Origin: Sphingomonas vulcanisoli
GTDB taxonomy: Bacteria; Pseudomonadota; Alphaproteobacteria; Sphingomonadales; Sphingomonadaceae
Direction of reading: 5' to 3'
Assembly (NCBI RefSeq): GCF_011761305.1
Contig: NZ_JAAOZC010000003.1
Span: 124,001-188,000 of the forward strand
DNA length: 64,000 nucleotides
Shown here: piece after piece, positions 1 to 64,000 of the stretch
Position numbering within the stretch: the stretch's first letter is position 1
Layout: the number at the start of each line of letters is the position of its first letter
Notes under the pieces: model-generated
Seen by the model: only the letters and a program-made list of their open reading frames with translations
Databases searched by the model: none
Told to the model about the DNA's origin: nothing
Program-made: the position numbers and the translations under genes

Positions 1-1
1 C

Positions 2-589
2 GGGCACCCGGAGGTGGTCGGCACGCTCGGCCAGATCGATGGCAAGGTGTGGCTGGCGGGCACGGTCGAGGATGTTGCCGGGCTGCCGTTGCCGCTCGAT
101 GCACCGATCGCTTATGTCACGCAGACGACGCTTTCGGTCGACGATACGCGCGACATCATCTCGGCGCTGCAGGCGCGGTTCAGCGATGTGATCGGTCCCG
201 ACGTCAAGGATATCTGCTACGCGACGCAGAACCGCCAGCAGGCGGTGCGCGATCTCTCCCGCGTTTCGGACATGATCATCGTTGTCGGTGCGCCCAATAG
301 CTCGAACAGCAACCGGCTGCGCGAGATCGGTGAGGAAGAGGGGCTGCCCAGCTTCCTGATCGAGGATGCCACGCAGTTGGATCCCGCCTGGCTGCAGCAG
401 GTGGAGGTGATCGGCCTCACCGCCGGAGCGTCCGCGCCCGAAGAGCTGGTGCAGGGCGTGATCGATCGCATCCGTGCCTGCCGCCCCGATATCGCCGTCG
501 AGAAGCTCGACGGGATCGAGGAACATATCGAATTCCGCCTGCCGCCCGAGCTGCGCAAGCTTAGGCAACCGGCGCCCGTAGAAGGCTGA
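2..589 (+). CDS. ispH: 4-hydroxy-3-methylbut-2-enyl diphosphate reductase (IspH), 3' part
   Basis: Last enzyme of the MEP isoprenoid pathway: an iron-sulfur protein that reduces HMBPP to IPP and DMAPP. The gene is cut by the window edge; the frame is open from base 2 and begins with GHPEVVGTLGQ, a conserved IspH stretch. Also visible are TLSVDDT, the cysteine in DICYATQNRQ that would ligate the cluster, and NSSNSNRL, which binds substrate phosphate. The C-terminus EFRLPPELR is typical. hpnH starts 8 nt downstream, so the supply of C5 units is physically linked to hopanoid synthesis; co-transcription is inferred from spacing and strand. Confidence 0.97.
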   Translation, partial: GHPEVVGTLGQIDGKVWLAGTVEDVAGLPLPLDAPIAYVTQTTLSVDDTRDIISALQARFSDVIGPDVKDICYATQNRQQAVRDLSRVSDMIIVVGAPNSSNSNRLREIGEEEGLPSFLIEDATQLDPAWLQQVEVIGLTAGASAPEELVQGVIDRIRACRPDIAVEKLDGIEEHIEFRLPPELRKLRQPAPVEG

Positions 590-597
590 CACCCTAA

Positions 598-1746
<1,149 letters not shown>

Positions 1747-1761
1747 TCCTCGGCTGATCCG

Positions 1762-2421
1762 TCAGCCGGGAAACGCCATCCGCGCGCCGATCTTCTGCGC
1801 GCCCGCCTTCAGCCCGCGAAAGCCTTTCGCGAAATTTGCCATCGTCTTGACGACATCGGGCAATTGGCGGGGATCGGCGGCGAGGCTCTTGAGCATCGCG
1901 GGGGTATCGAGGCTGCCGTCGGGCTTCATGCAGACGGTGACCGCGTGTGGCAGCAGGTGGCCGGCCTCGTCCGATACAATGCGGACGATCACGAAGGGCA
2001 GGCCGTGCGCCTGAGCCACGCGGGCGGCGACGTGGCTCTCCATATCGACGGCGAGCGCGGTGTGGCAGCGGCCGAGATCGCGCTTTTCGGCGACGGTATC
2101 GATCATGCGGCCATCGGCGAAGAAGCCACCGATGCGCGCGCCGGGGAGGCGGGCGGCGAGCGCTTCGCTCCAGACGCGATCGCATTCGAGATCGATCCCG
2201 CCGCAGATCCGGCTGCCGACGATCCAGTCGCCGATCTTGAGATCGTCATGGAGCGCGCCGGTGAGGCCGTAGCTGACGATGCCGGCGGCATTGGGGGCGA
2301 GCGCGGAGAGATTGCGTTCGAGCGCGGCGGCGTCCCCGCCCCCTGCGACGGCGATCACGCCTTCGGTGGGGAGGGTCTGGACCTCACGATTGAAGCCCGT
2401 GGCGACGAGGATGGGGAGCAC
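1762..2421 (-). CDS. hpnG: HpnG, hopanoid-associated phosphorylase / adenosylhopane nucleosidase
   Basis: Nucleoside-phosphorylase-fold protein that removes adenine from adenosylhopane to give ribosylhopane. Family signs are VAGGGDAA, GIVSYGLTGAL, and the late VDMESHVAARVAQ, which resembles the ribose/base-binding MES motif of purine phosphorylases. I chose GTG at 2421 (VLPILVATGF, 219 aa) because homologues begin there and a GGGGAGAGGG sequence lies 3 nt upstream. The longer frame to ATG 2457 would translate the intergenic repeat. That repeat (2425-2583) separates the gene from shc upstream on the same strand. Confidence 0.93.
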   Translation of the reverse strand: MLPILVATGFNREVQTLPTEGVIAVAGGGDAAALERNLSALAPNAAGIVSYGLTGALHDDLKIGDWIVGSRICGGIDLECDRVWSEALAARLPGARIGGFFADGRMIDTVAEKRDLGRCHTALAVDMESHVAARVAQAHGLPFVIVRIVSDEAGHLLPHAVTVCMKPDGSLDTPAMLKSLAADPRQLPDVVKTMANFAKGFRGLKAGAQKIGARMAFPG

Positions 2422-2584
2422 TAGCCCTCTCCCCTTGTGGGAGAGGTAGGGGCCCAAGCCGCCAGGCTTGGGAGGGAGAGGGGGGCGAGTGCAGCGAGCT
2501 TATTCGTCCTCGCCGGCATCGAGCCGGCTCGGTCGATCCCCTCTCCCCAACCCTCCCCCACAGGGGGGGAGGGGGCAGGTTGCG
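2422..2584. repeat. Intergenic palindromic repeat, family A-like (hpnG/shc)
   Basis: The stretch is made of CCCTCTCCCC / GGGGAGAGGG half-sites with a second CCCTCTCCCCAACCC block near 2538-2575. It fills the hpnG-shc gap and carries the apparent Shine-Dalgarno of hpnG. Related blocks recur at 20180-20400, 22460-22590, 24418-24540, 42381-42760 and 48143-48250. Confidence 0.8.
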
Positions 2585-4525
2585 CTAGATGCCCCACGCT
2601 ACATCCCTCGAATTGCCGCGCTGCAGGTTACGGTAGCGCGCCAGTGCCCAGAGCGGGAAGAATTTCGGGTAGCCGTGGTAGCGGAGGTAGAAAACGCGGG
2701 GGAAGCCGCCGCCGGTGTAGACTTCCTGCCCCCACAGCCCGTCCGCATCCTGATGAGCGAGGAGCCAGGCCACGCCGCGCGCGACCGCTGGACTGTCCAC
2801 TTCGCCCGCCGCCATCAGCCCGATCAGCGCCCAGGCGGTCTGCGAGGCGCTGGAGGGGAAGGGGGTGTGGCAGGCGCGATCGAGCGCATAGCTTTCGCAA
2901 CCCTCGCCCCAGCCGCCGTCTTCGTTCTGGATGGCCTCCAGCCACGCCACCGCGCGGCGGATCATCGGCGTATCGGCGGGCACGCCGGCGGCATTGAGGG
3001 CCGACAGCGCCGACCAGGTGCCATAGATATGGTTGACGCCCCAGCGGCCGAACCAGCTGCCGTCCTTCTCCTGCTCTTTCGCGATAAACGCCACGCCCCG
3101 ATCGATCGCGGCCTTATCGTCCGGGTTTCCGCGCTGGGCCAGGAAGGAGATGCAGCGCGCGGCGACGTCCACGGTCGGCGGATCGAGTAGGGCGCCATGA
3201 TCCGAGAAGGGGATGTTGTTGAGATAATGGTGGCTGTTGTCGATATCGAACGCGCCCCAGCCGCCGTCCGAGGATTGCATGCCGAGCGTCCATTCGCGGG
3301 CGCGCTCGATCGCCTCCTCGAACTTGCCCGGCGCGGCGCGGTCCATCGCCAGCGCGACGGCGGCGGTATCGTCGGTATCGGGATAATAAGCGTTGTTGTA
3401 CTGGAAGGCCCAGCCGCCGGGGCGCAGGCCGGGGCGCTGCCACGCCCAATCACCCTCGACATCCAGCACCTGTTTGGGTGCGAGCCAATCGAGCGCGCGG
3501 CCGGCGGAGGCTTCTTCGCCCGCCTCCAGCATCGCGTGCGCGGCGAGGGCGCTGTCCCAGATCGGCGAGACGCAGGGCTGGCAATAGACTTCACCATCCT
3601 CCCGGCGGACGAGCAAATTCTCTACCGACTGGCGGGCGATGGCGCGATCCGGGTGATCGGGCGTATAGCCCAGGCAATCGAACATCATCACGCTGTTCGC
3701 CATGGCCGGATAAATGGCACCGAGCCCATCCTCGCCATTGAGCCGTTCGACCACGAACGTCCGCGCCGCCTCGATCGCCCTGGCGCGCAGGCGCTTCGGC
3801 CAGCGGTTGCCCAACATCTTGAGCCCGCGATCGAGCATATTGAACGCGAACGCCCAGCCCCGATGCGCGTGCGCGCCGCTGGCGGGAGGCCTGGCGCCGG
3901 GCACGTAAAGCTCATCGACGCGGATACCGCGCGGGTTCTTCGCGATAGGCCTGAGCGCCGCCAGCACCAGCAGCGGCACCATCACCGTGCGCGCCCAATA
4001 GGAGATCTTGGCGATGTGGATCGGGAAGTTCTTCGGCACGAGCATCAGCTCGACCGGCACTTCGGGCACCACCGCCCATGATCCCGCGCCGAACAAGGCG
4101 AGCTGGATGCGGGTGAAGACGTTACTCGCCACCGCGCCGCCGCGCTTGAGGATCTCGGCGCGGGCGCGGGCCATGTGCAGCGCCTGCGGATCGTCGCCGA
4201 TCATCTTGAGCGCATAATAAGCCTTCACCGTCGCCGAGAGATCGAGCGCGCCGCCGTGGAACAGCGGCCAGCCGCCATGATCGCCCTGGATACGGCGGAG
4301 ATAGCGGCCGATCGCCGCCTCCAGCGCCAGATCATCGGGCTCGCCGAGATAGTGGCGCAGCAGGATATATTCGGCGGGGATGGTGGCGTCGGCTTCCAGC
4401 TCGAACACCCAGTGGCCGTCAGGCTTTTGCAGCGCCTTGAGCGCCTGCGCCGCCGAGGCGACCGCATCTTCGACGCGATCGAGCGCGGGGGTGCCAGAGA
4501 GAAGATCGGCGGTGGTCAGCATCAA
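2585..4525 (-). CDS. shc: Squalene-hopene cyclase
   Basis: Cyclises squalene to hop-22(29)-ene and hopanol in one proton-started cascade on the membrane surface. The catalytic motif is D383-T-D385-D386 (YYPDTDDTA). Several QW repeats that brace the alpha/alpha barrels are visible: PDGHWVFE near residue 35, GDHGGWPLF near 81, SSDGGWGAFD, EDGGWGEG and DADGLWGQEVYTG near the end. At 646 aa it is of full family length. ATG 4525 overlaps the hpnE stop by 4 nt (ATGATG start; second ATG at 4522 also possible), indicating translational coupling in the order hpnA-B-C-D-E-shc. Also called hpnF. Confidence 0.98.
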   Translation of the reverse strand: MMLTTADLLSGTPALDRVEDAVASAAQALKALQKPDGHWVFELEADATIPAEYILLRHYLGEPDDLALEAAIGRYLRRIQGDHGGWPLFHGGALDLSATVKAYYALKMIGDDPQALHMARARAEILKRGGAVASNVFTRIQLALFGAGSWAVVPEVPVELMLVPKNFPIHIAKISYWARTVMVPLLVLAALRPIAKNPRGIRVDELYVPGARPPASGAHAHRGWAFAFNMLDRGLKMLGNRWPKRLRARAIEAARTFVVERLNGEDGLGAIYPAMANSVMMFDCLGYTPDHPDRAIARQSVENLLVRREDGEVYCQPCVSPIWDSALAAHAMLEAGEEASAGRALDWLAPKQVLDVEGDWAWQRPGLRPGGWAFQYNNAYYPDTDDTAAVALAMDRAAPGKFEEAIERAREWTLGMQSSDGGWGAFDIDNSHHYLNNIPFSDHGALLDPPTVDVAARCISFLAQRGNPDDKAAIDRGVAFIAKEQEKDGSWFGRWGVNHIYGTWSALSALNAAGVPADTPMIRRAVAWLEAIQNEDGGWGEGCESYALDRACHTPFPSSASQTAWALIGLMAAGEVDSPAVARGVAWLLAHQDADGLWGQEVYTGGGFPRVFYLRYHGYPKFFPLWALARYRNLQRGNSRDVAWGI

Positions 4526-5760
4526 CGTCCGTCAGTCAGCGCGGCGGCCGTCTCGCCCGATTGGATCGCGCCCTCAATCGTCGCGGGCAGGCCGGTCTGC
4601 GTCCAATCGCCTGCGAGGAAGAGATTGGCAAGGGAGGTGCGGGCAGCGGGGCGGCGGCGATCCTGTGCGGGCGTGGCGGCGAAGGTCGCGCGCCGTTCGC
4701 GGACGATTTGCCACGGCGGCATCGGTTCGGGGATGCTGAGCGTAGCGGCGACGTCGGCCCAGATGCGCGCGGCGAGTTGATCGCGGTCCATGTCGCACAG
4801 CGCATCGGCGGCGCTGATCGTTACCGAGAGGCGATCGGGGAAGGCGAAGATCCAATGCGCGGTGCCGCCGATCACGCCGGTAAGCAGCGGCGCGTTGGCG
4901 GGCGCGGGCATCAGGAAGTGGGCGTTGACGATCGCGTGATGCTGATCGGGGGCGGTGAGGCCGGGCAGCAGTTCGGTGGCGCTCCAGGCGGGGACGGCGA
5001 GGATCACGGGTTCGTCGGCGGCGATTGGATCGGAAGTATCGGCGAAAGTGAGGCCAATAACGCGGTCTCCGGCATCGATCGCACGCAGGCGGCGGCCGAG
5101 GCGGATGTCCGCGCCCTTCGCTTTGAGCCAGGCGAGCGCGGGATCCACGAAGGTCGCTCCCAATGTCGGGTGCGCCACCAACGGGCGGCAGGCTCGCCCA
5201 CCCTTCTGTAACGTACCCGTAACGATCGCGCCTGCCAGCTTGGCCGAGGCCGTAGCGGAGGGGGTGTTGAGCGCGGAGACGAAAAAGGGATCGAGCAGCC
5301 TTTCCCACAGCAGCCCTTTGGCAGGGAGGCTGTCGGGGATGGTCTCGTCGCGCCCCGCCCGGCCCAGCTTGGCAAGGGGAAGGTAATCGCGTGCCTTCGT
5401 CCCGGGCACGCGGCGGGCGGACGAAGCGATCCACCACGGGATCGGCCCGGCATTGGGGCGCAGCCGCCAGCGGGCGCCATCGCGCAGGTCGGCGAAATCG
5501 AAGATCGCCTCTTCCGGCCCGATCAGCCCGCCGCTCGCGCCAATGCGCTCGAGATAGGCGCCGACATGGGTGTTGCCCGAAAGGACGAGGTGATTTCCGT
5601 TGTCGATCACCACGCCAAGCTTGGGATCACGATAGGATCGGCAGCGGCCACCGGCGTGGGGCGCGGCTTCCGAGAGGCGGACGCTATAGCCCTTTTCGAT
5701 GAGCGCCATCGCGGCGCTGAGCCCGGCCAGCCCCGCGCCGACGACATGCGCGCGTCTCAC
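4522..5760 (-). CDS. hpnE: HpnE, hydroxysqualene dehydroxylase (FAD-dependent)
   Basis: Flavoprotein that reduces hydroxysqualene to squalene, the third step of the HpnCDE route that replaces a single squalene synthase. The N-terminus holds the dinucleotide motif VVGAGLAGLSAAMAL, and the C-terminus has FLAGDWTQTGLPATIEGAI, the second FAD-binding signature of the amine-oxidase/phytoene-desaturase family. Length is 412 aa. The start (ATG 5760) overlaps the end of hpnD by 4 nt, and its own end overlaps shc. Confidence 0.95.
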   Translation of the reverse strand: MRRAHVVGAGLAGLSAAMALIEKGYSVRLSEAAPHAGGRCRSYRDPKLGVVIDNGNHLVLSGNTHVGAYLERIGASGGLIGPEEAIFDFADLRDGARWRLRPNAGPIPWWIASSARRVPGTKARDYLPLAKLGRAGRDETIPDSLPAKGLLWERLLDPFFVSALNTPSATASAKLAGAIVTGTLQKGGRACRPLVAHPTLGATFVDPALAWLKAKGADIRLGRRLRAIDAGDRVIGLTFADTSDPIAADEPVILAVPAWSATELLPGLTAPDQHHAIVNAHFLMPAPANAPLLTGVIGGTAHWIFAFPDRLSVTISAADALCDMDRDQLAARIWADVAATLSIPEPMPPWQIVRERRATFAATPAQDRRRPAARTSLANLFLAGDWTQTGLPATIEGAIQSGETAAALTDGR

Positions 5761-6590
5761 AGGTCGAGCTTCAGCCCGAGCAGGGTGAAGAACAGTTTGA
5801 GCCGGTTGTGGCGGACGCGCCCGCGCGGGTGCGCCCAGCCCTTCATGGTCATGCGGCGGAGCAAAGTGGCGTAGGCTGCGAGCATCAGCCGGGGCGCCAG
5901 CAAATGCCCCTTGGGACGCTGGCCGAGGATCACACGCGCCTGCGCATAATGATGCTCGGCCTCATTGGCGACCTGGCGGGCGACGCGATCGATGCGCGGA
6001 TCGGTGATCACCGCATCGATGGCCCCGATCGGGATGGCGGCGCGCTCCAGCTCCTCGGCGGGCAGATAGAGGCGGCCGATCGCGGCGTCCTCATCGATGT
6101 CACGCAGGATGTTGGTCAGCTGCAGCGCGCGGCCGAGATGGTGCGCCAGCAATCGGCCGGGCGCCGCATCCATGCCGAACACGCGCACCGAAAGCCGCCC
6201 CACCGCCGAGGCGACGCGATCGCAATAGAGATCGAGTTCTTCGCGCGGCGGCCAACGGATATCGCGATCGACGTCCATCTGCATGCCATCGAGAACCGCC
6301 TCGAAATCGTCACGCGCCAGACCGAACCGCTCGACGCCGGGCTTGAGGAAGGCGGCCTTCCCGCCGGGGCCGCCGGCATAGAGATCGTCAAGATCGCGGC
6401 GCCATTGATCGAGCGCCTGGGCGCGCTCCTCGCGGCTGCCCGCCATATCGTCGGCGATATCGTCCACCGCACGGCAGAAAGCATAGATGCCGTACATCGC
6501 CGCGCGCTCTGGCTTGGGCAGTACCTTCATGCCCGCGGTGAAGCTGCTCTTGGGCGTGGGGACCGCCTCCGTGAGGTCTTCGGCGCTCAT
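5757..6590 (-). CDS. hpnD: HpnD, presqualene diphosphate synthase
   Basis: Condenses two farnesyl diphosphates head-to-head to presqualene diphosphate. It has the two aspartate-rich magnesium-binding motifs of the squalene/phytoene synthase family: CRAVDDIADDM near residue 43 and ILRDIDEDA in the second half, followed by GRLYLPAEE. At 277 aa the length is normal. Start and stop overlap hpnC and hpnE by 4 nt, so it belongs to the same operon. Confidence 0.96.
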   Translation of the reverse strand: MSAEDLTEAVPTPKSSFTAGMKVLPKPERAAMYGIYAFCRAVDDIADDMAGSREERAQALDQWRRDLDDLYAGGPGGKAAFLKPGVERFGLARDDFEAVLDGMQMDVDRDIRWPPREELDLYCDRVASAVGRLSVRVFGMDAAPGRLLAHHLGRALQLTNILRDIDEDAAIGRLYLPAEELERAAIPIGAIDAVITDPRIDRVARQVANEAEHHYAQARVILGQRPKGHLLAPRLMLAAYATLLRRMTMKGWAHPRGRVRHNRLKLFFTLLGLKLDL

Positions 6591-7432
6591 CGGGCAAGCA
6601 AACGCCCGAAGGCCGCGCGGGTCGCAATCGCCAGCATCTCGATCTTGCTATGGTGGACGCGCTCGCTGAGCGGATCGCGGGTCTTGAGGCGGCGGACGAG
6701 GTTCATCGCCAGCGCGTGGATCACCGCCACCTCGAGCGCAAGCCGCTTGTCCTTGATATTTCCTGAGAAAGCGGCGGAGCGATGGAGCAGGGCTTCGGTC
6801 CGCTCGGCGGCATCGACGATCGCGGCGCGTAGCCCGGGCGTCGCGCGGTCGCCGCCGAGGTCTTCCGTCCGGCCGCCGTGCGCGCGGAGTAACTCCTGCG
6901 GCAGATAGACGCGATCGATCGCGCGATAATCCTTGGCGCAATCCTGGAGGTGATTGATCACCTGCAGCGCCGCGCAGAGCGCATCGTTGGCGGGCCAGAG
7001 ATCGCGGCTTTCGCCATGAACGTCGAGCACGTAGCGCCCGACCGGCATCGCCGAAAAACGGCAATAATCGATCAGATCGTCCCAGCTTTCATAACGGTTT
7101 CGGGTACAATCGCGGGTGAAGGCTTCCAGCAGATCGAGCGCGTGCCAGCGATCGATCCCGTGCGCCCTCTGAACCTCGCGCAGCGCGACCGAGGCCGGAT
7201 CGGCATCGCTGAGCCCGATGATCGTGTCGTTCATCGCTTCGAGCCGGGCGAGCTTGTCGGCGGGCGAAGCCTCGGCATTATCGGCGACATCGTCGGCCCC
7301 GCGCGCGAACCTGTAAAAGGCCATGATCTGCGCGCGATATTTCGGCGCCACGATCGCCGAGGCGACGGGGAAATTCTCGTCCTTATGGCCCTTGCCCGAG
7401 GCGAGGCTTTCGGCGGAGATGGGCGCGTTCAT
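6587..7432 (-). CDS. hpnC: HpnC, hydroxysqualene synthase
   Basis: Turns presqualene diphosphate into hydroxysqualene. It is a squalene/phytoene synthase-fold protein with the motifs ARGADDVADN and LQDCAKDY, where the second motif has lost an aspartate compared with HpnD. RVYLPQELL follows, as in the family. Start is ATG 7432 (MNAPISAES, 281 aa), which overlaps the hpnB stop by 4 nt. The open frame continues upstream to 8167, but that part is the shadow of hpnB. Confidence 0.95.
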   Translation of the reverse strand: MNAPISAESLASGKGHKDENFPVASAIVAPKYRAQIMAFYRFARGADDVADNAEASPADKLARLEAMNDTIIGLSDADPASVALREVQRAHGIDRWHALDLLEAFTRDCTRNRYESWDDLIDYCRFSAMPVGRYVLDVHGESRDLWPANDALCAALQVINHLQDCAKDYRAIDRVYLPQELLRAHGGRTEDLGGDRATPGLRAAIVDAAERTEALLHRSAAFSGNIKDKRLALEVAVIHALAMNLVRRLKTRDPLSERVHHSKIEMLAIATRAAFGRLLAR

Positions 7433-8553
7433 GGCTGCAGCTGCGCCTGGGCGCGGCCCTTCCACATGCCGCCCTTGCCCCGCCAATGATCCCAGGCGGA
7501 AACGAAGGTGGCGCCCGCATAGAAAGCCGCGATTGACGGCAAGGCCCAGCCCCACAAAGGCGAGCGGCGGTAGAAGCGCAGCATCGGCTGGAAGCTCAGC
7601 GCCATCAGCGCCCAGGCGGCAAGGCCGAGCCAGCGCGGCAAGCCGTGCGCGAACAAGGTAAGCGCGGGCGGGGCGAGGTAGATCAGCGCCATGCCGATCA
7701 AAGTACCCGCAAGCGCCAGCGGCGAATAGCCGAGCTGCGCGTAGGCCGAGCGGGCGATCATCCGCCCGATATCGCGCCAGCCGCCATAGGGCCGGATGCT
7801 GACCGAGCGGCGGGTGAGCGACAGACGGATCGGACCTTGGCGCTTCATCGCGCGGCCCATCGCGCAATCGTCGATCAGTGCGGCGGCGATCGTCTGAAGA
7901 CCACCGACCCGGGCCAGCGCCGCGCGATCGGCCAGCATGCAGCCGCCCGCCGCGCCCGCTATCCGGGAGGCGGGACGGTTCACCGCCGCGAAGGGATAGA
8001 GCATCTGAAAGAAGAAGACGAAGGCGGGGACGAGCGCGCGCTCGGCGGGGCTGTCGCAGCGCAGTTCCGCCATCAAGGTGTGCAGGGTCAGTCTCTCGGC
8101 CACGGCGCGGGAGGTGAGCATCCTGAGCGTGTCGGGAGCGTGAACGATATCGGCATCGGTGAACCACAGATATTGGGGGTCTTCGCCCGCCGCGATCCGG
8201 CCCTGCTCCATCGCCCAGAGCTTGCCCGTCCAGCCGCGCGGCAAGGGCGTGCCGGGGAGGATGCGGAGGTTGGGCGCGCCGAGCGACCGCGCGATCTCGG
8301 CGGTGCCGTCGCTGCTGCCGTCGTCGACCAAAATAATTTGGAGATCGCCGGGATAATCCTGCGCGGCGATCGATCCGATCGCGCGGGCGATCACGTCGGC
8401 CTCGTCGCGCGCGGGGACGATGGCGGTGACCTTGGGCCAGTGCACGGGGACGGGGAAAAGCGCCTCGTCCCGCTCGCGCGCCAGCCAGAAACCGTTGCGG
8501 GCGGCGAGCAAGCCGATCCAGACTGCCAGCGCCAGCACCGCCAGCCAGATCAT
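7429..8553 (-). CDS. hpnB: HpnB, hopanoid-associated glycosyltransferase
   Basis: Family 2 glycosyltransferase found in hopanoid clusters; its exact acceptor is not established. An N-terminal membrane helix (residues 2-20) precedes the GT-A core: VTAIVPARDEAD, ILVDDGSSDGTAE and the metal-binding WFTDADIVH. At least three hydrophobic segments follow residue 275, so the active site is anchored at the cytoplasmic face. Length is 374 aa. It overlaps hpnA and hpnC by 4 nt each. Confidence 0.93.
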   Translation of the reverse strand: MIWLAVLALAVWIGLLAARNGFWLARERDEALFPVPVHWPKVTAIVPARDEADVIARAIGSIAAQDYPGDLQIILVDDGSSDGTAEIARSLGAPNLRILPGTPLPRGWTGKLWAMEQGRIAAGEDPQYLWFTDADIVHAPDTLRMLTSRAVAERLTLHTLMAELRCDSPAERALVPAFVFFFQMLYPFAAVNRPASRIAGAAGGCMLADRAALARVGGLQTIAAALIDDCAMGRAMKRQGPIRLSLTRRSVSIRPYGGWRDIGRMIARSAYAQLGYSPLALAGTLIGMALIYLAPPALTLFAHGLPRWLGLAAWALMALSFQPMLRFYRRSPLWGWALPSIAAFYAGATFVSAWDHWRGKGGMWKGRAQAQLQP

Positions 8554-9545
8554 GTCAGCATTCCGTGCGCGCTCGACCAGGCCAGCGCGTCGGCAATGCC
8601 CTGTTGCCAGGGGCGGTGCGCGTAGCCAAGTTCGGATTCGGCGCGGGCGCTGGAGAAATACATGTGTGTGCGGCTCATGCGCAGCGTGTCCAGCGTCATC
8701 CGGGGTTCGCGCCCGCTGAGCCGCGCGAAGCCCTCCATGGCCAGCGCGACGGGCACGAGCGGGGCGATCGGCAGCTTCCTCGCGGTGAACGGACGGCCGA
8801 GCTGGGCATCGATCTCGGCGAGCATCGCGCCTAGCGGCACATCGTCCCCGCCGAGGATGTAGCGGCGGCCGATCTTGCCTTTTTCCAGCGCGAGCAAAAG
8901 ACCGTGCGCGACATCGTCGACATGGACGAGGTTGAGCCCGGTTTCGACATAGGCGGGCATCCGCCCGTTGGCGGCATCGACGATGATGCGCCCGGTGGGC
9001 GTCGGCTTCACGTCGCGCGGGCCGATCGGGGTCGAGGGCAAAACGATCGTCGCGGGCAGGCCCTGCTCGGAGACCATCCTTTCGACCAGCCGCTCGGCGA
9101 CGGTCTTGCTCTTCTTGTAGGCGCCGATCGCATTTTCGGCGGTGGCCGGGTGGTCCTCATCGGAAGGGCGATCGGGCAGCGGTTTCAGCGTGGCGACGCT
9201 GGAGGTGTAGACGATGCGCTGCACCCCCGCTTCGAGCGCGGCCTCCATGATGTTGCGCGTTCCCATGCCGTTGCTGAGGATGATATCGGCGGGCTTGGGC
9301 ACCCACAGGCGATAATCGGCGGCGACATGTGCGAGCGCGCCGCAGCCCTCGAGCGCGGCGACCAGCGAGGCTTTATCATCGAGATCGCCGGTGACGATCG
9401 TGCCGGGAAAATCGGCGAGGTTGGTGCGGTCGCTCGACGCGCGCGCCATGCCCCGCACTTTGTAGCCCGCATTCGCGAACACGCGCGCGACGGCGGAGCC
9501 GACGAAGCCCGTTACGCCGGTTACGAGGATGGTGTCGCCGTGCAT
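8550..9545 (-). CDS. hpnA: HpnA, hopanoid-associated sugar epimerase/reductase
   Basis: Extended short-chain dehydrogenase (NAD-dependent epimerase family). The Rossmann motif is ILVTGVTGFVGSAV near residue 5, and the catalytic YKKSK lies near residue 149 after YTSSVATL. The substrate is not firmly known; HpnA is thought to act on the hopanoid sugar headgroup or on a dehydrosqualene-type intermediate. I chose ATG 9545 (MHGDTILVTG, 331 aa) because the 45 residues upstream translate repeat B1. It is the first gene of the minus-strand hpn operon and is divergent from hpnI. Confidence 0.92.
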   Translation of the reverse strand: MHGDTILVTGVTGFVGSAVARVFANAGYKVRGMARASSDRTNLADFPGTIVTGDLDDKASLVAALEGCGALAHVAADYRLWVPKPADIILSNGMGTRNIMEAALEAGVQRIVYTSSVATLKPLPDRPSDEDHPATAENAIGAYKKSKTVAERLVERMVSEQGLPATIVLPSTPIGPRDVKPTPTGRIIVDAANGRMPAYVETGLNLVHVDDVAHGLLLALEKGKIGRRYILGGDDVPLGAMLAEIDAQLGRPFTARKLPIAPLVPVALAMEGFARLSGREPRMTLDTLRMSRTHMYFSSARAESELGYAHRPWQQGIADALAWSSAHGMLT

Positions 9546-9608
9546 CGCGGCGTGATCTAGGCGGCGGGGGCGGAATTGAGAAGGGCGCGAGCGGTTACCA
9601 CCGGTAAG

Positions 9609-9687
9609 CCCGCTCGTCCCGAGCGAAGTCGAGGGACGTGCCACGAGCGACACGCAGCGTGTCTCGACTACGCTCGACACGAACGGG
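9609..9687. repeat. Palindromic repeat family B, copy B1 (hpnA/hpnI)
   Basis: Imperfect inverted repeat with arms containing CCCGAGCGAAGTCGAGG and TCGACTACGCTCGACACG. It fills over half of the 145-nt divergent gap between hpnA and hpnI. Copies of the same element are at 43890-43970, 51212-51292 and 52698-52776. Confidence 0.88.
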
Positions 9688-9690
9688 GAG

Positions 9691-10935
9691 GTGGTTCAAT
9701 CGCATCGGATGGCGACGATCCTGGCCTGGCTGTTGTGCATGCTCGCGATCGGCGGGATGGTGACGACGCTGTATAGCGCGGTGGCCGTGGCGCGCTTTGC
9801 CGGGCGGAAGTCAGTGGTGGGACCGGCCGAGCCTGTGAGCCTGCTCAAGCCGCTGCATGGCGCCGAGCCGGGGCTGGCGGACAATCTCGCGGGGTTTTTC
9901 GACCAGGATTGGGATGCGCCGATCCAGATGGTAACGGGCGTGCAGCGCGCGGACGATCCGGCGCGGGAGGTGCTCCACCAATTCCGTCATTCCCGCGCAG
10001 GCGGGAGCCCACTCGGGACGGGGGCCGCTTCTCCACTTGAAGGTCCGATTATGGATCCCCGCCTGCGCGGGGATGACGAGATTAGCGAGGTCGTCGATCC
10101 CACCTCGCACGGCGCCAATGCCAAGGTCTCCAACCTTATCAACATGCTGCCCGTCGCGCGGCACGATCTGATCGTGATCAGCGATGACGATATGCGGGTG
10201 CCGCGCGACTATCTCGCCATGCTGGCGGGCGCGCTGGCCGCGCCGCAGGTGGGCGCCGTGACCTGTGTCTATCGGGGTGAGGGTGTGGCGGGCCGCTGGT
10301 CGCGGCTGTCGGCGGCGGGGGCGAGCTACCACTTCCTGCCCGCGGTGGTGATGGGTCTATCGCTGGGGCTCGCTAAGCCGTGCATGGGATCGACCATCGC
10401 GCTCCGCCGCGCCACGCTGGCGGCGATCGGCGGCTTCGAGGGCGTCGCCGATACGCTGGCCGACGATTATGCGATCGGCGCGAAGGTCCGCGCTCTGGGC
10501 CTTGATGTCGTGTTGCCGCCGATGCTGTTGGTCCACGAATTTCCCGAAGCCGGCCTCGGTGCGCTGTGGCGGCACGAACTGCGCTGGCAGAAGACGCTGC
10601 GCATTGTCGATCCGATCGGCAATGCCGGCATGGTCTTCACCTATCCGCTGCCCTTCGCCCTCGCCTTGATTCCGCTGATGCCGCGCCTCGGCCTCACACT
10701 CACCGCGCTGGCATTCGGCGCGCGGCTGTTGCTCAAGCGCATCATTGATCGCTGGGCGGGAGCACCCACTTGTTCAGCCTGGATGCTGTTTCCCCGCGAT
10801 ATCCTCGCGCTGGCGCTATACCTGCGGGCGTTTGTCGTGCGATCGGTTGATTGGCGGGGGCAACAGCTAGTAATGGCAGGCAAAGGCCGCGTCACGGCCC
10901 AATCCTATGAAGGCCCTGCGGGGCTGGCGGAGTGA
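9691..10935 (+). CDS. hpnI: HpnI, hopanoid glycosyltransferase, with an in-frame repeat insertion
   Basis: Transfers N-acetylglucosamine to bacteriohopanetetrol, starting the BHT-glucosamine and cyclitol-ether branch. An N-terminal helix, SLLKPLHGAEP, HGANAKVSNLINM and the metal site VISDDDMRV (D165-D167) mark the GT-A core; C-terminal membrane segments and RWQKTLRIVDP follow. Residues 98-131 (HSRAGG...LRGDDE) are not family sequence: they are the translation of palindromic repeat C1, which leaves the frame open. The start is GTG 9691 or, more likely for the family, ATG 9709 (MATILAWLLC); neither is ideally spaced from GGGGAGG at 9685-9691. Confidence 0.92.
   Translation: MVQSHRMATILAWLLCMLAIGGMVTTLYSAVAVARFAGRKSVVGPAEPVSLLKPLHGAEPGLADNLAGFFDQDWDAPIQMVTGVQRADDPAREVLHQFRHSRAGGSPLGTGAASPLEGPIMDPRLRGDDEISEVVDPTSHGANAKVSNLINMLPVARHDLIVISDDDMRVPRDYLAMLAGALAAPQVGAVTCVYRGEGVAGRWSRLSAAGASYHFLPAVVMGLSLGLAKPCMGSTIALRRATLAAIGGFEGVADTLADDYAIGAKVRALGLDVVLPPMLLVHEFPEAGLGALWRHELRWQKTLRIVDPIGNAGMVFTYPLPFALALIPLMPRLGLTLTALAFGARLLLKRIIDRWAGAPTCSAWMLFPRDILALALYLRAFVVRSVDWRGQQLVMAGKGRVTAQSYEGPAGLAE
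9985..10078. repeat. Palindromic repeat family C, copy C1, inside hpnI
   Basis: Left arm 9985-10006 (CGTCATTCCCGCGCAGGCGG...) pairs with right arm 10056-10078 (...GCCTGCGCGGGGATGACG) with one bulge and a short mismatch, around a 49-nt loop. It lies between the third core strand of HpnI and the conserved VVDPTSHGANAK, and is translated. A related element lies at 49160-49247 between murB and ddl. Confidence 0.9.
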
Positions 10936-10944
10936 TCGACGACT

Positions 10945-12393
10945 ATGCTGCGTTCCCTTTTCCTGCAGGCCCCCTCGTTCGACGGCTACGATGGCGGTGC
11001 CGGCGCGCGCTATCAGATGAAGCGCGAGGTCCGCAGCTTCTGGTATCCCACCTGGCTCGCCCAGCCTGCCGCGATGGTGGAAGGATCGCGGCTGATCGAT
11101 GCGCCCGCGCACGATCAGATGTGGGACGATATCGCGCATGAGGTGGACGGCAAGGAGCTGATCGTCCTCCACACCTCGACGCCCAGCTTCGGGCAGGACA
11201 TCCGTACCGCCCGGCTGATCAAGGAGCGCAACCCGGATGCGCTGGTCGGCTTCGTCGGCGCCAAGGTTGCGGTCGAGCCCGAAAAGAGCCTTGCCGCCAG
11301 TGCCGACATCGATTTCGTGGCGCGCGAGGAATATGATTTCACGATCCTCGAGATCGCCGAGGGCAAGCCGCTCAGCGAGGTCGATGGCATTACGTATCGC
11401 GCGCCTGACGGCAGCCTCGTTGCCAACAAGCCGCGCGCGATGATCGAGGATATGGACTCGCTGCCCATGGTCTCGCCCGTCTACAAGCGCGACCTGACGA
11501 TCGAGAAATATTTCGGCGGCTATCTGCGCCACCCCTATGTCAGCTTTTACACGGGGCGGGGCTGCAAGAGCCGCTGCACCTTCTGCCTGTGGCCGCAGAC
11601 GATCGGCGGGCACAATTACCGCTTCCGCTCCATCCCCAAGGTGATCGAGGAGGTGCAATATATCCTCCGCGAGATGCCTGAGGTGAAGGAGATCTTCTTC
11701 GACGACGATACGCTGACCGACGTCCACGATCGCGTCGAGGATCTGGCGCGCGCGCTTGGCGAGCTCGGCTTCGGCAAGCCCGGCTTCAAGGTTTCGTGGA
11801 GCTGCAACGCCAAGGCCAATGTGCCGAGGAAGACGCTGGAGATACTCAAGGCCAATGGCCTGCGCCTGCTGCTCGTCGGCTATGAGAGCGGCAACCAGAA
11901 GATCCTGCACAATATCAAGAAGGGCCTGCTGGTCGATGTGGCGAAGCGGTTCGCGCGCGATTGCCACGATCTCGGCATCGTCGTCCACGGCACCTTCATC
12001 CTCGGCCTTCCCGGCGAGACGCTGGATACGATCGAGGAGACATTGGCCTTCGCCAAGGAGGTCAATCCGCACACGCTGCAGGTGAGCCTCGCCGCGCCCT
12101 ATCCGGGCACGTTCCTCTACAAGCAGGCGATGGACAACGGCTGGTTCGACGGCAGCGATCATCTGCTCACCGACGGCGGCACGCAGATCGCGCAGCTCAG
12201 CTATCCGCACCTGCCGGCGAGCGTGATCTTCGACAAGGTCGAGGAATTCTACAAACGCTTCTACTTCCGCCCGAGCAAGATCGGCTCGATCGTCTGGGAG
12301 ATGGTGCGCGATTGGGACATGATGAAGCGCCGCCTGCGCGAAGGCGTCGAATTCTTCAGCTTCCTCAAGAACCGCAAGCAGGCGCCCGCGTGA
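10945..12393 (+). CDS. hpnJ: HpnJ, hopanoid radical SAM enzyme (BHT cyclitol ether formation)
   Basis: B12-binding-type radical SAM protein that contracts the glucosamine ring of BHT-glucosamine to the cyclitol ether. Residues 60-140 form a cobalamin-domain-like region (ELIVLHTSTPSFGQD). The cluster motif is C207-x3-C211-x2-C214 (RGCKSRCTFC), followed by IFFDDDTLT, LLLVGYESGNQ and HGTFILGLPGET, all typical of the B12/SAM family. Length is 482 aa. It starts 9 nt after hpnI, and its stop overlaps the GTG of hpnK. Confidence 0.95.
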   Translation: MLRSLFLQAPSFDGYDGGAGARYQMKREVRSFWYPTWLAQPAAMVEGSRLIDAPAHDQMWDDIAHEVDGKELIVLHTSTPSFGQDIRTARLIKERNPDALVGFVGAKVAVEPEKSLAASADIDFVAREEYDFTILEIAEGKPLSEVDGITYRAPDGSLVANKPRAMIEDMDSLPMVSPVYKRDLTIEKYFGGYLRHPYVSFYTGRGCKSRCTFCLWPQTIGGHNYRFRSIPKVIEEVQYILREMPEVKEIFFDDDTLTDVHDRVEDLARALGELGFGKPGFKVSWSCNAKANVPRKTLEILKANGLRLLLVGYESGNQKILHNIKKGLLVDVAKRFARDCHDLGIVVHGTFILGLPGETLDTIEETLAFAKEVNPHTLQVSLAAPYPGTFLYKQAMDNGWFDGSDHLLTDGGTQIAQLSYPHLPASVIFDKVEEFYKRFYFRPSKIGSIVWEMVRDWDMMKRRLREGVEFFSFLKNRKQAPA

Positions 12394-13463
12394 GCGACAA
12401 ACCTCCCCGCGATCCGCGCGGGGGGGCTAGCAAACATGGTGGCGCCTGGTGGCGGGAGGATGAGAAGCCGCCGCGCTTCCCCCTTCCGCCCGCGCTCAAG
12501 AAACTTGTCGAGCCGAAGCCCAAGAAGGCGCCCAAGCCCAAGAAACCAAAGCCGGCCAAGGAAGCCAAGCTCCCCAGCCCGCCGCGCCCGCCAAAGCCGC
12601 GCTGGCAATCGGGCAGGAGGCTGATCGTCACCGCGGACGATTTCGGCGCTTCGGTCGCGGTCAACGAAGCGGTGGAGCGGGCGCACCGGGAGGGCATTCT
12701 CACTGCCGCGAGCCTAATGGTGGCGGGGGAGGCCGCCGCCGATGCGGTGGCGCGCGCCAAGGTGATGCCCGGCCTGGGCGTCGGCCTGCATATCGTGCTG
12801 GTAGAGGGGCGGCCGGTATTACCGCCCGATCTGATCCCCGATCTGGTCGACGCGGATGGCCATTTCCGCACCGATATGGCCTGGCTGGGCACAGAGATTT
12901 TCTTCCGCCCGCTGGTCCGTGCGCAACTGTATGACGAGATCGAGGCGCAGTTCGAGAGGTTTGCCGCCACCGGCCTCGCGCTCGATCATGTCAACGCGCA
13001 CAAGCATTTCCACCTGCACCCGACGATCGCGGGCCTGATCCTGGAGATCGGCGCGCATTTCGGGCTGAACGCCGCGCGCGCGCCGATCGAGCCGCTGGCC
13101 GTGCTCAACGCGGTCGAGCCGACCAAGGCGAGTTCGGTCGGCCGCCTGTCGGCTTATTATGCGCGATCGGTGGCGGAGCGCTTTCGCGATTCTTGGGTGC
13201 TGGTGCCCGATCAGGTGTTCGGCATCGCTTGGAGCGGCGCCTTGACCCGCTATCGGCTGGCGGGGCTGATCGGAAATTTGCCCGAAGGCTTGAGCGAAAT
13301 CTATGTGCATCCGGCGACCGGCGACTATCCCGGCTCGGCGCCCGGCTATCTGTATGCCGATGAGCTCGCAGCCTTGACCGATCCCGCGATCGGGACCGAA
13401 ATCGCGGCACGCGGCATCACGCTCGGCACGTTCGCGGATTTTGCGAGGAAGGAGACGGCATGA
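12390..13463 (+). CDS. hpnK: HpnK, hopanoid N-acetylglucosamine deacetylase, with a Lys/Pro-rich N-terminal extension
   Basis: YdjC/ChbG-like carbohydrate deacetylase that deacetylates GlcNAc-BHT. The core begins with RLIVTADDFGAS (metal-binding D83-D84) and contains HVNAHKHFHLHP, with the remaining metal and catalytic histidines. The start is GTG 12390, overlapping the hpnJ stop (GTGA). The first ~72 residues form an extra segment rich in Lys and Pro (KPKKAPKPKKPKPAKEAK); family members usually begin close to the VTADD strand. No start codon nearer the core was found in frame, so the tail is probably real. Confidence 0.9.
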   Translation: MSDKPPRDPRGGASKHGGAWWREDEKPPRFPLPPALKKLVEPKPKKAPKPKKPKPAKEAKLPSPPRPPKPRWQSGRRLIVTADDFGASVAVNEAVERAHREGILTAASLMVAGEAAADAVARAKVMPGLGVGLHIVLVEGRPVLPPDLIPDLVDADGHFRTDMAWLGTEIFFRPLVRAQLYDEIEAQFERFAATGLALDHVNAHKHFHLHPTIAGLILEIGAHFGLNAARAPIEPLAVLNAVEPTKASSVGRLSAYYARSVAERFRDSWVLVPDQVFGIAWSGALTRYRLAGLIGNLPEGLSEIYVHPATGDYPGSAPGYLYADELAALTDPAIGTEIAARGITLGTFADFARKETA

Positions 13464-14353
13464 CTTATTTCGATCGCAGCATGGTGCCGTCCGCGCCGCT
13501 TGCGCCCCCGCACGATCAGCCGATCAAGCGCGGCAGCCGCGAACATCTCGCGCTGATGTGCCGTACCCTGCTCGACACGCATGACCCCTACAAACCGGCG
13601 CTGATCGACTGGCCCAAGCTGACGCCGGAGGTGCAGGCCAAGATCGTCTCGCTGCCGATCTGGGACATGGCGGTGCAGACCGAGGGCCGCACCGGCCTGT
13701 TTGTGAAGACTTTCGGCGAAACGGTGAAGGATCCTCTGCTCAAGAGCGCGGTGGAGATGGATGCGTTCGAAGAGAGCCGCCACAAGATCGTCCTCGCCGA
13801 TATGGTCCGCGCCTACGGCATCCAGCTGGAGGACGAACCCGACTATCCCAAGCCCAAGGATGCCGAATGGGCGTTCATGCGCTCGGGCTATTCGGAGTGC
13901 ATCGATAGCTTCTTCGGCTTCGGACTGTTCAAGATCGCCAAGGATACCGGCTTCTTTCCGCCTGAGCTGATCGACACGTTCGAGCCGGTGATGCGCGAGG
14001 AGGGGCGGCATATCCTGTTCTTCGTCAACTGGGTGAGCTGGTGGCGGCGCAACATGCCGCTGTGGCGGCGCCCCTGGTTCGAAGCCAAAGTGCTGGCGGT
14101 GTGGCTGTTCCTTATCTGGGAGCGGATCGATATGGCCAAGGGCATGGGGAACAACACCAAGGCGCAGGAGAATAATTTCACGCTCAACGGCTCCAAGGAG
14201 CTGGGCGTGGAGGTGAGCTTCCCCGAGCTGGCGGCGATCTGCATTGCGGAGAATGACCGGCGGCTGGCGCCTTATGATCCAAGGCTGCTGCGGCCCAGGT
14301 TCGTGCCGGGGGTGATGCGGCTGGTGCTGAAGGTGCTTCGGAAGCCGGCCTGA
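13460..14353 (+). CDS. Ferritin-like diiron protein of the hopanoid cluster, function unknown
   Basis: A 297-aa protein with a complete di-iron ligand pattern of the ferritin-like four-helix bundle: E75 (QTEGRTG), E105-x2-H108 (FEESRH), E146 (YSECID) and E181-x2-H184 (REEGRH). This set occurs in diiron oxygenases, desaturases and oxidases. A hydrophobic stretch near residues 207-222 (VLAVWLFLIWE) suggests membrane contact. ATG 13460 overlaps the hpnK stop by 4 nt, so it is the fourth gene of hpnI-J-K. A role in oxidative tailoring of hopanoids is inferred from position and metal site; I know of no assigned function. Confidence 0.8.
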   Translation: MTYFDRSMVPSAPLAPPHDQPIKRGSREHLALMCRTLLDTHDPYKPALIDWPKLTPEVQAKIVSLPIWDMAVQTEGRTGLFVKTFGETVKDPLLKSAVEMDAFEESRHKIVLADMVRAYGIQLEDEPDYPKPKDAEWAFMRSGYSECIDSFFGFGLFKIAKDTGFFPPELIDTFEPVMREEGRHILFFVNWVSWWRRNMPLWRRPWFEAKVLAVWLFLIWERIDMAKGMGNNTKAQENNFTLNGSKELGVEVSFPELAAICIAENDRRLAPYDPRLLRPRFVPGVMRLVLKVLRKPA

Positions 14354-14357
14354 TTTG

Positions 14358-14487
14358 ATCCTCCCCGAGGCGGGGAGGGGGACCATCCGAAGGATGGTGG
14401 AGGGGGCTATCAACCGGCGCTGCGCTTAACGGGGAGCCCCCTCCGTCAGGCCTGCGGCCTGCCACCTCCCCGTGCCGGGGAGGGTCG
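14358..14487. repeat. Palindromic repeat family A, copy A1
   Basis: Begins TCCTCCCCGAGGCGGGGAGG and ends CACCTCCCCGTGCCGGGGAG, so each end is itself a small hairpin; the inner part holds CCATCCGAAGGATGG and GCAGGCCTGCGGCC-type dyads. It lies between the convergent ends of the diiron gene and the thioesterase, where a bidirectional terminator would be useful. Confidence 0.85.
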
Positions 14488-14488
14488 G

Positions 14489-14893
14489 TCAGGCGCCCGG
14501 CGCCCCGATGGCGACGTTCATCCGCGCGGTGGCGATCGGGCGTTCGGGATCGTCTTGCCAGGCTTCCACCGCGACATTGGCGATGCGCGTACCGATGCGG
14601 ACGACCTCGCCGCGCGCATAGGTCTCCACCATCAGGCCGGGGCGCATATAATCGACCGTGACGCTGATCGGCTTGAAGCGTTCGCGCGCCTGCGCCGGAT
14701 CGTCGAGCGTGGCATCGATCGCGGCGATGGCGGCAATCTCCAGCAGCCCGGCGAGCGCACCCCCATGGATGCGCTCCGGCGCGCCACCCAACCCTTCGGA
14801 CCAGGGCATCGCCAGCAACGGCGCGTCGCCGTCGGCTTCGACGATGCGAATGCCGAGGAAATCGGCGTAGGGCAGCAGCGCGACCTTGGTCAT
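14489..14893 (-). CDS. PaaI-family hotdog thioesterase (second of a pair)
   Basis: A 134-aa single-hotdog protein. RIHGGALAGLLEIAAIAAI matches the HGG-alpha-helix signature of PaaI/YbgC-type acyl-CoA thioesterases, and VTVDYMRPG is the matching central strand. ATG 14893 (MTKVALLPY) overlaps the stop of the upstream thioesterase by 4 nt. The two homologous subunits may form a heterodimer or act on different acyl-CoAs; substrates cannot be told from sequence. Confidence 0.85.
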   Translation of the reverse strand: MTKVALLPYADFLGIRIVEADGDAPLLAMPWSEGLGGAPERIHGGALAGLLEIAAIAAIDATLDDPAQARERFKPISVTVDYMRPGLMVETYARGEVVRIGTRIANVAVEAWQDDPERPIATARMNVAIGAPGA

Positions 14894-15345
14894 GACGCGG
14901 CACCGAAGCCTTCGGCGCTCAGCATGAAAGTGGCGGTGACGTGCGCGATCGGATCGTGCGGATCGCCATCGTGCGCCATGCCGCGCGTAAAGGCGATGCG
15001 CCGCGTCAGCCGATAGCATTCGCCGCGGCCGGTGACGCGGTGACCGGGCTGCGCGGGCCGGAGATAATCGATCCGCAGATCGAGCGTGGCATGCTGCAGA
15101 AACTCGCCGCGCTTCAACCAGACGGCGGTGCCGCACACCGTATCCATCAGCGATACGATCGGGCCGGAGGCGAGGATGCCGGTGGAAAGATCAGAGATCA
15201 GCCGCCGATCATAATCCAGCGTCAGCTCCGCCCAATCGGCGCCGTGCGCCGCATAACGGATACCCAGCGCCACGGTATGACCAGAGCGAGATGCGACCAA
15301 TTGCGCGATATCCGAAGGCAGGGAACTGGCCACGGCTTGATCCAT
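14890..15345 (-). CDS. PaaI-family hotdog thioesterase (first of a pair)
   Basis: A 151-aa hotdog-fold protein. SGPIVSLMDTVCGTAVWLK replaces the usual HGG helix, with D68 as the likely catalytic acid, and LRIDYLRPAQPG is the conserved strand. It is translationally coupled to a second, diverged thioesterase and shares a 105-nt divergent promoter region with the small-peptide cassette on the other strand. Confidence 0.85.
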   Translation of the reverse strand: MDQAVASSLPSDIAQLVASRSGHTVALGIRYAAHGADWAELTLDYDRRLISDLSTGILASGPIVSLMDTVCGTAVWLKRGEFLQHATLDLRIDYLRPAQPGHRVTGRGECYRLTRRIAFTRGMAHDGDPHDPIAHVTATFMLSAEGFGAAS

Positions 15346-15377
15346 ATGAAGGCTCCCCCCGGCCTACAAGCCTGACA

Positions 15378-15391
15378 TTACGAAAACGTAA
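15378..15391. promoter_or_regulatory. Perfect 5-bp dyad in the thioesterase/small-peptide divergent gap
   Basis: TTACG-AAAA-CGTAA lies 32 nt upstream of the thioesterase start and 59 nt upstream of the peptide start. This is a plausible operator for one or both transcripts; the winged-helix protein at 17410 is a candidate ligand. Seen directly as a dyad; function is inferred. Confidence 0.4.
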
Positions 15392-15450
15392 CAGCCGCTC
15401 CAGCGCGATCGCCGCTTAGCTTTCGAACCGCACTAACGGGGAGAAACGCA

Positions 15451-15603
15451 ATGCGATCCGAAGACGCGAAAATACGGTTGGAGGACCTGCCCGAATTGCC
15501 CGACGCGGTGGGCATGGCGGGCGGTCTGGACGATGCGGGCGGCGGGCAGCCCTGCGCCGAAACCGGCGTGCTGCTGGCGTTGCTCGTTTACGGCGGCGGC
15601 TGA
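15451..15603 (+). CDS. 50-aa peptide, possible precursor peptide of an uncharacterised cassette
   Basis: ATG 15451 is preceded by a strong Shine-Dalgarno (GGGGAG, 7 nt spacing), and the stop at 15601 lies 4 nt before the next start. The N-terminal half is charged (MRSEDAKIRLEDLPELPDA). It is followed by VGMAGG and DDAGGG, and then by a C-terminal QPCAETGVLLALLVYGGG with one cysteine and a hydrophobic run. Acidic leader, Gly-Gly positions and a small residue-rich tail resemble RiPP or signal-peptide precursors, but I cannot match it to a known class. The reading is supported by start context and by tight linkage to 15608. Confidence 0.65.
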   Translation: MRSEDAKIRLEDLPELPDAVGMAGGLDDAGGGQPCAETGVLLALLVYGGG

Positions 15604-15607
15604 CCGC

Positions 15608-16474
15608 ATGCTGGCGGCGGCGATCGCCTGCCCGGAGGGGCGTCGGCGGCGACGGGTGTTGGGCGAGGACTTCGCTCGCGCGCTCGAAGCTGAGCCGGCG
15701 ATCGCCGCGCTGCGGGCTGCGCTGAAGGGCGGCGGCGATGCCATCGTAGCCGTCCGGCCCGTGCTGGAAGATTTGGGCTGGCTTGACCGCAGCTTCGCGC
15801 GCCTGATCGCCGCGTCGCGGGCCGATCCACTGTTCGAACCGCCGCTGCAGCCGATCGGCCAGGCGCCAAGGGAAGGCGTGCGGCTGTTCGCGAATCCGCG
15901 ATTGGCGATTAGCCTGCTGCGTCTGCCCAGCCCACGTGAGACGGCAGGGACGATTGGCTTTTCCGGGCAGGCCTTGCTGGTGCGTTTCCTAGGATGCGCG
16001 CCGACAGTACGTTTGTGGGGGTTGGACGACGGGCGTTGTCGCTTCGCCGGCGAGCGGCGGATCGGGGCGGGCGAGCTTCTCCTGATCGATGGCGTCAGCG
16101 AGGCCTGGTCAATCGCGCCCGGCTCCAAACCCGCGATCCTGGTGCAGGCGACGACGCGCGAGAGCGGCGTGCCGCTGGCGACCTATGACGTGGCGAGCGG
16201 CGCGCTGGTCGCTCGAACGGCTACCGATAGCGCGGCGATGCGGATGCAGCTGATCGCGAGCCTGCTCTGTCGGATGGAGCGCCACGACGCCGCGCCCGCG
16301 CTGCGCGCGGCCGCCGGAGCAGGCCCGCCGCACCTGCGCTGGCATATCGCGCGCGAACTGACCGCGATGGCGCCCGATCAGGCGCGGCCTCTGCTCGACA
16401 GGATGGCGTTGGCCGATCCGCATGCCGATGTCCGCGCGGCGGCGCGCCGGACGCTGGCGTTGCTCGCGGCATGA
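15608..16474 (+). CDS. Uncharacterised 288-aa protein with C-terminal HEAT-like helices, partner of the small peptide
   Basis: Start is ATG 15608 (MLAAAIACPEG), 4 nt after the peptide stop; the open frame reaches back to 15533 but that part overlaps the peptide gene. Residues ~95-200 are beta-rich with glycine turns (GFSGQALLVRFLG, GAGELLLIDGVSEAW), as in a cupin-like barrel but without obvious metal histidines. Residues ~210-288 look like two or three HEAT/armadillo helices (LRWHIARELTAM, VRAAARRTLALL). The domain order resembles the next gene, so the two may be distant paralogues working as a pair. No function is known to me. Confidence 0.7.
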   Translation: MLAAAIACPEGRRRRRVLGEDFARALEAEPAIAALRAALKGGGDAIVAVRPVLEDLGWLDRSFARLIAASRADPLFEPPLQPIGQAPREGVRLFANPRLAISLLRLPSPRETAGTIGFSGQALLVRFLGCAPTVRLWGLDDGRCRFAGERRIGAGELLLIDGVSEAWSIAPGSKPAILVQATTRESGVPLATYDVASGALVARTATDSAAMRMQLIASLLCRMERHDAAPALRAAAGAGPPHLRWHIARELTAMAPDQARPLLDRMALADPHADVRAAARRTLALLAA

Positions 16475-17367
16475 CGCTGGCGATCGATCCCGGCGCGCCG
16501 GAGCCGATGGCGCTCGGCGCTTTCCTCGCCGCGATGGAGGCGCGGGACTTCGATGGCGATGACGAGGCGGCTTATGTCGAGGCAGCGCCCCTGCTCGCGG
16601 GGCTTTCCGCCGATCGCGGCTTCCTGGGCGATCTGCTGATCGAGGCGCTCAAGGATCGCGCCGGCGCGCAGGAGCGCGACAATGGCTATGGTCCGCAGGT
16701 CGTGTTGCTGCATCGCGGGCCGGGCTGGTTCGTTCGCGCCAACCTGTGGCCCGAGGCGGGGGATGCGCTGGTCCGGGCGAGCGGGGCGGAGCGCTTCTTC
16801 TACGGCATCCCCCACGATCACAATTTCAGCTTCCTCACCGTCGGCCATTTCGGGCCGGGCTATTGGAGCGATTATTTCGAGCCGGACGGCGATTTCGTCG
16901 GCGTGCCCGGCGAGCCCGTATCGCTGCGCTTTATTGAGCGCACACAGCTGAGCGAGGGCAAGGTAGCGCTGTATCGCGCCCACCGCGATATCCACAGCCA
17001 GCTTCCGCCGGAGAGCCTCTCGGTCTCACTCAACATCGTTCAGGGCACGGCGGGGCGTGCGTTCCTCGATCAATATCGCTTCGATGTCGACCGCGGACGG
17101 ATCGCCGAGCAATTGGCGCGCAGCCCGATCGAGCCGCTGCTGGGCTTCCTCGCGCCGCTGGGCGGGGAGGAGGGGCGGAAACTGCTCGATCATTTCAGCG
17201 CGCATCATCCGTGCGACCGCATCCGTTTCGGCGCTTTCCGGGCGCTGGCCGATGCCGCTCCCGACGACCGTGCACGCTGTGCGGCGCTGGAGCGTGCGGC
17301 GGACGATGCCAGTGCGCAGATTTCCGGGCTGGCGCGGATGCTGTTTAAAACCTCCGAAATGGCCTGA
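16471..17367 (+). CDS. Uncharacterised 298-aa cupin-like protein, second partner of the cassette
   Basis: ATG 16471 overlaps the previous stop by 4 nt. The middle carries a histidine-rich cupin-like motif, FFYGIPHDHNFSFLTVGHF, then GPGYWSDYFEPDG and LYRAHRDIHSQLPPESLSVS, which could complete a metal site (H118, H120, H175-type histidines, numbering approximate). The last ~80 residues are helical (HPCDRIRFGAFRALADAA). Sphingomonad homologues of this type are, as I recall, often labelled hypothetical or transposase; there is no transposase catalytic motif here. The role is unknown; metal-dependent modification of the small peptide is one inference. Confidence 0.7.
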   Translation: MTLAIDPGAPEPMALGAFLAAMEARDFDGDDEAAYVEAAPLLAGLSADRGFLGDLLIEALKDRAGAQERDNGYGPQVVLLHRGPGWFVRANLWPEAGDALVRASGAERFFYGIPHDHNFSFLTVGHFGPGYWSDYFEPDGDFVGVPGEPVSLRFIERTQLSEGKVALYRAHRDIHSQLPPESLSVSLNIVQGTAGRAFLDQYRFDVDRGRIAEQLARSPIEPLLGFLAPLGGEEGRKLLDHFSAHHPCDRIRFGAFRALADAAPDDRARCAALERAADDASAQISGLARMLFKTSEMA

Positions 17368-17409
17368 TCTTAATGCGTTGCTTGGCGGCGATGGTGGCAC
17401 GAAGGTCTG

Positions 17410-17853
17410 GTGCAGCTGTGCGTCGAAGGCGGAGATAGGGATCAGCGGGCGGCTATCGCCCATGCGCTTGGCGCGCTGGGCCATGAGGTCATCGCGGGCG
17501 GTGATCTGAGGGTGGTGATCGCGCCGCCGGTGCAGATCGATCGCGCGGCGGGCGTGGCGCTGGTGGCGGGGCGGCGCGTCCGCTTGACGCGGATCGAGCT
17601 GGCGCTGCTCGGCTGCCTGATCGATGCACCGGAGCCGCTCGACAAGCCCGCGCTGATCGCGCGGATCTGGGGCTATGGCTTCGATCCGGGGACCAATCTG
17701 GTCGCGGTTCATATTTCGCGGTTGCGCGCCAAGCTGGGGGCGGCGCTGACGATCGTCTATGGCGAAGGCGGCTATGCCATCACGGCGGAGACCAGTCCGG
17801 CGGTGCCAGTTCGAAACCGGCAAAATCGAACGCCGGAGCGACGATGCAGCTGA
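17410..17853 (+). CDS. Winged-helix transcriptional regulator lacking a normal receiver domain
   Basis: GTG 17410 opens a 147-aa frame. Residues ~55-130 are an OmpR/PhoB-type winged helix: RVRLTRIELALLGCLI, LIARIWGYGFDPGTNLVAVHISRLRAKL and the wing IVYGEGGYAI. The first ~50 residues are too short for a phosphoreceiver and show no acidic pocket, so DNA binding is probably not controlled by phosphorylation. It lies 42 nt after the cupin-like gene on the same strand and is probably the cassette regulator. Its 3' end overlaps the convergent DUF985 gene by 74 nt. Confidence 0.75.
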   Translation: MQLCVEGGDRDQRAAIAHALGALGHEVIAGGDLRVVIAPPVQIDRAAGVALVAGRRVRLTRIELALLGCLIDAPEPLDKPALIARIWGYGFDPGTNLVAVHISRLRAKLGAALTIVYGEGGYAITAETSPAVPVRNRQNRTPERRCS

Positions 17854-18214
17854 CCAAGGTCCAGGCGCCGAGCGATTGGGCCGCCTGCCATGCGTGTGCG
17901 GGGACAATGCTCTGCAGTGCCTCGCCGGGACCAGGGCCGAGCGTTACGTCATTGCGATCGATCTGTAAGCGCAACGGCGCATCAGCCTGCCATAGCCAGA
18001 TTTCGGCGGCATCGACGCGGTGCCAGTGCGACCGCTCGCCTTCGCCGAGCAGGAAGTGGATGCTGCTCACGGCACCGCGCCCACCGTGGGCCGGCGTGTC
18101 GCGCCAAAGTTCGCGGTAACTGCCGCCCTCGGGATGCGGTTGGAGATCAAGCGCGGTGCGGACCGTCGCCGCTTCGAGTGTCGTATCCCGGAGATCGATT
18201 TCGGAGCTGGTCAC
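17780..18214 (-). CDS. DUF985 (cupin_5) family protein
   Basis: A 144-aa cupin-fold protein. LDLQPHPEGGSYRELWRD is the hallmark DUF985 N-terminal motif, followed by SSIHFLLGEGERSHWHRVDAAEIW, which contributes the barrel histidines, and the late SLGAWTLVSCIVAPAFDF. The family binds metals or small polar ligands; no reaction is established. ATG 18214 overlaps the stop of the upstream retropepsin gene by 4 nt, so the two are probably co-expressed. Confidence 0.85.
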   Translation of the reverse strand: MTSSEIDLRDTTLEAATVRTALDLQPHPEGGSYRELWRDTPAHGGRGAVSSIHFLLGEGERSHWHRVDAAEIWLWQADAPLRLQIDRNDVTLGPGPGEALQSIVPAHAWQAAQSLGAWTLVSCIVAPAFDFAGFELAPPDWSPP

Positions 18215-19944
18215 TCCAGCCCCAGCCGTTTCGCGCGCGCTGCTACCGCCGGCTGGATCGCCAGCGCCGCCGCGCGGTCGGTCTCGGCACCCGCCGCGTC
18301 GCCCAGCTTCCCGCGCACCAGCCCACGCGCGTAGAGCGCCAGGGCATTGCGCGGCGTCAGCGCCAGCGCGGCGTCATAATCGGCCTTGGCCAGCGCCAGC
18401 TCGCCGCGCCGGAGGCGGACCAGCGCGCGGCTGTCGAGATAGGCGCCCGCATTGGGTCGCGCGCGGATGGCGGCGTTGCAATCGGTGAGCGCCTTGTCGA
18501 GCTCCTGGTTCAGCAGCGCGCGCGCCCAGCAGCGGCCGTTGAGCGCGACGGGCCTGCGTTCGTCTTCGGGATGGAATTTGAGCCACTGATCGAAATTGGC
18601 GATCGCCTGCGGATATTGCTCCACCGTATCGAACAGCCCACCCAGCATCAGCCTGCCTTCGGACGAGGGCGGCAGCGTCTTGTCGGCGATGGCGATATCT
18701 TCGGCGGCGCCCTTCGGATCGTTGAAGACCAGCCGGAGATTGGCGCGAGCGACGTGCGGATCGGGATCGGCGGGATCGATCGCGATCACTTTCTCATAAT
18801 CGGCGAGCGCGAGCAGGGGCTGGCGGTTGGCCATTCGCGCGGCGGCGCGCATTTTCAGATAGCGGGCATTGCCCGGCGCCAGCGCCACCGCCTGATCAAA
18901 ATCGGCGATCGCCGCCTCCAGCTTGCCGCCCGAGGCAGAGACGCCGCCGCGGCGTGCGAAGCCCTCGGCATCGGTGGGCGCGGCATCGGGCTTGTCGAGC
19001 GCGATCTCCGCGCCGCCGGCATCGCGCACACCCGTCGGTTTCAGGCCGAACATCGGCCCGCCCTCATAGGTCACGAGCATCCGTCCGGCGTTGTTTTCGA
19101 CAAGGATGCGGTGGGTGAGGAAGAAATCGAAGCCGATCAGCATGTCGAAGTCACCGAGCTCCATATCGGCGAAATGGATGCGCGGATGGGGAATGGCTTC
19201 GCCGCCGATGTCGATCTTGTCGAACGTGCCGACCCATTGCTTGAGCGTCTTGGAGCCGATTCCCCCGGTATAGCCCGCTTCCGTCACACCGGGGCTTTGC
19301 GGCGTCAGGCCGGCATGTTTGGCGCCGGAAAGCGTCAGACCGGCCAGCGGCGCGCCGCTATCAAAGCCGGCCTTCAGCTTGACGCCGTTCAGCGTGACCG
19401 TGGCGACCGTGTGATAGGGAACCGGGATCAGGGGCAGCACGGTTACAGGCCTTTGCCCAGCCCAATATGCGGCGGCGGCATCCGGGCAATTCTTGGCCCT
19501 GAACAGCCGCAACATGCCATGGGGGAAATCATATTCGACATCGAACATGCTGAGGAAATTTTGGCCCAACAGCCCGACCTGGCCGGTATCGGTGCCGCCG
19601 ACGATGAATTGCACCTGTGGAATTTTGACGCCACCCAGCTCGAATTCGCGGACTGTGGTCATATCCGCGCTTGTTTCGCCGTTGATGCCGCGCAGATGCA
19701 GGCGCGCCGGGGCCGCGACGGTCACCAACTGATATTCTGCGGCCGACGCGCGCGACATCGTCGAAAAGAAGGCGCCGCTATCCAGGATGAAGCGCGCGTC
19801 CTTGCCACCGATCTTGGTGGTGACGATCGGGCGCGCGCCGGTCATCTGCACCGGTAGCTCCAGATATTTGACGAGCTGACACTGCGAAGCCGCTGACGCT
19901 GGCGCGGCCAGAATAAGCGCGGCCATTCCCAAAAGCTTCCGCAA
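18211..19944 (-). CDS. Secreted protein with two retropepsin-like aspartic protease domains and TPR repeats
   Basis: The 577-aa protein starts with a Sec signal peptide ([20 protein letters not shown]). It then holds two retroviral-type aspartic protease units in one chain: D55-S-G ([12 protein letters not shown]) and D195-S-G ([12 protein letters not shown]), each followed by a LLGQNF or LIGFDF flap/hydrophobic element. From about residue 310, TPR motifs run to the C-terminus ([37 protein letters not shown]). A periplasmic protease with a protein-docking tail is the natural reading. The target is unknown. Confidence 0.82.
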
Positions 19945-20060
19945 GGCGAATCTCCTTTGAGGAGAATGGTGCCAAGCCGCACCGCGGACATCAAGGGAGC
20001 CGGACGCATGGCGGCGCCGCTCGCGATGGCCGCACTTTTTCCAGCTTCTCGAAGAAATTC

Positions 20061-20137
20061 TGGTCGGGGCGACAGGATTCGAACCTGCGACCCCCAGACC
20101 CCCAGTCTGATGCGCTACCAGGCTGCGCTACGCCCCG
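20061..20137 (-). tRNA. tRNA-Pro (GGG anticodon)
   Basis: Read on the minus strand, the 77-nt gene folds as a cloverleaf: acceptor CGGGGCG/CGCCCCG, D arm GCGC...GCGC, anticodon stem TCAGA/TCTGG with loop CTGGGGG (anticodon GGG), T arm GCAGG-TTCGAAT-CCTGT, discriminator A and an encoded CCA. Confidence 0.97.
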
Positions 20138-20174
20138 ATCCAGGCGGCGCGCTCTAGGGAGTTCGGGCGGCGAC

Positions 20175-20402
20175 GTCTAGCCCTCTCCCGTTCTTCACGG
20201 GAGAGGAGTGAACAGGTCGGTCATGCTCCCGGCATGACCTACGAGGTGCCGGGGCACCTCGTACCTGTTCGCTGGTGAGGGTCTTCTTCTTTGGCAGAGG
20301 TCGGCCAAGAAGGCAGACCCTCACCTTCCCGCAAATCTCGCTTCGCTCGTTTTGCGGGCCCCTCCCTCTCCCGCGAAAGAGGGAGAGGGGCAAAAGCCAG
20401 CG
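20175..20402. repeat. Cluster of hairpins including a three-way-junction fold (tRNA-Pro to yajC gap)
   Basis: The 352-nt gap between the tRNA and yajC is non-coding and almost wholly structured. In order: CCCTCTCCCG/CGGGAGAGG (20181-20206); an outer stem GAACAGGT (20210-20217) with ACCTGTTC (20263-20270) enclosing two perfect hairpins (20219-20239 and 20241-20262); GGTGAGGGTCT paired with AGACCCTCACC (20273-20323); CCCGCAAA/TTTGCGGG; and CCCCTCCCTCTCCC/GGGAGAGGGG. No ORF with a ribosome site was seen. Confidence 0.8.
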
Positions 20403-20489
20403 TTGCGACCGAAGCGGCCCCGTGATAGGCGCTCCGCCTTCTCGGCTGGTGCGCCTTGCGCCTGGCTCTTTCAGGATTTTGTGACGCTT

Positions 20490-20834
20490 ATGTTCGCCTC
20501 GCCCGCTTATGCCCAATCCACCGGCGCCGCTTCCGCTCAGGGCGGGGGGATCGCCGCGCTGTTCGTGCAGGCGCTGCCGCTGATCCTGATCTTCGGCATC
20601 TTTTATATCCTGATGATCCGCCCGCAGCAGAAGCGGATGAAGGAGCAGAAGCTGGCGATCGAGGCGACCAAGAAGGGCGATGAGGTCATCACCGGCGGCG
20701 GCCATATCGGCAAGGTGATATCGGTGAACGGGGATGAGGTGGAGGTGGAATTCGCCCCCGGCCATCGCCACCGCGTCGTGAAATCGATGCTCGCCGAGGT
20801 TCGCCCCAAGGGCGCCAAGCCCGCCAACGATTGA
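20490..20834 (+). CDS. yajC: YajC, preprotein translocase accessory subunit
   Basis: Single-pass inner-membrane protein of the SecDF-YajC holo-translocon. After FASPAYAQ and a Gly/Ala linker come the membrane helix ALFVQALPLILIFGIFYILM and the invariant IRPQQKRMKE, then GDEVITGGGHIGKV. I place the start at ATG 20490 (114 aa). GTG 20481 in the same frame has an AGGA 4 nt upstream and is a real alternative. Next gene, secD, starts 19 nt later. Confidence 0.95.
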   Translation: MFASPAYAQSTGAASAQGGGIAALFVQALPLILIFGIFYILMIRPQQKRMKEQKLAIEATKKGDEVITGGGHIGKVISVNGDEVEVEFAPGHRHRVVKSMLAEVRPKGAKPAND

Positions 20835-20853
20835 TCGCGGGCCGGTAACCACA

Positions 20854-22446
20854 ATGCTCGATTTCCCGCGCTGGAAGGTCTGGTCGATCCTGCTCGTGCT
20901 CGCGCTCGGCGTGGTGCTGGCGATCCCGAGCCTGATGCCCGAAAGCACCGCGAACAGCATCGGCCTGGGCCGGATGCCGCGCATCAACCTGGGCCTCGAT
21001 CTCTCCGGCGGCAGCCACCTGCTGCTGGAGGCGGACACCGCCGATCTCGCCAAGCAGAACCTCCAGAAGATGGAGGATACGATCCGCACCGAGATGCGCC
21101 GCAACGATCCCGCGATCAGCATCGGCGATATCTCGACCGACAATGGCGCGCTGAGCTTCATGGTGCGTGACGTCACGCAGCTGGATGCCGCGGTCGAGGC
21201 GGCGCGCAAGCAGACCAGCGCGGTGGGCGTCACCGGGCAGCGCGATTGGGACGTGCGCGTCGTCGATGGCACGCGGATCGTGATGACGCCGACCCAGGCG
21301 GGCCTCGCCGACAGCGCCGATCGCGCGATGCAGACCGCCACCGAGGTCGTCCGCAAGCGCATCGATGAAATGGGCACCAAGGAGCCGACGATCATCCGCG
21401 AGGGCGCAACGCGCATCCTCGTCGAGGTGCCGGGCCTCCAGGATCCGGCCGCGCTCAAGGCACTGATCGGCAAGACCGCCAAGCTGGAATTCAAGCTGGT
21501 CGATCAGAGCGCCGACGTGAACCTCGTCGCGCAGGGCAAGTCCGCGCCCGGATCGCAGACGCTCCCTTATCCCGACAGCCCGGGCAAGTTCATCGCCGTC
21601 CAGCGCCGCGTGCTGATCTCGGGCGACGATCTGATCGATGCGAGCCTGACCAAGGACCAGGATCAGCGCCCGGCGGTCGCGATCAAATTCAATGCCTCCG
21701 GCGGGCGCAAGTTCGCGCGGGTGACGCAGGAAAATACCGGCAAGCCGTTTGCAATGATCCTGGACAATATTGTCCTGTCCGCGCCCAACATCAATGAGCC
21801 GATCCTCGGCGGCAACGCGATCATCAATGGCAATTTCACCAGCGACAGCGCCAACGCGCTCGCCATTTCGCTGCGATCGGGCAAGCTGCCGGTGAACCTG
21901 AAGGTGGTCGAAGAGCGCACCGTGCTGGCGCAGCTCGGCGCCGATTCGATCCATGCCGGCGTGCTGGCCAGCGTGATCGCCAGCGTCGCGGTGATCGTGT
22001 TCATGCTCGTCACCTACGGGCGGTTCGGCTTCTACGCCGATCTCGCCGTGGTGCTGAACATCTTCGTGATCCTGGCGGTGATGGCGATCCTCAACGCGAC
22101 GCTGACGCTGCCCGGCATCGCCGGCTTCGTGCTGACGATCGGCACCGCGGTGGATGCCAACGTGCTGATCAACGAGCGCATCCGCGAAGAGCGGCGGCGC
22201 GGGCGGGGCGTCGTCCAGGCGGTGGAGCTCGGCTATAAGGAAGCCAGCCGAACGATCTTCGAGGCGAATACCGTCCACGCGATCTCCGGCCTGATCATGC
22301 TTGTGCTGGGCTCGGGTCCGGTCAAGGGCTTCGCGGTGGTGCTGCTGATCGGCATCTGCACCAGCGTGTTCACCGCGGTGCTCTTCACGCGGATGCTGAC
22401 CGCGCTGTGGATTCGCAAGAACCGCCCGACGGAGATGCATATATGA
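20854..22446 (+). CDS. secD: SecD, protein translocase subunit
   Basis: Proton-driven subunit that helps pull exported proteins into the periplasm. First helix WSILLVLALGVVLAIPSL, then GLDLSGGSHLLLEADT, the large P1 periplasmic domain, and the five C-terminal helices containing the conserved AVDANVLINERIREE. Length is 530 aa. It follows yajC closely; the secD-secF gap holds a 120-nt repeat. Confidence 0.98.
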   Translation: MLDFPRWKVWSILLVLALGVVLAIPSLMPESTANSIGLGRMPRINLGLDLSGGSHLLLEADTADLAKQNLQKMEDTIRTEMRRNDPAISIGDISTDNGALSFMVRDVTQLDAAVEAARKQTSAVGVTGQRDWDVRVVDGTRIVMTPTQAGLADSADRAMQTATEVVRKRIDEMGTKEPTIIREGATRILVEVPGLQDPAALKALIGKTAKLEFKLVDQSADVNLVAQGKSAPGSQTLPYPDSPGKFIAVQRRVLISGDDLIDASLTKDQDQRPAVAIKFNASGGRKFARVTQENTGKPFAMILDNIVLSAPNINEPILGGNAIINGNFTSDSANALAISLRSGKLPVNLKVVEERTVLAQLGADSIHAGVLASVIASVAVIVFMLVTYGRFGFYADLAVVLNIFVILAVMAILNATLTLPGIAGFVLTIGTAVDANVLINERIREERRRGRGVVQAVELGYKEASRTIFEANTVHAISGLIMLVLGSGPVKGFAVVLLIGICTSVFTAVLFTRMLTALWIRKNRPTEMHI

Positions 22447-22459
22447 TGGCGCGTTGCGC

Positions 22460-22590
22460 CAATCTCCCTCTCCCCGCCGGCGGGGAGAGGGTCGGGGAGA
22501 GGGGGCTACGGGTGCGTGGTAACGCTGCGCTCTATTTTTCCCGACTCCCCCTCTCCCAACCCTCTCCCCTGAAGGGGAGAGGGCTAAGGA
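22460..22590. repeat. Family A-like repeat between secD and secF
   Basis: CTCCCTCTCCCCGCCGGCGGGGAGAG at one end and CCCTCTCCCCTGAAGGGGAGAGGG at the other form local hairpins. The secF Shine-Dalgarno (AAGGA, 7 nt from ATG) lies just beyond its 3' edge. Confidence 0.8.
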
Positions 22591-22597
22591 CGTCATC

Positions 22598-23560
22598 ATG
22601 CGCCTGCTGAAAATCGTTCCCGACAACACCAACATCGGCTTCGTCCGCCTGCGCTATTGGGCGTTTGGGCTGACGATGCTCTTGACCATCGCCGCGGTTG
22701 CGCTGGTCGCGGTGCGGGGCCTCAACTTCGGGGTGGATTTCGTCGGCGGCGTCGCGATCGAGACGCATTTCCAGCAGCCACCGAGTGTCGATCAGCTGCG
22801 CGCCGATATCGAGGCGCTGCATGTCGGCGAGGCGTCGCTGCAGCAGTTCGGCGATCCCCACACGATTTCGATCCGCCTGCCCGTGCCCAAAACGACCGAC
22901 GAGGGCGCGACCAACCAGCTGGTGAAGACCGTCGAAAGCACCGTCGCCGCCAAATTCCCTGGCGTGCAGTTCAACAAGGCCGATACCGTTTCGGGCAAGG
23001 TTTCGGGCGAGCTGATCCGCAACGGCCTGCTTGCGGTGTTTCTCGCGGTGCTGGGCATCGCGGTGTTCAGCTGGCTGCGGTACGAATGGCAGTTCGGCGT
23101 CTCCACCTTCGTTGCGATCGCGCATGATGTGCTGATGACGCTGGGCTTTTTCGCGGTGACGCAACTGACCTTCGATCTCAACATCGTCGCCGCCGTCCTC
23201 ACGATCATCGGCTATTCGATCAACGACAAGATCGTGATCGACGATCGCATCCGCGAGAATATGCGCAAATATCGCAGCATGGACATGCGCGCGCTGATCG
23301 ATCTTTCGGTCAACGAGACGCTGCCGCGCACCGTGATGACATCGCTGACCGTGCTGCTCGCACTCTCGTCGCTGCTGTTCTTCGGCGGCCCGGTGTTGCG
23401 CGGTTTCTCGGCGTCGATGCTGCTCGGCGTGATCGTCGGCACGTACAGCTCGATCTACGTATCGAGTTCGCTGCTGATCACGCTCGGCCTCAGCCCCAAG
23501 GTGCCCGATACCCGGCCCGCGCGCAGCGGTCCGCCGGCCGGCGCCGAGCGAATCCGCTGA
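22598..23560 (+). CDS. secF: SecF, protein translocase subunit
   Basis: Partner of SecD in the export motor. Six membrane segments are visible, with GLNFGVDFVGGVAIE after the first helix, the family motif SINDKIVIDDRIREN and the C-terminal GVIVGTYSSIYVSSSLL. Length is 320 aa. Separate SecD and SecF proteins are usual in this group. AAGGA is well spaced from the start ATG 22598. Confidence 0.98.
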   Translation: MRLLKIVPDNTNIGFVRLRYWAFGLTMLLTIAAVALVAVRGLNFGVDFVGGVAIETHFQQPPSVDQLRADIEALHVGEASLQQFGDPHTISIRLPVPKTTDEGATNQLVKTVESTVAAKFPGVQFNKADTVSGKVSGELIRNGLLAVFLAVLGIAVFSWLRYEWQFGVSTFVAIAHDVLMTLGFFAVTQLTFDLNIVAAVLTIIGYSINDKIVIDDRIRENMRKYRSMDMRALIDLSVNETLPRTVMTSLTVLLALSSLLFFGGPVLRGFSASMLLGVIVGTYSSIYVSSSLLITLGLSPKVPDTRPARSGPPAGAERIR

Positions 23561-23606
23561 TCGCATGGGCCTTCCCGCTCCGCTAACCGTTCGCTAAGGC
23601 CCTCAG

Positions 23607-24416
23607 ATGCGTTTCACGTTCCGCTCGCCCTGGCTCCGCGCCCTCCTCCTCATCCTGTTCGGCGGCCTCGCGCTCGCGGGCTGCGCCAAGAACAAGATCG
23701 GCAAGGACAGCAATCGCTACGTCGCGCGCGATGTCGATACGCTCTACAATGCCGCCAAGGATCGGCTTGATCAGCACCGCTACAAGGAATCGGCGGCGCT
23801 GTTCGATGAGGTCGAGCGCCAGCATCCCTATTCGATCTGGGCGCGCCGCGCCGAACTGATGAGCGCCTTCGCTCACTATATGGCGCACGAATATGCCGAA
23901 TCGGTGACCGCGGCGCAGCGCTTCATCTCGATCCACCCCGGCAACCGCGATGCGGCTTATGCTTATTATCTGATCGCGATCGATTATTACGAGCAGATCG
24001 GCGACGTCGACCGCGATCAGAAGGTAACGCAGCAGGCGCTCGACGCGATGGGCGAACTGATCCGCCGCTATCCCGATACGCGCTATTCGTCCGATGCGCG
24101 GCTGAAGGAGGATCTCATCAACGATCACCTCGCCGGCAAGGAGATGGTGATTGGGCGCTTCTATCAGAAGCGCGCGCTATGGCTGGCCTCGGTGATCCGC
24201 TTCCGCCACGTCATCGACAGTTTCCAGACCAGCACGCACGTGCCCGAGGCGCTGATGCGGCTGACCGAAAGCTATCTGGAAATGGGCGTGCTGGATGAGG
24301 CGAAGCGGTCCGCCGCGGTGCTCGGCGCCAATTATCCGGGCACCGACTGGTACAAGCACGCCTATGAGCTGATCGAAAAGAAGGAAGGCGCCAAGGCGCA
24401 GATCTTCAAGAGCTGA
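23607..24416 (+). CDS. bamD: BamD, outer-membrane assembly lipoprotein
   Basis: Essential lipoprotein of the BAM complex that inserts beta-barrel proteins into the outer membrane. The signal peptide ends in a lipobox, GGLALAGCAKNK (lipid-carrying cysteine at residue 27). TPR-type helices follow: DVDTLYNAAKDRLDQHRYKE, AVSVTAAQRFISIHP-like and VPEALMRLTESYLEMG. Length is 269 aa. The order bamD then recN is common in alphaproteobacteria; here a small gene and a repeat separate them. Confidence 0.97.
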   Translation: MRFTFRSPWLRALLLILFGGLALAGCAKNKIGKDSNRYVARDVDTLYNAAKDRLDQHRYKESAALFDEVERQHPYSIWARRAELMSAFAHYMAHEYAESVTAAQRFISIHPGNRDAAYAYYLIAIDYYEQIGDVDRDQKVTQQALDAMGELIRRYPDTRYSSDARLKEDLINDHLAGKEMVIGRFYQKRALWLASVIRFRHVIDSFQTSTHVPEALMRLTESYLEMGVLDEAKRSAAVLGANYPGTDWYKHAYELIEKKEGAKAQIFKS

Positions 24417-24417
24417 T

Positions 24418-24540
24418 CCCACCCCAGCCCCTCCCCTTTAGGGGAGGGGCTGGGGTGGGGGAGTCCCTCTGATGTCTGAGGGCAGAGCTAGCTTTGCTCG
24501 CCCCACCCCCCAAACCCCTCTCCTGAAGGGGGGGCTTAAA
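24418..24540. repeat. Family A-like repeat between bamD and the Spx-like gene
   Basis: CCCAGCCCCTCCCCTTTAGGGGAGGGGCTGGGGTGGGG forms a near-perfect hairpin (24423-24460), and a second CCCCACCCCCCAAACCCCTC block follows. It sits at the convergent ends of both genes and could serve as a terminator for either strand. Confidence 0.8.
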
Positions 24541-24541
24541 C

Positions 24542-24886
24542 CTACAAAACCGCCGCCCATTCCTCCGGTTTGAACCCCACCAGCAGCCCGCCATCATACT
24601 CGACGATAGGCCGTTTGATCGTGGAGGGATGCTCGGCCATCAGCATGACAGCCTTCTCTTGGGTGAGATCGGCCTTGGCGCCGTCCGGCAGCTTGCGGAA
24701 GGTCGTCCCCGCCTTGTTGAGCACGCGATCGACCCCCGCTTGCGCCACCCATCCTGCAATGCGCGCCGGATCGGCACCCGCTTTCTTGTAATCGTGGAAA
24801 GCGTATTCGACGCCGCGCTCCGTCAGCCACGTCCGCGCCTTCTTGACCGTGTCGCAATTGGGAATGCCGTAGAGCGTGACGGCCAT
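24542..24886 (-). CDS. ArsC/Spx-like thioredoxin-fold protein (YffB type)
   Basis: A 114-aa protein starting MAVTLYGIPNCDTVKKARTWL. The single cysteine C11 in NCDTV is typical of the YffB/ArsC-like branch, which lacks the CxxC of Spx. FHDYKKAG, FRKLP and RPIVEYDGGLLVGFKPEEW are family landmarks. The role is uncertain; glutathione-linked thiol reduction has been proposed for this branch. Start ATG 24886 has GGAGG 5 nt upstream, better than ATG 24898. It is divergent from recN. Confidence 0.9.
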   Translation of the reverse strand: MAVTLYGIPNCDTVKKARTWLTERGVEYAFHDYKKAGADPARIAGWVAQAGVDRVLNKAGTTFRKLPDGAKADLTQEKAVMLMAEHPSTIKRPIVEYDGGLLVGFKPEEWAAVL

Positions 24887-24979
24887 CTGATCCTCCATCG
24901 AAAGCCGACCGCTTGCCGCGCTCTTCTGCCGGCAGCAAGCCCGCTTTCCGTTTTTGTTCGCCTGCCCTAGATAGGCGTC

Positions 24980-26641
24980 ATGCTCGCGAGCCTTTCGATC
25001 CGGGACGTGGTTTTGATCGAGGCGCTCGACCTGGAATTCGGGCCTGGTCTCGCCGCGCTGACGGGCGAGACGGGGGCGGGCAAGTCGATCCTGCTCGATA
25101 GTCTGGGGCTGGCGCTGGGCGTGCGCGCCGATGCCGGGCTGGTGCGGAATGGCGCGGCGCAGGCGAGCGTTTCGGCTAGCTTCGATCTCCCCGCCGATCA
25201 TGCCGCTTTCGCGCTGCTCGCCGAGAATGAGATGGCGCCCGAGCCGGGCGAGCCTTTGCTGATCCGCCGCACGGTGAAGGCCGATGGCGGTAGCCGCGCC
25301 TTCGTCAACGATGTCGCGGTCTCCGCCGCCCTGTTGCGCGCGTTGGGCGGGACGTTGGTCGAAATTCATGGTCAGCACGATGATCGCGGTCTGCTCAATC
25401 CGCGCGGGCATCGCGCTTTGCTCGACATTTTCGCGCGGCTGGACGGCAAGGCGGTGGCCGATGCCCACGCCCAATGGCGGACGGCGCAAGAGGCGCTGGC
25501 GATGGCTGAAGCCGATGTCGAGGCGGCGGAGCGGGATCGCGAGTGGCTGGAGCATTCCGTCGCCGAACTGACCAAGTTCGCTGCCGAGCCGGGCGAGGAA
25601 GCGGAGCTCGCCGAGGCGCGATCGGCGATGCAGAAGGGCGCGCGGCTCGCCGAAGAGCTGGCGGCGGTGCGCGCGCATCTTGATGGATCGGAGGGCGCGC
25701 TGGCGGGGCTGCGGCAGGCGGCGCGGCGGCTCGATCGGCTGAGCGGAGAGCATGCTTTGTTGGCCGAGGCACTGGCGGCGCTGGATCGCGCGCTGCTTGA
25801 GGCGGACGAGGCCGAGGACAAGCTTAGCCGCGCCGATGAGGCCTTTGCCTATGACGAGGGCAAGCTGGAGGCGATGGAGGCGCGGCTATTCGAGCTGCGC
25901 GGGCTGGCGCGCAAGCATCGCGTCGAGCCCGATGCGCTGGCGGCGCTGACCGAGGAGCTCTCGGGCCGGCTGCAGCGGATCGAGGCGGGCGGCGAGGGGC
26001 TGGCGGCGCTGAGCCGCGAGGTGAAGCTGGCGCGCGAGGCCTATTGGGCGGCGGCCGAGGCGGCGAGCGCCGCTCGCAAGGCAGCGGCGGCGCGGCTGGA
26101 TGCGGCGGTGGCGGGCGAACTCGCGCCGCTCAAGCTGGATGCCGCGCGCTTCCGCACCACGATCGAGCCCTTGCCCGAGGCGCAATGGGGACCGGCGGGG
26201 CTGGATCGGGTCGAATTCGAAATCAGCACCAATCCGGGCGCGCCGTTCGCGCCTTTGGTCAAGATCGCCAGCGGCGGTGAACTGTCGCGCTTCATCCTCG
26301 CGCTCAAGGTGGCGCTGGCCGAGGAAGGCGGGGCGGGGACGATGATCTTCGACGAGGTCGATCGCGGAGTCGGCGGCGCGGTGGCGAGCGCGATCGGCGA
26401 AAGGCTGGCGCGGCTGGCGGGGCGCACCCAGCTGCTGGTGATCACACACAGCCCGCAGGTCGCTGCGCGCGCCGATGGCCATATGCTCATCCAGAAACGC
26501 TCGGACGGGCTGGTCGCGCGCACGGGCGTGCATGCGCTGGACGTCGGGGAGCGCCGGGAGGAGATCGCCCGGATGCTCTCAGGCGCCGAAGTCACCGATG
26601 AAGCGAGGGCGCAGGCGGGGAAGCTGCTGGGTGCGATGTAG
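24980..26641 (+). CDS. recN: RecN, DNA repair ATPase
   Basis: SMC-like ATPase used in recombinational repair of double-strand breaks. Walker A GETGAGKSILL is at residues 29-39, the central region is a long coiled coil rich in Ala, Glu and Arg (about 150-370), and the C-terminal half brings the ABC signature SGGELSRFILAL, Walker B TMIFDEVDRGVGG and the VITHSPQVAARAD H-loop. Length is 553 aa. Its last 50 nt overlap the antisense retropepsin gene. Confidence 0.97.
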   Translation: MLASLSIRDVVLIEALDLEFGPGLAALTGETGAGKSILLDSLGLALGVRADAGLVRNGAAQASVSASFDLPADHAAFALLAENEMAPEPGEPLLIRRTVKADGGSRAFVNDVAVSAALLRALGGTLVEIHGQHDDRGLLNPRGHRALLDIFARLDGKAVADAHAQWRTAQEALAMAEADVEAAERDREWLEHSVAELTKFAAEPGEEAELAEARSAMQKGARLAEELAAVRAHLDGSEGALAGLRQAARRLDRLSGEHALLAEALAALDRALLEADEAEDKLSRADEAFAYDEGKLEAMEARLFELRGLARKHRVEPDALAALTEELSGRLQRIEAGGEGLAALSREVKLAREAYWAAAEAASAARKAAAARLDAAVAGELAPLKLDAARFRTTIEPLPEAQWGPAGLDRVEFEISTNPGAPFAPLVKIASGGELSRFILALKVALAEEGGAGTMIFDEVDRGVGGAVASAIGERLARLAGRTQLLVITHSPQVAARADGHMLIQKRSDGLVARTGVHALDVGERREEIARMLSGAEVTDEARAQAGKLLGAM

Positions 26642-27413
26642 CGCCCTTTTCGGCCGCGTTTTTTCCGTCCGTTCCGTGTCCGTCCGGTCCCTTGCTGTCC
26701 GTTCCCTTGCTGTCCGGGGCTATTTCGATCGCGATCTTTTCGCTCGCTTCCGCACCCTTCTCGCCCGCGGCTTCTCCGCCTGCGCTCTTCCCGTCCGCGC
26801 CTTTTTCGCCCGTATCCTTTTCGCTGGTGCCAGCTCCACTCGCGCCAGTTCCGCCCGCGCGAGTTCCACCCGCGCCAGTTCCACCCGCGATAGTCATCAC
26901 GCCATCATTGATCGAAACGCCGTCGAGGCGCGCGATCACATCCTGGCCGAGCAACGAAGCACCGCCTTCCTTACCGATCACGGAGACCGGTACGTCTTTC
27001 AAATTCTTTCCTGCAACCTCCATTTTGGGAATTGCAACGGTAGCGAGCGAGGCTTCGCCATTGGCGGTCACGATCCTGCGCCGGAAGTGCATCTTCTTGG
27101 GCTTGAGGCCCACGCGGCGGGCATCGGCCTGCGTCAGGATCGTCGTATTGGCACCGCTATCGACGACGAGGCTCACGTTCCGGCCATTCAGCTTGGCGTC
27201 GACATGATAGAGACCATCGGCGCTCACCGGGATTTGGCGCTGCTTATCCTCAACGTCGACGATGGAAGGCGAATCGGTTCGCTCGATCTGTTCGCTCGAC
27301 GACTGTGCCGACTGTGAAGGCTGTGACCATACGGTGCGTATCTCGTTCGCGATGGGCAAAATACTTGCGACGAGCGCGAATTTGAACACCGTCAAAGCAA
27401 CACTACTTGGCAT
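26592..27413 (-). CDS. Retropepsin-like aspartic protease with a repetitive Gly/Ala/Lys/Glu tail
   Basis: A 273-aa protein with an N-terminal membrane or signal segment (VFKFALVASILPIA), then the protease unit D85-S-G (SLVVDSGANTTILT) and the matching ASLLGQDVIARLDG. This agrees with the TIGR02281-type periplasmic retropepsins. From residue ~177 the sequence becomes low-complexity: GGTGAGGTRAGGTGASGAG, then Glu-Lys-Gly rich and Asp-Ser-Lys-Gly rich repeats, ending in HPAASPPAPSLHR. This tail runs antisense into the last 50 nt of recN. ATG 27413 has GGAG 7 nt upstream. Confidence 0.8.
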   Translation of the reverse strand: MPSSVALTVFKFALVASILPIANEIRTVWSQPSQSAQSSSEQIERTDSPSIVDVEDKQRQIPVSADGLYHVDAKLNGRNVSLVVDSGANTTILTQADARRVGLKPKKMHFRRRIVTANGEASLATVAIPKMEVAGKNLKDVPVSVIGKEGGASLLGQDVIARLDGVSINDGVMTIAGGTGAGGTRAGGTGASGAGTSEKDTGEKGADGKSAGGEAAGEKGAEASEKIAIEIAPDSKGTDSKGPDGHGTDGKNAAEKGATSHPAASPPAPSLHR

Positions 27414-27681
27414 TTTCGGGCTCCAACAAATCTGGAATTTCGAAATCCGCCAGTGCCTGCCAAGCCTTGGGGGGTTAAATGCTCAACGTAGCTTTATTGC
27501 GGATTGTTCCGACTTGGAGGCTTCTCCATTTATGGGGAGAATGTTAATTAATGTAAATATCTTCGGACTTAAGTAATAAATCGTCTATTCTGCGGGTAAC
27601 AATCGATTGTTATCGACCGATTATTGAAATCTGAACGGCTGCCGATTGGTTGTCATAGTGCATGGCATGCAGGCAGGCGGG
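27414..27681. other. AT-rich intergenic region upstream of the retropepsin gene
   Basis: This 268-nt gap is clearly less GC-rich than its surroundings (for example GTTAATTAATGTAAATATC near 27543 and AACAATCGATTGTTATCG near 27600, the latter containing the dyad AACAATCGATTGTT). It is the upstream region of the minus-strand retropepsin gene and lies downstream of the EamA transporter gene. No gene was recognised in it. Confidence 0.5.
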
Positions 27682-28593
27682 TCATTCCGTCCCCAGCCCA
27701 TGCCCGGCGGCGGCGAGGTTCGCCACTTCCGGCGTGGTGCGCTCGCCCAGCACGACGGTGATGCTGCCGATCAGGATCAGCACGCCGCCCGCCAGCAGGC
27801 CGAAACCGAGCGGATCGCCGAACAGCGCCACGCCGATGACCGCGCCCATTAATGGCTCGAGATTGATGAAGACGCCCGCGCTCGCACTGTCGACATGCGC
27901 CGCACCGAAGCTCCAGGCGGCGGTGGCGAGCAGGGTGGAGAGCAGGCCGCTGCCGACGATGCCGATCCAGCTTGTCGTGGAGAGCGCGAGTGGAGGCGGG
28001 CCATGCAGCGCGAAGGAGATTGGGGCGACGAACAGGGTCGACATCAGCAGCGCGACCGAGGGCACCGCCATCGGTGATCTGGTCGCGGGAACGCGCTTCA
28101 CCGCGAACAGCCAGACGAGGAAGATCAGCAGCGAGCCCAGGGAGAGCGCGATGCCGAGCGGCGTGCCCGATCCGCCCGGCTTGCCGGCGATCAGTGCGGC
28201 GCCGATTGTCGCGCCCGCCACCCCGATCCACGAGGTGCGGCTGATGCGTTCGCCCATCACCCGCGCGGCGATCGCCACTAGCGCGGGCAGCAGGCCGATC
28301 AGCAGCGCGGCGAGCGTCACCGTGACATGCGCGAGGCCTTCGAACTGGACGATGAAGCCCAGACCATAACTGGCACCGGAGAGCCACATTGCAGGCGATC
28401 TGAACAGCGCCCGCGCTTCGGCGGTCAGCGCGAAGGGCAGGGCGACGATACCGGCGACGGCGAAGCGGAGCAGCACGAGGTGCGATGCGCTGATCTCGCG
28501 CAGCGCGAGCTTGCCGAGCGGGAAGCCGAGGCCCCAGCAGACGCCGGCGAGGGTGAGCGCGGCGAAAGCGAGGGGCTTGGAGGTGGCGCTCAA
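27682..28593 (-). CDS. EamA/DMT-family transporter
   Basis: Ten-helix inner-membrane exporter of the drug/metabolite transporter superfamily, with two EamA repeats: LAFAALTLAGVCWGLGFPLGK at the N-terminus and LLIFLVWLFAVKR in the second half, then VFINLEPLMGAVIGVALFGD, a typical closing motif. The substrate cannot be told. I chose TTG 28593 (303 aa) because GGGGAGG lies 4 nt upstream and the further upstream frame only translates repeat A2. It follows purL on the same strand. Confidence 0.85.
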   Translation of the reverse strand: MSATSKPLAFAALTLAGVCWGLGFPLGKLALREISASHLVLLRFAVAGIVALPFALTAEARALFRSPAMWLSGASYGLGFIVQFEGLAHVTVTLAALLIGLLPALVAIAARVMGERISRTSWIGVAGATIGAALIAGKPGGSGTPLGIALSLGSLLIFLVWLFAVKRVPATRSPMAVPSVALLMSTLFVAPISFALHGPPPLALSTTSWIGIVGSGLLSTLLATAAWSFGAAHVDSASAGVFINLEPLMGAVIGVALFGDPLGFGLLAGGVLILIGSITVVLGERTTPEVANLAAAGHGLGTE

Positions 28594-28596
28594 AGC

Positions 28597-28713
28597 GCCT
28601 CCCCTGCAAGGAGAGGGGGACCAGCCGCAGGCTGGTGGAGGGGTGTCCCGCTGTCGAGAGGGTGATACCCCTCCGTTATCGCTACGCGATGCCACCTCCC
28701 CTTGAAGGGGAGG
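28597..28713. repeat. Palindromic repeat family A, copy A2 (purL/EamA junction)
   Basis: Ends GCCTCCCCTGCAAGGAGAGG and CCACCTCCCCTTGAAGGGGAGG flank an inner CCAGCCGCAGGCTGG hairpin and GGAGGGGTG...CACCCCTCC-like arms. Read on the minus strand its last bases provide the apparent Shine-Dalgarno of the EamA gene. Confidence 0.85.
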
Positions 28714-28714
28714 A

Positions 28715-30928
28715 TCATTTTCCCATCAATTTCGGGAAGAAGCCCTCGTGCGCCTCCCGCAGCGCATCGATCGTCACGCTCCAATCGCCTTCTGCCAGCT
28801 CGAAGATCACGCGGCGCGCGATGGTGCGGCCGAGGGGATCGGCGGGGACGTCGGCGGCGTGGGCGGCGATCATGAAATCGGCGAGGCAGGTGTCGCAGAC
28901 GGTGACCACGTACAGCCCCTGATCCTCGCCGAACAGCGAACCCGCGACGCCGAACGGCTGCACCTCGTTGACCAGCACGCCGATATCGCCGGCCAGCGCC
29001 ATTTCGGCGAGGGTGACGGCGAGCCCGCCGTCCGAGACGTCATGGCAGGCGGTGATCGCGCCCTTGGCGATCTGATCGCGGATGAAATCGCCGGTGCGGC
29101 GCTCGGCGCGCAGATCGACCGGCGGCGGCGGGCCGGCGTCGCGGCCCTCGATGCCGTGCAGCTCGCGCAGCCACAGCGACTGGCCGAGATGGCCGCCGCG
29201 CTCGCCGATCGCCAGCACGGTGTCGCCGATGCCCTTGAAAGCGATCGTCGCATTCTTGCGCCAATCGGCGAGCAGGCCTACGCCGCCGATCGCGGGGGTG
29301 GGCAGGATCGCCGAGCCGCCCCCGGTCGCTTTGCTCTCGTTATAGAGGCTGACGTTGCCGCTCACGATCGGGAAATCGAGCGCGGTGCAGGCTTCGGCCA
29401 TGCCCTCGATACAGCCGACGAACTGCCCCATGATCTCGGGCCGCTGGGGATTGGCGAAGTTCATGCAATCGGTGGTGGCGAGCGGCGTGGCGCCGACCGC
29501 GGTGATGTTGCGCCAGCATTCGGCGATCGCCTGTTTGCCGCCCTCGAACGGGTCCGCATAGCAATAGCGCGGCGTGCAATCGGTGCTGATCGCCAGCCCC
29601 TTGTCGGTGCCGTGGACGCGCACCACCGCGGCATCGCCGCCGGGCCGCTGGACGGTGTCCGCGCCGACCATGTGGTCATATTGCTCCCAGATCCAGCGGC
29701 GGCTGGCGATATCGGGCGAACCCATCAACGTGAGCAGATCGGCGGCAGGATCCGTGCTTTCGGGCACATCGGTCAGTTCGGCAGGGGGCACCGTCTTCAC
29801 CCACGGCCGATCGTACTTCGGCGCTTCGTCGGCGAGCGGGCCAAGGGGAAGATCGCACACCGTCTTGCCCTTCCAGACCAGCTCCATGCGGCCGGTGTCG
29901 GTCACCGTGCCGATCACCGCGAAATCCAGCTCCCACTTTTTGAAGATCGCTTCGGCGAAATCCTCGCGACCGGGCTTCAAGACCATGAGCATCCGCTCCT
30001 GGCTTTCGGAGAGCATCATCTCATAGGGCGTCATGCCCTCTTCGCGCTGGGGCACCGCATCCATATCGAGCCGGATGCCGACGCCGCCCTTGCTCGCCAT
30101 CTCAACGCTGGAGGAGGTAAGGCCCGCCGCGCCCATGTCCTGGATCGCGACGATCGCGTCGGACGCCATCAATTCCAGGCACGCCTCGATCAGCAATTTT
30201 TCGGTGAAAGGATCGCCGACCTGCACGGTCGGGCGCTTGGCATCGGCATCCTCACCGAAATCGGCCGAGGCCATGGTTGCGCCGTGGATGCCGTCGCGCC
30301 CGGTCTTGCTGCCGACATAGACGATGGAATTGCCGACGCCCGAGGCGGCCGAATAAAAGATCTTGGCGGTCTCGGCGACGCCGACGGTCATCGCGTTGAC
30401 GAGGATGTTGCCGTCATAGGCGGGGTGGAAATTGACCTCGCCGCCCACCGTCGGCACGCCGACGCAATTGCCATAGCCGCCGATGCCGTGGACCACGCCC
30501 GCGATGAGGTGCTTCATCCTGGGGTGATCAGGCGATCCGAAGCGCAGCGCATTCATGTTGGCGATCGGGCGGGCACCCATCGTGAACACATCGCGCAGGA
30601 TGCCGCCGACGCCGGTCGCCGCGCCCTGATAGGGCTCGATGTAGCTCGGGTGGTTGTGGCTCTCCATCTTGAAGATCGCCGCCTGACCGTCACCGATATC
30701 GATCACGCCTGCATTCTCGCCGGGGCCGCAGATCACTTGCGGTCCGGTGGTGGGCAGCTTGGCGAGATGAAGCCGTGAGGATTTGTACGAGCAATGCTCG
30801 CTCCACATCACCGAGAAGATGCCGAGTTCGACCAGATTGGGTTCGCGCCCCAGCGCCCCCAGCACCCGCTCATATTCGTCCGTGGAGAGGCCATGATCGG
30901 CGACGATTTGGGGCGTGATTTCGGACAT
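28715..30928 (-). CDS. purL: Phosphoribosylformylglycinamidine synthase subunit PurL
   Basis: Fourth step of purine synthesis: ATP-dependent conversion of FGAR to FGAM. This is the small (737-aa) form that needs PurS and PurQ, which are not in the window. Landmarks are [14 protein letters not shown] (catalytic His), [40 protein letters not shown] and the late [18 protein letters not shown]. Divergent from the CAP-domain gene, with a 207-nt gap that holds TTACCTTAACTAGC near 31043 but no promoter I can assign with confidence. Confidence 0.98.
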
Positions 30929-31135
30929 GCGCAGGCCGATAGCGGAGGGTTCCGCCTTAGCCTACCCCTTGCATTCGTGGAGCGCGCGGACCCGGCGCGC
31001 GGAGGATCACAGGCCGACCGATTGGCGAGCCTTGTCAGGAATTTACCTTAACTAGCGGGCCGATGTGATTTTGTGTAAGGAGTGTGCACCGCCCGGCACG
31101 CCGCAGGCGGCGAAATCCTGTTTAGGGTTCCTGTC

Positions 31136-31837
31136 ATGCGTGGGCCGTTGTTCGTTGCGTTTCTGTTTGGCGGCCTCGCCCTGACCGGCGTGGCGTCGGC
31201 GACTCCGCCGCAGCACTTCCCAAGCGATCTGCGCCAGGTGGAAGCCACTGTGCTGGCGACCTTCAACTTCGCGCGCACTCAGCCCACAGCCTATGTCGAG
31301 ACGCTGGTGGCCTATCGGGGTTTCTTCCACGCCAATGCCGTGATTATCCCCGGCCAGAGGGTCGCGATGCAGACCACGGAGGGCCGGCCTGCCGTCGACG
31401 AGACAATCGCTTTTCTTCAGGCGCAAAGCGGGCTGGGAATGCTGCAGCCTTCCGAGACCTTGCGCCGCGCCGCCGCCGATTATGTAACCGAGCAATCGCA
31501 CAGCGGCGATACCGGTCACTTCGGCGCGGATGGCTCCAGCCCCGGCGATCGCGTCGCGCGGCAGGGCGGCGGCGATCAGGTGGCGGAGGTGATCGCTTAT
31601 GGCGCGCAGGACGCCAAGGACGTCATCCGCCAATTGCTGATCGATGATGGCGTTCCCGATCGCGGCCACCGCATCGCGATGTTCTCCGCGCACCTGCGCT
31701 ATGCGGGCGTCGCCTGCGGCCCGCACCCCCAATATGGCACGATGTGCGTGATCGATATGGCCGATACGCCGGATGCGACCCTCCCCGATGAGCCGCGCCG
31801 CGCGGTGGCGGCGATGGGGCAGGGCGCTCAGCATTAA
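31136..31837 (+). CDS. Secreted CAP (SCP/PR-1-like) domain protein
   Basis: A 233-aa protein with an N-terminal signal (MRGPLFVAFLFGGLALTGVASA). The CAP fold is shown by LRQVEATVLATFNFARTQPTAYVETL, HSGDTGHFGADGSSPGDRV (cavity histidine) and GVPDRGHRIAMFSAHLRYAGVAC, the family's HR-containing helix. Bacterial CAP proteins are secreted and their activity is generally unknown. The frame extends upstream to 31082 without a better start. Confidence 0.85.
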   Translation: MRGPLFVAFLFGGLALTGVASATPPQHFPSDLRQVEATVLATFNFARTQPTAYVETLVAYRGFFHANAVIIPGQRVAMQTTEGRPAVDETIAFLQAQSGLGMLQPSETLRRAAADYVTEQSHSGDTGHFGADGSSPGDRVARQGGGDQVAEVIAYGAQDAKDVIRQLLIDDGVPDRGHRIAMFSAHLRYAGVACGPHPQYGTMCVIDMADTPDATLPDEPRRAVAAMGQGAQH

Positions 31838-31842
31838 CTCCG

Positions 31843-31967
31843 TCCTCCCCCGCAAGGGGGAGGTGTCAGCGCAGCTGACGGAGGGGGAGGACTAAGCAAC
31901 CTCGATCGCCCGCCGCCGTCCTCCCCCTCCGACGCCTTTGGCGCCACCTCCCCTGGCGGGGGAGGAT
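31843..31967. repeat. Palindromic repeat family A, copy A3
   Basis: TCCTCCCCCGCAAGGGGGAGG at the left and CACCTCCCCTGGCGGGGGAGG at the right, with TCAGCGCAGCTGA and GACGCCTTTGGCGCC inner dyads. It lies between convergent genes. Confidence 0.85.
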
Positions 31968-31982
31968 CACGGGTTGCGGGCA

Positions 31983-32016
31983 AAGAAAAGGGCCGGGGGA
32001 TCGCTCCGCCGGCCCT
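31983..32016 (-). terminator. Rho-independent terminator after the lipoprotein gene
   Basis: Read on the minus strand: GGGCCGG, an imperfect loop, CCGGCCC, then TTTTCTTTG. It lies about 25 nt after the stop at 32040. Confidence 0.75.
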
Positions 32017-32039
32017 CGGTTGGTGTCAGGAAGCGGCGA

Positions 32040-32429
32040 TCAGGCCGAGCATTCCAGATCCTTGCCACCCGGCGGGGTGATCGTGACCTTGGCGGAGTCG
32101 GCCGAACCCTTCACGACATAACCGCCGCCCGAGAAAGGCTCGCCCTTGGCCGGCGCGGTGAGCGCGACGGGGGTATCTTCCTTCTTCTTCTTGATGTTGG
32201 CGCTGGTATTGTCGTTGAACCAATTGACGTAGAGTACCTCGTTGCCGGGCTGACAGCGATAGGTCTTGCTGGCCAGCATCGCCGGCGGCAGCTTGACCTT
32301 GGGCGCGGCGGCGACCTGGTCTGCGGTGGGATCGTTGGGCGCGCCCGCCGTGATCGTGGTCGGCTCGCCGCAGGCGGCAAGCAGAACGGTCGCGGAAAGG
32401 GCGGCGGCGGCGAGGGCTTTTTTCATCAT
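32040..32429 (-). CDS. Small lipoprotein, possibly MliC-like
   Basis: A 129-aa protein. The signal peptide MMKKALAAAALSATVLLAACGE ends in a lipobox (LAAC), so it should be lipid-anchored. The mature part has KTYRCQPGNEVLYVNWFND near the middle and a second cysteine three residues from the end (LECSA). This pattern of an early YxC and a late C in a small beta-rich domain resembles MliC-type lysozyme inhibitors, but the match is weak. ATG 32429 or 32426; the longer frame adds residues before an otherwise typical signal peptide. Confidence 0.7.
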   Translation of the reverse strand: MMKKALAAAALSATVLLAACGEPTTITAGAPNDPTADQVAAAPKVKLPPAMLASKTYRCQPGNEVLYVNWFNDNTSANIKKKKEDTPVALTAPAKGEPFSGGGYVVKGSADSAKVTITPPGGKDLECSA

Positions 32430-32578
32430 CGAAGCGTTTTTTGCGACTGCGAAGGCTATCGTCAAGGCGCTTTTCGCCGAAATGTCATCAATGCTGACGC
32501 AACTGCGATGAAGCGTGGCTTTTGCCTTCGCAAAACAAGGCTGCTTGGCAGGGCCGATGCGCCTGCTATCCGGGGATC

Positions 32579-33571
32579 ATGGCAGGCTTCGCACTCGATA
32601 CCGCATCGCTCGTTGGCAACACGCCGCTGGTACGGCTCAAGGGGCCGAGCGAGGCGACGGGGTGCGATATCCTCGCCAAGTGCGAATTCATGAACCCCGG
32701 CGGATCGATCAAGGACCGCGCCGCCAAATATATCATCGAGGATGCCGAGGCACGCGGGACTCTGCGCCCCGGCGGCACGATCGTTGAGGGGACGGCGGGC
32801 AACACCGGCATCGGCCTAGCGCTGATCGGCAACGCCAAGGGCTATCGCACGATCATCGTCATCCCCGAAACGCAGAGCCAGGAGAAGAAGGATACACTGC
32901 GCGCGCTGGGCGCCGAGCTCGTCGAGGTGCCGCCGACCGCTTATTCCAACCCCGCGCATTACGTCCACACCTCGCGCCGGATCGCCGAGGAGACGCCGAA
33001 CGCGCTCTGGTCCAACCAGTTCGACAATGTCGCCAACCGCATGGCGCATATCCAGGGCACCGCGCCCGAGATCTGGGCGCAGACCGGCGGGCGCATCCAC
33101 GGCTTCACCTGCGCCGCGGGTACAGGCGGCACCATCGCGGGCGTCGGCATGGGATTGAAGGAGCGCGATGCCGACGTGACGATCGCCTTGACCGATCCCC
33201 ATGGCGCGGCCTTGTTCAACTATTATGCCAAGGGCGAGCTGACCGCTGAGGGCTCATCGGTGGCGGAAGGTATCGGCCAGAGCCGGATCACTGCCAATCT
33301 CGAAGGCGCGCCGATCGACACGCAATTCCGCATCTCGGACGAGCAGGGGCTGCGTCAGGCTTTCGCGCTGCTGAAGGACGAAGGGCTGTGCGTCGGGTTG
33401 TCATCGGGCATCAACGTCGCCGGCGCGATGGCGCTGGCGGAGCAGCTCGGGCCGGGCAAGACGATCGTCACGATCCTCTGCGATAGCGGGATGCGTTACC
33501 TTTCGACCCTGTTCAACCCCGAGTGGCTGGGGGCGAAGGGCTTCGCTGCGCCGGAGTGGCTTAAGTATTAG
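32579..33571 (+). CDS. cysK: Cysteine synthase / O-acetylserine sulfhydrylase
   Basis: PLP enzyme forming cysteine from O-acetylserine and sulfide. K45 in NPGGSIKDRAAKYI binds PLP; VEGTAGNTGIGLA binds the substrate carboxylate, and TCAAGTGGTIAGVG is the phosphate-binding loop. SSGINVAGAMALAEQ and LCDSGMRYLSTLF close the fold. At 330 aa it is the CysK/CysK1 length. ATG 32579 follows GGGGATC; the frame upstream is non-family sequence. EGTAGNTG instead of PTSGNTG is shared with the CBS-like and PLP beta-family branch, so a variant acceptor is possible. Confidence 0.92.
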   Translation: MAGFALDTASLVGNTPLVRLKGPSEATGCDILAKCEFMNPGGSIKDRAAKYIIEDAEARGTLRPGGTIVEGTAGNTGIGLALIGNAKGYRTIIVIPETQSQEKKDTLRALGAELVEVPPTAYSNPAHYVHTSRRIAEETPNALWSNQFDNVANRMAHIQGTAPEIWAQTGGRIHGFTCAAGTGGTIAGVGMGLKERDADVTIALTDPHGAALFNYYAKGELTAEGSSVAEGIGQSRITANLEGAPIDTQFRISDEQGLRQAFALLKDEGLCVGLSSGINVAGAMALAEQLGPGKTIVTILCDSGMRYLSTLFNPEWLGAKGFAAPEWLKY

Positions 33572-33598
33572 GGCGATTAATCTTGTCGCGATTGACGA

Positions 33599-33713
33599 TC
33601 CTCCCCTGCAAGGGAGGTGGCAGCCCGCAGGGCTGACGGAGGGGTGTAACCCTTTCAATAGCGGGATACCCCTCCGACGCGCTACGCGCGCCACCTCCCC
33701 TTGCAGGGGAGGA
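33599..33713. repeat. Palindromic repeat family A, copy A4
   Basis: TCCTCCCCTGCAAGGGAGG and CACCTCCCCTTGCAGGGGAGG ends with an inner CAGCCCGCAGGGCTG hairpin and GGCGCGCTACGCGCGCC dyad. It follows cysK. Confidence 0.88.
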
Positions 33714-33811
33714 TTTAAGAGGGATCGATCCCGGACTCGCGGAATGGTAGCCAGTTCACAAGTGCGATCGACCGGCTTATTCTAGCGATCGATGAACGCG
33801 CCGCGCCATCA

Positions 33812-34051
33812 ATGGGATTTCGTGGGATGATGCGCCGCGTGCGTGTCGGGCTCACGGGGCTCGCCTGCGTGTTCCTGCTCGTCATGCTCGCCACCGCCTT
33901 GATCAGCGTCGCCGCCGACCGCACTGGTAATCTCACCAATCCGGCGATCAACGCCAGTGCGCCGGCCGAGCCGCTGGCCCAGCTCGGCGTCGCGCCTGGA
34001 AATCCGACCAGCGACGCCACGCCCGAGTCCAAGCCGCTCAAGAAGCACTGA
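33812..34051 (+). CDS. Small single-helix membrane protein, unknown
   Basis: A 79-aa frame with one membrane helix (VGLTGLACVFLLVMLATALISVAA) after an Arg-rich start (MMRRVRV), then a short extracytoplasmic tail rich in Pro/Ala ending in KPLKKH. The true start may be ATG 33827 or 33830, nearer to a TGGG that is only a weak ribosome site. Position directly before the dcw promoter recalls small sphingomonad proteins there, but no function can be proposed. Confidence 0.5.
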   Translation: MGFRGMMRRVRVGLTGLACVFLLVMLATALISVAADRTGNLTNPAINASAPAEPLAQLGVAPGNPTSDATPESKPLKKH

Positions 34052-34094
34052 TCCCTCCGCCCCGGCGGATTCGCAAAAATTTGCCTTCACAGAC

Positions 34095-34103
34095 TTATCC
34101 ACA
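34095..34103 (+). promoter_or_regulatory. DnaA box upstream of mraZ
   Basis: Perfect TTATCCACA, 225 nt upstream of the mraZ start and flanked by AGACT and GGCTTGG. A second perfect copy with the same right flank start (AGG) precedes ftsZ at 52859. Confidence 0.6.
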
Positions 34104-34166
34104 GGCTTGGCTTTAGCCAAGCCTCGGTAATTGCTCGTTTATTCGGCGGATCGCTTTTCCATGCCC

Positions 34167-34243
34167 TCCCACGCATGCACATCTGGTGGGATAGAATGGG
34201 ATTTGATCCCAGGTTTAACCCATGATATCCCACACCTGACCCA
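34167..34243. promoter_or_regulatory. Array of MraZ-type TGGG boxes (dcw operator)
   Basis: On the plus strand TGGGA at 34187 and 34197 (10-nt period). On the minus strand TGGGA/TGGGT at 34207-34211, 34218-34222, 34228-34232 and 34239-34243 (periods 11, 10, 11), plus one at 34167-34171. MraZ of other bacteria binds TGGG repeats spaced about 10 nt upstream of its own gene, so this is the expected autoregulatory site, with more copies than usual and in two orientations. Confidence 0.8.
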
Positions 34244-34327
34244 TGGTTTGGAGCGCCTTCCCCGCGCATCCGGCCAAGAGGGGACGATGCGGCAGGGGAA
34301 GCCACGTCGGGGCGACAGGGTAGGCAG

Positions 34328-34846
34328 TTGGCGGTCAATCATCCCATCAGGGGGTATGCGCTGAACGCGATCGACTCGAAAGGTCGCGTGTCCGTACCCG
34401 CGCGCTTCCGCGACACGATCGCCCTGCGCTGCGCCAACTATCGCCAGGGCAGCATTCCGGCCGACGACAAACAGCTCAGCATCGTCATCGCCAAGGAGAT
34501 GAACCGGCTGAAGGCCTATGATGCGATCGGCGACCAGGAATTGTCGGCCGATCTCGAAGCCAGCCTCGCTGATCTGCCCGCTGCCGAGCGGATGGCGGCG
34601 CTTGACGATCTCGGGCGCGACAATGTCGGCGGCGCGACCGAGGTGAGCTTCGATTCCGCCGGACGGCTGGTGCTGCCGCAGCTGATCCGCGATCTGGTCG
34701 GGATCAAAGACGTTGCGCTGTTCTGGGGCAATATCAAACATTTCGAAATCTGGGCGCCGGATAAGGCGGCCGAGGCGTTCGCCGATCAGCCGGTCAATCT
34801 CGCGATCCTCAACGGCCTGCTCAAGGAAAAGGGGCTGAGCCTGTGA
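34328..34846 (+). CDS. mraZ: MraZ, transcriptional regulator of the dcw cluster
   Basis: AbrB-like DNA-binding protein with two tandem SpoVT-type half-domains. The first, [17 protein letters not shown], and the second, [18 protein letters not shown], both carry the DxxGR signature. Length is 172 aa, slightly long for the family. The start appears to be TTG 34328 ([10 protein letters not shown]), which would lower translation. The operator array lies 85-160 nt upstream. Its stop overlaps the GTG of rsmH. Confidence 0.95.
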
Positions 34847-35799
34847 GCGCCGCGCATGATCCGCGGCACGCGCCGGTGCTGATCGACGAGGTGATCGCCG
34901 CGCTCGCGCCCGCGGCGAGCGAAACCCATGTCGACGGCACCTTCGGCGCGGGCGGCTACACGCGCGCGCTGCTGGCGGCGGGCGCAAATGTCGTCGCCTT
35001 CGATCGCGATCCCGATGCGATTGCCGAGGGGCAGGCTCTGGTGGCCGAGGCCGAGGGGCGGCTGCGGCTGGTGTCGTCGCGCTTCTCCGAACTGGCCGAG
35101 GAAGTGGGCGAAAACGCGATCGATGGCGTGACGCTGGATGTCGGCGTCTCCTCGATGCAGCTCGACCGCGCCGACCGTGGTTTTTCTTTCCAGGCCGATG
35201 GGCCGCTCGACATGCGGATGAGCCAGGACGGGCCGAGCGCTGCCGACTTCGTCAACGAGGCCGAAGAGTCGGACATTGCCGATGTGCTCTACAATCTGGG
35301 CGAGGAGCGCCAGTCGCGCCGGGTCGCGCGCGCGATCGTCGCCGCGCGGCCGGTGGAGCGGACGGGACAACTCGCCACCGTCGTCCGCCGCGCGCTCGGC
35401 CATCGCGAGCATGACAAGAAGGATCCCGCCACGCGCACCTTCCAGGCGCTGCGCATCCATGTGAACCGCGAATTGGACGAGCTCGAGGACGGCCTCGCCG
35501 CCGCCGAGCGCGCGCTGAAGCCCGGCGGGCGCCTCGCGGTCGTTAGCTTCCACAGCCTTGAGGATCGCATCGTCAAACGCTTCCTCAAGGAGCGCAGCGG
35601 CGGCAACGCCTCGGGATCGCGCCACCTGCCGCAAGCCGCCGCCGGCCCCGCACCGACGTTCGAGGCCGTCGCCAAGGCGATCCGCCCCTCCGACGCCGAA
35701 CTCGCGCGCAATCCCCGCGCCCGCTCCGCCACGCTCCGTTCCGCCCGCCGCACCGCCGCCCCGGCTTGGGGCTCCATCAAGCAAGGACGCACTGCATGA
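34843..35799 (+). CDS. rsmH: 16S rRNA (cytosine-1402-N4) methyltransferase RsmH
   Basis: SAM-dependent methyltransferase (formerly MraW) that modifies C1402 in the ribosomal P site. [15 protein letters not shown] binds [25 protein letters not shown] and [16 protein letters not shown] are family motifs, and the C-terminus [15 protein letters not shown] is typical. Length is 318 aa. GTG 34843 overlaps the mraZ stop by 4 nt, and the stop overlaps ftsL. Confidence 0.98.
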
Positions 35800-36512
35800 T
35801 CGCCGCACGCTTCCGCCTGATCGCCTGGGTTGCCGGGTGCGCGTTCGCGGCCCTGCTCTGCTACATGGCCTCGCAGTCTGTCGCGGCCGAGCGGGGCGCG
35901 CTGCTGCGGGTCGATGGCCAGATCGCCGATACGCAGAACGACATCCGCCGCCTGGAGACCGAAATCGCCGCACGCAGCCGCATGGGCCAGCTGGAGCGGT
36001 GGAATCAGGTGCTGGCGCTGCAGGCGGCGCGGCCGGTGCAATATGTCGCCAACGAGGTGCAGCTGGCAAGCCTTGCGGGCGGTCCGAAGCGGCCGCTGGA
36101 GGGCAATATCCAGATGGCGGCCTATCAGAAGTCCGCGCCCGCCGCCGCGCCGCAACCCGCGCCTGCGCAAGCCCCGGCGCCTGCGATCCAGCAGCCGATG
36201 CTGCGGGTGGCGACCTATGTGCAGGATAAGCCGGGCCCGCTGGCGGCCGACGCACCCGCGCCTGTCGTCAAGGCCTCCCTCGAAAAGCCCGCCGCCAAGA
36301 GCACCGCGCCCAAGCCGGAGCGTTCGACGCCCGCCAAGCTCACGCTCGCCTCGTTTGAAGAGCCCGCGCACAAGGCGGCGACGGCCGACGATCCCGTGCC
36401 GGCCAAGCCCAAGCGTAAGGCCGTCAAGGTAGACGATAGCCTGCTGCCCTCCGATCTCGGTTCGCTGATCGCGGCTGAGAAGAAGGGTGCGCATAAGAGG
36501 GCCGCGCTCTGA
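35796..36512 (+). CDS. ftsL: FtsL-like division protein with a long Ala/Pro/Lys-rich tail
   Basis: Bitopic membrane protein between rsmH and ftsI, the normal place of ftsL. A short cytoplasmic start (MIAARFRL) leads into a helix ([17 protein letters not shown]), then a heptad-type region ([24 protein letters not shown]) and [19 protein letters not shown]. The remaining ~125 residues are a low-complexity Ala/Pro/Lys tail, absent from short FtsL proteins. The total of 238 aa is about twice the usual length. Part of the FtsQLB complex that activates FtsWI. ATG 35796 overlaps the rsmH stop; its own TGA overlaps the ftsI ATG. Confidence 0.88.
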
Positions 36513-38269
36513 TGGCGACAGCGGCGTTCCGCCCCGAACCCGCGCGCCCGCTGTTCCGCACGCCCGAACCGGCGATCGCCACCCAGCCGCTCGGCCAATC
36601 GCATTTCCGCCTGATGGTGGTGATGCTGCTGTTCATGCTGGTGACGCTGGCGATCGCGCTGCGGCTGGTGCAGCTCTGCCTGTTCAGCGGCTATGGCGCG
36701 CATGGTCCGGTGGTGGCGCTGGAGCGGCGTGGCGATATCGTCGATCGCAACGGACTGCCGCTGGCGACCACGGTCACGAGCTGGGCGATCGCGGTCAATC
36801 CGCAGAATATCCTCGGCGACAAGAATGCCATCGCCGCCCGCCTCGCGCAGCTGATCCCAACCAAGACCGAAGCGCAATATCGCGCGATCCTGTTCAGCAA
36901 GCGCAAGAAATTCGTCTGGCTGGCCGAGCGTGCGCAGCCCGAGCTGGTGCAGGCGGTTCACGCGATCGGCGATCCAGGCATCATGGAGATGCGCCAGACC
37001 CAGCGTCTCTATCCGCAGGCGAACCTAGCCGGCCATGTCCTCGGCTATGCGCAGGAGGTCGACGATCCCAAGACGCATAAGGATACGATGACCGGCATCG
37101 GCGTGGAGCGCTATTTCAACGACGATCTGAAGGCCGGCAAATCGATCAAGCTGACGATCGACGGCCGCGTCCAGGCGGCGGTGGAAGGCGAGCTTGCGCG
37201 GCGGATGGCGGAGACGCAGGCTGTGGGCGCCGCGGGTATCGTCATGGACGCCAACAGCGGCGAAGTCGTGGCGCTCGCCTCGCTGCCGACGATCAACCCC
37301 AACACCCCACTGAAGGGGGCCGCCGACGCCAACAATCACGACATGATCAACAAGGTTACGATGGCGACCTACGAACTCGGGTCGACCTTCAAGATGATCA
37401 CCTTCGCCAATGCGATCGAGAGCGGTACGATCACCAACTGGAACCGGATGATCGATGTCAGCCATCCGATCACCGTTGGTGGCCACCAGATCCATGACGA
37501 CGAGCCCAAGCATCGATCGCTTTCTATTCCCGAGATCATGACCTTCTCATCCAACATCGGCACTTCGCAGATCGCGGTCGAGCTGGGGCAGGATCGTATC
37601 AAATCGATGTTCCACAAGCTGCACTTTTACGAGCGTAGCAGCATCGAATTGCGGGAGCGTGGGATGCCGCAGGTGCCCGCTTACTGGGCGCAATCGACGG
37701 TGATGACGACCGCGTTCGGTCACGGCATCGCGGTGACGCCGCTGCACCTGGCCGAAGCCTTCGCTGCGCTGGCCAACGGCGGCGTCTGGCATCCCGCGAC
37801 GCTCGTGCCGCGCGATCCCAATAAGCCGGTGCCGAGCGAGCGGGTGATCTCCGAAGCGACCAGCGCCAAGGTCCGCCAGCTGATGCGCCTCGTCGTGCTG
37901 CAGGGCACGGGCACCAATGCCAATGCGCCCGGCCTGCGCATGGGTGGCAAGACGGGCACGGCCGAGAAGATCGTCGGCGGCCATTACAGCAAGGGCGCCA
38001 ACATCACGGTGTTCGCCGGTGCCTTCCCGATGGATCATCCGCGTTACGTGATCGTTACCGTGCTGGACGACGCCAAGGGGTCGAAAGCTACCGCGGGCTT
38101 CAAGACCGCGGGCTGGATGACCGCGCCGCTCGCCAAGCGTATCGCCGCGCGGATCGCACCGCTGCTGGGCGTGATGCCCACGATGGATCCCGCGATGGAT
38201 GTCGACGAATCCGATCTCATGCCGCTGATCCTCGAGAAGAAGGTGCCCGGCAAGAATGAACTTAACTGA
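36512..38269 (+). CDS. ftsI: FtsI (PBP3), division-specific peptidoglycan transpeptidase
   Basis: Class B penicillin-binding protein that crosslinks septal peptidoglycan with FtsW. One membrane helix (residues 33-52) is followed by the dimerisation domain with RRGDIVDRNGLPLA. The transpeptidase triad is complete: S291-T-F-K294, S346-S-N348 and K480-T-G-T483. Length is 585 aa. It overlaps ftsL by 1 nt and murE by 14 nt. Confidence 0.98.
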   Translation: MATAAFRPEPARPLFRTPEPAIATQPLGQSHFRLMVVMLLFMLVTLAIALRLVQLCLFSGYGAHGPVVALERRGDIVDRNGLPLATTVTSWAIAVNPQNILGDKNAIAARLAQLIPTKTEAQYRAILFSKRKKFVWLAERAQPELVQAVHAIGDPGIMEMRQTQRLYPQANLAGHVLGYAQEVDDPKTHKDTMTGIGVERYFNDDLKAGKSIKLTIDGRVQAAVEGELARRMAETQAVGAAGIVMDANSGEVVALASLPTINPNTPLKGAADANNHDMINKVTMATYELGSTFKMITFANAIESGTITNWNRMIDVSHPITVGGHQIHDDEPKHRSLSIPEIMTFSSNIGTSQIAVELGQDRIKSMFHKLHFYERSSIELRERGMPQVPAYWAQSTVMTTAFGHGIAVTPLHLAEAFAALANGGVWHPATLVPRDPNKPVPSERVISEATSAKVRQLMRLVVLQGTGTNANAPGLRMGGKTGTAEKIVGGHYSKGANITVFAGAFPMDHPRYVIVTVLDDAKGSKATAGFKTAGWMTAPLAKRIAARIAPLLGVMPTMDPAMDVDESDLMPLILEKKVPGKNELN

Positions 38270-39674
38270 CCTTTTCGCGGACGTACCTTCCGATGCGCGC
38301 GTCACCGGCTTCGCGATCGACAGCCGCAAGGTGGCGCCGGGCACAGTGTTCGGCGCCTTCCGCGGCTCCGCGCACAATGGCGAGGATTTTATCGGCCAGG
38401 CGGTGGCGGATGGCGCGGTCGCAGTGGTCGCGCGGCCCGAAGCGAAGGTTGCGGGCGCGGTCCATATCGCCGGAGGTGAGCCGCGTCGGACGTTCGCGCA
38501 GGCCGCGGCGAAATTCTTCGCGCCCTTTCCGGAAACCGTGGTCGCGGTCACCGGCACCAACGGCAAGACTTCGAATGTCGAGCTGGTGCGGCAGTTGTGG
38601 CGGATGGCGGGGCATCATGCCGCGTCGATCGGCACCTTGGGCGTCACCACATCGGACGAGAGCGTTTCGACCGGGCTGACCACGCCCGACATCGTCACCT
38701 TCCTCTCCAACGTTCACGGCCTGCGCGCCGAGGGCGTCACGCATGTCGCGTTCGAAGCCTCGAGCCACGGCCTCTCGCAATATCGCACCGAAGGGCTGCC
38801 CGTGCAGGCGGCGGCTTTCACCAATCTCAGCCGCGATCATCTCGATTATCACGGTACGATGGAGGCCTATCTCGAGGCCAAGCTGCGGCTGTTCACCGAG
38901 GTGGTGGATAAGGACGGCACTGCGGTGGTCTGGATGGATGACGATGCCTCGACGCGGGTGGTCGAACTGGCTCGCGAGCGGGGGCTCAAGCTGATCACGG
39001 TCGGCACCAAGGGCGAGACGCTCAGGCTGATCAAGCGTGAGCCGACCCAGCTCGGGCAGACCTTGACGGTCGAGGCGGAGGGTAAAAGCCACGTCCTCAA
39101 ATTGCCGCTGATCGGCGCCTACCAGGCCGCGAACGCGCTGACCGCCGCCGGGCTGGTGATGGCCACAGGCATGCCGCTGACCAAGGTGCTGGAGTTGCTC
39201 GCCCGGGTGCAGCCGGTGCGCGGGCGGCTGGAGCGCGCGGCGATCAGCAAGGCGGGCGCGCCGATCTATGTCGATTATGCGCACACGCCCGATGGCCTGG
39301 AAGCCGCGATCCAGGCGCTCCGCCCGCATACGCAGGAGAAACTGATCGTGCTGTTCGGCGCGGGCGGGGATCGCGATCGCGGCAAGCGGCCGCTGATGGG
39401 TGCGGTCGCGGCGCGGCTGGGCGATGTCGCGATCGTTACCGACGATAATCCCCGCACCGAAGATGCCGCCGCGATCCGCGCCGAAGTGATGGCGGGCGCG
39501 CCCGGCGCGATCGAGATCGGCGGGCGGCGCGAGGCGATCGCGGCGGCGATCCAACGGGCTGGCGCAAACGATATTGTGCTGCTGGCCGGTAAAGGCCATG
39601 AGCAGGGGCAGATCATCGGTGATCGCATTTTGCCGTTTGACGATGTGCAAGTGGCGCGGGAATGCGCGCAGTGA
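38256..39674 (+). CDS. murE: MurE, UDP-MurNAc-tripeptide ligase (meso-diaminopimelate adding)
   Basis: Adds the third residue of the stem peptide. ATP site TGTNGKTSNVELV, carbamylated-lysine region YHGTMEAYLEAKLRLF, and DDNPRTED, whose DNPR motif marks meso-DAP rather than lysine specificity. Length is 472 aa. It starts inside the 3' end of ftsI. Confidence 0.98.
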   Translation: MNLTDLFADVPSDARVTGFAIDSRKVAPGTVFGAFRGSAHNGEDFIGQAVADGAVAVVARPEAKVAGAVHIAGGEPRRTFAQAAAKFFAPFPETVVAVTGTNGKTSNVELVRQLWRMAGHHAASIGTLGVTTSDESVSTGLTTPDIVTFLSNVHGLRAEGVTHVAFEASSHGLSQYRTEGLPVQAAAFTNLSRDHLDYHGTMEAYLEAKLRLFTEVVDKDGTAVVWMDDDASTRVVELARERGLKLITVGTKGETLRLIKREPTQLGQTLTVEAEGKSHVLKLPLIGAYQAANALTAAGLVMATGMPLTKVLELLARVQPVRGRLERAAISKAGAPIYVDYAHTPDGLEAAIQALRPHTQEKLIVLFGAGGDRDRGKRPLMGAVAARLGDVAIVTDDNPRTEDAAAIRAEVMAGAPGAIEIGGRREAIAAAIQRAGANDIVLLAGKGHEQGQIIGDRILPFDDVQVARECAQ

Positions 39675-39798
39675 TAGGTTACAGTTTCCCCTCCGCCCCA
39701 AGGGAGGGGTCGTGGGTGGGCGGTCGGCCGAGTATGGCCAACCCCCCGGCCGGGCCGGCCGTCCATTCCACAAAGCCTTGCGTTTGGGCCCAAATCCG
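39675..39798. repeat. Structured repeat-like spacer between murE and murF
   Basis: This is one of the few real gaps in the dcw operon (124 nt). It contains CCCCTCCGCCCCAAGGGAGGGG and GGTCGGCCGAGTATGGCCAACC, two imperfect hairpins, and CCCCCCGGCCGGGCCGGCCG. No peptide start with a ribosome site was seen. The murF ribosome site is weak. Confidence 0.6.
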
Positions 39799-41169
39799 AT
39801 GAACGCGCTCTGGACATCGCAAGAGATCGCCGCCGCCTGCGGTGGCGCCGCCTCGGCCGATTTCGACTCGCAGGGCATCGCCTTCGATTCGCGCGAGGTG
39901 GGGCAGGGTGATCTGTTCGTGGCGCTGAAGGGCGAGGCGACCGATGGCCATCGCTTCGTTTCGCAAGCCTTTTCCCAAGGGGCGAGCGGTGTCCTCGTGT
40001 CCCAGCCGGTCGAGGGCCCGCATGTTCGTGTCGCGGATACGACCGATGCGCTGAATGCCCTCGGCGCGGGATCGCGCGCGCGGACGGCGGCCAAGGTGAT
40101 CGGGGTCACCGGATCGGTGGGCAAGACCAGCGCCAAGGAGGCGTTGTTCGAGGCACTGAACCGTGCGGCGCCGGGCCGCGCTCATCGCAGCCTCAAGAGC
40201 TATAATAACCATGTCGGCGTGCCGCTGAGCCTCGCGCGGATGCCACGCGACACCGAATATGGCGTGTTCGAGATGGGGATGAACCACGCCGGCGAGCTGG
40301 CGGCGCTTACCCGCCTCGTCCGCCCGCATGTCGCGATCGTCACTGCCGTGGCGCTGGCGCATGGCGCCTTCTTCAAGGACGAGAGCGCGATCGCCGATGC
40401 CAAGGGCGAGATCTTCCAGGGCCTCGAACCGGGCGGCACCGCGATCATTCCCTATGACAGCCCGCACCGCGATCGGCTGATCGCCGCCGCCAAGCCTTAT
40501 GCCGCCGAGATCGTCACCTTCGGGCGTTCAGCGGAGGCGGATGTCTGGGCCCGCGAGGGGGTCAAGGGCGACAAGGGCACGCTGATCAATGCGCGGCTGC
40601 GCGCCGCCGAACTCACCTTCACGCTTTCCCAGCCGGGCGAGCATTGGATCAGCAACGCGCTGGCGATCCTGGCGGCGGTGGAGGCAGTCGGCGCCGATCT
40701 GCCTGCGGCCGGCCTGGCGCTGGCGGAGCTGGCGGGACTGGCCGGGCGCGGGCGGCGGTTGCCGATCCAAACGCAGGCCGGCGAGGCGCTGCTGATCGAT
40801 GAAGCCTATAACGCCAACCCGGCATCGATGCGCGCGACGCTCGCCGTATTGGGCGCGGAGAAGGCCGATCGGCGGATCGCGATCCTCGGATCGATGAAGG
40901 AGCTTGGGCCTGCAGAAGCGGAGCATCATGCCGGGCTGGCGGCGCCGATCGAGGCGGCGGGCGTCGATTTCGCTCTGCTCGTCGGATCGGAGATGGCACC
41001 GCTGGCGGAAGCGCTTGAGGGCCGCGTCGCCTTCGCGCATGTGGCCGACGCCGCAGCCGCGACAGCGGAGGCGCGCGCCCTGATCGGCGCGGGCGATGCG
41101 GTGCTCGTCAAGGGATCGAACTCGGTTGGGCTGGCGCGGCTTGTCGATGCGCTGGCGGGAGTGAATTAG
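39799..41169 (+). CDS. murF: MurF, UDP-MurNAc-tripeptide:D-Ala-D-Ala ligase
   Basis: Adds D-Ala-D-Ala to the stem peptide. [17 protein letters not shown] opens the substrate domain; [15 protein letters not shown] is the ATP loop; [14 protein letters not shown] and [14 protein letters not shown] are characteristic. I chose ATG 39799 (456 aa), since upstream in-frame sequence to 39574 is murE shadow and spacer. The stop overlaps the GTG start of mraY by 1 nt. Confidence 0.97.
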
Positions 41170-42235
41170 TGCTGCATTGGTTCGCCGAATATTTCGGCTT
41201 CCCACATCTCCTCAATCTCGTGCGGTACAGCACGGTGCGCGCGGGCGCGGCGGCGATCACCGCGCTCGCCTTCGGCCTGCTGATCGGGCCGCGCTTCATC
41301 GGCTGGCTGCGCATCCGCCAGGGCAAGGGCCAGCCTATCCGCGCCGATGGCCCGCAGACCCACCTCTCCAAGGTCGGCACGCCGACAATGGGTGGGCTGA
41401 TGATCCTCGCCAGCGTCGTCGTCTCGATGACGCTCTGGATGGACCTCGACAATCGCTATGTCTGGGCCTGCATGCTGGTAACGCTCGGCTTCGGGCTAAT
41501 CGGTTTTCTGGATGATTACGACAAGGTGACCAAGCGCAGCCATGCCGGGATTTCGGGCAGGGTGCGGCTGGTGCTGGAATTCGCGGTGGCGGGCGTCGCC
41601 GCCTACATCATCACGCGCGGCAACAGCACGGTGCTGTATCTGCCGTTCTACAACGGGCCGGTGATCGATCTCGGGCCGCTCTACATCTTCTTCGCGGCGT
41701 TCATCATCGTCGGCTTCGGCAATGCCGTGAATCTGACTGATGGGCTGGACGGGCTGGCGACGATGCCGGTGGTGATCGCCAGCCTCGCCTTTTTTGTCAT
41801 CGCCTATCTCGTCGGCAACGCCAAGTTCGCGGCCTATCTCGGCATTCCTCACGTCCCCGGCGCGGGCGAGTTGACCATTCTCACCGCATCGATCATCGGC
41901 GCGGGGCTGGCGTTTCTATGGTTCAATGCGCCCCCGGCGGCGGTGTTCATGGGCGATACCGGCAGCCTCGCCTTGGGCGGCGCGCTTGGGGCGATCGCGG
42001 TGACGGCGCACCATGAGATCGTGTTGCTAATCATCGGCGGGCTGTTCGTGCTGGAGACGGTTTCGGTCATCCTGCAGGTCTTCTTCTACAAGCGCACCGG
42101 CAAGCGCATCTTCAAGATGGCGCCGATCCACCACCATTTCGAACAGCTTGGCTGGAGCGAGCCGACGGTGGTGATCCGCTTCTGGATCATCAGCTTCGTG
42201 CTGGCGCTGGCGGGCCTCGCCACGCTCAAACTGCG

Positions 42236-42239
<4 letters not shown>
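41169..42239 (+). CDS. mraY: MraY, phospho-MurNAc-pentapeptide transferase
   Basis: Ten-helix membrane enzyme that makes lipid I on undecaprenyl phosphate. [21 protein letters not shown] with the catalytic aspartates, [10 protein letters not shown], and [20 protein letters not shown] are all present, followed by the HHHFE-type loop ([10 protein letters not shown]). Length is 356 aa; GTG start at 41169. The stop overlaps the murD start. Confidence 0.98.
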
Positions 42240-43871
<1,632 letters not shown>

Positions 43872-43889
43872 CCCGGCGCTCCAGCCTCA

Positions 43890-43970
43890 CCCGTTTGTGT
43901 CGAGCGAAGTCGAGACATGTTTGCGTTGCGCTTGTTGCACGTCCCTCGACTTCGCTCGGGACGAACGGGT
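43890..43970. repeat. Palindromic repeat family B, copy B2 (murD/ftsW)
   Basis: CCCGTTTGTGTCGAGCGAAG in one arm and CGACTTCGCTCGGGACGAAC in the other, with GTTGCGCTTGTTGCAC in the loop. It fills most of the 122-nt gap before ftsW. Confidence 0.88.
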
Positions 43971-43993
43971 TTGATGGGGTAGGGGCTCTTTAG

Positions 43994-45223
43994 ATGGCGA
44001 CTGTGGCAGAGGAATCGATCGCACCGCTCCCCAAGCGCAAACGCCAGGGCGAGCGCTGGGGGCGTGGCGACAGGTCCGCACTGGCGATCTGGTTCTGGGA
44101 GATCGATCGCGTGTTGCTCGCGCTTGTCACTCTGCTGATCGGCATCGGGCTGATCGCGGTGGCCGCCGCCGCACCCGCCGCCGCGCATCGCTATTCGGAC
44201 GCGCACTACAGCATGCCGCGGCTCTATTATTTCTGGCGCCAGCTGATCTGGACGGGGATTTCGGTGCCGATCCTGATCGGTGTCTCGATGCTGCCCAAGC
44301 CGGTCGCGCGGCGCCTGGCACTGGTTGGCGCGGTGGCGTTCACCCTGATGCTCGTGCTGGTGCCGATCATGGGCGGCGCGGAGAAGAATGGCGCGCAGCG
44401 CTGGCTCTATATCGGCAGCGTCCAGATCCAGCCGGCCGAATTCCTGAAACCCATGTTCGTGGTGGCGATCGCCTGGATGCTGTCGCTCAACGCTAAGGAT
44501 CAGAAGCTGCCGACCACGGCGATGACCGGCGGCTTCCTCGCTTTGGTCGCGGTGCTGCTGATGAAGCAGCCCGATTTCGGTCAGACGGTGATCTTCGCGG
44601 TGGTGTGGGCGATGATGCTGATGATCGGCGGGGTCGGCATGAAGTGGCTGGCGGGTCTGGCGGGCGCGGCGGTGGCGATGGTGCTGGCGGCTTACGAATT
44701 CTATCCCGTCGCGCACGAGCGGATCGGCCGCTTTCTCGATAAGGGCGACGCCAACAAGGAGATCGGCGGGCAGGTGGAGAGCGCGCTGCGCACGCTAACC
44801 CACGGCGGCGTCGTCGGCACCGGTCCGGGCGCGGGAACGATGAAATTGAACCTACCCGAGCCGCACACCGATTATATCTTCTCGGTGATCGGCGAGGAAT
44901 TCGGGCTGATCGCCTGCGTGGCGATCGCCTTGATCTATCTGGCGATCGTGATGCGCGTGCTGATCAAATTGCTGCACGAAGAGGATCGCTTCCTGATGCT
45001 GGCGAGCGCGGGACTCGTCTGCCAGTTCGGGATGCAGGCGCTGATCAATATGGCGGTCAACGTCCATCTCGCGCCGTCCAAGGGCATGACATTGCCGTTC
45101 ATTTCCTATGGCGGCTCCTCGATGATCGCTTTGAGCCTCGGCTTCGGGCTGCTGCTCGCCTTCACGCGCAAGAATCCGTATCTCACGCGCTCCCCTTATG
45201 TGGTGACCTGGAAGAGCCAGTGA
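43994..45223 (+). CDS. ftsW: FtsW, septal peptidoglycan glycosyltransferase
   Basis: SEDS-family polymerase that works with FtsI. About ten membrane helices; the motifs GGAEKNGAQRWLYIGSVQIQ, PAEFLKP, MKQPDFGQTV, LPEPHTDYIFSVIGEEFGL (putative catalytic Asp) and LPFISYGGSSMIAL are all conserved. Length is 409 aa with a basic N-terminal cytoplasmic tail. The stop overlaps the GTG of murG by 4 nt. Confidence 0.98.
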   Translation: MATVAEESIAPLPKRKRQGERWGRGDRSALAIWFWEIDRVLLALVTLLIGIGLIAVAAAAPAAAHRYSDAHYSMPRLYYFWRQLIWTGISVPILIGVSMLPKPVARRLALVGAVAFTLMLVLVPIMGGAEKNGAQRWLYIGSVQIQPAEFLKPMFVVAIAWMLSLNAKDQKLPTTAMTGGFLALVAVLLMKQPDFGQTVIFAVVWAMMLMIGGVGMKWLAGLAGAAVAMVLAAYEFYPVAHERIGRFLDKGDANKEIGGQVESALRTLTHGGVVGTGPGAGTMKLNLPEPHTDYIFSVIGEEFGLIACVAIALIYLAIVMRVLIKLLHEEDRFLMLASAGLVCQFGMQALINMAVNVHLAPSKGMTLPFISYGGSSMIALSLGFGLLLAFTRKNPYLTRSPYVVTWKSQ

Positions 45224-46395
45224 CCGTCAGCCGACACTTCGTTCTCGCCGCCGGGGGCACCGGCGGCCACATGGTGCCCGCGCATGCGCTGGCGATCGAG
45301 CTGATCGCGCGCGGCCATCGCGTCGCTTTGATCACCGACGAGCGCGGGCAGCGTATCCCCGCCTTGTTCGAGGATGTGCCGGTGCATGTCATGCCGGCGG
45401 GGCGTCCGACCGGCGGGCCGCTCGGCTGGGGCAAGGCGGCGAAGGGCATCCTGGCCGGGCGCGCGATGGCGCGCCGGCTGTATGAGAGTTTCGAGCCGAC
45501 CGCCGTGGTTGGCTTTGGCGGCTATCCCGCGCTGCCCGCTTTGCTCGGCGCCTTTGCCGATGGCATCGCGACGGTGGTGCATGAGCAGAATGCGGTGCTG
45601 GGGCGCGTCAATCGGCTGGTGGCGGGGCGGGTGCGCGCGATCGCGACGGCCTATCCGCATGTCGAGCGCCTGAAGCCGCGCTACGCCAAGAAGGTGCACC
45701 TCGTCGGCAATCCAGTGCGGCAGATCATCCGCCAGATCGGCCAGAAGCCGTTTCCGCCGTTCGACGATCTTTCGCCCTTCCGCATCCTCGTCACCGGCGG
45801 CAGCCAGGGCGCGACGATTCTGTCGACCGTGGTGCCGTATGGTCTGGGGCTGCTGCCGGAGCCGATCCGCCAGCGGCTGCAGATCGTCCAGCAATGCCGG
45901 CCCGAGGATATCGATCAGGTCCGCGCGCGCTATCGCGAACTGGGTATCCCGGCGGAACTGGCCACTTACCTGCCCGATCTGCCCGAAATATTGGCGCGAT
46001 CGCATCTGGTGATCGCGCGCGCCGGCGCCTCGACGATTGCCGAGCTGACCGTCGCCGGGCGGCCGGCCATCCTCGTGCCGCTGCCGAGCGCGATGGACGA
46101 TCACCAGAGCGCCAATGCGCGCGAGATGTCGGCGGCGGGCGGCGCCCGGATGATCGCGCAGGCGAACTTCACGCCGCCGGTGCTGGCGCAGCAGATCACC
46201 GCCTTGTTGGAAGACCCGGAGGCTTTGATTGCGGCGGCGGCGCTGGCCAAGGCGAGCGGGATACCCGATGCGGCGGCGCGGCTGGCCGATCTTGTCGAGA
46301 GCTTCGGCCGGCCGCCGGTGATGGATGCGATTGGAGACGATGTGCGCGCGAAGACGGTGAAGACGGGTGCTTTGGCGATCGGGGGGGCGGCGTGA
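45220..46395 (+). CDS. murG: MurG, UDP-GlcNAc transferase forming lipid II
   Basis: Peripheral membrane GT-B enzyme. N-terminal FVLAAGGTGGHMVPA, then VGFGGYPALP and VHEQNAVLGRVN, and in the C-terminal domain ILVTGGSQGATIL and ARAGASTIAELTVAGRPAIL, which binds UDP-GlcNAc. Length is 391 aa, slightly longer than usual at the C-terminus. GTG 45220 start. Confidence 0.98.
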   Translation: MTVSRHFVLAAGGTGGHMVPAHALAIELIARGHRVALITDERGQRIPALFEDVPVHVMPAGRPTGGPLGWGKAAKGILAGRAMARRLYESFEPTAVVGFGGYPALPALLGAFADGIATVVHEQNAVLGRVNRLVAGRVRAIATAYPHVERLKPRYAKKVHLVGNPVRQIIRQIGQKPFPPFDDLSPFRILVTGGSQGATILSTVVPYGLGLLPEPIRQRLQIVQQCRPEDIDQVRARYRELGIPAELATYLPDLPEILARSHLVIARAGASTIAELTVAGRPAILVPLPSAMDDHQSANAREMSAAGGARMIAQANFTPPVLAQQITALLEDPEALIAAAALAKASGIPDAAARLADLVESFGRPPVMDAIGDDVRAKTVKTGALAIGGAA

Positions 46396-46410
46396 GGGAC
46401 TCCGCTCAGA

Positions 46411-46529
46411 TCCTCCCCTGCAAGGGGAGGGGGACCATGCGCAGCATGGTGGAGGGGTGTCGCCCCCTCGATAGCGTGACACCCCTCCGTCATCGCTTCG
46501 CGATGCCACCTCCCCTTGCAGGGGAGGAT
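46411..46529. repeat. Palindromic repeat family A, copy A5 (murG/murC)
   Basis: TCCTCCCCTGCAAGGGGAGG on the left, CCACCTCCCCTTGCAGGGG on the right, inner ACCATGCGCAGCATGGT hairpin. Its right end GGGGAGG (46521-46527) lies 7 nt before the murC GTG and is the only good ribosome site there. Confidence 0.9.
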
Positions 46530-46534
46530 CGGTT

Positions 46535-47944
46535 GTGAAGGGCGTCGGCACCGAAATCGGCACGATCCACTTCATCGGCATCGGTGGCATCGGCATGTCC
46601 GGCATCGCCGAGGTGATGCACAATCTCGGCTACAAGGTGCAGGGATCGGACGTCGCCGAGGGCTATGTGATCGAGGGGCTGCGGAAGCGCGGCATTCCGG
46701 TGGCGATCGGGCATAAGGCGGAGAACCTCGGCGATGCGGCGGTGGTGGTCACCTCCACCGCGATCAAGCGCGGCAATCCCGAAGTGGAGCTGGCACTCGA
46801 GACGCGCGTGCCCGTAGTGCGCCGCGCGGAGATGCTGGCCGAGCTGATGCGGCTGAAATCGACCGTCGCGGTGGCGGGGACGCATGGCAAGACGACGACG
46901 ACATCGATGGTGGCGGCGCTGCTCGATGCGGGCGGGGTCGATCCGACCGTGATCAACGGCGGCATCATCAACAGCTACGGCTCGAACGCCCGCCTCGGCG
47001 CGAGCGACTGGATGGTGGTCGAAGCCGACGAGAGCGATGGCAGCTTCCTGCGGCTCGATGGCACGGTGGCGGTGGTCACCAACATCGATCCCGAGCATCT
47101 CGATCATTATGGTTCGTTCGATGCCGTGAAGGCGGCGTTCGTCGAGTTCGTCGAGAATGTGCCCTTCTACGGCGCGGCCTTAATGTGCCTCGATCATCCC
47201 GAGGTGCAGGCGATCCTGCCCAAGATCCGCGATCGGCGCGTCGTCACCTATGGCTTTTCGGCACAGGCCGATGTGCGCGGCGTCAACGTGACGCCGATCC
47301 CGGGCGGCAACCGCTTCGAATGTCTGATCCGGGAGCGCAGCGGCGCGGTACGGTCGATCGAGGGGATCGAGCTGCCGATGCCGGGGCGGCACAATGTCCA
47401 GAATGCGCTGGCGGCGATCGGTGTTGCGCTCGAGCTCAATGTGCCGGACGCAGTGATCAAGACGGGGTTCGCCAAGTTTGGCGGCGTCAAGCGGCGCTTC
47501 ACCAAGGTCGGTGAGGTGGATGGCGTGACGATCATCGATGATTACGGGCATCACCCGGTCGAGATCAAAGCGGTTCTGTCGGCGGCGCGCGAGGGCGCGA
47601 AGAATCGCGTGATCGCGGTCGTCCAGCCGCATCGCTTCACGCGGCTGCGCGATCTGCTGACCGAGTTCCAGACCGCGTTCAACGAGGCGGATGTCGTCTA
47701 TGTCGCGCCGGTCTATACGGCGGGCGAGGCGCCGATCGAGGGCGTCGATGCGGCGGCCCTGGTCGCGGGGCTCAAGATGCGCGGGCATCGCGCGGCCTGC
47801 GAGATTTCGGGGCCCGAGGAGCTGGCCAGGCTGCTCGCCGCCGAGGCGCAGCCGGAGGATATGGTCATTTGCCTGGGCGCGGGCGATATCACAAAATGGG
47901 CGGCGGGGCTGGCGGAAGCCATCGGCAAGGAGAAACGGGCATGA
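46535..47944 (+). CDS. murC: MurC, UDP-MurNAc:L-alanine ligase
   Basis: Adds L-Ala, the first stem-peptide residue. [20 protein letters not shown], the ATP loop [27 protein letters not shown] and [16 protein letters not shown] mark the family. Length is 469 aa. GTG 46535 start, whose Shine-Dalgarno is the end of repeat A5. The stop overlaps the next ATG by 4 nt. Confidence 0.98.
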
Positions 47945-48135
47945 ACGATTTTTTCGCACCCTTCGTCGCGATGCAGAAGCAGCTGATCCAGGCGCACAAG
48001 CAGAACGTCGAGACGATGTTCAAGGCGATGCCCAAGGATAATTTCGGCGGCGCGAGCGAAGCGGCCAAGCAATTGGCGGATCAGCAGATCGAGGCGTGGG
48101 AGAAGTGGCTCGCGCTGTGGGGCCCGAAGGGGTGA
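47941..48135 (+). CDS. 64-aa helical protein coupled to murC, unknown
   Basis: ATG 47941 overlaps the murC stop (ATGA). The protein is predicted to be mostly amphipathic helix: [53 protein letters not shown]. It has no cysteine and no membrane segment. The pattern vaguely recalls phasin-like or phage-scaffold-like helices, but I cannot assign it. Placement between murC and murB with translational coupling suggests a job in wall synthesis or division; this is inference from context. Confidence 0.7.
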
Positions 48136-48142
48136 GGGCCGC

Positions 48143-48243
48143 TAAGCCCCTCCTCTTCAGAGGAGGGGTTGGGGGTGGTGGCGAGCGAAGCGAGCTCCAT
48201 TCCCGACTCCCCCACCCCAACCCCTCCGCTAAAGGGGAGGGGC
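48143..48243. repeat. Family A-like repeat before murB
   Basis: AAGCCCCTCCTCTTCAGAGG and CCCCTCCGCTAAAGGGGAGG ends. The terminal GGGGAGGGG (48234-48242) is 9 nt from the murB ATG and appears to be its ribosome site. Confidence 0.8.
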
Positions 48244-48251
48244 TTTAAGTT

Positions 48252-49145
48252 ATGGCCACCCTCACCCTCCCCCGCGTCGCTGGCAAGCTCACGCCGAACG
48301 CGCCGCTGGCGCCGCTCGTCTGGTTCAAGGCGGGCGGGGCGGCGGAGTGGTTGTTCGAGCCCGCGGATGTCGAGGATCTGGTGGGGTTCCTGCGCGAGCT
48401 TGATCCCCGGGTGCCGGTGATGGGCCTCGGGTTGGGTTCTAACATGATCGTGCGCGATGGCGGGGTGCCGGGCGTGGTCGTGCGGCTGGGCAAGGCCTTC
48501 GCCAAGGTCTCGGCGGAGGGCCTGCGGCTGCGTTGCGGGGGAGGGGCGAGCGGTATTCTCGTATCCTCGACGGCGCGCGATGCCGGGATCGGCGGAGTGG
48601 AGTTTCTGCGCTCGATCCCGGGGACGGTCGGCGGCTTCGTGCGGATGAACGGCGGCGCTTATGGGCGCGAGGTGAAGGATGTGCTGATCGAGGCCGATGT
48701 CGTGTTGCGTTCGGGAGAGGCGCGGACTTTGTCGCGCGATGACTTGGGCTACAGCTATCGGCATAGCGCTTTGCCTGAGGGCGCGATCGTCGTTTCGGCG
48801 CTGTTCGAGGGGCGGGTGGCCGCGCCTGCCGCGGTGCAGGCCGAGATGGACCGCATCGCGGCGGAGCGCGAGGCTGCGCAGCCGCTGCGCTCCAAGACCG
48901 GAGGATCGACCTTCAAGAATCCGCCGGGGCACAAGGCTTGGGCGTTGGTCGACGAGGCTGGATGTCGCGGGCTGCGGCGGGGGGATGCGCAGGTCAGCGA
49001 GAAGCACACCAATTTCCTGCTCAACATCGGCGCGGCGACGAGTGCGGATATCGAGGCTTTGGGGGAAGAGGTAAGGGCGCGGGTGTTGGCGAAGAGCGGG
49101 GTGACGCTGGAATGGGAGATTCAGCGGGTGGGGGTGATGGCGTGA
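48252..49145 (+). CDS. murB: MurB, UDP-N-acetylenolpyruvoylglucosamine reductase
   Basis: FAD enzyme making UDP-MurNAc. LVWFKAGGAAEWLFEPAD, MGLGLGSNMIVRDGGVPGVV, GIPGTVGGF-like SIPGTVGGFVRMNGGAYGRE, YRHSALPEGAIV and GSTFKNPPGHKAW are family motifs (type I MurB, with the catalytic Ser in GGSTFKNP). Length is 297 aa. Translation start ATG 48252 follows a repeat-derived ribosome site. Confidence 0.97.
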   Translation: MATLTLPRVAGKLTPNAPLAPLVWFKAGGAAEWLFEPADVEDLVGFLRELDPRVPVMGLGLGSNMIVRDGGVPGVVVRLGKAFAKVSAEGLRLRCGGGASGILVSSTARDAGIGGVEFLRSIPGTVGGFVRMNGGAYGREVKDVLIEADVVLRSGEARTLSRDDLGYSYRHSALPEGAIVVSALFEGRVAAPAAVQAEMDRIAAEREAAQPLRSKTGGSTFKNPPGHKAWALVDEAGCRGLRRGDAQVSEKHTNFLLNIGAATSADIEALGEEVRARVLAKSGVTLEWEIQRVGVMA

Positions 49146-49159
49146 TGATCTTTCTTACC

Positions 49160-49247
49160 CGTCATGCCGGACTTGTTCCGGCATCCACTCATCCTCTCGC
49201 TCCGGAGCTTGTGGTGGGGTGGACCCCGGCACAAGGCCGGGGTGACG
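49160..49247. repeat. Palindromic repeat family C-like, copy C2 (murB/ddl)
   Basis: CGTCATGCCGGACTTGTTCC at the left and CCGGCACAAGGCCGGGGTGA at the right pair as imperfect arms, each with a small inner hairpin. Layout matches the element inside hpnI (CGTCAT... ...ATGACG). Confidence 0.8.
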
Positions 49248-49266
49248 AACGCCTCTTGGTGGCGTC

Positions 49267-50214
49267 GTGAGCCAACTCCACGTCGCGGTCCTCATGGGCG
49301 GTTGGTCGGCGGAGCGGGAGGTCAGTCTCGTCTCGGGCAATGGCGTTGCCGAGGCTTGCGAACGGCTGGGCCATCGCGTCACGCGCATCGATATGGGCCG
49401 CGACGTCGCCACGCGGCTTGCCGAAGCCAAGCCCGACGTCGTGTTCAACGCGCTGCACGGCACGCCGGGCGAGGATGGCACCGTGCAGGGCATGCTCGAT
49501 CTGATGGGGCTGGCCTATACGCACTCGGGCCTCGCCACTTCGGTGATCGCGATCGACAAGGTGCTGACCAAGCAGGCGCTCGTCCCCCACGGGATCCGCA
49601 TGCCCGCCGGGCGGATCGTGGCGAGCGAGAGCCTGTTCGCGGGCGATCCCTTGCCCCGGCCCTATGTGGTGAAGCCGGTCAATGAGGGCTCTTCGGTGGG
49701 CGTGGCGATCGTTACCGCCGAGGGCAATTATGGCGATCCGATCGGGCGCGATGTGCCCGGGCCATGGGGGGAGTTCGAGAGCCTGCTCGCCGAGCCCTAT
49801 ATTCGGGGGCGCGAGCTTACGACTTCGGTGATCGATACCGCCGATGGCCCCAAGGCGCTGGGCATCACCGAGCTGATCCCCAAGAATGGCTGGTATGATT
49901 ATGCCGCCAAATATACCGATGGCCTGACCACCCACGTCTGCCCGGCGGAGAACATTCCCGACGATGTCGTGGCTTCGATGCTGGCCATGTCTATCAAGGC
50001 GCATGAACTGCTCGGCTGCAAGGGCGTCTCGCGATCGGACTTCCGCTGGGATGACAGCGCGGGCGAGGCGGGCGTCTATCTGCTCGAGGTCAATACCCAG
50101 CCGGGCATGACCCCCTTGAGCCTTGTCCCCGAACAGGCGAAGCTTGTGGGCATGAGCTACGACGAGCTTGTTCAGGCGGTGATCGACGAAGCGCTTTCGA
50201 GGTTCGCGCGATGA
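49267..50214 (+). CDS. ddl: D-alanine:D-alanine ligase
   Basis: ATP-grasp ligase supplying D-Ala-D-Ala for MurF. VAVLMGGWSAEREVSLVSGN, ALHGTPGEDGTVQGML, VKPVNEGSSVGVAIV and the metal-binding YLLEVNTQPGMTPLSL are present. Length is 315 aa (DdlB type). GTG start 49267; the stop overlaps the ftsQ ATG. Confidence 0.97.
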   Translation: MSQLHVAVLMGGWSAEREVSLVSGNGVAEACERLGHRVTRIDMGRDVATRLAEAKPDVVFNALHGTPGEDGTVQGMLDLMGLAYTHSGLATSVIAIDKVLTKQALVPHGIRMPAGRIVASESLFAGDPLPRPYVVKPVNEGSSVGVAIVTAEGNYGDPIGRDVPGPWGEFESLLAEPYIRGRELTTSVIDTADGPKALGITELIPKNGWYDYAAKYTDGLTTHVCPAENIPDDVVASMLAMSIKAHELLGCKGVSRSDFRWDDSAGEAGVYLLEVNTQPGMTPLSLVPEQAKLVGMSYDELVQAVIDEALSRFAR

Positions 50215-51197
50215 GCGCCAAGCCCGTGCCGCGCCGCCGTGCCGAGCCCACTGCGGCGCGCAAGCCCGCGCGGCGGCGCCCGCCCGCGCGCACCAAGCGG
50301 CCTTCGATGGGCGCGCAGATCGGCGCGGGGATCGGAAAGGCCTTCGCCGCGATCCCGGTCGCGCCCGAGACCTGGGCGAGCCTCAAGAACTGGTCGCTCG
50401 GCCTGCTGCTCGTCGCCGGGATCGGCGCAGGGGTGACGGCGATGGGCGTGCCGCAGATGGTGGGCATGGCGGCGGCGCACGGCATCGGCGCGATGGGCTT
50501 TCAGGTGCGCAACATCCAGCCGACGGGCCTCGTCCATGTCGATCGCGATGCCGTCTACCGCATCGCGCAGGAGGCGAGCGGGGAGGATATGCCGCTGGTC
50601 GATCTGGCGGCGATCCGGCAGAATCTGCTCGGCCTGCCCTGGGTGGCGGATGCGCGGGTGTCGCGGCGGCTGCCCGATACACTGGCGATCGATATCGTCG
50701 AGCGCAAGCCCGCGGGGATCTGGCAATATCAGCAGCGGCTGCAGCTGATCGACGATCATGGTGCGCCGATCGCGCAGGTCGATCCCGCTTCGATGACCGC
50801 GCAGCTGCCGCTGGTGATCGGGCCCGATGCCAACACCCACGCCGCCGATTTCCAGGCGTTGATCGCGACGCAACCCGCGCTCAAGCCGTTGGTCGATGCC
50901 GCGACCTGGGTCGGCGGGCGGCGCTGGGATCTGCATTTCAGTTCGGGGGAGATCCTGTCGCTGCCGGAAGGCGCCGCCGAGGCGAAGAGCGCGCTGGCCT
51001 TCTTCACCAAGCGCGATGCCGAGGCGCGGCTGCTGGGGCGTGGCATCGTGCGGTTCGATATGCGTGATCCGAGCCGCATCGTCGTCAAGATGAGCGATGA
51101 GCCGGGCTACAGGATCGAGGATCCAGCGCCGCCGCCGGTCGCGCCGGATGCGAGCGCGCCCGCTGCGGTGGCGCCTGCCGATAAGTCGGTGACGTGA
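50211..51197 (+). CDS. ftsQ: FtsQ, division protein
   Basis: Bitopic membrane protein of the FtsQLB complex. A long basic, proline-rich cytoplasmic tail (about 60 residues, RRRPPARTKRPSMG) precedes the helix LGLLLVAGIGAGVTAMGV; then comes the POTRA domain (VRNIQPTGLVHVDRDAVYRIA, LPWVADARVSRRLPDTLAIDIVERKP) and the FtsQ-type domain. The C-terminus is Ala/Pro-rich. Length is 328 aa. It overlaps ddl by 4 nt. Confidence 0.96.
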   Translation: MSAKPVPRRRAEPTAARKPARRRPPARTKRPSMGAQIGAGIGKAFAAIPVAPETWASLKNWSLGLLLVAGIGAGVTAMGVPQMVGMAAAHGIGAMGFQVRNIQPTGLVHVDRDAVYRIAQEASGEDMPLVDLAAIRQNLLGLPWVADARVSRRLPDTLAIDIVERKPAGIWQYQQRLQLIDDHGAPIAQVDPASMTAQLPLVIGPDANTHAADFQALIATQPALKPLVDAATWVGGRRWDLHFSSGEILSLPEGAAEAKSALAFFTKRDAEARLLGRGIVRFDMRDPSRIVVKMSDEPGYRIEDPAPPPVAPDASAPAAVAPADKSVT

Positions 51198-51211
51198 TGG
51201 CAGCCCCAACT

Positions 51212-51292
51212 CCGTTCGTCCCGAGCGAAGTCGAGGGACGTGCCGCTTGGCGTAAGGTCGAACGTGTCTCGACTTCGCTCGACACAAACGGG
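51212..51292. repeat. Palindromic repeat family B, copy B3 (ftsQ/ftsA)
   Basis: CCGTTCGTCCCGAGCGAAG and CTCGACTTCGCTCGACAC arms, loop TGCCGCTTGGCGTAAGG. It fills the only gap in the ftsQ-ftsA junction. Confidence 0.9.
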
Positions 51293-51315
51293 TTTCCTTT
51301 GGGCGGCGTTCGCTG

Positions 51316-52569
51316 ATGGCCCCCGTCCGCGAAGGGCTGATCACCGCGCTCGATATTGGCTCGTCCAAGGTCGCCGCCTTGATCGCGCAGCCGACCGAGG
51401 ATGGTTTGCTCGTGCTCGGCACCGGGCAGCGCGAGAGCCGGGGGGTGCGGCGCGGGTTCATCGCCGATATGTCCGCCACCGAGGGCGCGGTGCGCGAGGC
51501 GGTGGAGCAGGCCGAGCGGATTGCACGCACCAATATCGATGAAGTGTGGCTGACCTTTTCGGCGGGCGGTCTGGTCAGCGAGGTCGCCTCGGTGGAGGTG
51601 GAGCTGGCGGGCGAGCGGATCAGCGAGCGGCATATCGCCGAGCTGCTGGATGCCGGGCGCCGCTCGATCGATCCCGATGGGCGCACCGTGCTCCACGCGC
51701 AGCCCGCGCTCTACACGATCGATGGATTGAAGGGCGTGCAGAACCCGTTGGGGCTGTATGCCGAGCGGCTGGGGGTCGATATCCATGTCGTCGTTGCCGA
51801 GCCTTCGCCGATCCGCAATCTCGATCATTGCGTGCGATCGGCGCATCTGGCGGTGCAGCAGATCGTCGCCTCGCCGGTGGCGACGGCGATGTCCTGCCTG
51901 AGCCAGGAGGAGCGCGAGCTGGGGGTGGCGCTGGTCGAGCTGGGCGCCGAGGTGACCAACGTCTCGCTGATCGCGGGCGGGCTGCTCGTCGGGCTGGCGA
52001 GCCTGCCGGTGGGGGCGGCGGACATCACCGATGATATCGCCTCGGCGATCGGCACGCGCCGCGCGCAGGCCGAGCGGATGAAATGCTTCCACGGCTCGGC
52101 GCAGACCAGCCCCCGCGACAATCATGACATGATCGAGGTGGCGCCGCTCTCGGGCGAGGGCGATGCGACCAGCGAACCGGCGCGGATCACGCGCGCGCAG
52201 CTGATCGCGGTGATCCGGCAGCGGCTGGAGCAGATTTTCGGTTCGATCGATCAGGCGCTCAAGGAGCTAGGCTTCGTTGGGCCGATCGGACGGCAGGTGG
52301 TGCTGACCGGGGGCGGTGCGGAGCTGAAGGGGATCGCCGATTATGCGCAGAGCGTGCTGGGCCGAGCGGTGCGGATCGGGCGGCCGCGCGGGCTGATCGG
52401 CCTGCCCGAGGCGCATTCCGGCCCGGCCTTCGCGACTTTGGCGGGGCTGGTGCAGTTCGCCGCCTCCAACCCGATCGACCTGCGGCCGCCGACGGTGCCG
52501 AACGCCATTCGGCTGTCTCCGCGCAACTTCATCCAGCGGATGATCGCGGCGGCGAAGAGCGGATATTAA
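51316..52569 (+). CDS. ftsA: FtsA, actin-like membrane anchor of FtsZ
   Basis: ATP-binding actin homologue that tethers FtsZ to the membrane. ITALDIGSSKVAALIA is the first phosphate loop; GRRSIDPDGRTVLHAQPALY, VELGAEVTNVSLI and VVLTGGGAELKGI follow. The C-terminal SPRNFIQRMIAAAKSGY is an amphipathic membrane-targeting helix. Length is 417 aa. Confidence 0.97.
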   Translation: MAPVREGLITALDIGSSKVAALIAQPTEDGLLVLGTGQRESRGVRRGFIADMSATEGAVREAVEQAERIARTNIDEVWLTFSAGGLVSEVASVEVELAGERISERHIAELLDAGRRSIDPDGRTVLHAQPALYTIDGLKGVQNPLGLYAERLGVDIHVVVAEPSPIRNLDHCVRSAHLAVQQIVASPVATAMSCLSQEERELGVALVELGAEVTNVSLIAGGLLVGLASLPVGAADITDDIASAIGTRRAQAERMKCFHGSAQTSPRDNHDMIEVAPLSGEGDATSEPARITRAQLIAVIRQRLEQIFGSIDQALKELGFVGPIGRQVVLTGGGAELKGIADYAQSVLGRAVRIGRPRGLIGLPEAHSGPAFATLAGLVQFAASNPIDLRPPTVPNAIRLSPRNFIQRMIAAAKSGY

Positions 52570-52588
52570 CCCATACGGCACTTTTTGC

Positions 52589-52617
52589 TTGACATTGGAC
52601 TCGATTTGTTCTATTCG
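52589..52617 (+). promoter_or_regulatory. Possible promoter in the ftsA-ftsZ gap
   Basis: TTGACA (52589-52594), 17-nt spacer, TATTCG (52612-52617). A second copy of similar words, TTTGACATCG...TTTATTCGGACT, follows at about 52640-52665. The -35 is consensus, but both -10 elements are weak. Confidence 0.4.
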
Positions 52618-52697
52618 AACTCCCGAGGGGAAGGCTGTTTGACATCGTTTATTCGGACTTGGGTCGGCGCATAAGCGGCAGGCTAGCCTTCCCTCGG

Positions 52698-52776
52698 CCC
52701 GTTCGTCCCGAGCGAAGTCGAGGGAGGTGCCGCAGGCGGGACGTCGAACGTGTCTCGACTTCGCTCGACACGAACG
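52698..52776. repeat. Palindromic repeat family B, copy B4 (ftsA/ftsZ)
   Basis: CCCGTTCGTCCCGAGCGAAG and CTCGACTTCGCTCGACACG arms. It lies between the possible upstream promoter and the DnaA-box cluster of ftsZ. Confidence 0.9.
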
Positions 52777-52858
52777 AAGGTAGTGGCGGACCGCAGGGGG
52801 AAATGGAGTGTGGTAGCGTGACGATCGCAGGGAATAGGCAAATCGACACGCGCAAAAC

Positions 52859-52905
52859 TTATCCACAGGCTCCTGTGGGGAAATGTGCAAATTCCCTGTG
52901 GAAAA
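52859..52905. promoter_or_regulatory. DnaA-box cluster upstream of ftsZ
   Basis: TTATCCACA (52859-52867, plus strand, perfect), TTCCCCACA on the minus strand at about 52874-52882, and TTTTCCACA on the minus strand at 52897-52905. All three are within 47 nt and about 110 nt before the ftsZ ATG. In Caulobacter DnaA activates ftsZ transcription, so a similar link is likely. The whole ftsA-ftsZ gap (52570-53013) is non-coding. Confidence 0.65.
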
Positions 52906-53013
52906 CTTTTGCCAAATCGCACGATTTCGCTCGCCCCGGCGAATCGCGTCTGCCATCTTGGGGTATTAGTGATTTGGGCGCGTCGTGCGTCGGGCATCCT
53001 TAAGGGGTTTTCC

Positions 53014-54477
53014 ATGACGATCCAGTTTCTCCGGCCGGAAATCGACGAACTCAAGCCGCGAATCAGCGTGATCGGTGTCGGCGGCGCGGGCGGCAACGCG
53101 GTCGCCAACATGATGGGCGCCGAAGTGCAGGGCGTCGATTTCATCGTCGCCAACACTGATGCGCAGGCGCTCAATGCCTCGCCCGCCGAGCAGCGCATCC
53201 AGCTCGGCCTCAAGATCACGCAAGGGCTGGGCGCGGGCAGCCGTCCTGAGATCGGCCGCGCGGCGGCGGAAGAGACGCTGGAGCAGGTCGAACGCGCGCT
53301 TGAGGGCAGCCACATGTGCTTCATCGCGGCGGGCATGGGCGGCGGCACGGGCACGGGCGCCGCGCCGGTGATCGCCAAGGCGGCGCGCGAGCGCGGCATC
53401 CTGACGGTGGGCGTCGTCACCAAGCCGTTCAGCTTCGAGGGCAACCGCCGCATGAAGTCCGCCGACGCGGGCATCGCCGAGCTGCAGAAGCATGTCGATA
53501 CTTTGATCGTCATCCCCAACCAGAATCTGTTCCTGATCGCCAATCCGAACACGACCTTCAAGGAAGCGTTCGAAATGGCCGACGAGGTGCTGCAGCAGGG
53601 CGTGCGCGGGATCACCGATCTGATGGTGATGCCGGGCCTGATCAACCTCGATTTCGCTGACGTCCGTTCGGTGATGAGCGAGATGGGCAAGGCGATGATG
53701 GGCACGGGCGAAGCATCGGGCGACAATCGCGCGATCGAGGCGGCGGAGAAGGCGATCGCCAATCCTTTGCTCGACGGCGTTTCGATGAGGGGCGCCAAGG
53801 GCGTGATCGTCTCGATCACCGGCGGCGAGGATATGCGCCTGCTCGAAGTCGACGAAGCGGCCAACCACATCAAGGAACTGGTCGATCCCGATGCCAACAT
53901 CATCTGGGGTTCGGCGTTCAACAACGATCTCGAAGGCAAGATCCGCGTTTCCGTGGTGGCCACCGGGATCGAGGCCGATGCGATGACCGCGGCGCCGGCC
54001 GAGCCTTCGAAGCTGTTCAGCTTCCCGCCGCGCAGCCGCTCCGAAGTGCGTACGCCCGGCACGCCTTCGGGGGAGGCCAAGGCCGCAGCGCCCGAACCCG
54101 CGCCGATCGTGCTGACCCCGCCGACCGCCGAAGCCTCCGCCGCCGATAGCGACGAGGAGCTGGAGCTGGGCGAGGATCTGATCGCGCCGGACGCGAGCGC
54201 CGAGCCGACAGCCGAAGCAGAGACTGCGCCCAAGGTCGTCGCCCCGCGCCGCTGGCTGATGAGCGAGCCCGACGCCGAGGATCAGCCGACCGCGACGATC
54301 AGCTCCATCACCCCCACCCCGGCGCCTGTCCCCCAGGCTCGCGAAGGCGCGACCCTGTTCGAGCGCATGTCCAGCATCGCGCGCGGATCGAGCAAGGTGC
54401 AGGCCGAGGAAGAGGATGAGGCGAGCCAGCATCCGCTGGATATCCCGCGCTTCCTCAATCGGCAGAATAATCAGTAA
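53014..54477 (+). CDS. ftsZ: FtsZ, tubulin-like division GTPase
   Basis: Forms the Z-ring. [15 protein letters not shown] opens the GTP-binding domain, the tubulin signature GGGTGTG is at residues 109-115, and [11 protein letters not shown] with its synergy-loop aspartates lies near residue 210. A variable Ala/Pro/Glu-rich linker (about residues 330-470) leads to the conserved C-terminal peptide [10 protein letters not shown]. Length is 487 aa. ATG 53014 is preceded by AAGGGG; upstream in-frame sequence to 52885 is non-family. Confidence 0.98.
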
Positions 54478-54496
54478 GTTAGGGCCATCGGATGAG

Positions 54497-54531
54497 CAAA
54501 AGGCCCCGGGGGTAACGCTCCGGCCTTTTTC
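54497..54531 (+). terminator. Rho-independent terminator after ftsZ
   Basis: AAAAGGCCCCGGGGG...CTCCGGCCTTTTTC: an AAAAGGCC/GGCCTTTT stem with inner GC pairs followed by a T run, 20 nt after the ftsZ stop. It ends the dcw transcript. Confidence 0.85.
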
Positions 54532-54600
54532 GTTGGGGACGGCAAGCCTTGACGCGCGCGGGCTGGCGCACGACCGTGCCATCGTCACAGGAGAGACAGG

Positions 54601-54882
54601 ATGGTCGAAGCACGATGGAATGGCGCACTGATCGCCAGCAGCGACGATACGATCGTCATCGAGGGTAATCATTATTTTCCAGCGGATGCGGTCGATCCCG
54701 CGCTGCTCCGGCCGAGCGATACGACGAGCTTCTGCCCGTGGAAGGGCACAGCGCATTATTACAGCCTGCACATCGACGGCGCCGACAACCGCGATGCCGC
54801 CTGGTATTATCCCGACCCCAAACCCAAAGCTGAGGCGATCCGCGGGCGTGTGGCCTTTTGGAAGGGTGTTAAGGTTGGGTAA
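54601..54882 (+). CDS. DUF427 domain protein
   Basis: A 93-aa protein matching the small DUF427 family: VEARWNGALIASSDDTIVIEGN, YFPADAVDPALLRPSD, FCPWKGTAHYYSL with the conserved CPWKG motif, and AAWYYPDPKPKAEAIRGRVAFW. The function is unknown; some members are linked to nucleotidyltransferase domains. ATG 54601 has AGGAGAGACAGG just upstream. It replaces lpxC, which often follows ftsZ in other proteobacteria. Confidence 0.9.
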   Translation: MVEARWNGALIASSDDTIVIEGNHYFPADAVDPALLRPSDTTSFCPWKGTAHYYSLHIDGADNRDAAWYYPDPKPKAEAIRGRVAFWKGVKVG

Positions 54883-54982
54883 GGGGTGAAATCGACGAAC
54901 CGGTTCCCCATGCGGTCAGTCCCGGCCTTTCTGTAAACGCCGTTGATCGGTGGCATGATCCTTTGCTCCCAACACCGTGCTC

Positions 54983-54992
54983 GTATATATAC
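54983..54992. promoter_or_regulatory. Palindrome in the toxin-antitoxin promoter
   Basis: GTATATATAC is a perfect 10-nt palindrome 27 nt before the antitoxin ATG, flanked by direct repeats CTCGTA at 54980 and 54993. Antitoxins of this type usually bind such sites to repress their own operon. Confidence 0.5.
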
Positions 54993-55018
54993 CTCGTAAG
55001 TATTTTGCAGAGGATGCC

Positions 55019-55291
55019 ATGCCGAAGGCCGCTGTTTTCACGATGAAACTGGAATCCGATTTGCGGGCCGAGTTCATGGCGGCGGCCGGAGCCAGCCACC
55101 GCCCCGCATCGCAGGTGGTACGCGAGTTGATGCGGGAGTTCGTCCAGCGGGAGCGAGACCGGCACGACCATGACGCTTTCCTGCATCATAAGGTCGAAGC
55201 GGCACGCGCTTCCGTCCATAAAGGTCAGGGCAGATCCAATGAGGCGGTCGAGGCCGATTTTGCCGCTCGCCGTGTCCGCCTCACTGACTAG
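55019..55291 (+). CDS. ParD/RelB-like antitoxin
   Basis: A 90-aa protein with a short ribbon-helix-helix type N-terminus (FTMKLESDLRAEFMAAAGASHRPASQVVRELMREFV), followed by a charged, likely flexible tail that would wrap the toxin (SNEAVEADFAARRVRL). Start ATG 55019 has AGAGG 5 nt upstream. The toxin starts 2 nt after its stop. Confidence 0.85.
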   Translation: MPKAAVFTMKLESDLRAEFMAAAGASHRPASQVVRELMREFVQRERDRHDHDAFLHHKVEAARASVHKGQGRSNEAVEADFAARRVRLTD

Positions 55292-55293
55292 GC

Positions 55294-55572
55294 GTGAAAG
55301 TTCTATGGACGCCGGAGGCCGAGCAGGATCGCACGGCGATCTGGGATTATCTTGAAGCTCGCGACCCCGACGCGGCGCGCCGGATAGACCGCTCGTTCAG
55401 CGATGCTGTTGCGGGCCTCGCTGACTTCCCCATGCTTGGACACGAGGGAAAAGTGTCCGGCACGCGCGAACTCACGCCGCATCCGCGCTATCGGCTTGTC
55501 TACGAGATTGTGAACGATACGGTGTGGATTCTCGTGCTGATCCACACCGCGCGCCAATGGCCCCCGCTGTGA
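55294..55572 (+). CDS. ParE/RelE-family toxin
   Basis: A 92-aa RelE-fold protein: VLWTPEAEQDRTAIWDYLEARDPDAA, LADFPMLGHEGKVSGTREL and the closing YRLVYEIVNDTVWILVLIHTARQWPP match the ParE branch (Y-R-L-V-Y strand and HxxRQWP end). ParE types poison gyrase and RelE types cut mRNA; ParE is favoured by the C-terminus. GTG 55294 start, coupled to the antitoxin. Confidence 0.88.
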   Translation: MKVLWTPEAEQDRTAIWDYLEARDPDAARRIDRSFSDAVAGLADFPMLGHEGKVSGTRELTPHPRYRLVYEIVNDTVWILVLIHTARQWPPL

Positions 55573-55614
55573 TCTTCCTGAAGAACAGAATGGTTGACTA
55601 AGGCCCTCCGTCGG

Positions 55615-56082
55615 TCAGCTCGCGAAAGCGAGTCTCCCGTCGCAATCATCATCGTTCGCGGGCACATTATGGGATTGGCGCCGACTGTCGCGCGGGCGGG
55701 AGGTGCCTCGCGCTCGGCGGGACTTCGGCCTTGAAGCTGCGCCGAGACGAACCCGAACAGCGCCGACGCGCAAAGCGGAAGATGCAGCGACAATGGCAGC
55801 TATCGCATCGAGATATGCGCTGATTTCGAACATGGCGGACCAGGCTGCAACGTCCGGGACGGTCATGCCGAAGAACCGCAAGCCATCGGCTCCTCCAAAC
55901 CACGCAAGAGCCGCAGCAAGGCCAAGCATGATGATCACCAACAGCACGTGACCTCTCGTGGCTCGGTTGAAGAATTTGGCTGGAACGTCGATCATTACCC
56001 GGTGCAGGAAGCGGCCGGTTGGCGTATCCGGGGCGATCACCAAGGTGACCCACAGCGCCAAGAACAATGCTATCGGCGTCAC
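55615..56082 (-). CDS. Small membrane protein, unknown
   Basis: A 155-aa frame from GTG 56082 (VTPIALFLALWVTLVIAP), with AGGGG about 7 nt upstream; the frame is open to ATG 56130. Three hydrophobic stretches are visible (residues 4-18, 45-62 and 75-102), then an Arg/Ser-rich basic tail. Codon use in the tail is less regular than elsewhere and GC is lower, so the 3' part may be unreliable. No family is recognised. Confidence 0.45.
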   Translation of the reverse strand: MTPIALFLALWVTLVIAPDTPTGRFLHRVMIDVPAKFFNRATRGHVLLVIIMLGLAAALAWFGGADGLRFFGMTVPDVAAWSAMFEISAYLDAIAAIVAASSALRVGAVRVRLGAASRPKSRRARGTSRPRDSRRQSHNVPANDDDCDGRLAFAS

Positions 56083-56293
56083 CCGACTACCCCTACCGTT
56101 TCGCCCCCAGCCTACATACCGCCGCCACACTTAGCCAGGGATGCCGTACCGCGATCTGACGGGGGGCCCATGTCGGCTTGATGGCTCAACGGAAAAGCCC
56201 ATCGCGGTCCTCCCGCCGCTGAGTTTGAACGGTTCGCCGCAGCACGGGATATGCTTGCTTGCGCGGTTGTCATCCGCGAGCTTCCGCCGCGTC

Positions 56294-57703
56294 ATGATAC
56301 GCCTGCTCCTGTCCGTCGCCCTGATCTCCGATGTCGCGGCGGCGCAGCGGGTTGCGCCTGACGATCTCGCCCAGCCGTCCTCGCCGCCGCCGATGCAGAC
56401 GGTGCAGACGATCGATCCCATGGCGCAGGGGCGGGCCGCTGCCGCGCGGGGGGATATGGCGGAGGCTTTGTCGCGGTATCTGCGTGTGCTCGCTGCACAT
56501 CCCGATGACGTGGCGGCGCTGATCGGGGCAGGGCAGGCGGCGCTGGCGGTGGGGGATTTCAACGCGGCCAACGGCTTTTTCGCGCGCGCGGATTCGCTTT
56601 CGCCCAACAATGGCGCGGTGAAGGCGGGGCTGGGATCGGTGCTTGTCGCGCAGGGCAATTCGCGCGATTCGCTGCGCTATTTCAAGGCTGCGATCGCGGC
56701 GGGTATGCCCGAGGCGCGGATCGCCGCCGATCGCGGGCTGGCCTATGATCTGCGCGGATCGCCGCATAGCGCGCAGGCGGATTATCGCCTCGCGCTCAGC
56801 ATCAAGCCCGGCGATCCGATGATCCTGCGTCGCCTCGCGCTCAGCCAGGCGATCGCGGGCGAGCAGGGCGCGGCGCTGGCGACACTCGATCCCCTGCTGC
56901 GGCGGCAGGATGTCGCGGCGTGGCGGACGCGGATGTTCGTGCGCGCGCTGGCGGGGGATATTGCGGGCGCGGAGAGCGATGCGCCGCTGGTGCTGCCGCC
57001 CAATCAGGTCGCGGCGCTCAAGCCCTATCTGGAGCGGCTGCAGGGGCTTAAGCCTGCCGACAAGGCGGCGGCGGTGTTCCTCGGCCGCTTCCCGCCGCCG
57101 GGTCAGGTGGCGGTCAAGGCGCCGCCGCCGGTGCGGATCGCCGCGGCGCCCGCGCCCTCCGCGCCCGCGCTGGTCGTATCGCCCCCCGCTCCCCCGCCGA
57201 CGCCGGCGGCGACCGTGGACACAGGCACCGTCGCGCCGCCGCCCGCCCGCAAATTGACCCGTGCCGAGGCGGCCAAGGCGGCGCGCGAGGCGAAGCTCGC
57301 GGCTGTCGAGGCCGAGCCGCCGCACAAGCTCACCCGCGCCGAGAAGCTCAAACAAGCGCGCGAAGAGAAACTCGCCGATGCCAGGGCGGCCAAGGACAAG
57401 AAGGCGGCGGAGGCCAAGAGCGCCGCCAAGAAAAATCCCGAGCGCGTCTGGGTGCAGATCGCGGGCGGCGCGAACAAGCGCGATCTGCCCAAGGCGTGGG
57501 CGAAGCTAAAGGGCGAATATGGCGCAGCGCTGGCGGGGCGGACGCCGTATACGATGCACTATCGCTATACGAACCGGCTGATGATCGGCCCCTTCGCAGG
57601 CAGTTCGGCGGCGCAGGCGTGGATCAAGGAACAGCGCGCCAAGGGCCACAGTTCGTTTCAGGTGACGACGCCGTCGGGTACTCCGGTCGAGCCGGTTGAT
57701 TGA
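56294..57703 (+). CDS. TPR and SPOR domain protein
   Basis: The 469-aa protein begins with a signal peptide (MIRLLLSVALISDVAAAQ). Residues ~45-290 are TPR repeats (AAARGDMAEALSRYLRVLAA, IGAGQAALAVGDFNAANGFF, RGSPHSAQADYRLALSIKP). A Pro/Ala then Lys/Ala/Glu-rich linker leads to a C-terminal SPOR domain (VWVQIAGGANKRDLPKAWAKL, MIGPFAGSSAAQAWI), which binds denuded septal peptidoglycan. A periplasmic protein recruited to division sites is likely. Start ATG 56294; the longer frame to 56141 has no signal. Confidence 0.85.
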   Translation: MIRLLLSVALISDVAAAQRVAPDDLAQPSSPPPMQTVQTIDPMAQGRAAAARGDMAEALSRYLRVLAAHPDDVAALIGAGQAALAVGDFNAANGFFARADSLSPNNGAVKAGLGSVLVAQGNSRDSLRYFKAAIAAGMPEARIAADRGLAYDLRGSPHSAQADYRLALSIKPGDPMILRRLALSQAIAGEQGAALATLDPLLRRQDVAAWRTRMFVRALAGDIAGAESDAPLVLPPNQVAALKPYLERLQGLKPADKAAAVFLGRFPPPGQVAVKAPPPVRIAAAPAPSAPALVVSPPAPPPTPAATVDTGTVAPPPARKLTRAEAAKAAREAKLAAVEAEPPHKLTRAEKLKQAREEKLADARAAKDKKAAEAKSAAKKNPERVWVQIAGGANKRDLPKAWAKLKGEYGAALAGRTPYTMHYRYTNRLMIGPFAGSSAAQAWIKEQRAKGHSSFQVTTPSGTPVEPVD

Positions 57704-57758
57704 TGGCCGTTCCAGCTTTGCTGAACCGGCGCCATCCGCGTGAGCGGATCGAGCAACC

Positions 57759-58907
57759 ATGAATCCCTATGCCAGCGATCCGGCGGCGAGCCGGGGGCGG
57801 CGCTATGCTTCGTCGCCTAGCGCGACGCGCGATGCTTTCCAGCGCGACCGCGATCGCATCATCCATTCGATCGCCTTCCGCCGCCTGCGCCACAAGACGC
57901 AGGTGTTCGTCGCGCCCGATGGCGATCATTTCCGCGTGCGGCTGACGCACAGCCTGGAGGTGGCGCAGATCGCACGGACGATCGCACGCGCGCTGGGGCT
58001 GAACGAGGATCTCACCGAGGCGCTGGCGCTGGCGCATGATATCGGCCATCCGCCCTTCGGCCATGCTGGCGAGGCCGCGCTCAAGGCGGCGATGGCGGCG
58101 GCGGGCGGCTTCGACCATAACGCGCAGACGCTGCGCACTTTGACCTTGATCGAGCGCGCCTATCCCGATCATCCCGGCCTCAACCTGACGTGGGAGATGC
58201 TGGAGGGGCTGGCCAAGCATAACGGCCCGGTCGCCGCGCCGCCTTGGGCATTGGCCGAGGTGGATTCGGATTGGCCGCTGGAGCTGGGCACGCAGCCGAG
58301 CCTGGAGGCGCAGGTGGCGGCGCTGGCCGACGATATCGCTTATGACAATCACGATATCGACGATGGCCTGCGCGCCGGGCTGCTCGATTGGGAGGCGGTG
58401 CTGGCCGAGCCATTCGTCGCGGAGAGCTGGCGGCAGGTACGCGCGCGCTGGCCCGAGGCAAAGCCGCAGACGCTGCTGGGCGAACTGATCCGCACCGGGA
58501 TCGGGTGGATGGTCGAGGATTTGCTGGCCGAGAGCCGGCGGCGGATCGCGGCGGCGGGGGTGGCTTCGGTCGCTGAGGTGCGCGGGGCGCCCGGGCCGCT
58601 GATCGGCTTCTCGCCCGCGCTCGCCGAGGCGGAGCGCGCGCTCAAGCGCTTCATGTACGCCAATCTCTATCATCATCCCCAGCAGGTGGCGGTGGCCGAG
58701 CAGGCACGGCAGATCGTCGCCGGGCTGGCCGAGGCCTATATCGCCGACCCGGCCCTGCTGCCCGCCTGGTGGCTGGAAGACCTGCCCGCCGAAGAGCCCG
58801 CGCGCACGCGGCACATCGGCGACTTTATCGCGGGCATGACCGATCGCTTCGCGATTGCCCGCTATCGGGAATTTGTCGGGCCGGTGGAGATGCTGGAGGG
58901 GATTTGA
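57759..58907 (+). CDS. Deoxyguanosinetriphosphate triphosphohydrolase-like protein
   Basis: HD-domain dNTPase (dgt type 2). RDRDRIIHSIAFRRLRHKTQVF, RLTHSLEVAQIARTIAR and ALAHDIGHPPFGHAGE carry the metal-binding H...HD...D residues, and DNHDIDDGLRAGLL is the conserved third block. It should split dNTPs into nucleosides and triphosphate. Length is 382 aa. The order dgt-like, then argS, SPOR protein and nagZ is common in alphaproteobacteria; here several small genes intervene. Confidence 0.94.
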   Translation: MNPYASDPAASRGRRYASSPSATRDAFQRDRDRIIHSIAFRRLRHKTQVFVAPDGDHFRVRLTHSLEVAQIARTIARALGLNEDLTEALALAHDIGHPPFGHAGEAALKAAMAAAGGFDHNAQTLRTLTLIERAYPDHPGLNLTWEMLEGLAKHNGPVAAPPWALAEVDSDWPLELGTQPSLEAQVAALADDIAYDNHDIDDGLRAGLLDWEAVLAEPFVAESWRQVRARWPEAKPQTLLGELIRTGIGWMVEDLLAESRRRIAAAGVASVAEVRGAPGPLIGFSPALAEAERALKRFMYANLYHHPQQVAVAEQARQIVAGLAEAYIADPALLPAWWLEDLPAEEPARTRHIGDFIAGMTDRFAIARYREFVGPVEMLEGI

Positions 58908-58918
58908 GATTACTTACT

Positions 58919-59034
58919 TCTCCCCTGCAAGGGGAGGTGGCGTGCGAAGCGCGACGGAGGGGTGTCACCCTATCGATAGCGGATACCCCTCCACCATCGC
59001 TTCGCGATGGTCCCCCTCCCCTTGCAGGGGAGGA
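58919..59034. repeat. Palindromic repeat family A, copy A6
   Basis: TCTCCCCTGCAAGGGGAGG and CCCTCCCCTTGCAGGGGAGG ends, inner ATCGCTTCGCGAT hairpin. It lies between convergent genes. Confidence 0.9.
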
Positions 59035-59039
59035 TATAA

Positions 59040-59540
59040 TCACACCACCCCGCTCGCCAGGATCCGCTTCGCCCGCAGATACATCTCAACCCGCGTCGCA
59101 CTGACCAGGCCGGTGGCGAGGGCCATGAGGATGCCGGTGATCTTGAGCATGTTGACGCCGTAAGCGGCGGCCTCATAGCGCAGGCCCTGCCGCGCGATGA
59201 TCAGCAGCACGAAGAACAGCAGGGCCGCGGGCGAGACGGTCTGGTTGAGCGTGCCGGTGGCGGGATCAACGTGGATGTGCATCAGCTTGCCGCGTCGCCA
59301 GCCGAGCAACGCGCCGACCGCGGCCGCTGCCGCCAGCCACAGCCAGCCCAGCGCGTCACGCGGCGGAGATTCGAAGGTGGAGAAGACGAGGACCGCCGCC
59401 AAGAGCGCCGGCACGATCCACAAGGTGTTGAGATTGAGCCGCTGCGCCCGCCCGATGCGGCGGAAGCGCAGCACCATCACCAGCCCGATGACGATGGCGG
59501 TGATGATATAGCTGATCGTCTGCGATTGCTGCGCGTGCAT
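59040..59540 (-). CDS. CcdC-like (DUF1453) membrane protein
   Basis: A 166-aa protein with four to five hydrophobic segments. IGLVMVLRFRRIGRAQRLN near residue 18, LGWRRGKLMHIHVDPATGTL in the middle and LRAKRIL at the end fit the DUF1453/CcdC family. Its role is not established in Gram-negative bacteria. ATG 59540 has GGGGTGGGCC upstream, a modest ribosome site. It lies upstream of no obvious operon partner; the Crp/Fnr gene on the same strand starts 60 nt before it in transcription order. Confidence 0.75.
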   Translation of the reverse strand: MHAQQSQTISYIITAIVIGLVMVLRFRRIGRAQRLNLNTLWIVPALLAAVLVFSTFESPPRDALGWLWLAAAAAVGALLGWRRGKLMHIHVDPATGTLNQTVSPAALLFFVLLIIARQGLRYEAAAYGVNMLKITGILMALATGLVSATRVEMYLRAKRILASGVV

Positions 59541-59600
59541 GGCCCACCCCTTAGTGTGTTACTTACCTAAGGCGGTTATCACGGTTTGTCCAGAGAGCGG

Positions 59601-60338
59601 CTAGCGCGGTTCGTCGAGAAGCAGGAAAGCGGTCGAGAATTCGGCGATGGCGGCGAGCCTGTCCCAGTCCTGCACTTCCGCCATGCGGTTGCGGAAGACG
59701 GCCACCCCTTCGCTGCGGAGCGTGCTCAGCACGCGGTTGACGTGGATCGGCGTCAATCCCACCGCATCGGCGATCAGCTCCTGCGTGGCATCGAAACGGA
59801 AGGCGGTGCGCGTGCCGATTCCCGCCATTTCGCTGCGCAGCCCCATCTCGCACAGCAGATGCGCGATACGGGCGCGCGCGTCCTTGCGGCCGATATTGGC
59901 GACCCATTTGGACAGGATGGAGGCGTCGGTCGTCGTGTCGCGCCAGAAAGCGAGGGCGAGCGCCGGATAGCGCCGGGCAAGTTCGCGCAGATCGGCATGG
60001 GCGATCTGGAGCAACGTCGCGCCCGAAAGCGCGGTGAGGCCCCAGCCGGTGACCGGCGCGACCACCGAATGGAGATCGCACATGTCGCCCGGAAGATAGA
60101 ATGCGGTGATCTGGCGGCTGCCGTCCTTCATTTGATCGAAGCGGCCGAGCAGACCGGCGACCGTCAGGCAGGCATGCTCGATCCGTTGCCCGGGGAGGAC
60201 CACATCCCGCCGTGCCGCGAATTCGATCAGCTGGCCCTTCAGGCCACGGATCGCCGCCTGCTCTTCAGGGCCGAGAGCCGAACGTAGCAGCAGCCGACGG
60301 AGAAAGGCGTCCATCGCCGTTTGGGCAGTGCCCAGCAT
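59601..60338 (-). CDS. Crp/Fnr-family transcriptional regulator
   Basis: A 245-aa protein with an N-terminal cyclic-nucleotide-type barrel (RDVVLPGQRIEHACLTVAG, ITAFYLPGDMCDLHS, LLQIAHADLREL) and a C-terminal helix-turn-helix (FDATQELIADAVGLTPIHVNRVLSTLRSEG). No cysteine set for an iron-sulfur cluster is present, so it is not a classical Fnr. This subfamily is numerous in sphingomonads. Targets are unknown. Confidence 0.88.
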   Translation of the reverse strand: MLGTAQTAMDAFLRRLLLRSALGPEEQAAIRGLKGQLIEFAARRDVVLPGQRIEHACLTVAGLLGRFDQMKDGSRQITAFYLPGDMCDLHSVVAPVTGWGLTALSGATLLQIAHADLRELARRYPALALAFWRDTTTDASILSKWVANIGRKDARARIAHLLCEMGLRSEMAGIGTRTAFRFDATQELIADAVGLTPIHVNRVLSTLRSEGVAVFRNRMAEVQDWDRLAAIAEFSTAFLLLDEPR

Positions 60339-60430
60339 CTTTTATGTTCCTGGGATAGAGCGGGATGCATGAAGCCTCCGCTCGACATGGGACCGGCAGC
60401 AAGCTCCATAGCATAAATCAAGCTTGCACG

Positions 60431-60685
60431 CTAATGCGCGAGGCGCATGCCTTCGATCTCGATCACCTCGCCAAACGGGATTACCGCCAGCACCTTGCCC
60501 CGATCGTCCGTCACCTCGACGCGGTGGTCGAGCTTGATGAGCCTTCCCTCGACGACGCTGTCGGCGATCAACGCCCGCACTGCTTCGATCGCACAGGCCT
60601 TCGCAGCCGGGAGATCGGGCAGCTCGATGCCCTCCTCATCGGCCACGACCACGTCGTTGTAGAGATTGAGATGATAGTGTTTCAC
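60431..60685 (-). CDS. DUF6894-type small protein
   Basis: About 84 aa: VKHYHLNLYNDVVVADEEGIELPDL has the Y-x-F/L-H/N-L-x-N-D start of DUF6894 proteins, followed by a helix (AAKACAIEAVRALIADSV) and a closing strand pair with VTDDRGKVLAVIPFGEVIEI. GTG 60685 gives the family-like start; TTG 60700 adds five residues. No strong ribosome site was seen. Such genes are common near regulators in sphingomonads and have no known function. Confidence 0.7.
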   Translation of the reverse strand: MKHYHLNLYNDVVVADEEGIELPDLPAAKACAIEAVRALIADSVVEGRLIKLDHRVEVTDDRGKVLAVIPFGEVIEIEGMRLAH

Positions 60686-60746
60686 GGACAGTAGAACCAA
60701 ATATAATTGGCCGTCGTTCCTATCGTTCCGGCGTCGTCTCGAAGAA

Positions 60747-60776
60747 TAGGCCCCCGCCGGGAAAACGGCGGGGGCG
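60747..60776 (-). terminator. Possible terminator after the secreted Pro-rich protein gene
   Basis: CCCCCGCCG and CGGCGGGGG form a 9-bp perfect stem with a 6-nt loop just after the stop at 60782. The following CCTATTCTT is a weak T tract. Confidence 0.6.
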
Positions 60777-60781
60777 GGGGC

Positions 60782-61168
60782 TTACCAGCCGTTGTGGCGC
60801 ATCCAGCGAATCTGGCCACTCAGCCAATCGAGCCGGTCCTGGACCTGGGCACGCTGATCGGGGGTCAGGCGGCCGTCATCCTGCCAATGCATGCGGCGGA
60901 TCCAGCTGCGGATATTGTTGAGTTCGCGGTTGGCGCGCGCGGCTTCGCGGCGGCTGAGGCTGCCGTCGGCAGCGCCACGGCTGATCCGATCCTGCAGGAA
61001 ATCGATGCGCGCGCGGGGGCTCTCCGGCGCGCCGCGCCAGAAGGCGTCACGGTCCCAGGCGTGCGGAGCATAAGCTGCGCCCGGCGGGGGCGGGGGCGGC
61101 GCATATTGCGCCGAGGCGGCACCGGCCAGCATCAGCGCGGCGGTGGCGGTGAGAATGATCTTCTTCAT
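60782..61168 (-). CDS. Small secreted protein, Pro-rich then Arg-rich helical
   Basis: A 128-aa protein with signal MKKIILTATAALMLAGAASA and a very good ribosome site (AGGAGG, 6 nt spacing), which decides against the longer frame. After YAPPPPPPG comes a helical region with repeated Arg and Asp (RIDFLQDRISRGAADGSLSR, EAARANRELNNIRSWIRRMH, LTPDQRAQVQDRLDWLSGQI). The pattern, with DGSLSRxEA and DGRLTPDQ calcium-loop-like turns, recalls EF-hand-like or RcnB-type periplasmic proteins, without a firm match. Confidence 0.8.
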   Translation of the reverse strand: MKKIILTATAALMLAGAASAQYAPPPPPPGAAYAPHAWDRDAFWRGAPESPRARIDFLQDRISRGAADGSLSRREAARANRELNNIRSWIRRMHWQDDGRLTPDQRAQVQDRLDWLSGQIRWMRHNGW

Positions 61169-61338
61169 GAGCTTCCTCCTGAAACAATCGCTCGACCTAT
61201 CGACGGCCGAGGCGGGCATCTCTGGCGCGCGGGCACTGAATGCGTTTCGAACGGGGTAAGCAGCTTTCGTTCAGCAAGACGCGCGGCGGACATGACGCGC
61301 GCGCCGCAATTCGCTAGAGGCGCGCGTCTCTCTCGCTG

Positions 61339-63069
61339 TTGGAACCGCATTTGCCCACGCTTCATGCCCGTTTTGCCGCTGATCTCGATGCCGTGCTGGA
61401 TGTGCTTGTCCAGGAAGGCGCGCTGCCGGGCGGGCTGGAGCGCCGCGCGATCACGGTCGAGCCGCCGCGCGATGCCGCGCATGGCGATCTGGCGACAAAC
61501 GCGGCGATGGTGCTCGCCAAGCCGGCGGGGACCAATCCGCGCGCTCTGGCGGCGCTGATCGCACCCAGGCTGCAGGCGTTCGATCATGTCGTCAGCGTCG
61601 ATGTGGCGGGACCGGGCTTCCTCAATGTCCGGCTGACGGAAGCGACCTGGGCGGACGAGCTGGCCACGATCCTGGCGGAGGGCAGCGATTATGGCCGGGC
61701 GGAGCTGGGGCAGGGCGCCACCGTCAACGTCGAATATGTCTCCGCCAATCCTACGGGTCCGATGCACATGGGGCATTGCCGGGGCGCGGTGGTGGGCGAT
61801 GCGCTGGCGGGGCTGCTGGAATATGCGGGCTATACCGTCATCCGCGAATATTATGTCAACGATGCGGGGGCGCAGGTGCAGACGCTCGCGCGATCGGCAT
61901 GGCTGCGGTACAAGGAAGCGCTCGGCGAGACGATAACGATCCCAGAAGGCCTGTATCCGGGCGATTATCTGGTGCCGGTGGGGCAGGCGCTCGCCGCCGA
62001 TTTCGGCGACCAATATGCGCGAGCGCCCGAAAGCGAATGGCTCGACCTGTTTCGGGAGAAGACGGTCGCGCTGATGATGGATCGCATCCGCGACGATCTG
62101 GCGCTGCTCGGCATCCGGCACGAGGTGTTCGCCTCGGAGGCTGCGGTTCAGAAGACGGGCCGGGTCGATGCTGCGTTCGATCGGCTGCGGCGCGAGGGCC
62201 TGATCTACGAGGGTATGCTCGAGCCGCCCAAAGGCGAGCTTCCCGACGATTGGGAGCCGACCGAGATGACGCTGTTCCGCTCGACTCAGTTCGGCGATGA
62301 TCAGGATCGGCCGGTGCGCAAATCGGATGGCGGGCTAACCTATTTCGGCACCGATCTCGCGTACCATGTCCAGAAGGCCGAGAAAGCCGATCAGATGATC
62401 GACATCTGGGGCGCGGACCATGCCGGCACGGTCAAGCGCATCCAGGCGGCGGTGCAGGCGCTTACGGCCAAGCCGTTCGACGTCAAGCTCGTCCAGATGG
62501 TGCGGCTGCTGCGCGGTGGCGAGCCGGTGAAGATGTCCAAGCGCTCTGGCTCGTTCGTGACGCTCGCCGATGTCGTGCAGGAGGTCGGCAAGGATGTCGT
62601 GCGCTTCACGATGCTGACCCGGCGGGCTGACGCGCAGATGGATTTCGATTTCGCCAAGGTGGTGGAGGCGTCGAAGGACAACCCGGTCTTCTACGTTCAG
62701 TATGCGCACGCCCGGATCGCATCGCTGCATCGGCGCGCGGTGGAGGCGGGGATCGTGCTGCCCGAGGCGGACCTCGGCCTGCTCGACGGGGCCGAGCTGG
62801 AACTGGTCAAGCTGGCCGCGCAATTCCCGCGCATCATCGAGGCGGCGGCGAGCGCGCACGAGCCGCACCGCATCGCTTTCTATCTCTACGATCTCGCCGC
62901 CGCATTCCATGCTTTGTGGAACCAGGGCAATGACGATCCCGCCCGCCGCTTTTTGTTGGCGGACAACCCCGCCAGGACCGCGGCGCGGCTGGCGTTGGCC
63001 GATGGGATCGGGCAGGTTGTGAAGAACGGCCTGGGCGTGATGGGCGTCGCGGCCGCCACGGAGATGTGA
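61339..63069 (+). CDS. argS: Arginyl-tRNA synthetase
   Basis: Class I synthetase charging tRNA-Arg. VNVEYVSANPTGPMHMGHCRGAV has the HIGH-type motif (HMGH), IREYYVNDAGAQVQTLA follows, and VKMSKRSGSFVTL is the KMSKS loop. The C-terminal DALR anticodon-binding domain ends at EM. Length is 576 aa. The start seems to be TTG 61339, or TTG 61351 (LPTLHARFAADL); no ATG fits, and the ribosome site is weak, so the exact start is uncertain. Confidence 0.95.
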   Translation: MEPHLPTLHARFAADLDAVLDVLVQEGALPGGLERRAITVEPPRDAAHGDLATNAAMVLAKPAGTNPRALAALIAPRLQAFDHVVSVDVAGPGFLNVRLTEATWADELATILAEGSDYGRAELGQGATVNVEYVSANPTGPMHMGHCRGAVVGDALAGLLEYAGYTVIREYYVNDAGAQVQTLARSAWLRYKEALGETITIPEGLYPGDYLVPVGQALAADFGDQYARAPESEWLDLFREKTVALMMDRIRDDLALLGIRHEVFASEAAVQKTGRVDAAFDRLRREGLIYEGMLEPPKGELPDDWEPTEMTLFRSTQFGDDQDRPVRKSDGGLTYFGTDLAYHVQKAEKADQMIDIWGADHAGTVKRIQAAVQALTAKPFDVKLVQMVRLLRGGEPVKMSKRSGSFVTLADVVQEVGKDVVRFTMLTRRADAQMDFDFAKVVEASKDNPVFYVQYAHARIASLHRRAVEAGIVLPEADLGLLDGAELELVKLAAQFPRIIEAAASAHEPHRIAFYLYDLAAAFHALWNQGNDDPARRFLLADNPARTAARLALADGIGQVVKNGLGVMGVAAATEM

Positions 63070-63076
63070 GCGAGCG

Positions 63077-63859
63077 ATGGTGGAGATCCGGCGCGGCCCT
63101 TTACCCGGATTAGGCGGTGAGGCTTCGGGTTCGGAGCGGCTGCCGTGGCTGGAGCCGGTCGAAGACGAAGATGCCGGCCGCTATCCCGATCCCGGTGGTT
63201 ATGGCGGCGTGATCGTCACGGTGATCGCGGTGCTGATCGGGATAACGATGATCACCGCAGCGGTGGTCTGGTTCCGCCATCACCGCGCCGCCACTGCCGA
63301 TATCGGCGGCGTGATCCATGCAATGCCGGGGCCGTATAAGGTCAAGCCGCCCGAAAGCGGCGGCCTCAAGACCGATCAGGTCGGCGAGGTCGCCGCCGGT
63401 ACCGGCGCTGGCGAGGAAATCAACGGCGTGCTCGATCTCAACGCCGTGCCCGAAGAGCCGATCATTCGGCGCGGCAAGCCGGTGCAGGCACCACAGGCCG
63501 CTGCGCCGGCACCCGCCGCGCCGCCCGTAGCCCCCTTGCCACGGACGGTCGACGCGCCGCCGCTGCCGGCCCCTGTCCCGGTTGCGGCCAAACCCGAGGC
63601 GCCTGCGATTCCGCCGCCGCCCACCGGCGGCGGGGCGATCCAGCTCGGCGCTTTCTCCTCCGAGGCCAAGGCCAAGGCGGCATGGAAGGGGCTATCGACG
63701 CGCTTTGCCTTCCTCCACGACATGACGATGGCGGTGCAGCCGGTGACCTCGGGCGACGCCACGCTCTACCGCTTGCGCGCGAGCGGCGGTGATGTACCGG
63801 GCAAGCTTTGCGCGCGGCTCAAGATCGCGGGCGAGACCTGCGCGGTGGTCGGCGACTGA
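63077..63859 (+). CDS. SPOR-domain membrane protein
   Basis: A 260-aa bitopic protein. A cytoplasmic start (~43 residues), a helix (GVIVTVIAVLIGITMITAAVVW), a long Pro/Ala-rich periplasmic linker, and a C-terminal SPOR domain (AIQLGAFSSEAKAKAAWKGL, LYRLRASGGDVPGKLCARL, with two cysteines that could form a disulfide). It probably binds septal peptidoglycan. It lies 7 nt after argS and overlaps nagZ by 1 nt, the usual alphaproteobacterial order. Confidence 0.88.
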   Translation: MVEIRRGPLPGLGGEASGSERLPWLEPVEDEDAGRYPDPGGYGGVIVTVIAVLIGITMITAAVVWFRHHRAATADIGGVIHAMPGPYKVKPPESGGLKTDQVGEVAAGTGAGEEINGVLDLNAVPEEPIIRRGKPVQAPQAAAPAPAAPPVAPLPRTVDAPPLPAPVPVAAKPEAPAIPPPPTGGGAIQLGAFSSEAKAKAAWKGLSTRFAFLHDMTMAVQPVTSGDATLYRLRASGGDVPGKLCARLKIAGETCAVVGD

Positions 63860-64000
63860 TGACGCCTTTGATTTTGGGAATGGCCGGCCCTGAGCTGGGT
63901 GCGGCCGAGCGGGATTTTTTTACCGGCGTCGATCCGGCGGGCTTCATCCTGTTCAAGCGCAATGTCGTCGATCGCGCGCAGATGAAGCGGCTGACCGACG
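63859..64000 (+). CDS. nagZ: Beta-N-acetylhexosaminidase NagZ, 5' part
   Basis: Begins MTPLILGMAGPELGAAERDFF and continues GVDPAGFILFKRNVVDRAQM, the first strand and helix of GH3 family NagZ (the GxxLxxxE and GGFILFxRN-like region). It would remove GlcNAc from recycled muropeptides. The gene is cut by the window end after 47 codons. ATG 63859 overlaps the stop of the SPOR gene. Confidence 0.9.
   Translation, partial: MTPLILGMAGPELGAAERDFFTGVDPAGFILFKRNVVDRAQMKRLTD

Follow-up and report, generated by a model that had tools for sequence, protein, structure and literature searches.

A short peptide gene linked to a probable peptide-modifying pair of cysteine-dioxygenase-like proteins in Sphingomonas vulcanisoli

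The window analyzed here, a stretch of 64,000 nucleotides from Sphingomonas vulcanisoli (contig NZ_JAAOZC010000003.1, positions 124,001 to 188,000), contains four consecutive + strand genes encoding, as read from the window sequence and its ORFs, a 50-aa peptide, protein A, protein B and protein W. The peptide gene (15451..15603, +), recognized as an ORF and by a family profile, begins with an ATG located 7 nt downstream of the ribosome-binding site GGGGAG (15438..15443, +) and is followed after a 4-nt gap by the gene for the 288-aa protein A (15608..16474, +). The gene for the 298-aa protein B (16471..17367, +) overlaps that of A in the sequence ATGA, and the gene for the 147-aa protein W (17410..17853, +) starts with GTG after a gap of 42 nt. 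The originally predicted gene structure of four genes with a good ribosome site and tight spacing was thus borne out. Inspection by eye of the ORFs in the surrounding 11.0-21.5 kb revealed no recognizable exporter or peptidase. A defense system was rejected, as A, B and W had no PADLOC match at E 0.01.

The predicted peptide consists of an acidic leader containing LEDLPELPDAVG, a Gly-rich linker and the aliphatic tail CAETGVLLALLVYGGG. An ORF of this length could be a chance occurrence or an annotation artefact, the same 11.0-21.5 kb holding 86 ORFs of at least 40 aa, many of them spurious and overlapping. However, a leave-one-out HMM search of 9,620 ORFs of 20-200 aa recovered the window peptide at 26.7 bits (E 2.2e-6), and the best ORF off the cassette position scored 12.7 bits. 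The same approach was weak for seed s16 (E 0.036) and missed seed s7 of the Sphingobium type (E 11, under the best off-position ORF). Consistent with a coding function, pN/pS was 0.31 in the leader, 0.70 in the linker and 0.48 in the tail of 18 Sphingopyxis peptides, the linker being looser than the flanking parts, and was 0.45 in the leader part and 0.37 in the tail part of 13 DD-type peptides (both uncorrected, from chosen subsets). The codon patterns proposed as a test of the original prediction therefore indicated constraint in related peptides; the peptide gene of the window lacks close relatives and lies outside that comparison. Together with the co-occurrence in 199 genomes described below, these results leave a chance ORF with next to no probability. 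That explanation was taken as refuted, and the 50-aa ORF stands as a genuine gene.

Presence of the peptide was closely tied to presence of B. Among 199 genomes of the family, 69 carried both, 4 carried B only, 2 carried the peptide only and 124 carried neither, so that the peptide was found in 69 of 73 genomes with B and in 2 of 126 without it (Fisher p 7e-46, the genomes being related). At least 12 of the 21 rows of the peptide profile come from genomes in this sample; with those 12 genomes removed the counts were 57, 4, 2 and 124, respectively. The peptide matches were positioned upstream of B on the same strand in 69 of 73 cases. The four genomes with B that the profile missed were G068, G076, G108 and G155, and the matches in the two genomes without B (G018 and G107) were weak. 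A second, stray match occurred in G015, and a match 40 kb from B in G162.

The same arrangement was seen in a set of 66 loci, 60 of which have at least 1.5 kb of sequence upstream of B. A preceded B in all 60, and the peptide was detected at E<1e-3 in 55, a count that is partly circular since the 17-seed profile was built from such loci. The peptide of L025 fell above the cut-off (E 0.0036), those of L032 and L050 lay inside a longer ORF, L039 had a weak candidate (E 1.2 in one search, 0.022 in another), and L066 had a candidate, judged by eye, only downstream of B. The leave-one-out profile, these loci and the co-occurrence in the 199 genomes uphold the expectation that a short conserved ORF precedes both proteins. 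A divergent thioesterase-like pair upstream (T1 and T2) was rejected as a cassette partner: it was present in 25 of the 60 long loci, and T1 was found in four of six congeners without B, T2 adjoining it in those four. A shared neighborhood is therefore a simpler account than partnership.

AlphaFold models of A and B (pLDDT 93.1 and 92.6, respectively) both showed a beta core followed by helices, in agreement with the predicted order of a beta-rich core and then HEAT-like helices. The HEAT part of A, residues 201-284 (16208..16459, +), was assigned from the helices of the model and from a Pfam HEAT_2 match (E 7.1e-6, 26.7 bits, just below the 27.7 cut-off); a sequence search of solved structures matched designed alpha-repeat proteins over this part (best E 2.1e-5). 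In B, the helices span residues 220-297. The model of A resembled YubC (3eqe_B, E 3.3e-6) and 4qm9_B (Z 10.8, 142 residues, 3.0 A), the latter tied with other cupins. The model of B matched mercaptosuccinate dioxygenase 8vni (E 3.2e-8 in a structure search) and thiol dioxygenase 4tlf_A (Z 14.2, 162 residues, 3.1 A), and thus has the predicted cupin fold of the thiol dioxygenases (CDO/3MDO). By sequence, the comparison of A with CDO_I was not significant (E 0.13), that of B was weak (probability 29%, E 6e-4), and five matches of B to solved structures all had E of at least 0.22. The kinship with cysteine dioxygenases therefore rests mainly on the models. B had no Pfam family match at E up to 1, and PF05995 had no match at this threshold in the whole genome. 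A and B matched each other in a profile comparison over 266 columns (probability 58%, E 1e-4), and no conserved HxH was present in the cupin of A in an alignment of the window with 44 of 50 A ORFs; A is probably a paralogue of B without the metal site. Both models bear out the "cupin plus HEAT" guess and allow a more precise description, cupins of the cysteine-dioxygenase type, with a metal site in B and none in A.

Residues His115, His117 and His175 of B were retained in all 46 aligned rows (the window and 45 of 66 B ORFs) and in all 21 distant relatives (L123 left out), and in an alignment they coincided with the HxH and third His of CDO_I proteins. On the basis of this conservation and alignment, His115 and His117 of the sequence His115-Asp116-His117 (16813..16821, +) and His175 (16993..16995, +) are the predicted ligands of an iron, giving B a putative three-His metal site of the thiol dioxygenase kind. 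The PHDHNF motif reported for one of the partner proteins was indeed present. According to passages of two reports (PMC10966181; PMC8050391), thiol dioxygenases (CDO/3MDO) possess a Ser-His-Tyr outer triad. In B this position reads Ser-x-Asn-x-Met/Leu/Val/Ile in 46/46 rows, the His being replaced by Asn in every row and in 20 of 21 distant relatives, and the Tyr being absent from all 46 rows and all 21 relatives. Gln76, a candidate mark of a Gln-type thiol dioxygenase, is invariant in the 46 rows but aligns with the column next to the Arg position, and only some of the distant relatives keep it.

Of 79 distinct peptides detected by the HMM, 14 had a Cys among their last 26 residues, as did 9 of 26 further peptides picked by hand, so the single C-terminal Cys of the original prediction is not a general feature. 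With the triad changed as well, thiol oxidation of Cys was rejected as the general reaction; it is possible for Cys-bearing members. A and B could also be a small-molecule thiol dioxygenase pair whose translation is merely regulated by the short ORF, as the predicted fold of B and the location of the ORF directly 5' of A, with its 4-nt gap, might suggest. This is improbable, given that the triad is altered in 46/46 rows, that both halves of related peptides show constraint, that some loci carry more than one peptide gene, and that candidates judged by eye lie downstream of B in L066, L134, L136 and L168, a position from which a leader ORF could not act.

Relatives of the cassette extend to other proteobacterial families and to an Alteromonas plasmid. 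Outside the main set, peptide candidates were judged by eye from the ribosome site and hydrophobic tail, and at least one was accepted in 20 of 27 wide loci (L119-L123, L133-L140, L161-L174). None was accepted in wide loci L135, L137, L162, L169, L170, L171 and L172 (L135, L137 and L169 lying outside the rescan), nor in the short locus L077. Three tandem peptides were present in L133 and two each in L161, L163, L165 and L166. In both L133 and L161, Pfam searches identified HlyD, MacB/FtsX and a second ABC ATPase; L161 also had an ABC-2 membrane protein. By tblastn against 140 loci, many of them short, the HlyD of L133 had matches in two (L133 and L134) and its MacB permease in L133 only. The ABC transporter found directly after B in the four two-peptide loci would fit an unmodified bacteriocin-like peptide, for which A and B would provide immunity or act as chaperones of a hydrophobic peptide, the metal site of B being structural. 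This explanation appears unlikely, however: the three His and their neighboring residues are fully conserved, which points to catalysis, and A and B are still the invariant part of loci in which no transporter is apparent.

The sole Pfam match of W was an OmpR-type DNA-binding domain, Trans_reg_C, at residues 54-111 (E 1.2e-11), and no receiver domain was matched, as expected of the winged-helix protein without a receiver that had been predicted. Of 62 loci, 17 had the gene downstream of B and 45 lacked it there; W is thus an optional neighbor, and its proposed place as a constant part of the cassette did not hold. As an optional gene whose product matches OmpR DNA-binding domains, W was also set aside as a leader binder. 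The 17 loci in which W follows would accord with oxygen or redox sensing. The peptide would then be a signaling messenger and not a natural product, oxidized or bound by B in the manner of the N-terminal cysteine oxidases ADO/PCO, and W would act on expression. Further agreement comes from ADO and plant PCO structures among the matches of the B model (Z 10.0-11.4), from the constrained peptide tails and from the lack of a recognized exporter adjoining the window cassette. Nevertheless, W is missing downstream in most loci, 65 of 79 peptides have tails without Cys, and some relatives have two or three peptides, in some cases near exporters; sensing is a minor possibility.

Taken together, A and B are probably a new peptide-modifying enzyme pair, and its membership among the RiPPs is unproven. 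We consider the cassette reasonably likely to encode a RiPP-like system of peptide modification in which A and B hold the acidic leader and B oxidizes the aliphatic tail. A ribosomal precursor gene adjoins presumed modification genes, as in a RiPP locus generically, and the predicted RiPP or peptide-signal layout drew support from the conserved short ORF and from the tandem peptides and exporters of some relatives; its inclusion of W as a constant member did not. The family has the leader consensus IDxxxLPxLxTxVGxxGS, and Val and Ile make up 32% of the tail compared with 15% of the leader. Counted against this reading, besides the lack of a recognized exporter or peptidase near the window cassette, the few tblastn matches of the L133 transporter genes and the absence of peptide candidates from L162 and L170-L172, were the tails with at least 8 of 10 residues in AVILMFGC, found in only 62 of 105 peptides, and the conservation of sphingomonad tails, unlike those of many antimicrobial RiPPs. 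Searches of Pfam and NCBIfam linked neither A nor B to an enzyme that defines a known RiPP class, and none of the titles and abstract openings listed by searches of an open-access library described a peptide, A and B system.

In the proposed mechanism, the short gene would yield a precursor with an acidic leader and a Val/Ile-rich tail. Descent from a single cysteine-dioxygenase-like ancestor, with later divergence, is the most likely origin of A and B, and the two would pair as a heterodimer. B would bind one iron through His115, His117 and His175 and activate O2, and A, its metal site lost, would act with the HEAT helices to hold the leader such that the tail reaches the active site of B and is oxidized. 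Sulfinic-acid formation is improbable as the reaction, because B lacks the triad His and Tyr and Cys is absent from most tails; an aliphatic side chain, or one of another kind, is more probably what is oxidized. The product, once processed, may be exported in this strain; in some relatives export probably occurs through MacB/HlyD-type transporters, and a further ABC transporter may serve export or self-protection. More tentatively, the cassette might represent a new class of ribosomal peptide natural products, defined by a heterodimer of active and inactive cysteine-dioxygenase-fold proteins whose three-His iron site has been repurposed to oxidize, in place of thiols, the aliphatic side chains of a leader-guided peptide.

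B is carried by 73 of the 199 sampled family genomes, about a third, and HEAT repeats are the only feature that Pfam or NCBIfam models describe in the window peptide, A and B. The A-B pair offers a genome-mining hook for overlooked peptides, and the proposed chemistry is testable at once in E. coli. If B oxidizes the peptide, a cysteine-dioxygenase fold with a changed active site would join the iron enzymes that modify ribosomal peptides.

Double-glycine and two-peptide bacteriocins are short peptides with a leader, which in the double-glycine type ends in Gly-Gly after an ELxxxE-type motif, and a hydrophobic tail. The cassette shares such peptides and, in some relatives, ABC transporters, but has a dedicated dioxygenase-like pair. 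By eye the window peptide contains MAGG and AGGG without an ELxxxE-type motif and has no clear double-Gly consensus; L139 and L140 look typical of double-glycine leaders. The cysteine, 3-mercaptopropionate and mercaptosuccinate dioxygenases (PF05995 and kin) resemble B in predicted cupin fold and three-His metal site; B differs from them in its triad, its lack of a Pfam match, its HEAT-like extension, its metal-free partner A and the adjoining peptide gene. MNIO (DUF692) enzymes are TIM barrels with several irons, whereas B is a cupin with one predicted iron and A looks like its paralogue. In outline the MNIO pairs MbnBC and TglHI, described in passages of two reports as an O2-dependent nonheme-iron subunit acting with a partner on a short peptide (PMC9016710; PMC8888699), are like the proposed B and A. 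A cupin-like oxygenase acting on a ribosomal peptide, as proposed for B, is also represented by PbsQ, related to the JmjC protein BpmG (PbsQ/BpmG-type cupin/JmjC hydroxylases) and acting alongside an MNIO, a B12-rSAM enzyme and an arginase (PMC12257519). In contrast to PbsQ, the cupin pair A-B is the constant core of the cassette described here.

The four-gene order of the original prediction was borne out by gene coordinates and spacing read from the sequence. On the + strand, the 50-aa peptide ORF (15451-15603) begins at an ATG with GGGGAG seven bases ahead, A (15608-16474) starts four bases after it, B (16471-17367) overlaps A by ATGA, and W (17410-17853) encodes an OmpR-type DNA-binding domain identified with Pfam. 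HEAT repeats were matched in A just below the family cut-off (Pfam HEAT_2, E 7.1e-6), together with a single weak NCBIfam match (E 0.19). B had no Pfam match at E up to 1 and no NCBIfam match. Among the aligned homologues, HEAT_2 was weakly present in 36/45 A and 17/46 B proteins (Pfam).

A conserved short ORF ahead of both proteins had been predicted, and in the 66 fetched loci of B relatives a short ORF combining the motif IDxxxLPxLxTxVGxxGS with an aliphatic tail recurred upstream of B. To limit circularity, the search was run for 17 seed peptides in turn, leaving out of the profile both the seed itself and any sequence at least 50% identical to it. The window peptide was recovered at 26.7 bits (E 2.2e-6 among 9,620 ORFs), and the top score outside the cassette position was 12.7 bits in the same search. 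In all, 16/17 seeds were recovered at E < 0.05, the exception being one of the Sphingobium type. Uncorrected pN/pS was below 1 in every part of the related peptides (leader 0.31, linker 0.70 and tail 0.48 in 18 Sphingopyxis peptides; leader part 0.45 and tail part 0.37 in 13 DD-type peptides), codon patterns that indicate constraint on these peptides. The short ORF is a real, conserved gene.

B was present in 73/199 genomes of the family (Sphingomonadaceae), and the 21-row peptide profile matched 71 of the 199. Both were found in 69 genomes, B alone in 4, a weak peptide match alone in 2, and neither in 124. Of 73 peptide matches, 69 preceded B in the same orientation, with a median gap to the B match of 1,034 bases. 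At least 12 of the 21 profile rows were drawn from genomes inside this sample; with those 12 source genomes removed, the counts were 57, 4, 2 and 124, respectively. The Fisher value for the linkage (7e-46, all genomes) overstates the evidence because the sampled genomes are related. The distribution of B was patchy, and it was absent from six other genomes of the genus (one 71% complete).

AlphaFold models of B (46 aligned rows) and A (45 rows) were confident (pLDDT 92.6 and 93.1, respectively). In a model-based structure search, residues 1-216 of B resembled thiol dioxygenases (8vni, E 3.2e-8; 4tlf_A, Z 14.2 over 162 residues at 3.1 A). The model of A also matched this family (3eqe_B, E 3.3e-6; 4qm9_B, Z 10.8 over 142 residues at 3.0 A, with other cupins tying). 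By sequence, the match to cysteine dioxygenase (CDO_I) proteins was weak for B (E 6e-4) and not significant for A (E 0.13), and thus the predicted kinship of both with CDO_I rests mainly on structure. The A and B profiles aligned over 266 columns (probability 58%, E 1e-4); A and B are therefore most likely paralogues.

The three iron ligands of six CDO_I proteins from other genomes aligned with H115-D-H117 and D-I-H175 of B. The CDO_I triad Ser-x-His-x-Tyr was replaced by Ser-x-Asn-x-Met/Leu/Val/Ile in 46/46 B rows, and 21 distant B relatives kept the three His (21/21) and the Asn (20/21) and lacked the Tyr (21/21). No conserved HxH was found in the cupin of the aligned A rows; the HDH of many Sphingopyxis A rows sits at the N-terminus. 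In one distant family B has 234-254 residues and covers only profile positions 1-194 to 1-224, and therefore the helical tail is not needed everywhere.

In a phylum-wide sample, B occurred in 15/398 genomes, two of them outside the family; the families of these two carried B in 6/99 and 4/98 genomes, and another query gave 21/395 in the first. Carriers included Luteimonas, a bin labelled Blastopirellula and an Alteromonas stellipolaris plasmid. In 20/27 wide loci, at least one candidate peptide passed inspection by eye. Tandem peptides were found among these outside relatives, three in L133 and two each in L161, L163, L165 and L166, the latter four pairing an '..EPV..' type with a Cys-Gly type. 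Pfam identified HlyD, MacB/FtsX and a second ABC ATPase beside the cassettes of L133 and L161, and an ABC-2 membrane protein in L161. Similar ABC proteins were placed by tblastn immediately behind B in L163, L165 and L166, and HlyD/MacB-like genes close to the cassettes of L164, L167 and L168; L170-L172 gave no such match. Among 140 loci, matches to the L133 HlyD were confined to L133 and L134. The peptide leader in L139 and L140 resembles the double-glycine type.

Further arrangements were observed. L003 and L006 contain a second A-B pair (about 8000-9950) ~1 kb behind the first, preceded in L003 by a second peptide of another type (E 3.6). L162 (Vibrio plasmid NZ_CP080241.1, 7189-8745) has a distant B-like protein and partner gene flanked by recombinase and restriction-modification genes, and no candidate peptide was found there. 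L135 (5623-6357) and L137 (3514-4248) encode a shorter B-like protein of 244 aa with an unassigned 228-aa gene immediately upstream; in L135 its metal motif has the HNH form and its gene directly precedes a second A-B pair.

Found downstream of B in 17/62 loci, W is an optional regulator. On the opposite strand, its end is overlapped by a small gene that looks cupin-like by eye (17780-18214, -). Divergent from the cassette are two adjacent small hotdog/PaaI-thioesterase-like genes, also named by eye (14489-15345, -). A homologous pair adjoins the cassette in 25/60 long loci and was also found in 4/6 congeners lacking B. In one of these congeners (L176) the pair lies near ORFs that look by eye like YajC and SecD. 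Such ORFs follow the cassette in the window, an arrangement that fits either gain or loss of the intervening stretch. Upstream, radical-SAM-like, YdjC/HpnK-like and ferritin-like genes (10945-14353, +; named by eye) suggest a hopanoid-type operon.

The favored reading of the leader peptide and iron-enzyme-like pair is a RiPP-like system for peptide modification, since the peptide nearly always accompanies the pair and some relatives have several peptides and exporters. The RiPP-like layout originally predicted gains support from these relatives; its regulator is not a constant member. The reaction would more likely oxidize aliphatic or other residues of the tail than form sulfinic acid, because the triad is changed and the tail lacks Cys in 65/79 HMM-found peptides. 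For the sphingomonads, a physiological or signalling function and an antimicrobial one are equally possible, given that their tail is under constraint and that no exporter was recognised next to the cassette of the window. Among the matches listed from the open-access literature, none described a peptide with such a pair. The cassette is probably a new variant among RiPP-like systems, built on an enzyme pair not described before, with its modification, product and role all being putative. In MbnBC and TglHI, an iron oxygenase and a partner protein act on a peptide (PMC9016710). The A-B pair resembles these systems in outline but differs from them in fold.
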